Part shown: one piece after another, positions 1 through 25,573 of the stretch
How the letters are laid out: every line of letters starts with the position of its first letter
How positions within the stretch are numbered: position 1 is the stretch's first letter
Assembly (NCBI GenBank): GCA_001600495.1
Contig: BCKE01000080.1
Span: forward strand, 113,650-139,222
Source: Pilasporangium apinafurcum
Taxonomy: Eukaryota > Oomycota > Peronosporomycetes > Pythiales > Pythiaceae
Direction of reading: 5' to 3'
Length of the DNA: 25,573 nucleotides
Translations under genes and position numbers: made by a program
The notes under the pieces: model-generated
What the model was told of the DNA's origin: nothing
The model's input: only the letters and a program-made list of their open reading frames with translations
Database searches by the model: none

Positions 1-1196
1 ACAACCACGACAATTGTCAGTGCGTTCAAAAGAATGGTTCCGAAGTTGGTATGGATCAAATGGTTGTTATATCCATACCATGGTACTTCCGGAGCCGGGA
101 AACCACTGGGAATATCACCGGTGAGCTTAATGTGTTTTGGTCCGAGAGCATATCCAACCAGACCACCGCCGATGCAGACAATCAATGGACCCAAGTCGCA
201 GATCGTACGAAGGATGAATACCAAAACGCGTAGAGGAGTCGATTTTGGGTTGAATCTATTGACAGGCGCTTCTTGACCACGTCGAGTACGTTCTGCCGCG
301 CGAGCAGTTTCCATGCTGATGTACTGTTGGTCTGTTAACGAGAATCCATGACTGCTGTGGTTGGGAGGTGCTACTCCTTCATCACGAACAGGTGTGAGGA
401 TTTCTTCTGCTTCTTCCGATTTCGAATCCTGCTTGTCAGCTTCAAAAAGCGTGCTCGAGTGAGAGTTGGGGAAGTACCTCTTCTTGAACATGCGAAGTGC
501 AATCAAGAAGATGATTGAGATTGTGCCGACCCAGAAACTATTACCATTCGTGTCCCCAATCACAGAGAACAAACGATAAATATTCACTGGAGGATAGTCA
601 GAAGATTCAATCTTGACACCCCACCAATTGGCAACTTGAGCCAATGCGATCAAAATACCACCGGCCGACACAAATCCGCCCATGACAGGACGCGAGAAAA
701 AGTCGGCGATCTGGCTCAAATTCAGAAACCGCACGATCAACAAGATGCACCCAGAGAGAAATGCATACAACACACCAGTGGCGACACGCTCATCTTCATC
801 TTCAATATCTGACAGGATCGTACCCACCAACAAACTCACTTCCGACCCACTGGCCACCGACAGCACCGTCGATGAACCGAATATCGCGTATACCAACGGA
901 GCAGTAGCGGCTGTGTAGAGCCCGTGATGTGCTGGCACGTCCATAATGGTCGAGAGCGACACTTCTTGTGGGATGAGCATCATCGCAACGGTGATCCCGG
1001 CAATGATATCCTGTTTGAGATCGCGCTTGATTTTGTAGTTTCCCAACCAATCGATGATTGGCATGTAATGCGTGGCACGCTCTTTCCATGTCTTCTTCGG
1101 GGCTGAAAAGCGGTTGATTTGGTCACGCTTGTTATTCTCATCCCATGCAGAAGTTGGCGATTGCGGCTGGTTAGTATGGCGTCGATGCGTTGGCAT
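1..1196 (-). CDS. SulP-family anion transporter, C-terminus cut by window edge
   Basis: Reading back from the ATG at 1196-1194 gives 398 open codons to the window edge, with no stop; a TAG lies in frame shortly upstream, so this ATG is the likely start. The protein has a polar N-terminus of about 50 residues, then the SulP core with motif DIIAGITVAMMLIPQ, followed by hydrophobic segments (HHGLYTAATAPLVYAIFG, VMGGFVSAGGILIALAQV). SulP proteins move sulfate or related anions across membranes; the substrate cannot be read here. Between two membrane segments lies an unusual acidic, Ser-rich cytosolic-type insert of about 70 residues (near residues 240-310). The following stretch, KLTGDIPSGFPAPEVPW, is typical of SulP proteins just before the later helices. 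The STAS domain, if present, lies outside the window. The gene is divergent to the second SulP gene at 3724. Confidence 0.9.
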   Translation of the reverse strand, partial: MPTHRRHTNQPQSPTSAWDENNKRDQINRFSAPKKTWKERATHYMPIIDWLGNYKIKRDLKQDIIAGITVAMMLIPQEVSLSTIMDVPAHHGLYTAATAPLVYAIFGSSTVLSVASGSEVSLLVGTILSDIEDEDERVATGVLYAFLSGCILLIVRFLNLSQIADFFSRPVMGGFVSAGGILIALAQVANWWGVKIESSDYPPVNIYRLFSVIGDTNGNSFWVGTISIIFLIALRMFKKRYFPNSHSSTLFEADKQDSKSEEAEEILTPVRDEGVAPPNHSSHGFSLTDQQYISMETARAAERTRRGQEAPVNRFNPKSTPLRVLVFILRTICDLGPLIVCIGGGLVGYALGPKHIKLTGDIPSGFPAPEVPWYGYNNHLIHTNFGTILLNALTIVVV

Positions 1197-2072
1197 TTTG
1201 GTTGATCCGCTAGTTTTGCACTACTGAATTACTGGAGAAAACAGTAGTAAGAGAGAGATCGGCAGTGATCAGCATCAGCTTTGGGCTCATCTTCCAGAAG
1301 GTTGCCTGTATGCATGGAACGCACCGTCCTCGCTCGATCGGGCAAACAGATCAGCTTCATAACCTTGTCTATTGTTTACGAAAACCTATTCTCTTGACAT
1401 ATCTTCCCGCGAAATGCGCTAATTTGTGATGTCCATCCATCTTATCCTATCATCAGAATGTGCACATATCCACCTATGGCCTCTTTACACTTGACTCGAC
1501 ACCAAATATGTGTTTGGCTAATCTTCTCTGTAAATATTCACTCATAACTCGGTTGATTTCACACTGGAATGCCGCACTTAATATGGCACCCCTTGAAAGT
1601 GATAGCAGTTGCCAAGAGGGCCAAGAGTAGTGAAATGAAAGTGCATCCATGCATTGTTGAAGAATGATAAGAAAGGTTAAGAAGAAGCTGCAGGGTCCCA
1701 TGCCTCTTTATCAATGATGGACGATCTCATATATATCTACCAAGGTGATACTACTTACATGGCTTCCCTTTCGCGATTACCATCTCCCTTAAGCGTTTTT
1801 TTTTTCGGGCACGTTGGTATCACAAATTTCATGAAGAAATAGTGTTTGCATTTGGATATTTCCATGTGTGAACGATTTCCATTGGATGATTGGTATTGCA
1901 GTACATGTGAAGGGCCAAAAGTTTCTGTCGGAGAGACTCTGGTAACTAGGTAAGGATGTTATCAGAGGAGATAGGGAGACAGGAACAACAAACGAACAGC
2001 AGCATTACAAGTCTGGCTGTTGTGATGGGTGACAGCAAAAAATAGAGCAGAACACGTTTTTCTGTTGCCAAG
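1197..2072. other. Intergenic region between SulP gene and Fanzor-like ORF
   Basis: This stretch holds the 5' flank of the minus-strand SulP gene and the left flank of the Fanzor-like ORF. A run of T lies near 1797-1806. A 75-codon minus-strand ORF at 1474-1701 has no recognisable motif and is not called. I found no convincing terminal inverted repeat or initiator motif. Confidence 0.5.
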
Positions 2073-2912
2073 ATGATACAGAGAGACTATTATCAACAAC
2101 GTGTGTTATTCTTTCGATGCTATCTGTGGTGTTTATCAGATTGTCCAGCGTTGCGATTTAATGCTGATGAGCGATGCAAGTCACACATCCATATTCTGCA
2201 TGTTCGATACAGGCAACAGTTGCACCGGAGTCTTATTAGATACTTATTTTATCCTACTCGCGATCTTGTGACATCTCAGGTAGGTTTCTTCCTTCGCAAT
2301 GAATGGCCAAAAAGAGCAAAGAGAAAGCGGAAACAGAGTTTTCCACTCACTCTTGAAATAACGAAACCTCGATGCAGATTAATAGTGGCTAGCTTGCGTC
2401 ACTTCTTCAAGCCACGAAAACGCAAGTGGGAGGGGCTAAGTCGATTGTATTTTTGTATGTGCAACTGCAAAGAGTATTTGATTTTGTTCGTTCATAAAGA
2501 CGACCCCAATGAGAATAAGCAAGACAAGATGCTAGTTCTTTTCTCATTGACCATCAACTATCTCGCTTATGAATTTGTTACTGCCTCACGACATCGATTT
2601 CAGTCGAAAGACATGACCGGGTCTCATTACAAGTCCAAGACGCTACTGAAATACAAGATGGAAAGGACTGAAGGAAAGATGATCGAGTGTGAGGAACACT
2701 ATACAACAAAGACTTGCTCTCACTGTAGGAGAATTAACCACACGATGAAACATCAGAAAGTCTTTCAGTGTCCGCACTGCAAGTTCGTCCTTGATAGAGA
2801 TGTCAATGCTGCTAGAAACATCTTTCTCAAGAATGGCCACCTACTCTCCTGGATTCATCGAGTCCAGGTGTCGAAGATGCCTACTCCACAGTTGGCTATT
2901 CTTGATTATTAG
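2073..2912 (+). CDS. Fanzor/TnpB-like RNA-guided nuclease, internally deleted
   Basis: This 279-residue ORF ends in the TnpB/Fanzor signature: HYTTKTCSHC, then a second CPHC (zinc ribbon C215, C218, C233, C236), then DRDVNAARNIF (RuvC-III, D241 and D243). Upstream, SHYKSKTLLKYKMER fits the helix before the ribbon, and HRFQSKDM fits the RuvC-II site, where the family normally has Glu; here it is Gln177. The middle (about 75-150) resembles the WED-like part, with basic clusters PKRAKRKRKQ (79-88) and KPRKRKW (113-119) that could also serve as nuclear import signals. RuvC-I with its Asp and about 100 following residues are absent: DKMLVLF (151-157) runs directly into LTINYLAYEF (159-168). An in-frame TAG at 2043 precedes the ATG. 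Fanzors are eukaryotic TnpB relatives that cut DNA with a guide RNA; this copy is probably not an active nuclease. It may be a relic or a reused RNA- or DNA-binding protein. Confidence 0.8.
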   Translation: MIQRDYYQQRVLFFRCYLWCLSDCPALRFNADERCKSHIHILHVRYRQQLHRSLIRYLFYPTRDLVTSQVGFFLRNEWPKRAKRKRKQSFPLTLEITKPRCRLIVASLRHFFKPRKRKWEGLSRLYFCMCNCKEYLILFVHKDDPNENKQDKMLVLFSLTINYLAYEFVTASRHRFQSKDMTGSHYKSKTLLKYKMERTEGKMIECEEHYTTKTCSHCRRINHTMKHQKVFQCPHCKFVLDRDVNAARNIFLKNGHLLSWIHRVQVSKMPTPQLAILDY

Positions 2913-3081
2913 CCCGGACCCAAACAACATAAGAGATCTTCTCTGAAGTACTATAGTATCATGATCCTTGAGGCGCTGTGCCAAAAAAATAAAAATAGAA
3001 CGCAAGGTCTACGAGTGAAACAAAAAAAACGCTTCCGAAAGTTCTCTACTATTGCATGGGTTCAATGGGTTCTACAATGTT

Positions 3082-3179
3082 GAAGAATGAATACTTGGAT
3101 GCTACGTGCCTTGGTAAACAGTAAAAAAAGACTACCGAGATTTTTTGGTTTCTCCTGCTGATGCAGTATTCATTCCTTC
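3082..3179. repeat. Imperfect inverted repeat downstream of Fanzor ORF
   Basis: GAAGAATGAATAC at 3082-3094 pairs with GTATTCATTCCTTC at 3166-3179, with one bulge and a loop of about 70 bases. It lies about 170 bases after the Fanzor stop. It could be part of a structured element end or chance pairing in AT-rich DNA. Confidence 0.35.
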
Positions 3180-3358
3180 ATGCATTGAGACCGCAGGCGT
3201 TGTGAGATGGGGATGAAAGTCGACAATGAATCTTCTAAAGAATCTCATCACCACCAGCTTTGTACTGTAATCGAAATAAACACTTATATCGAAATATTAC
3301 AGATAATATTACAAGGCATTCCTAACAAAGACCGCAGTTTTGTATGTAATGAAGAATT

Positions 3359-3377
3359 TTACCATAAATAATGGTAA
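3359..3377. repeat. Short perfect hairpin
   Basis: TTACCAT at 3359-3365 and ATGGTAA at 3371-3377 form a 7-bp perfect inverted repeat with a 5-base loop. No function can be assigned. Confidence 0.4.
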
Positions 3378-3723
3378 CATTACGGGAATATTTCGTACCG
3401 ATTGTTAATGCTTCCTATAGCATACATTCTTGGATGTTAACCAGAAAGTGGCTGAGACAATCATTCTGTCAAGTATTGAATGGTCACAACACAAAAGTGG
3501 GTTGTATTTGTTTAATATTGTATAGTTAATATTTACAAAAAGCGTAAGTATGTATTGTATAAGTATTAGTGAATTTTATATATAATATCTAATTTTGATA
3601 CATAACTACTGGGCATTATGCGACGCTGAAGTTTGATGAGCTTCAAATCACAATATAACCACTCGCAAAGGCACAACACAATCCATCAACCAGCCGAAGA
3701 ACGAAGAAGCAAGTGGCAGAAGA

Positions 3724-5844
3724 ATGGATCGTGCGCTCCCGCTACACTCACTGTCGCTGGATTGCACGCATGATCATTCTCATCCACAGTATGTGCGTCT
3801 GCCATGCATAGACCCTTCATTGTCCTCCTCCTTTAAAGTTACCAAATACTTCAACGACACTGTTGTTCATGGTTTCCAACGGTTTACTCGCTCAGTTCGC
3901 ACTACTGCCAAAACCTCTCACTCTTGGGAACAGCGAATGAATAGTGTGCGTGGGTATCCAAGTGCATTCATGGGCAAGACCAAGACCAATGCGGTGTTTT
4001 ACAAGCAGAATTGGCTAGCCTTCCAGTGTGAAGTACTCTGTGGCATTGCTGCTATGCTGTTGCAGATCCCCGAGACCATCGCGTTTAGCTATGTGGCGAA
4101 TTTGGATCCACTCATGGGACTCTATGCTACAGGCTTCTTTGGTTTAGTTGTCAGCGTGTTTGGTGGAGTTCCCGCAACAATTGCTGGTGCAGCTGGGGCC
4201 GTTGCAGTAGTGATGCCACAATTGACTGGGAGCACAGGGTCATTACGTGACTTGCCCTATGAAAAGCGACTGGAGCATCTATTTGTGGCCGTAACAATTG
4301 TTGGGCTGATGCAATTAGTCTTTGGACTGCTTGGGTGGTCGAAATTCTTTTCAATGATCCCGCGCACCGCTCACATTGGTTTCCTGAACGGCTTGGCGAT
4401 CATGATGTTTTTGTCACAGATGACCACGTTTAAGGATTGTACAAATGATACGTTGCGATTCGGCGAGTGTGAGTTTGCGGATGAACTCACGTGGATGAAG
4501 CTATCAGACCCAACGCTCTGGATTACGATAGGGGTAGTCCTTGTAACCATGCTCATCATGCATTTCTTCCCTAGAATGCCCTATATTGGCCGAGCTATCC
4601 CGCCGACCTTGGTCGTCGCGATCGTTGGCGTCGGCTTTGAGTTCGGCATCAATCGTCCGCTTATCAAATATGACCTTCGCACCATCGGTGATACATCTCC
4701 GTTATCCGGTGGCTTCCCTTCTTTCCAGTTCCCTGACTTTGCCAATGTCCAAGACTGGGGTGCCGTACTCTCCTGTGCAGCCAGTATTGCTGCTGTTGGC
4801 ATTTTTGAGTCCATCATGACTCTACAAGCTATTGTCGACCTCACAAAGCAACGATTGACTCGCGAAGCGTGTCGCAAAGAGTGCGTGGCGCAGGGCATCG
4901 CGAATTTATTGTGTGGCTTCTTCTCTGCTATGGGCGGCTGTTCGATGATTGGTCAGTCAACAGGGAATATCTTGAATGGCGCGCACTACCGTTTGTCCAC
5001 GTTTGTATGTGGTGTCGCTACGTTTGCCGCAATCGTGTTTGCTAGTTCTGCGATTGAGCTCGTACCGATTGCCTGCCTCACTGGTATTTTGTTTGTGATC
5101 ATCGCGCATACATTTTACTGGCCGTCGCTGCGACTCGTGTTCCACATGAAAATGACCGATTCATTCGCAGTGGTGCTTGTCACAGCATTAGCTGCGGCGA
5201 TCAATCTGGCGGTGGCCGTCATTGCTGGTGTGATCTGGCAGTCGCTAGTGAACGGCTGGCGCAGTGGACAACAAATTTCTTCACTAACAACGATCGAATA
5301 TGTACCAGTAATCCATCGACACAAGCACAGTGCAATCACAGAACATGGCGATGATAGTGAAGTATGTGATGAAAGTGTCAAGGTATATTATATCAAAGGC
5401 CAGCTGCTCTTCTCGTCCGTAGCAACGTTTCGTGGGTTTTTCGACTTTGTGAAAGACCCGATGGTGGTCGTTCTCGATCTCCGCGATTGCATTTTCGCGG
5501 ATTTCTCCGCGGTGGCAGTGCTGCGAGAAGCAGCCACGCGATACCGTGAGGCGGGGAAAACATTGGTCGCTCGGCATCTCAGTGCACAATCACTAGACCT
5601 CTTGCATCACGATATTGGCTGGTCGATTGTGAGTGATATCCAGACTACCTGTGCTGAATCATGTGAGGTATGTGCGGCTGAAGAGGGCCAGCACGATGTA
5701 ACGCACCGTCCTGACAGCAAGGCACGGGTAATTCCAGCATCACCTGTCGTGCACAACTACACTCCATCGCCATTTTCACCACGGAGAGGTTCTTCATCAC
5801 CGACAATGGCGTACCATATTCTCACAAACGATACCAATCCGTAA
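3724..5844 (+). CDS. SulP-family anion transporter with STAS domain
   Basis: This 706-residue membrane protein belongs to the SulP family (sulfate, bicarbonate or similar anions). The N-terminal ~95 residues are polar. The transport core spans about 95-530 and begins with a stretch containing LLQIPETIAFSYVANLDPLM, followed by GLYATGFFGLVVSVFGGVPA and GAAGAVAVVM, close to the signature of bacterial-type SulP proteins. A C-terminal STAS domain lies at about 552-640 (VKVYYIKGQLLFSS, then VVVLDLRDCIFADFSAVAVL). The last ~65 residues are polar and Ser/Pro-rich. The start has a good context (AGAATGG). It is single-exon and differs clearly from the SulP at 1-1196, so the two are not a recent tandem duplicate. 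An AATAAA at 5887-5892, 43 bases after the stop, may be its polyadenylation signal. Substrate and membrane cannot be decided from sequence. Confidence 0.93.
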   Translation: MDRALPLHSLSLDCTHDHSHPQYVRLPCIDPSLSSSFKVTKYFNDTVVHGFQRFTRSVRTTAKTSHSWEQRMNSVRGYPSAFMGKTKTNAVFYKQNWLAFQCEVLCGIAAMLLQIPETIAFSYVANLDPLMGLYATGFFGLVVSVFGGVPATIAGAAGAVAVVMPQLTGSTGSLRDLPYEKRLEHLFVAVTIVGLMQLVFGLLGWSKFFSMIPRTAHIGFLNGLAIMMFLSQMTTFKDCTNDTLRFGECEFADELTWMKLSDPTLWITIGVVLVTMLIMHFFPRMPYIGRAIPPTLVVAIVGVGFEFGINRPLIKYDLRTIGDTSPLSGGFPSFQFPDFANVQDWGAVLSCAASIAAVGIFESIMTLQAIVDLTKQRLTREACRKECVAQGIANLLCGFFSAMGGCSMIGQSTGNILNGAHYRLSTFVCGVATFAAIVFASSAIELVPIACLTGILFVIIAHTFYWPSLRLVFHMKMTDSFAVVLVTALAAAINLAVAVIAGVIWQSLVNGWRSGQQISSLTTIEYVPVIHRHKHSAITEHGDDSEVCDESVKVYYIKGQLLFSSVATFRGFFDFVKDPMVVVLDLRDCIFADFSAVAVLREAATRYREAGKTLVARHLSAQSLDLLHHDIGWSIVSDIQTTCAESCEVCAAEEGQHDVTHRPDSKARVIPASPVVHNYTPSPFSPRRGSSSPTMAYHILTNDTNP

Positions 5845-6189
5845 ATCATTACTTTTATAAGTCAATGTCTTCCATAATCCCCATAGAATAAATCCCATTT
5901 GCTTTTAAGAACTATCTGACTCGAAGTTGTGCTCTATTTTTCCATTCCTCCTGGATGATCTGAACCAATGCTTCCATTTTGAAGACAGTATTAACTCTTT
6001 AGATATACATAAAATAATTTCATAGCGCGAGAGTAGATGTACGGTAAGCAATGGAACAATTGACACTACCATATATTTATACACTCTTTAATTACTTGAT
6101 GAACAAAACGTCGTGTATAGTAAATATTGGATTAACTGCTTGAGATTAGCTCGGTGGCAAGTGTCCCAAATTCCCGAATCCAGGAATCT
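5845..6189. other. Convergent 3' intergenic region
   Basis: This AT-rich spacer lies between the 3' ends of the SulP gene (plus) and the bZIP gene (minus). It carries AATAAA at 5887-5892. No ORF or RNA gene is seen. Confidence 0.6.
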
Positions 6190-7382
6190 TCATACCTGAT
6201 ATATCGGACACACATGATCAACGAATTTCACCGCAAATGCACGATCATTCAATAAAGCGTTGGACCAGATTGACCTACAATAGCAATGAGCAGCAGAAAT
6301 AATGCGAATAATGGAATTCAAACTCTTCTTCGTTATCCACGTGGCGCAAATCTCACCTACCACCTCTGCTTCGGCCTTCCCTGCTTCGAACAAGTCGCGC
6401 ACGCAATCATAATGCTCTTGGGTTTGCTTACTCAGCTCAGTTTGCACTACAGACAAAGAGGATGGTGTCGGTGCAGATGGTAATTCATTATCAATCGCCT
6501 TCAAGCGAGCGAGTTCCTCCTCCAAACGTTGTAGATATTCTTTTTGCTGACGATTATTTTCCTATGACAAAAAGATCGTTAGTATACATTAGTTTCTATT
6601 TAACACAAAGCATTTATTGTTTTCACTGATGCATTGGATTTGTACCTTTCTCCGTTTGCGATACCGTCTTGAAGCTTCATGCATGCGGGTTTTTCGTTTC
6701 AGCTCGTCAAATTCAGCATCATTCATGATATGAACGGGTGAGGGTAGTAACAGGGAAGATGACGACAATGGATCGGGTTGGCTGATGTTGACAAATAATT
6801 TGGTTCATCCATCGTCATAATAGACTAATATGATCTTTGCGTACGTAGCTATCAGCCTACCTTCGTGCTGCCAGTGCTTGCAGCGACGGAAGGATCGGGG
6901 CTGATGGTGAATTTGACAATGGTGGTACCGATCTAGTAACCAGAGGAGGGACCACTGACTGCCCATTATCATCTAGATTAATCCTGTTACCAAATAGCGT
7001 TGCAGGATTACTCATAATTGACCAACGTGAGTCACACTCACAAACTGCCGAAGTACACTCACCTAGGCAGTGGCAACATGGGAGTAGTGAGGAATAGCTG
7101 CTGTGCTTGCGACTGCGCTATTTGCTGCACCACTGGTGATGCAGATTCATTCTCTGCGGAGTTCTGATGCTTGTTCCTTCCCCTGCAGTTATGGCAACTA
7201 TCGCCAATGCATGCGCTTCCTGTGGAACAAATAATTGTTGCATCCTCGCCTTGGCATTGCTGTTGCTCGAGATCCATTGGGTCCTGGAGAAGCAGCTCCA
7301 TGATCTCTTCCATCATCAGCCGATCACTCAAACTAGATCCGTAGAGACGGTCATAAAGCGTATCCCGCAGTTGCCGCGACAT
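6190..7382 (-). CDS. bZIP transcription factor, four exons, atypical basic region
   Basis: Four exons join in frame: 7382-7063, 6983-6861, 6781-6646 and 6561-6190, giving 316 residues. The introns are 79, 79 and 84 bases, with GTGAGT, GTAGGC and GTACAA donors and CAG, CAG and TAG acceptors. Exon 3 encodes the basic region MHEASRRYRKRRK; exon 4 continues NNRQQKEYLQRLEEELARLK, where Leu residues occupy heptad a and d positions. A bZIP dimer would bind DNA in the nucleus. In the invariant N-x7-R pattern the Asn position is Met and the usual Ser/Cys is Tyr, so target choice is probably unusual; altered Asn positions are known in oomycete bZIPs. The N-terminus is acidic and Gln-rich, possibly activating. 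An optional extra intron (6356-6275, 82 bases, GTGAGA to TTGTAG) would change the C-terminus and stop at about 6249, giving 269 residues. Exon 1 start is the first ATG of the frame used. Confidence 0.82.
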
Positions 7383-7897
7383 GAGGGCGATGGCAAGTGA
7401 GTGATGGGGTCAAAACCAAGCACAGAGACGGCCCTGCAAGGAGAAATTCTCCATACGATGAGCTCGTCTGGGTCCAGGCGAAAGTTGCCAATTTTTTATG
7501 AACGCTTCGTTTGGACACGAGATTGTAACTCTCCCGATTTTCACCTATGCTCAAGAGACTTATCATCTATGAGACATAGACACTTGAGTCAATAAGCTTC
7601 TTTTACTTCTTCTCCCTCTCGCTTTCTTCGCTTCTATCTAATCGACAGTGAAAGTCACCACGTCCCTGTTCTTCTGAAGAATAGGGACGCGGCGTACAGT
7701 CTCGACATTCCGTAGAAAGCACTATCCCACAGATCATAACAAGGGCATCTTGGATGTTCCTCTGCCAGTTGGACAACAGACAGATTTCGAGGACCAGTAC
7801 CGTAATGTCAGCTATAGTCGTCATGCATAGGTGCGTCATGGGAAAAGCGCAATAGTTACTTATTAGTTACACTCTAACATAGTGTACTTACACTGTC
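7383..7897. other. Intergenic region: bZIP 5' flank and GH5 3' flank
   Basis: The region is the likely promoter of the bZIP gene and the 3' flank of the GH5 gene. A minus-strand ATG at 7566 opens a 71-codon frame that overlaps the bZIP start out of frame and ends at 7351; it would act as an upstream ORF if transcription starts before it. No other gene is supported. Confidence 0.5.
7585..7591. promoter_or_regulatory. AP-1/GCN4-type bZIP binding motif
   Basis: TGAGTCA, the palindromic core bound by many bZIP dimers, lies about 203 bases upstream of the bZIP start codon. Autoregulation is a guess; a 7-base motif can occur by chance, and this factor has a non-canonical basic region. Confidence 0.25.
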
Positions 7898-9648
7898 TTA
7901 AACTACCAGTATCGATACCAACGCCACCATCGTTGCTACTATGAACCTGACAGCAGGTTTACCCATGGCTAGGCTGTTCTCATCAGTTGCTTTACCGCCG
8001 TAGCATGGAATCTCAGAAGTTGGGATTCGTTTTAATGCCGTCACTAAATCCGCGTAAGGTTCCTGCCATGAAGTGGTCTGCATGATACCGAAGTGCGTAT
8101 AGCCGAAAACGCCTTTCTTTTCATCTGCCGCATCTTCCAAGTAATATGCTGTGTCCGGATTCAGCGCCCAGAAGTATCCACCCTGCATACTTGCCGCAAA
8201 ATCAATCAAAAAATCCAGCGCAGCTGTTTGATGCGGCTGGCCCGTGCCATAGACACCGCTGAATGAGCCCAAGATCATTGTGGCATTTGCGTTCTTTAGG
8301 TCGCCCAATGCTTCCGCCATCACGCGTTCGTATTGTGCGGGCAAGTCAGAGACCGACAAATGCTTGTATGTGTCGCATCCAAACGTCGATGATGGGCACG
8401 GAAGCTCGCTCTTTATCTTCTTGCTACCATCCGTGAAATCCACGCACTCGGTTTCGGTTTGATCACTCTTAAAGTCGTATTGATCGATATCCGTAGATGA
8501 GCAATTACTGTCTGCAGAGTAAAAGTAGTTTTGTGGGTATACGCCGTGTGAATGTGCGTGTGGTGCGTACACGATCTTGTTCTCGATGGAGACGTTCAGC
8601 GCGTTTAACGTTGCGTTCTTCAAATTACCACCGGCCCAATGGTCACTGAGCTCTTCGTAGTCTTCGGTGACATGAAATCGCTGGAAGTCTGTCGGCGAGC
8701 TGGCGCCACCAACGAAGACAAGCCATTGCGGGCAAAGCTCCAGTACCCGATCTGCCAATGTTTGTGCAGCCTGATGCCAGTCGTTTTTTATGTTGGCGTC
8801 ACCGGCGTCAGCATTCCATTGCGCATCGAGCATTTCATTCTTCAAGTCAATGCCCAGCACGTTCCAGTAGTTGGCATTGCAAAGCTTCTCAGCTAAATAC
8901 GAAACGGCTTTGTACGTGCCGGATTTGGTGATCTCGACGTATGGTGCAGTGTACCAGAGTGCATCTTGAGGATAAATATCCAAGAGATGGATGTCGAGTA
9001 GAACGGTGATCCGATGGTCCTGGAACGTCTGAATGATACGACTAAGCAACGAAATGTAGCCAACATTGTTGAGATCATCCCACGTCGTGAACTCCGGGTT
9101 TTCATATGAGTGGATGAAACCAATTTGTGGGGCTGGATTGTTAATCACATAGTCGGCATTCAACGGCAGCCGCACGGAATTAAACGAGTTGTTGGTCAAG
9201 AACTCCATGATATTTTTCTACACAGTCCATAAAAAATTAGTAAGTATTTGATTTTCAAATATAATTATTAAAGAACATTAACAGCATGCTTACCACGGTA
9301 GTAGCTTGTGTGCCATACGAATTGGGAGAATCCGTGCCCCACAGCCCATCGGGGATCATGTTTTCCTTTTCCATTCCACTCCATGAGACGCCACGGATCT
9401 TGATTTCCGTTTCTTCTGTACTGTTGGGATCCAGCGCGAGAATCTTACCATCTCGTGCTACATAATTCGGCTGTCGGCACTCTATACATCCATTCCATCA
9501 CAGAACCACGTCAATTTCCAAACACGACTGAATGGCTGAAGCTGCATATAAATTCATGAAACGCACCTAAGTATCCATACACGACTGTAGAAATGAGCGC
9601 AATGGTGCAGAGCGACGCAAATAGCGAACGCACCCCAATTGCTCGCAT
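7898..9648 (-). CDS. Secreted GH5 glucanase-like protein, three exons, C-terminal membrane anchor
   Basis: Exons 9648-9567, 9481-9294 and 9217-7898 join in frame to 529 residues. The introns are 85 and 76 bases (GTGCGT to ATAG, GTAAGC to GTAG). Exon 1 is a signal peptide (MRAIGVRSLFASLCTIALIS). Exon 2 has the GH5 strand-1 signature IKIRGVSWSGME with DGLWG. Exon 3 has NSVRLPLN, the acid/base region GIDLKNEML (N217, E218), YAPHAHSHGVYP and the late Trp motif GGYFWALNPDT. GH5 enzymes cleave beta-glucans such as cellulose. The last residues are hydrophobic (FIVATMVALVSILVV), suggesting a GPI or membrane anchor, so it may act at the cell surface on the organism's own wall or host wall. The usual nucleophile motif GEFG reads GSFSG here, with Ser408 in place of Glu, so activity is doubtful. 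The start at 9648 is chosen for the signal peptide and an A at -3. Confidence 0.88.
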
Positions 9649-9701
9649 ACTTCTTTGCTTCTCTGCGTGTGGGTTCGTGCTTCTCTTTGAAGGGAAATAA
9701 A

Positions 9702-9708
9702 GGAATGA
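9702..9708 (-). promoter_or_regulatory. Oomycete initiator-like core promoter of the GH5 gene
   Basis: On the minus strand TCATTCC is followed by TTTATTTCC, matching the oomycete initiator core TCAnTYY plus a nearby T-rich flanking element. It lies about 54 bases upstream of the GH5 ATG at 9648, a normal distance for oomycete leaders. Confidence 0.55.
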
Positions 9709-9828
9709 CAAGTGAATATAAAGCCAAATATCCAGACTGATAGGTGTAACAACTTTTTCAAAGTATACAAATTCCAAGTCACCTCGCATGCGGAAGAAGT
9801 GGGTGGGTGATTTCGTACCTAGACCCAC

Positions 9829-10924
9829 TCCCTCTAGAGCTACAACTTTTTATTCACTCATAACAGTACTTTTAATGAATAATCACAAATTTTACTGTTG
9901 TTTTCTCTGGAGACTTACTGAATAAAGATATTGACCATCACTCGGTTAGTCGAATTTTTTGTGGTCGAGGTGACACGTGATGCATTGCATGGGTAACTGG
10001 CCCTGGATGTACCTATAATATGTATAAAACCCTAACCTCAACCACTATCTATGTAACGAAAGCAAAAAAAAACGACATGTAAGGCAAGAAGCTATCGCTT
10101 AGATAAATGGTCAACAAGATTAGCAAAAGCTCCAGCTGTAATGCCAAAGTATTAGAGGAAGAGACTCGCATTCAGATAAGTTGGTTTTCTTGGTTTTCGG
10201 AGGTGGGTTAATGATCCTTCGGCAAGCCATACTGTTAGCCATTGACACCTTCAGTCCTTGCGTTTCAGCCAAATTAGGTATTTGGTTCTTACAATTCAGA
10301 TCGACTTTATGAGAAGTGGGTCGAGCGTTCGTTTCAGAATCAATCGACTGTCATTTCAGCGAATGAATGGAGCATACACATAGGCAAAAGCCGGTTTTGT
10401 ATGTAGTTTCCTCCAATATTGACTAGAGAGAATTTAGTCTTAGAATTAGGGTGTATTTGCTGTCCGTTATGTAACCGCCTCTTTTGCATAGAAGACACAG
10501 AAAAAGAAGTAAACCTAAAGCGTCGCATATCATTCCTTTGTGAGCCTGACCAGTTTCTTTCTAGTTGAATTTGCTGCTGACACTAGGTACATAATGAATA
10601 AAAGAGTTGCATTTTTTGGCAACTTCTGGCTAATAAATGGCTGACAGATCTTCGTTGTGTCCTTTGCTTTTAGGTAAATTAGTATTGTTTGCCATATCTA
10701 ATTAACAAAAGTAAGTTTATTTATTTTGAGTCATAACAAAATGCATTGTGGTGTCATATGATATACTAGATGACCGCAGTTGCTATAAAAATTTAGCCAA
10801 TAACATACTATTTGAAGTATAAAATACATTAATTAGAATATTATTGTGATTTCAAAGTACTTGTATTCATTAATTTATGAAATTTGAGGTTGAGATGTAT
10901 CTGGTACAGGTAGAAAAAAGCCGA
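9829..10924. other. AT-rich intergenic region without a recognised gene
   Basis: About 1.1 kb between the GH5 promoter side and the broken ORF at 10925. It has A and T runs and several stops in all frames. No tRNA, rRNA, transposon or conserved coding segment was recognised. Confidence 0.6.
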
Positions 10925-11382
10925 TCACAGTTGCATGGCAGGATCAGTCGCTTTGAAGTTCATGACACCATCAACAGTATCTGGAGTGATAAAAGAGCAT
11001 GCAATCGAGAAAAGGGTGGATGAAAACTGCCCTTCTACTGGATCATTCATGGTGGTGTACTGGTAGTATTGGTTGCAAGAGTGAGAACCCGATTGATTTA
11101 AAAGCAACGATGCATTGATGATGGTAGTTGCATACGACAAACACAAGTGATTGCTAACATTGGTGAGTTCACGGTTGTCATTGACCGATGCGGCGTAGCG
11201 AGTGGGAAAAATGGCGCGAGAAAGTTATATGCACCATCTTGCTCAGCAACAGAATAAATTGATTTGTCGATGTCCACAGCATCGACAAAGTTCAATCCGC
11301 GGTTTCCTAACCTTTGCAATACATCATTTAATTTAGCTATGGAAATTAACAAATCAATAACAGTGCTAAAAAAGATAGCCAT
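10925..11382 (-). pseudogene. Frameshifted ORF of an unknown Cys-containing protein
   Basis: Two minus-strand frames fit end to end. The first runs from the ATG at 11382 through RLGNRGLNFVDAVDID and DGAYNFLAPFFPLAT; near 11190-11205 the sense moves to another frame, reading RYAASVNDNRELTNVSNH and then LCLSYATTIINASLLLN, SGSHSCNQYYQYTTMNDP and FSIACSFITPDTVDG, ending at the stop at 10925. One missing or extra base would restore a single product of about 150 residues. I do not recognise the family. The compositions on both sides of the break look like real protein, with paired Cys. No intron of normal length fits the break. It may be a decayed gene, a fragment of a longer gene, or a sequencing error. 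Confidence 0.5.
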
Positions 11383-11488
11383 TACAGATCCTTAGCATTT
11401 GCTACAATGATATGTTATAACCTCCTACTCTAGAGTATTTTAACGCTTTCGCACACGCTAAGCGTTAAACGTCGCATCTGGCACAGCT

Positions 11489-11505
11489 CTCATTTTGGTC
11501 ATGAT
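11489..11505 (+). promoter_or_regulatory. Initiator-like core promoter of the CFAP47-like gene
   Basis: CTCATTTT at 11489-11496 fits the oomycete initiator YTCANTYY, and CATGAT three bases later partly fits the flanking element CAWTTT. It is about 115 bases before the ATG at 11609. Confidence 0.4.
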
Positions 11506-11601
11506 AGAAGCGACAAGGGAAACAATTTAGTTGGCGGCTCTTCACGCCCAGTGCCAGCCCAAACAAGGTAGTGGGTCAGTCTCGTTAGCATAGAGTACCA
11601 T

Positions 11602-11634
11602 ATGCGCAATGCGCGAGTCCACACTCGCTCTTAG
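11602..11634 (+). other. Short upstream ORF overlapping the CFAP47-like start
   Basis: An ATG at 11602, seven bases before the main ATG, opens a 10-codon frame ending in TAG at 11634. Its context is poor (C at -3) while the main start has G at -3, so leaky scanning could favour the main frame. Confidence 0.35.
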
Positions 11635-14600
11635 CGACCACCTCGATCGTCCACGCACTGCAACGAGATCGGTGCTTCAATTGTCACCGCCAGCGATCGA
11701 GTTTACGGGAGTGGAGCCTACAGGCCAGTGCTATGTTGCCAACTTCGCCGTGAAGAACACAAGTGACCGCGCATTAAAGTTCCGTATCATCCCTCCCACA
11801 CGCGCATCTTCGTTCCATTTGCTCTCGCGTAGTGGTGAGGATCTTGCGCATACCAGCAACCCAACTGTCAAGCTACCGCCTGGGCTGAGTATAAGATATG
11901 ATGTCACATTCGAGACAGAGGATTTGGATATGGCACCGCTCGTGTTGGATACCCTGCAAGTGAAAGGTGAGGATGGATCATATTTGGAAGTGCCACTGAT
12001 GGCGAGACGAGCGTGTCCCATTGTTGAGGTAGAGTCACGACTATGTGATTTCGGACTGGTGGTACTTGGTCAACGTGCAGCACAAGTCGTCAAGTTACGT
12101 AATGTTGGCTCACGCACGGGCCACGTCGAGATAGAAGTGCTAGATGGCGGCAATGATAGCACAGCGAAGGTAAGCGGTAATAACAATTCCGGCAACCATA
12201 CTGCTTGCGTGACCGTATCGCCGACAGAGGCGATTCTGACACCGAACGACGCCGTGACTATGAAAATTGACGTCACAGGGAAAGAAGTCGGCAATTTTCG
12301 CACAATTTTGCGTATTCGAATACACGAAACTGTTGACTCGAAAGCGGAAGAAGATGATGATCATGTGCAGGTACAATCAACGGTAGTAGGCAAAGCTTAC
12401 GCCGAGAATATCGTCGACATTTCCGGTAAAATTGTCGAGCATACGGTCGAGTTGGTACTGAAAAACAGTGATGAACCGATCAGATCGCTGTTCTTTGGTT
12501 CCTTGTTTGCAGGAGAATCGAAAGTTATTGAAACGCTTTTACGGAACAATGGACCACAACCGTTGCATTTCAAGACATCATTGACATTTGTTGGAAGCGG
12601 AGCAGCTCATGGGAGCCATAGCAACGGCAAAAACGCCGGCAGTGGCGAGCATAGTGTGGGAGATGAAGACAGAGAAGCATACGAACGCCGCAAGGAACTT
12701 CAGGTGTTCCCTTCTGAAGGGAAAGTCGAACCATTTGCGGACTTGCTCATCACCTTTTCCTATCGACCACATGCAGTTGACATCCATACACTTCAGGAGA
12801 TGGATTATAAGCGTCGAGTCACGGAAGCTCGAGAGAATAGTAGTGGCTCCAATAACAACCTACCGAGCGACTCGGTGTTTCTCAACGCCTTCGCGTCTAT
12901 TCATTGCACAGAGATTCAAGCTCAAAATCTTACTGTCGAAGTCACCGGCAAGAAATTCTTGCCCTGGTTAGAAATTACACCATCATCTACCTTAGATTTT
13001 GGTGATGTCAAGACACATGACCGTGCTGATATGTTGCTTTCACTCAAGAATGTATCAGGACTTCCCGTTCATTTTGCGATATCAAAAGTGGCACACTTCT
13101 CCACCAAGCCAAGCTCTGGACGGCTCGATGTTTTACAATCACTGAGCCTGATCGTAAGTTTTACACCGACACAGCTGGGATCATTTCGGAATACATTGGA
13201 GCTTACTATCAATAGAGATATCCTAGTAGTCCCAATCCAGGTAAAAGGCAATGCTGCTGCAGTTGGAGATGTCAAAAGCAAGCCTCTGATTGGAGGGATT
13301 CAAGCATTACCGAGTGATTTTGTCCCAAAGTACAAATTTGTACTCGCAGACGAGGCCAAAAACAGTAAGGGCACACTCACTCACAGGTTCCACCGGATGC
13401 CTGCATACGAAGTAGCAGCACTGAATGGCACCGCCGCAATTGATGAGTACGAGTTTCAAGGTACAAACAACACACATTTGACTTATTGTGTCAAAGAATT
13501 GGCGAAGCGTGCGGAGCACAATGCTAGCTATCACGATTATTTAGCAGATTGTTGGCATCAGCGCAAAGAGAAAGCAAAGCGGAAATCAGCAACAGAAATT
13601 AAAAAGAATGTGTCAGTTGCTCGCAACATTAGCGAGAAGGAACGTGCTACGGACGACAACAACGACGATATCAACCTGGGGATGGAAAGGCAAAGCGGCG
13701 TGGAACCACGAATGTTGAGGCTTTCTCCAGATATTGTGCGGAAATCTGATCCATTGTGGCTAAAAGAGACTTCCGGTACAAGTGGAAATCACGCTAACGT
13801 TAAGGTGCTATTTGATGAGAACAAGTTTGTGAAGAAGAAATACAAGCCTCATCCAAGCACACAGGCTGAAATGGCTGACTGTGGAAAAACACTAAACTTT
13901 GATGAACTTGAACAAGTAATTTCTGGTCCAAAGACGTTGAATTTCGGGAAATTGAGTGTCAATGGCGTCGCTAAGAGAAGTTTGAGCATTCAAAACAATC
14001 TGGCACATAATGTGTTGATTTCGCTACATCTGAACGAAATGACCAAAGATTTGGAAGAATTGGCATCAATGACTGTACTCAAGTCGCAGGTTGTGCCACC
14101 TCGATCACTAGCGGGTTTTGATGTCTACTTCACGTCCAAGAAAGAGCAATTTTTTCAACGACAACTGACATTCTCCATCAATGGCGTGCATACTCGTCAG
14201 GTTATGATCGTCGCTGAAGTCACGCCGATCGTGGTGGAGCTATCCACCGATGAGTTACAATTTGAGTTCAGCTACCTTAATCTAAATCCATCAATGTCGC
14301 TGGAGGTGACGCTATCGAATTCAAGTGACTCTGTGGCACCGTTCTCGTGGAGTGCAGTTGCATCAAGCACAACTCTTGTGCGGCCGGATTCATCTAAGAG
14401 TAATGATACCGTTAAAACATCATCAGACAAGACGATGAGTGCGGTAAATCCCACGGTCGGTCCATCTGTCTTCGAAATAGTACCTGCTAGTGGAACACTT
14501 GGTCCAGCTGCGACGGCAGTATGTCAAGTGGTCTTCACACCACCAGCTTCAGGATTTAATGCTTCACAGTTCTGTCAGCAGACACAAGATCGGGATTCTG

Positions 14601-17600
14601 GTGGTGCTTGGCTGTCATCGATCTTTCAACTTGATGTAGTGGGTGGCAGAAAGGCATTTTTGAAGTGTAAAGGGCTCGTTCAGGATGTGAAAGTGAGCGT
14701 CAAAGATAAAAAAGTAGATTTCGGAACGATCTCTGTCGGAATGGAAAAGGAAAAGCGACTCGCTATTATGAACACAAGTAATGACTCGACAACTTCGTCC
14801 CAACGTTTGGTTTTCTACGCGAGTGTGGAACCAGCATCAATAGCGAATTCATTGGGAGTATCTTTGGCGCCTTTAACGGGGACTATTCTATCTCAAGAGA
14901 CGTGTGAGATCTGTGTGAAAATAGTACCCCACAAGGCAGTTACACTCGACAATAATAGTTTGATAGTCAACGTACAAATCCGTGGCGGTAAGAGCATTAA
15001 GATACCAATTGTTGCAACAGTATTGGTACCAGATGTGCACGTCACACTCGCAAATGCAGTCGATTTTGGCGACGTGATTATCGGCGTTTCAGTTCCACGT
15101 GTCATTTCGCTTGAAAACCATAGCACTATTCCTGCATGCTTGATTGCGGATCTCTCCAGCACACTTACCGACGAATTTACTATCGCGACGCCATCAAAAT
15201 TGCTTGCACGATTCGAGGATGTTGGTAGTATCTTCCTACCGATTATGGATAGGAAATCTGTGCCATCAACTGGATCAGGACACCTAAATTCCAGCTCACC
15301 ATCAGTATGTGATACTACTACTGATTCGGATCTGGACTCTATATGCTCAAAATGGCAAATTTGCATTCCACCAAACTCCAAAGTGGCTTTTCATCTGGTG
15401 TTTACTCCAAAGCGACCAGGAAAACACGATCACATGATGCCGATCCAATTTGCAGGTGTAAGTAGTGGCACTGGCATCGGAAGACCCGAGTCAATTACCA
15501 GACGAGTGATCGCCACAGCTGTTCCCCCTAGAGTGTTATTTTCTGCTGCGGCTTTGAATTTCCACCGGTGTGTGATTACACGTGAGGGAATTCGCAAGGT
15601 TCCGTACACAAAAACGCTCGTACTTACAAACAACGACACGAAATCCGTCAAGTGGAGTATCGATACGAATCAATTGAAGCAAGCAGCACAGTTTGCAAAT
15701 CCAGCATCCACGGTGAAACGAGTTGGAGCGACTTCAGCATCTGCCGCATCCATGATTTTCCATATTGCACCGGACAAGGGTGAACTTGCTCCGAATGAAG
15801 AAGTAAAGATCCGAGTGAGTTTTCTACCCTTAGAAGCTGTCGAGTACGTTGAAGAAGAGATCCCGCTCTTTGTGGATGACCAATTCTATATCCACTTTAG
15901 TGTACGTGGTGAAGGAATTTATCCGCATCTCTCATTCAGTGAAAACAAAGTTATTTTGCCTACCGTTCCATTGGGTATCCCTTCGATTGCCAGAGTTTTT
16001 GTTCAGAGCACTGGGTATGATCATTTGGAAGTCAACTATCGGGTGCCGTTAGATACCGCCAAAGCTCCTGTGACGCTGCATTTTCCGAAGGGAAAGATCC
16101 TCAGCATGGCTTGTCCAAAAGTCCCAGTAGAGATTCGTTTCTGTAGCAAGAAGAGCGTTGCGTTTAACGCTAGGATCGAGTTTTTTGACGCAGACGGCAA
16201 TGCATTTCACCTGCCAATCGCTGGTTGCGCCGAAAATTGTGTGCTGACAAACTTTACGTTCCTCGAAGGGAGTGGAGTTGATCGAAAGATTATCGACGAC
16301 GCATTAGATCCTGCAACGATTGGTATCAGTGGCGTTCTTCGTGAAGAATCTGAAGCAAATGGCAATGGTAATGATAAATTGAAACGAGCTAATTATCAAT
16401 CCGCAGCCATCTCGAATGTAGCTAATATAGGTTATTATACTCACATATCGGGACGCTTTCCGATATACCTCCTCCATAACAAGCAAATCGAAACTGAATT
16501 GACGAAACACACGCAGGACCAAACAGGCAACCCACAACAGCAACATCAGCCATATGAACAAAACGGATTTGTGGATGTGGACCCCACGCTATTCTCTGGC
16601 GAAGATACTGGATTGACTTCCACTACGACCCACATGCTTCACCTTGTACCTGGGATCTCAAGTCAAGCAGATTCATCCCACCATCATCAACCTTCACAGT
16701 TCAGCGAAAGTGAAATCCAATTCTTGGTCCAATATTTAAACGCTAATTTTCTTCGCAACCCGGTAAAAAAATTTCCCCAAGACTTTGCAGATGCATTAGG
16801 GAAACCGTTATATGAATTGCTGGATATGGTGTGTCTAAAGAAACCACCTGGTGGTACGGCAATGCCAGGTTTGACTATTAGCGGGAAAGCGAACAAAAAT
16901 GCCGTGTTGCCGACGAAAAAAGATCTTCTGGTGCACTACACTAGTCAATATACGGAATTACTGAAGTTCTTAAAATCATATGGTGCCATGATTCATGATG
17001 TCTATCCAGAACATTTACTCAGCCAAGAATTTTACGTTCGTGCTTGCGAAGACCCTTGTGTGGACCCAGCTGTTTTGTCGTCCCTGACGCTTTCGTCAAT
17101 GAAATTTCTGCAACGCCGACATGTACTGGAGAACGAATGGGAACAAATCAGCGCTACAGCGTGGATGAAAGTTCTGTATCAGGTGGTTAAGTGCTTTTTG
17201 CTGTATCGAATTACGTGGAAGGGGTATCAACAGCAGCAATCGCAGCTACATTCAGGTAGCGGAGGCTTAGTGTTCAATCCAAGATTCTGTCAAGGTAGTA
17301 ATGTGTACAGTGAGGCAGAAATGGTGATGATACAATGGATTTGTGATTGTGTTCGGTCTCAGCTCTATTTATCTGGATACGCAAAGGAAATTAGTGGCTT
17401 GGAAGCTCAATTAGTTGATATCAAGCGCGATTTAGGAGACGGAAGTTTTCTCTTCTACTTAATCGCAGCACATATTCCGATAATATCACCGGAGCAAAAC
17501 GAATATCGTTGCTTCCAACTGGATTATGGCAAAAGTGGCTCGCTGAAACAAAAGCGTCTCTCTCCTGCCCAGCTACGACACAACACTAGTGTACTCTTGC

Positions 17601-20600
17601 AAACACTGGGGTCATTTGGAATTGACTTTGGGATTGATCCAACTGTATTTTTGCAAAGAATGAATAGCCGAGAGATGGTGATTCTGCTACTACATATGAA
17701 CCAGATGCTCCCGCAGTTTATTCCAAAAGCGACGATTGAGTTTAAAGGTGCCTTGGGGCAAGTAATGGAAAAGAGTATTGAATTGAAAAATCCCAGTCCT
17801 CGGGCTTTGCGATATCAAGTGTTTCTCGATGGAGAGTCCAATCATGGAACAGCTGGCAACAGTGCATTTACGATTGAATCGAACCATGTTGTCTTGGAGC
17901 CTGGGAAAACCGTGCCATTCATGGTATCCTTCTGTCCGCGCTTCTCTCGGAAAGTATCGGCACGTCTGGTCTTTCAGTCTGTACGAGAGATTCCACCATC
18001 CTCTGCAGCATCGGGTGCGACAATGGTGTTTCTCCTGGAATCGAACGTTGTATCGAGGAAGCCAGTGCGAATAATTCAGATTGAAGCGAATACGTACGAA
18101 AAGAAGATAGAAGAGTTGGTGATTGAGAATCAATTCCCGGCTTCTGGGAGTTATAAAGTTTCTATGACTCAAATCTACCAACAGCAGTCCAACACCTTAC
18201 AGGACACCGTTTCAGCTTCGTCGTCTTCTTTGCAGAAATCAACTACTACGATGGGCGGACCTGGAAAGAGGAGGCGGAAATCAGTCCAAACAAGAGAGAT
18301 CATTGCAGCCGTTAGTACAGTTAGTAGTTCTCAGCCTCAATCATCCACGACTGGACCTCGCAGATCGTCACAAGTCGGAAAAAGTCGCGACGAAGTCGAT
18401 TGTTCCTGGTGCATGGCTGCCCAACAGCCGTTTTTTCTTTCTGAATTCGGTATGAGTGGTAGCAACACTGGAGACTTTTACAGCAGCGATAGTGAAGCAT
18501 CTTCGTCAAATGGGAATGCAGTCATCAGCATTCGCAATTTGGGGACAGCTACAGTCAAATTAGAGTTTCTCCCGCTTGTCCCTGGAAACTATCGGTGTCA
18601 ACTGCTTTTTCTAGACGAAAAGGTGGGTGAATTTATGTATGAAATCCACGCAACCGCGCATTTACCCGGTAGTCTTGAAACCTTGGAACTGCAATGTGAA
18701 ACTACAATTACGGCTGGTGGCGGAACTGCTGGAGTTAAAGCAAATCGTTTCCATTTTGTTAGAGAGCTGGTCGTTCCAGTGAAGAATCCTTCACTTACGC
18801 GTGCCCTCGCCAATTTCGTTGAGCGTTGTAATGGTGTGTTGAAGACCAAAGTGAAAGACGGCTTGAAGAAATGCGAGGAGGGACACCACAAAGCTTTCCA
18901 AATAGAGTTTAACTCTCCATATTTTACAACTGTGCATCCCGAGCTGATACTGAGCAATGCTGCCAGTTCCACAAAAATATCTGTTAGCAACGCTGGGGAG
19001 AACCCATCACTGTCAGCTGCAAGTAGTGAGGGGTCAAATCGAGAGCTCTCAGTTTTGAATACATCAGGAAAATCTGCGTTGAAGCCCACTCAGGCTCGTT
19101 TAAGTACACCACGTGCCGGTAATTTGAATTCTGCGATGCCAAATAGCGTATTGATAGATTTTCAGCCTAAAGGAGCTGGTGTGTACACCTGTAAACTTCT
19201 CTTGCGTTCCCATCATACTGTCTGCGGTAGTTCCGATGTGCGCGTTTACGATTTGGTCGCCAAAGTGAAGGAGCCGAGCGTGAAGACGTTGCTTGAATTC
19301 GTGGCTCCTGCGAGGCACACTATCGTCCAAGAGATCCCCCTTTCGAATCCATCTGACACACTGTGGATACTGAAAGCCGTCTTCGAGATGGGCACAAGTA
19401 CGCACGCAAGTATGTTTACCGGTCCGACAACACTCCAGATTCCACCAAAGAAGACTGTGAGTTACCCGTTGACATTTGCTCCAAAATGGATAACGACTGA
19501 AAAGTGCAGCTTCATGCTTGTGAATCCATCGACACAACAACAGTTTGAGTTTGAGCTAAACGGGTTCGCAGAGGAGCCACTTGCCCAGGATCATGTTGTG
19601 CTTTCTTGTCAGGCACGTACGAGCGTGGTTCATGAATTTGATGTGATGAGTTTCAAAACCGATCCGTTAGGTGTGCAAAGTTACAAAGTCGAATCCGATC
19701 TACGGGATGTTGTTGGCGATCCGATGGTAACAATAATGCATGCGGGTGGGCACGTCAAGTATCCGCTAACGTTCAGTCCTCGGGTGAGTGGGACATATTT
19801 CGGATCTATCACCTTTACCAACCTCGCTACGAAGGAATACATTTGGTACACTATTGAAGCGAACGTGGGCCCACCAGAAGCAGAGGCAACACTTGAAATG
19901 TGTACTATGGTACGTGGTGCCATTGGTGTCGAAATCAGCCTTGCAAACCCATTAGACCATGCTGTCACATTTGTGATTGAACTGCGAGGAGAAGGTCTAC
20001 AGGGTCCAGAAACATTTTCGCTCGAAGCTAAGGAAAGTGGCGTTTACGAACTCGCCTTTATTCCTTTACTAGTCACATCCAAGTCAGGGGAGCAAATCCA
20101 CAATGAAGGCGCGATTTTGTTCTCCAACGATGATATTGGTCAGTTTTGGTACCGCTTGCTGCTCACGGCCGAACCTTGTCCTCCGGTTGAACTCACAGAC
20201 ATGTGTTGTGCTGTGGGAGATGTTTGCTCGGAGCCGATTTGGCTCCAGAATCCGACAGATAGGGAATTGCTGCTGCAATATAAAGTTACAAATCCGCGCA
20301 ACTTCTCTATTAAAGGGGGAGTAGAAAGTAGACATCCTAATTCGTCCCAGCGGATAGTTATTCCACCATATGGTCAAGCGAGTGTTGTCCTGGAATATAC
20401 GCCTTCATCTTTGTCGGACCTTGAAACAACTAGTGTGGTCTTCTTTGAACCCGGTGTTGTAAGTGATTGGGAATTTGTGGTCAAAGGAAGGGGCAAGGCT
20501 CCCAGTGTAATGAAGCCCATTATTGTGCATGCTAAAGTCAACGAGGCTGCATCGACATTGTTCACTTTCAAGAATCCTTTCGCCGACGTCTTGCGTGTTG

Positions 20601-21619
20601 ATGTCAAACTAGTGATCATCCCGCATGATGACGACAATCGAACGCGTATGAAATTGCGGAACGAGGACACTTCCAATGTGTTTACAATCTTGTTGAAAAA
20701 GAGTCGTGTACAACTGGAAAGCTTCGGTCACTTACAAGTGCCTATCTCCTTTACTCCTCAATATGTATCAGCAGCTCATGCGGAGATTATTATCAGTGGC
20801 GCAGACGCTTATAGCGAGTTGGAATGGCGGTACCCAATTGAAGGTATTGCTGAGGCGCCGCTGCATCCACGGCCATTCGTGTTGGCGTGTCATGCGCGAG
20901 AATCGGTCGAGAAGACAATTAATTGCGAGTTACTAGCCTCTCCTCCAGATATAATCATCGCAAATGAAGTACTTACGGCTGAGTGGGAGATTCCTGCCGA
21001 ACGCTTTGGTGTACTCGCCTGTGCAGCTGCCATCGAACGGTCGCTGACGGTCACACCGCTTACAGTTCCTGCTTCTGCGTCATCACCTAATACTGTGCAG
21101 TATCAGATTCGATTCGACCCATTAAGACCATATCGTGGCTCGATTTACTTGCTCATAAAAAAGCAAAGCGGTGGCCAATGGCGATTCGAAGTCGTGTTGG
21201 ACGTGAGTGACCCCCCGATCGACGATGTACTCGCGATCGAAGCCAGCCTCAACCAAACATCATCCATCTCATTCCAGTTGCGCAACCAATTCCGCATCGA
21301 TGCACCGTTCGTGGCTGATTTTTCGCCCGGATCATCGAATGCATTCACGGTCTATCCGACGGAAGGCGTGCTTCCTCCTTATGGTAGCGTCGAAGGAGTG
21401 TCGTTTGTAGTCTCCTTCACACCGACTGGCTACGGCAAAATGCAATCAGGTCAGCTGTTGATTACTACGGAAGAAATGCAATGGACATTCAATATTAAAG
21501 GCACCTATCCAGACGCCACTGTCAGCGGTAGCAGCAGTTTAAGCTCCACTGCGTCGCGTAACAGATTGGGAATTTCTGGCACTACTAGCAACAGAAACAA
21601 ATATCGAGGCAAGAAGTGA
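11609..21619 (+). CDS. CFAP47: CFAP47-like cilia and flagella protein, giant single exon
   Basis: This 3336-residue protein is built mainly of repeated Ig-like ASH (ASPM-SPD2-Hydin) domains. Typical strand pairs recur as a D/N-F-G motif followed by a run of hydrophobic residues and an Asn: FGLVVLGQRAAQVVKL (about 149), LDFGDVKTHDRADMLLSL (463), LNFGKLSVNGVAKRSLSI (778), VDFGTISVGMEKEKRLAI (1037) and VDFGDVIIGVSVPRVISL (1151). A calponin-homology domain lies at about 1900-2035 (MIQWICDCVRSQLYL, DLGDGSFLFYLIAAHIP, MVILLLHMNQMLPQF), preceded by a helical part (about 1690-1830) and followed by more ASH-like domains to the end. Many ASH domains plus one central CH domain and a length near 3200 residues fit CFAP47 better than Hydin. 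Such proteins belong to the axoneme, so it should serve zoospore flagella. Low-complexity Ser/Gln/Asn stretches interrupt the domains (near 1640-1690 and 2190-2270). No intron is needed over 10 kb. Confidence 0.85.
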   Translation: MRESTLALSDHLDRPRTATRSVLQLSPPAIEFTGVEPTGQCYVANFAVKNTSDRALKFRIIPPTRASSFHLLSRSGEDLAHTSNPTVKLPPGLSIRYDVTFETEDLDMAPLVLDTLQVKGEDGSYLEVPLMARRACPIVEVESRLCDFGLVVLGQRAAQVVKLRNVGSRTGHVEIEVLDGGNDSTAKVSGNNNSGNHTACVTVSPTEAILTPNDAVTMKIDVTGKEVGNFRTILRIRIHETVDSKAEEDDDHVQVQSTVVGKAYAENIVDISGKIVEHTVELVLKNSDEPIRSLFFGSLFAGESKVIETLLRNNGPQPLHFKTSLTFVGSGAAHGSHSNGKNAGSGEHSVGDEDREAYERRKELQVFPSEGKVEPFADLLITFSYRPHAVDIHTLQEMDYKRRVTEARENSSGSNNNLPSDSVFLNAFASIHCTEIQAQNLTVEVTGKKFLPWLEITPSSTLDFGDVKTHDRADMLLSLKNVSGLPVHFAISKVAHFSTKPSSGRLDVLQSLSLIVSFTPTQLGSFRNTLELTINRDILVVPIQVKGNAAAVGDVKSKPLIGGIQALPSDFVPKYKFVLADEAKNSKGTLTHRFHRMPAYEVAALNGTAAIDEYEFQGTNNTHLTYCVKELAKRAEHNASYHDYLADCWHQRKEKAKRKSATEIKKNVSVARNISEKERATDDNNDDINLGMERQSGVEPRMLRLSPDIVRKSDPLWLKETSGTSGNHANVKVLFDENKFVKKKYKPHPSTQAEMADCGKTLNFDELEQVISGPKTLNFGKLSVNGVAKRSLSIQNNLAHNVLISLHLNEMTKDLEELASMTVLKSQVVPPRSLAGFDVYFTSKKEQFFQRQLTFSINGVHTRQVMIVAEVTPIVVELSTDELQFEFSYLNLNPSMSLEVTLSNSSDSVAPFSWSAVASSTTLVRPDSSKSNDTVKTSSDKTMSAVNPTVGPSVFEIVPASGTLGPAATAVCQVVFTPPASGFNASQFCQQTQDRDSGGAWLSSIFQLDVVGGRKAFLKCKGLVQDVKVSVKDKKVDFGTISVGMEKEKRLAIMNTSNDSTTSSQRLVFYASVEPASIANSLGVSLAPLTGTILSQETCEICVKIVPHKAVTLDNNSLIVNVQIRGGKSIKIPIVATVLVPDVHVTLANAVDFGDVIIGVSVPRVISLENHSTIPACLIADLSSTLTDEFTIATPSKLLARFEDVGSIFLPIMDRKSVPSTGSGHLNSSSPSVCDTTTDSDLDSICSKWQICIPPNSKVAFHLVFTPKRPGKHDHMMPIQFAGVSSGTGIGRPESITRRVIATAVPPRVLFSAAALNFHRCVITREGIRKVPYTKTLVLTNNDTKSVKWSIDTNQLKQAAQFANPASTVKRVGATSASAASMIFHIAPDKGELAPNEEVKIRVSFLPLEAVEYVEEEIPLFVDDQFYIHFSVRGEGIYPHLSFSENKVILPTVPLGIPSIARVFVQSTGYDHLEVNYRVPLDTAKAPVTLHFPKGKILSMACPKVPVEIRFCSKKSVAFNARIEFFDADGNAFHLPIAGCAENCVLTNFTFLEGSGVDRKIIDDALDPATIGISGVLREESEANGNGNDKLKRANYQSAAISNVANIGYYTHISGRFPIYLLHNKQIETELTKHTQDQTGNPQQQHQPYEQNGFVDVDPTLFSGEDTGLTSTTTHMLHLVPGISSQADSSHHHQPSQFSESEIQFLVQYLNANFLRNPVKKFPQDFADALGKPLYELLDMVCLKKPPGGTAMPGLTISGKANKNAVLPTKKDLLVHYTSQYTELLKFLKSYGAMIHDVYPEHLLSQEFYVRACEDPCVDPAVLSSLTLSSMKFLQRRHVLENEWEQISATAWMKVLYQVVKCFLLYRITWKGYQQQQSQLHSGSGGLVFNPRFCQGSNVYSEAEMVMIQWICDCVRSQLYLSGYAKEISGLEAQLVDIKRDLGDGSFLFYLIAAHIPIISPEQNEYRCFQLDYGKSGSLKQKRLSPAQLRHNTSVLLQTLGSFGIDFGIDPTVFLQRMNSREMVILLLHMNQMLPQFIPKATIEFKGALGQVMEKSIELKNPSPRALRYQVFLDGESNHGTAGNSAFTIESNHVVLEPGKTVPFMVSFCPRFSRKVSARLVFQSVREIPPSSAASGATMVFLLESNVVSRKPVRIIQIEANTYEKKIEELVIENQFPASGSYKVSMTQIYQQQSNTLQDTVSASSSSLQKSTTTMGGPGKRRRKSVQTREIIAAVSTVSSSQPQSSTTGPRRSSQVGKSRDEVDCSWCMAAQQPFFLSEFGMSGSNTGDFYSSDSEASSSNGNAVISIRNLGTATVKLEFLPLVPGNYRCQLLFLDEKVGEFMYEIHATAHLPGSLETLELQCETTITAGGGTAGVKANRFHFVRELVVPVKNPSLTRALANFVERCNGVLKTKVKDGLKKCEEGHHKAFQIEFNSPYFTTVHPELILSNAASSTKISVSNAGENPSLSAASSEGSNRELSVLNTSGKSALKPTQARLSTPRAGNLNSAMPNSVLIDFQPKGAGVYTCKLLLRSHHTVCGSSDVRVYDLVAKVKEPSVKTLLEFVAPARHTIVQEIPLSNPSDTLWILKAVFEMGTSTHASMFTGPTTLQIPPKKTVSYPLTFAPKWITTEKCSFMLVNPSTQQQFEFELNGFAEEPLAQDHVVLSCQARTSVVHEFDVMSFKTDPLGVQSYKVESDLRDVVGDPMVTIMHAGGHVKYPLTFSPRVSGTYFGSITFTNLATKEYIWYTIEANVGPPEAEATLEMCTMVRGAIGVEISLANPLDHAVTFVIELRGEGLQGPETFSLEAKESGVYELAFIPLLVTSKSGEQIHNEGAILFSNDDIGQFWYRLLLTAEPCPPVELTDMCCAVGDVCSEPIWLQNPTDRELLLQYKVTNPRNFSIKGGVESRHPNSSQRIVIPPYGQASVVLEYTPSSLSDLETTSVVFFEPGVVSDWEFVVKGRGKAPSVMKPIIVHAKVNEAASTLFTFKNPFADVLRVDVKLVIIPHDDDNRTRMKLRNEDTSNVFTILLKKSRVQLESFGHLQVPISFTPQYVSAAHAEIIISGADAYSELEWRYPIEGIAEAPLHPRPFVLACHARESVEKTINCELLASPPDIIIANEVLTAEWEIPAERFGVLACAAAIERSLTVTPLTVPASASSPNTVQYQIRFDPLRPYRGSIYLLIKKQSGGQWRFEVVLDVSDPPIDDVLAIEASLNQTSSISFQLRNQFRIDAPFVADFSPGSSNAFTVYPTEGVLPPYGSVEGVSFVVSFTPTGYGKMQSGQLLITTEEMQWTFNIKGTYPDATVSGSSSLSSTASRNRLGISGTTSNRNKYRGKK

Positions 21620-22169
21620 GTATCTCGGCTCGGAAGCCACATTTACTTACACAAACTAGAATGAAGAACAAACTGCAAAGCGGTGCTAATCCCAGTATCG
21701 CTCAAATTGTATTGAAGGTTTAATATCTGCCATGAAAATATTCTAATCAACGTCACGGTTGGTCAGATTTCGTTGTGCAATATCAAAAAAACTGCGAATC
21801 GCTCGTGGTTCTCTGTCTACAGACACTGGTGAATTGCATTTGCATATATATTACAAGACGAATGAGTTCATGGCGACGTTCGTGAGACATACAAGTCGTC
21901 ACGCATCAATTCCAATCTCGGTGTTCCGGCGTGTTGGATGAAACGAAGCCCATGCTGTAATGCTTGCTTATGTTCGCCCAGCATTCACTGTAAAGATGTC
22001 AGAGACTGTTACCCCAGTGAATACATGTCATTCCGACGCATAAATACAGCTCGATGGAGAAAGATCCGCTTGACTCATCAGTCGATTTTACTGCTGCATC
22101 TGGTATTCTGCAGTCAATTGTGTATAAATGCATTAGCTAGCAGTTTAGTTCGTGATAGTCGCAATTTGG
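21620..22169. other. Intergenic region after the CFAP47-like gene
   Basis: This stretch has only short frames (for example 21759-21941) with no recognisable motif. It may contain further, unalignable remains of the decayed membrane-protein copy that becomes visible from about 22170. Confidence 0.45.
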
Positions 22170-22418
22170 CGTCATTCGCCTTACTCATGAATTTGACGTT
22201 ATTGACCGGCATCTGGACTTTTATCCGACTGCGATTTTTCACCGACCAAGAAGTTTACTGATTGCAATCGAAACGAATGGAACAGATCGTGCTGATGGTT
22301 AAAAAATCGTTGATCAGGGTTTACAGAATAATGCATGGGTTGTGTAGGATGGCTTCGACGTTGTTTCGATCCAAAGTACGCAAGAAATGCAATGGAGTGA
22401 TTTACCCTACTGCGGTTA
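22170..22418 (+). pseudogene. Decayed 3' end of a paralogue of the membrane-protein gene at 22767
   Basis: The segment aligns with 25290-25532 of the downstream gene. LLMNLTLLTGIWTFIRLRFF matches SLMNLTFLTDLW.LVRLRFF, and QEVY then LQSKRMEQIVLM matches QEIYWLQSKRTKQIVLM. The Trp codon TGG has become TGA (22259-22261), and after IVLM a net loss of one base shifts the frame. The final codons still read SDLPYCG then TAG at 22416-22418, parallel to SDLLHCG then TGA in the intact gene. The 5' part of the copy is lost or too diverged to see. Confidence 0.8.
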
Positions 22419-22766
22419 GTGTACAGAATTGCCAATTTATGTAGATTGAAGGGAGAGTTAGTGTATGGATATGGATTTTGTTTCGCTGCTTTATCGAATG
22501 CGTACAGTTTCGACGCAAGACTTGGAAGGTTATGTCTGCAGAATGATATGCATCGTTGCATACAATATATCAGATGTGACGATTTCAAATGTGCATACTA
22601 TACTCGCCGTATCAGTCGTGTGAGGTGACTACCGTGGGATCCACAGCAGCTTGGTTGTTTTATTCAGTTAGCCCCTATTCTATTAATATGGGATCTTGTC
22701 GAGGGCACTTCTGGTTAATCAATTCTCAAAAGAGCACGACGCATCGACGAACATCAAAGTAGAAGT
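22419..22766. other. Spacer and promoter of the membrane-protein gene
   Basis: No gene is supported. TTCAGTTA at 22663-22670 matches the oomycete initiator at 7 of 8 positions and lies about 97 bases before the ATG at 22767; this is a weak call. Confidence 0.4.
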
Positions 22767-25532
22767 ATGAGCGAAGCCATTTCGGAAGCAAGCACTGGAG
22801 CCACTAAGTTCGAGTTATTGGACGGTGGTACCAATCCAGCACATCATGCAACCGTTGCTACTGACAGTGCAGGTGCCGTTATCGCCGCTGAATTGCCTTC
22901 GATAACACCTTCTCTATCATCTCCCTCGGCTTCACAAATACCGGTGTTCNGTCAGCAGTGTAAAACAGCNAATNACAATCTTGATATGACTTCCCAGCAC
23001 CGTTATGCNGCACACTGTGGGAATGCCATTAAAGTTACTTGGATTCGAGCAATTGTCGCCTGCTTCTCCTATCTGATGCTCTTCACCGATATTCCGCGTA
23101 CCGGGTTGGCCGTTACCAATCTCNACGAGAAATACACGCAAATAGAGCCCAATATTTTCCTTTCGTTCGGTCCGTACTGGTATTCCACGGCGCAGATCCG
23201 TGCTAACGAGACAACAACAGAGGAAACTAGCACTAGCGGCTACAAAGTTTTTACATACAAGTATGATACAGTGTCGATCGGACTGCGATCGTTTGTGAAA
23301 TATCTGCAACTTCCAACGTTTCCAGATTGTGTGATGTATTGGAGCAATTGTATGAGTGACTTCCTCAGTAGTGCAACTGTGTTTAAGATGCTAGATTCGC
23401 TGGTGGACACAGTTGCAAGTCGATCTCAACTGCAGGAATCGGCGGGATTGGGGAATGTCCCTGCATCCATATCTCCTGTTGCAATTACATTGCGATCACG
23501 ACATATGTGGTTCGATCAGCTCCATCATCATCTCCTTCCGTCGTTCTTCAACAAACCCATTTGGCGGACAAACCAGGTGCTGCACTATCCAGTGGGTTAC
23601 TCCTCGGTGCTGCTTCCGTTCAACGCTTCGCTTTGCTCGATATCTAATCCCATCCGTCCATACTCGTGCGACGAACGTTGGGTGNACTTTCTATATGGAT
23701 GTGNCGNNANTGGAACTACTNTNTGCCAAGTTCAAATGGGGTATCTATGGACGCATATCCTNGAAAGACAACAAACGATTCAGTCCATGTATCCAGAGTT
23801 CCAGGTGGATCTGACGATTATCGAGAGTACTGAAGACTCGACATTTAATCGCGGCGGATTATCGTACCTCGGTCGCCGTANGTATGACATTCTCACGATT
23901 TCGCGTGTGCGAAATTGTAATGGTAATGANACCACGAGCNCTNGCTGTGAGACGNTNTTTATTGAGGATTACCGCNNTGAAGGCGAGATNTTCACGTCTG
24001 ATGTACTTAACTGGTATTGGGTTGTTGCAACGCTGCGATGTNTTGGCCAAGGNTACATGTATTTACGCTGCATTGCACTCTTTTGTGGATGCTACCGGGC
24101 GACCGCAATGTCAGAGAAGGGAAAAACTATTCGACCTAAGACATTCTCCTTGCGACGTCTTCGTGCAGCGGCATTGATGTTTCTCAGGATTCCGTGTCAG
24201 GTGGTGATCTATGGTAGCTGGTTCCCGTTGGTCTGTTATGTCTCGGCGCACATCATCGATTCACCTATAACGTACGAGATGGTGGCGCATAAGATCAATT
24301 CAGTAAACGGGATCCTCAGCATTAGCTTTCGAGATTTTATCTCGATCGCCACCGTTCGAATGCGTAACGTGTGGTTCATGGCTCTTATCGTGCATTTCTT
24401 CACGTACGTGGCATCTCGGCGGACAAATTGGGTAGCGTCAGCCACAGGCGTTCGGGGTGTGCGTGAATTTTCGATCACACTCATTTCGGCCGTCACAGTC
24501 TTTGCGCAGTACAGATCCGTGAGCTTCCGTAGCACTCCAATCGTCTCGGTCAACGAAGTGGTCGGTGGTTCGCATGGTGTGATTGGACTGAAGCAGTTCA
24601 GCTATCAAAGCAATGGCGGTGGGAATGAACTCTGGGAAGGCATATTGCTGGACGTCAAATGTGTTGGATGTGTGCTGGTCGGGTTGGTTTCGCTCACTAT
24701 TGCTTTTCACGCGACGATAGCAGTGGTCAAGCTGATGCGTCAACGGCTACGTGGCGAAGCACAACCAAAGCGAGAAAAATATATGGTTGCTGTCCAACGC
24801 ATGAAGAGAACGCTTTTCCTCGAGACAACTCTGGCGCCATACTCAAGTGGTATCCTCTGGCCGGCATCAGCTCTCAGTGTAGCGTGGGACGAAGCAGTAG
24901 TATTTCCACACGAGGTAGAGAACTCAACACCTTCCGTTTCACCTACAAAATATGCATCGTGGAAGGCTCAAGTGCGGACAATGGTGATACCAGCGAAGAA
25001 ACGAGTCAGCCAAATGGCATGGAATAGCTCCTACCTTAGTGGTTCGGAGTGGGAAACGGATAGATGTACTTCACTGANGAAAAGCATCCCAGAATTACCA
25101 GCGACGGCTGAGATCCCTACAACTACTCATGTCATCCTCTCAGGNGGAAAGGAAGGAAAAGTGGATGATATACGTAAGAAGAGCGCTACCAGCGATCTGA
25201 TATCGTTCGTTATGTTGCAGGGCGAACGTGAGATCTTGCAGTGGAACCTTGAACGCATACTGGAGCGACGACCNGAAGTGNTGTCTCTTGTCTCGTTAAT
25301 GAATTTAACGTTCCTGACTGATCTCTGGNCATTGGTACGGCTGCGGTTTTTCGCCAACCAAGAGATTTATTGGTTGCAATCGAAACGCACGAAACAGATC
25401 GTGCTGATGCCAAAAGAAGTTGTGGAACTGGGCTTTCAAGCTAATACGTGGGTCGCATGGGACGAGTTCGAGGTGCTTTTGGTGAAAAATACGCAGGAGA
25501 TGGAATGGAGTGACCTATTACACTGTGGATGA
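22767..25532 (+). CDS. Multipass membrane protein of unknown function (921 residues)
   Basis: I do not recognise a named family. The N-terminal ~90 residues are polar and Ser/Thr/Ala-rich. A first membrane segment lies near 93-112 (IRAIVACFSYLMLF). A large, probably non-cytosolic domain of about 310 residues follows, with several Cys and possible N-glycosylation sites (NETT, NASL). A cluster of about four or five further membrane segments follows (about 428-445, 470-498, 534-550, 566-582, 630-655), then a cytosolic-type tail of about 260 residues. The tail's last 80 residues (from SLMNLTFLTDLW to SDLLHCG) are conserved in the decayed copy at 22170-22418, so the ending is genuine. About 30 isolated N bases give unknown residues, mostly between 22950 and 24053, but the frame stays open. 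The start has A at -3. The layout would fit a surface protein or receptor, but that is a guess. Confidence 0.8.
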   Translation: MSEAISEASTGATKFELLDGGTNPAHHATVATDSAGAVIAAELPSITPSLSSPSASQIPVFXQQCKTXNXNLDMTSQHRYXAHCGNAIKVTWIRAIVACFSYLMLFTDIPRTGLAVTNLXEKYTQIEPNIFLSFGPYWYSTAQIRANETTTEETSTSGYKVFTYKYDTVSIGLRSFVKYLQLPTFPDCVMYWSNCMSDFLSSATVFKMLDSLVDTVASRSQLQESAGLGNVPASISPVAITLRSRHMWFDQLHHHLLPSFFNKPIWRTNQVLHYPVGYSSVLLPFNASLCSISNPIRPYSCDERWVXFLYGCXXXGTTXCQVQMGYLWTHIXERQQTIQSMYPEFQVDLTIIESTEDSTFNRGGLSYLGRRXYDILTISRVRNCNGNXTTSXXCETXFIEDYRXEGEXFTSDVLNWYWVVATLRCXGQXYMYLRCIALFCGCYRATAMSEKGKTIRPKTFSLRRLRAAALMFLRIPCQVVIYGSWFPLVCYVSAHIIDSPITYEMVAHKINSVNGILSISFRDFISIATVRMRNVWFMALIVHFFTYVASRRTNWVASATGVRGVREFSITLISAVTVFAQYRSVSFRSTPIVSVNEVVGGSHGVIGLKQFSYQSNGGGNELWEGILLDVKCVGCVLVGLVSLTIAFHATIAVVKLMRQRLRGEAQPKREKYMVAVQRMKRTLFLETTLAPYSSGILWPASALSVAWDEAVVFPHEVENSTPSVSPTKYASWKAQVRTMVIPAKKRVSQMAWNSSYLSGSEWETDRCTSLXKSIPELPATAEIPTTTHVILSXGKEGKVDDIRKKSATSDLISFVMLQGEREILQWNLERILERRXEVXSLVSLMNLTFLTDLWXLVRLRFFANQEIYWLQSKRTKQIVLMPKEVVELGFQANTWVAWDEFEVLLVKNTQEMEWSDLLHCG

Positions 25533-25573
25533 AGACTGGAAACGTCTACATGTGTCNATGCGTATGATTCNNT

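Follow-up and report, generated by a model that had tools for sequence, protein, structure and literature searches.

The locus and its reading frame

The window, by which we mean the whole stretch of 25,573 nucleotides that was analysed, lies on contig BCKE01000080.1 (C80) of the 36.5-Mb, 136-contig genome assembly of the oomycete Pilasporangium apinafurcum. The feature under study is an ATG-initiated reading frame of 279 codons on the forward strand, at 2073-2912, which was confirmed in the open reading frame listing of the window and contains no ambiguous base. Two divergently oriented genes of the sulfate-permease family flank it, one at 3-1196 on the reverse strand, running off the window, and one at 3724-5844 on the forward strand. 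Farther along, a 436-residue open frame on the reverse strand (7898-9208) matches the cellulase (GH5) family, a forward-strand open frame of 3336 amino acids (11609-21619) with a CFAP47 domain and several ASH/Ig-like matches probably encodes a ciliary protein, and a 921-codon forward frame (22767-25532) contains many ambiguous bases, the assembly being unresolved there.

A preliminary description, made from the letters of this DNA, had assigned the frame to Fanzor, and the assignment holds. The frame contains a zinc ribbon (C215/C218/C233/C236, at 2715-2780) and the RuvC-III aspartate D243 (2799-2801) within the motif DVNAARN, and it matches the Pfam family Cas12f1-like_TNB (PF07282) with an E-value of 4.7e-20, the match being confined to residues 185-250. 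The 15 PDB sequences retrieved at E-values up to 1 are for the most part TnpB, Cas12-type and Fanzor-like proteins, and all of them align inside residues 157-257. When compared with P0002, the product of the best full-length Fanzor gene in the genome, residues 183-279 reach a score of 381, the highest among shuffles being 64, whereas the similarity of residues 1-182 is at the level of shuffles, 76 of 200 of which reach the score. Also as first described, the 279 codons are free of stops and RuvC-I is lost: the DPG motif, present at position 296 of P0002, is absent from the frame, as is everything that lies upstream of it in Fanzor.

The frame is a three-part chimera of unrelated DNA, the left-end leader of a transposable element and the 3' end of a Fanzor gene, all on the forward strand. 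Residues 1-122 (2073..2437) are non-element DNA for which no relative was found in Fanzor or in the rest of the genome. They are followed by the left-end block of a B-type IS607/Fanzor2 element with the leader of tnpA, the gene for an IS607-type serine recombinase (2439..2618; the window accounts for one of 41 genome match rows), the last six bases of which (ATG ACC, 2613..2618) are the start of the former tnpA frame and stand in frame with the Fanzor tail. A deletion join at 2619, with a spacing of 1 base, leads into the Fanzor 3' end (2620..2912; residues ~183-279, the last ~97 codons), beyond which a B-type right end with a decayed terminal hairpin, identified in alignments of 52 stretches and of 25 right ends, occupies 2913..2973.

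Full-length relatives

The genome yields at least 141 match rows to the frame, including the window, of which 134 begin at residue 150 or later; the count is a lower bound, 139 of 715 candidates having been scored, and some elements yield two rows. The best full-length relative, at locus L064 on contig C62, is the open frame of 504 codons that encodes P0002, a protein with an OrfB-type helix-turn-helix domain, the DPG motif, the zinc ribbon, D469 and, six residues ahead of CxxC, the glutamate E434. Just upstream of this Fanzor gene lies a resolvase-family match with two stops. It is one of three matches to PF00239 in the genome, at L064, L068 and L073, with two stops, none and one inside the match, respectively; the remaining two likewise adjoin Fanzor genes, and of these the match on C55 is free of stops while that on C1 contains a single one. 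L064 and the other full-length relatives have the IS607 arrangement of Fanzor2 elements, a serine recombinase upstream of Fanzor, as set out in Bao and Jurka 2013 (PMC3627910) and PMC10711439, and share with the proteins treated in the latter the DPG motif, the rearranged RuvC-II glutamate, the zinc ribbon and the RuvC-III aspartate. Unlike these elements, the window copy is without the outermost left end, tnpA past its first two codons and about 80% of the Fanzor frame.

Comparison with L064 identifies both element-derived parts of the frame. Window positions 2620-2902 correspond to the Fanzor 3' end in L064, where the two blocks are 1589 bases apart, and the left-end block runs on into the N-terminus of tnpA in both L064 (for the last 59 bases) and L035. 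The L064 stretch that matches window 2560-2618 ends 6 bases into the recombinase frame (ATGACCAAGTATGG..., MTKYGSSAKVREIF...), L064 continuing past the tnpA start as ATGACCAAGTATGG, which translates as MTKYG.... Read in the leader frame, L064 gives ...RFQSKDM-TKYGSSAKVREIFDIHPETIRG, and the Fanzor segment that matches lies 1.6 kb farther on. The segment LTINYLAYEF...RFQSKDM, which had been taken for the RuvC-II region, is by this comparison the tnpA leader, and the supposed replacement of the RuvC-II glutamate by Gln177 falls within residues ~124-182, which correspond to DNA upstream of the recombinase gene in full-length copies.

In Fanzor proteins, according to PMC10711439, the RuvC-II glutamate is rearranged and stands six residues before CxxC; the residue at this position of the window frame, E208 (2694-2696), is intact. 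We found no paper in the literature under the term 'alternative glutamate' for Fanzor. Aligning full-length relatives from the same genome, as the preliminary description had proposed, places a glutamate at the RuvC-II site (E208) but no RuvC-I motif in the window frame. The frame thus lacks one catalytic acid, that of RuvC-I, and keeps two, E208 and D243; originally two of the three had seemed missing.

The genome also contains a second, distant Fanzor-like family, about 36-44% identical to P0002, at L076 (C12:23000-25600), at L075 (C24:143100-145700, with ambiguous bases) and on C32, C33, C6, C18 and C19; inspection by eye of the 648-codon open frame at L076 shows DPG, DRDVSAAKN and a glutamate that precedes the zinc ribbon by six residues. 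Pairs of inverted Fanzor segments, tens of bases to several kb apart, occur at C21:32152-33600, C6:393416-394818, C6:356466-357428, L029, C3:607435-609552 and C66:195595-201544. No relative was confirmed among viral contigs, and the 181 phage records with a match were all below 60% identity (27-28% among the ten matches listed).

The deletion join in other copies

At the DNA level, the similarity of the window to other copies is restricted to positions ~2438/2443 to 2973; the closest copy in the Fanzor tail, at L034, is 88.7% identical. A census of 78 loci (all 81 that were fetched, minus L001, L031 and L074 (window itself); several overlap) recovered both blocks in one orientation in 38 rows, which correspond to 32 distinct places. 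The window's join recurs, to the base, at 12 other places, two of which match only to window position 2654 (L078) and 2722 (L081); a second class of join has a spacing of 280-293 (8 places), other spacings range from 235 to 643 (6 places), and a near full-length spacing of 1439-1687 is found at 6 places. Because the loci were fetched by similarity to the window or to P0002, these counts are not genome-wide rates, and they may include duplicates (L055/L056 on C56, L033/L081 on C2, and L069/L070). Places with the second-class join, in which the tnpA start is followed by the Fanzor tail 280-293 bases on, are C26:92212, C4:107675, C91:57229, C17:256806, C28:31884, C83:79214, C26:257849 and C46:262379.

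The window and the copies with its join are 78-83% identical over the aligned parts. Together with the recurrence of the same join at 12 other places, this indicates that the deletion is old and that the deleted form multiplied, which speaks against a young deletion, one of the two alternatives proposed at first. The join is present in 10 of 11 aligned short copies, the flanks of which, by eye, mostly look unrelated; extra left sequence is common to L036 and L047 and to L044, L055 and L056, also by eye, so that not all of the flanks can be called independent. L038, considered as a copy with the join, was rejected, its upstream sequence being Fanzor coding sequence. Many copies of the Chlamydomonas Fanzor1 elements CRe-1, CRe-2 and CRe-3 (PMC3627910) similarly retain the 3' end but are missing 5' and internal parts; these are Helitron-associated Fanzor1 elements, whereas the element in the window is of the IS607 type, with one deletion join exactly common to several copies.

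The upstream stretch and the openness of the frame

Used as a protein query (residues 1-124, E-values up to 1) or as a DNA query (E-values up to 0.1), the upstream stretch matched nothing in the genome except the window itself. Residues 1-122 match no Pfam family, and their similarity to P0002 is within the range of shuffles, 34 of 200 reaching the score. A single Rfam match, at 2313-2509, was taken as chance, its 18 bits (E-value 0.25) being below the cut-off of 117. Seven of the 141 match rows begin before residue 150, namely that of the window, three rows on C3 and single rows on C50, C80 and C10; as candidate N-terminal relatives they were rejected, residues 1-124 alone having matched the window only.

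In the frame of the ORF, the upstream stretch receives -0.21 per codon from a codon score for which four of the window's reading frames served as training set, against an intergenic median of -0.20 (122 overlapping segments) and a coding 5th percentile of -0.008 (38 segments of the four training frames), and the codon usage of residues 1-122 accordingly looks intergenic. As a measure for transposon genes the score is weak, because the Fanzor-derived part of the frame itself obtains just -0.099 and, among the five other frames of 2073-2438, four outscore that of the ORF. One of these, on the reverse strand, is within the coding range at -0.007; the reverse strand of 2073-2438 has no stop-free stretch longer than 50 codons.

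The length of the frame counts against its being a relic. In simulated sequence of matching composition, a run of 122 stop-free codons has a probability of 0.00135 and one of 182 was found in none of 20,000 sequences, so that for one given copy the openness is unlikely to have arisen by chance. Of the match rows, 53 of 141 (window included; frameshifts not counted) have no stop inside the match, which provides many chances for one of them to extend and makes a long frame less surprising.

Element ends and a possible guide-RNA region

In an alignment of 52 stretches from other copies with the window, most right ends are of one of two types. The A-type right end, found in L064 and others, terminates in ...CCCAAACAATAACGGTTA, while the B-type right end (window, L032, L019, L072 and others) consists of a hairpin, then ...ATGATC. 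The right ends of a few copies, such as L020 and L070, fit neither type well, and L034, the nearest copy in the Fanzor tail, is without the B-type right end. The hairpin of the window copy lacks 4 bases where other copies read TCAT, and ~30 further upstream bases that are common, by eye, to 8 of 9 other left ends are missing; the window copy has a right end that is present but decayed and a left end that is partly kept.

The element appears to have no terminal inverted repeats, in line with IS607 elements: between window positions 1200 and 3700, a reverse-complement right-end probe scores 20, below the maximum of 32 obtained with 60 shuffles. A transposon with terminal inverted repeats that had captured a Fanzor gene was rejected, there being no inverted right-end copy beside the window element. 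We take the high inverted scores at some other loci to come from reverse-strand copies or second inverted copies; the score at L042, 32, equals the shuffle maximum.

It is conceivable, and in our estimate highly improbable, that the short elements have been kept as carriers of the guide-RNA region at the right end, to be used in trans by a full-length Fanzor protein. Eleven short copies retain the Fanzor 3' end and the right end, the genome has open full-length Fanzor frames (L064, L076), and the reRNAs of IS607 TnpB and Fanzor elements arise at the right end and extend past it, as reported in PMC10711439. The terminal hairpin of the B type is paired in 90.8% of cells in an alignment of 25 copies, but covariation in the same 25 copies is not above that of shuffles (195 of 500 reach the score), the hairpin of the window copy is damaged, and any movable element needs its ends retained.

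Decay of the short copies

If anything is translated from the locus, the 99-codon sub-frame that opens at the former tnpA ATG and continues through the Fanzor tail (2613..2912, forward strand) would be a likelier product than the 279 codons. A 99-residue zinc-ribbon mini-protein, for example an interfering or RNA-binding Fanzor fragment, would make use of the old start context, since the deletion left the tnpA ATG in frame with the Fanzor tail, and its zinc ribbon is open in the window copy. Among the 11 other short copies the same is true of one, L036, in which the RuvC-III motif is lost. In the other 10 the zinc ribbon is not intact: eight copies are ended by stops or frameshifts, and in L042 and L055 the frame stays open beyond the ribbon, some of whose cysteines are gone. 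The ATG itself is missing in 5 of the 11.

The pattern of substitution also points away from a retained protein. Among the ten copies with the join, pairwise differences over 2622-2849 are nearly even across codon positions 1, 2 and 3 (559:527:619), as against 160:82:287 in the seven A-type copies over the same stretch; the group of 11 that includes L038 gives 758:695:624 for positions 3, 1 and 2. L038, which is without the join, was kept in the 11-copy sets used for branch changes and for the zinc ribbon and left out of the ten-copy count of codon positions. When the window is compared with each of 46 other copies, Ka/Ks ranges from 0.18 to 0.69 with a median of 0.35; in these values past selection on the source elements is mixed with later decay. 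Five of the eight changes private to the window are nonsynonymous. Of the 12 changes assigned to the window branch after the split from L034, 6 are nonsynonymous, against a neutral expectation of 73.5% (one-sided p = 0.07); on the L034 branch the figure is 13 of 17, and three changes were ambiguous. The deficit on the window branch is a weak hint of retained function, beyond which nothing tested supports one. We consider the mini-protein very improbable.

The preliminary description had suggested, as its other alternative, that the frame was kept as a nuclease-dead, possibly RNA-guided binding protein. TldRs are such derivatives: they descend from TnpB-type nucleases, their RuvC domain is dead, and they retain the guide-binding architecture, with the N-terminal domains. 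The Fanzor part of the window frame is likewise of TnpB-type nuclease descent and without a working RuvC triad. The 279 open codons, the intact zinc ribbon, E208 and D243 and the slight nonsynonymous deficit would all suit a domesticated protein of this kind. Unlike in TldRs, the guide-binding N-terminal domains are not kept, residues 1-182 having no similarity to P0002 beyond that of shuffles: all of Fanzor upstream of residue 183, including RuvC-I, is absent, and what stands in place of its beginning is intergenic-looking sequence with neither a relative in the genome nor a Pfam family. Such a function would require domains that are absent; moreover, the join is a deletion of the whole family and nothing special to the window locus, and the near-even variation across codon positions and the loss of an intact zinc ribbon in 10 of 11 short copies speak against it as well. 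We regard it as close to untenable.

That the frame is an assembly or haplotype artefact joining unrelated pieces is scarcely credible, for although ambiguous bases occur elsewhere in the assembly (window 22767-25532; L075) and the boundary at 2438 is seen in the window copy only, 12 other places show the join of position 2619 as well, and 2073-2912 is free of ambiguous bases.

Interpretation

Most probably, the window contains a non-autonomous IS607-type Fanzor2 element that has undergone internal deletion and is now dead, and the frame runs into this copy from unrelated DNA upstream; we assign this reading a probability of about 0.9. In a full-length element, tnpA and the Fanzor gene lie between a left and a right end. 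On this reading, a single old deletion that began at the third codon of tnpA and reached about codon 409 of Fanzor, in the numbering of L064, left a mini-element of roughly 530 bases, which was presumably moved by the recombinase in trans and so spread to several sites. In the window copy the outermost portion of the left end and some of the right-end hairpin were subsequently lost, and the adjoining upstream stretch happens to be open in the same frame, giving the 279-codon chimera. We infer that the frame yields no functional protein.

A further proposition, which we hold to be very unlikely, is that the family of mini-elements spread by keeping its ends and the guide-RNA-bearing 3' region of Fanzor, and perhaps also the 99-residue frame, as parasites of the recombinase and nuclease of full-length elements. 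If this were true, the mini-elements would be parasites, in a eukaryote, on both the recombinase and the RNA-guided nuclease of full-length Fanzor2 elements. In the open-licence literature, as far as its accessible sections extend, we came across no account of comparable miniature Fanzor2 elements.

The reading of the locus as the relic of a deleted element removes a false lead, in that the apparent active-site substitution was a recombinase leader read as nuclease, to which the search for a glutamate of the TnpB type instead of the Fanzor type contributed. It also documents a family of internally deleted Fanzor2 elements in a eukaryote, and provides a set of copies that may be used for examining the borrowing of nuclease and recombinase in trans.
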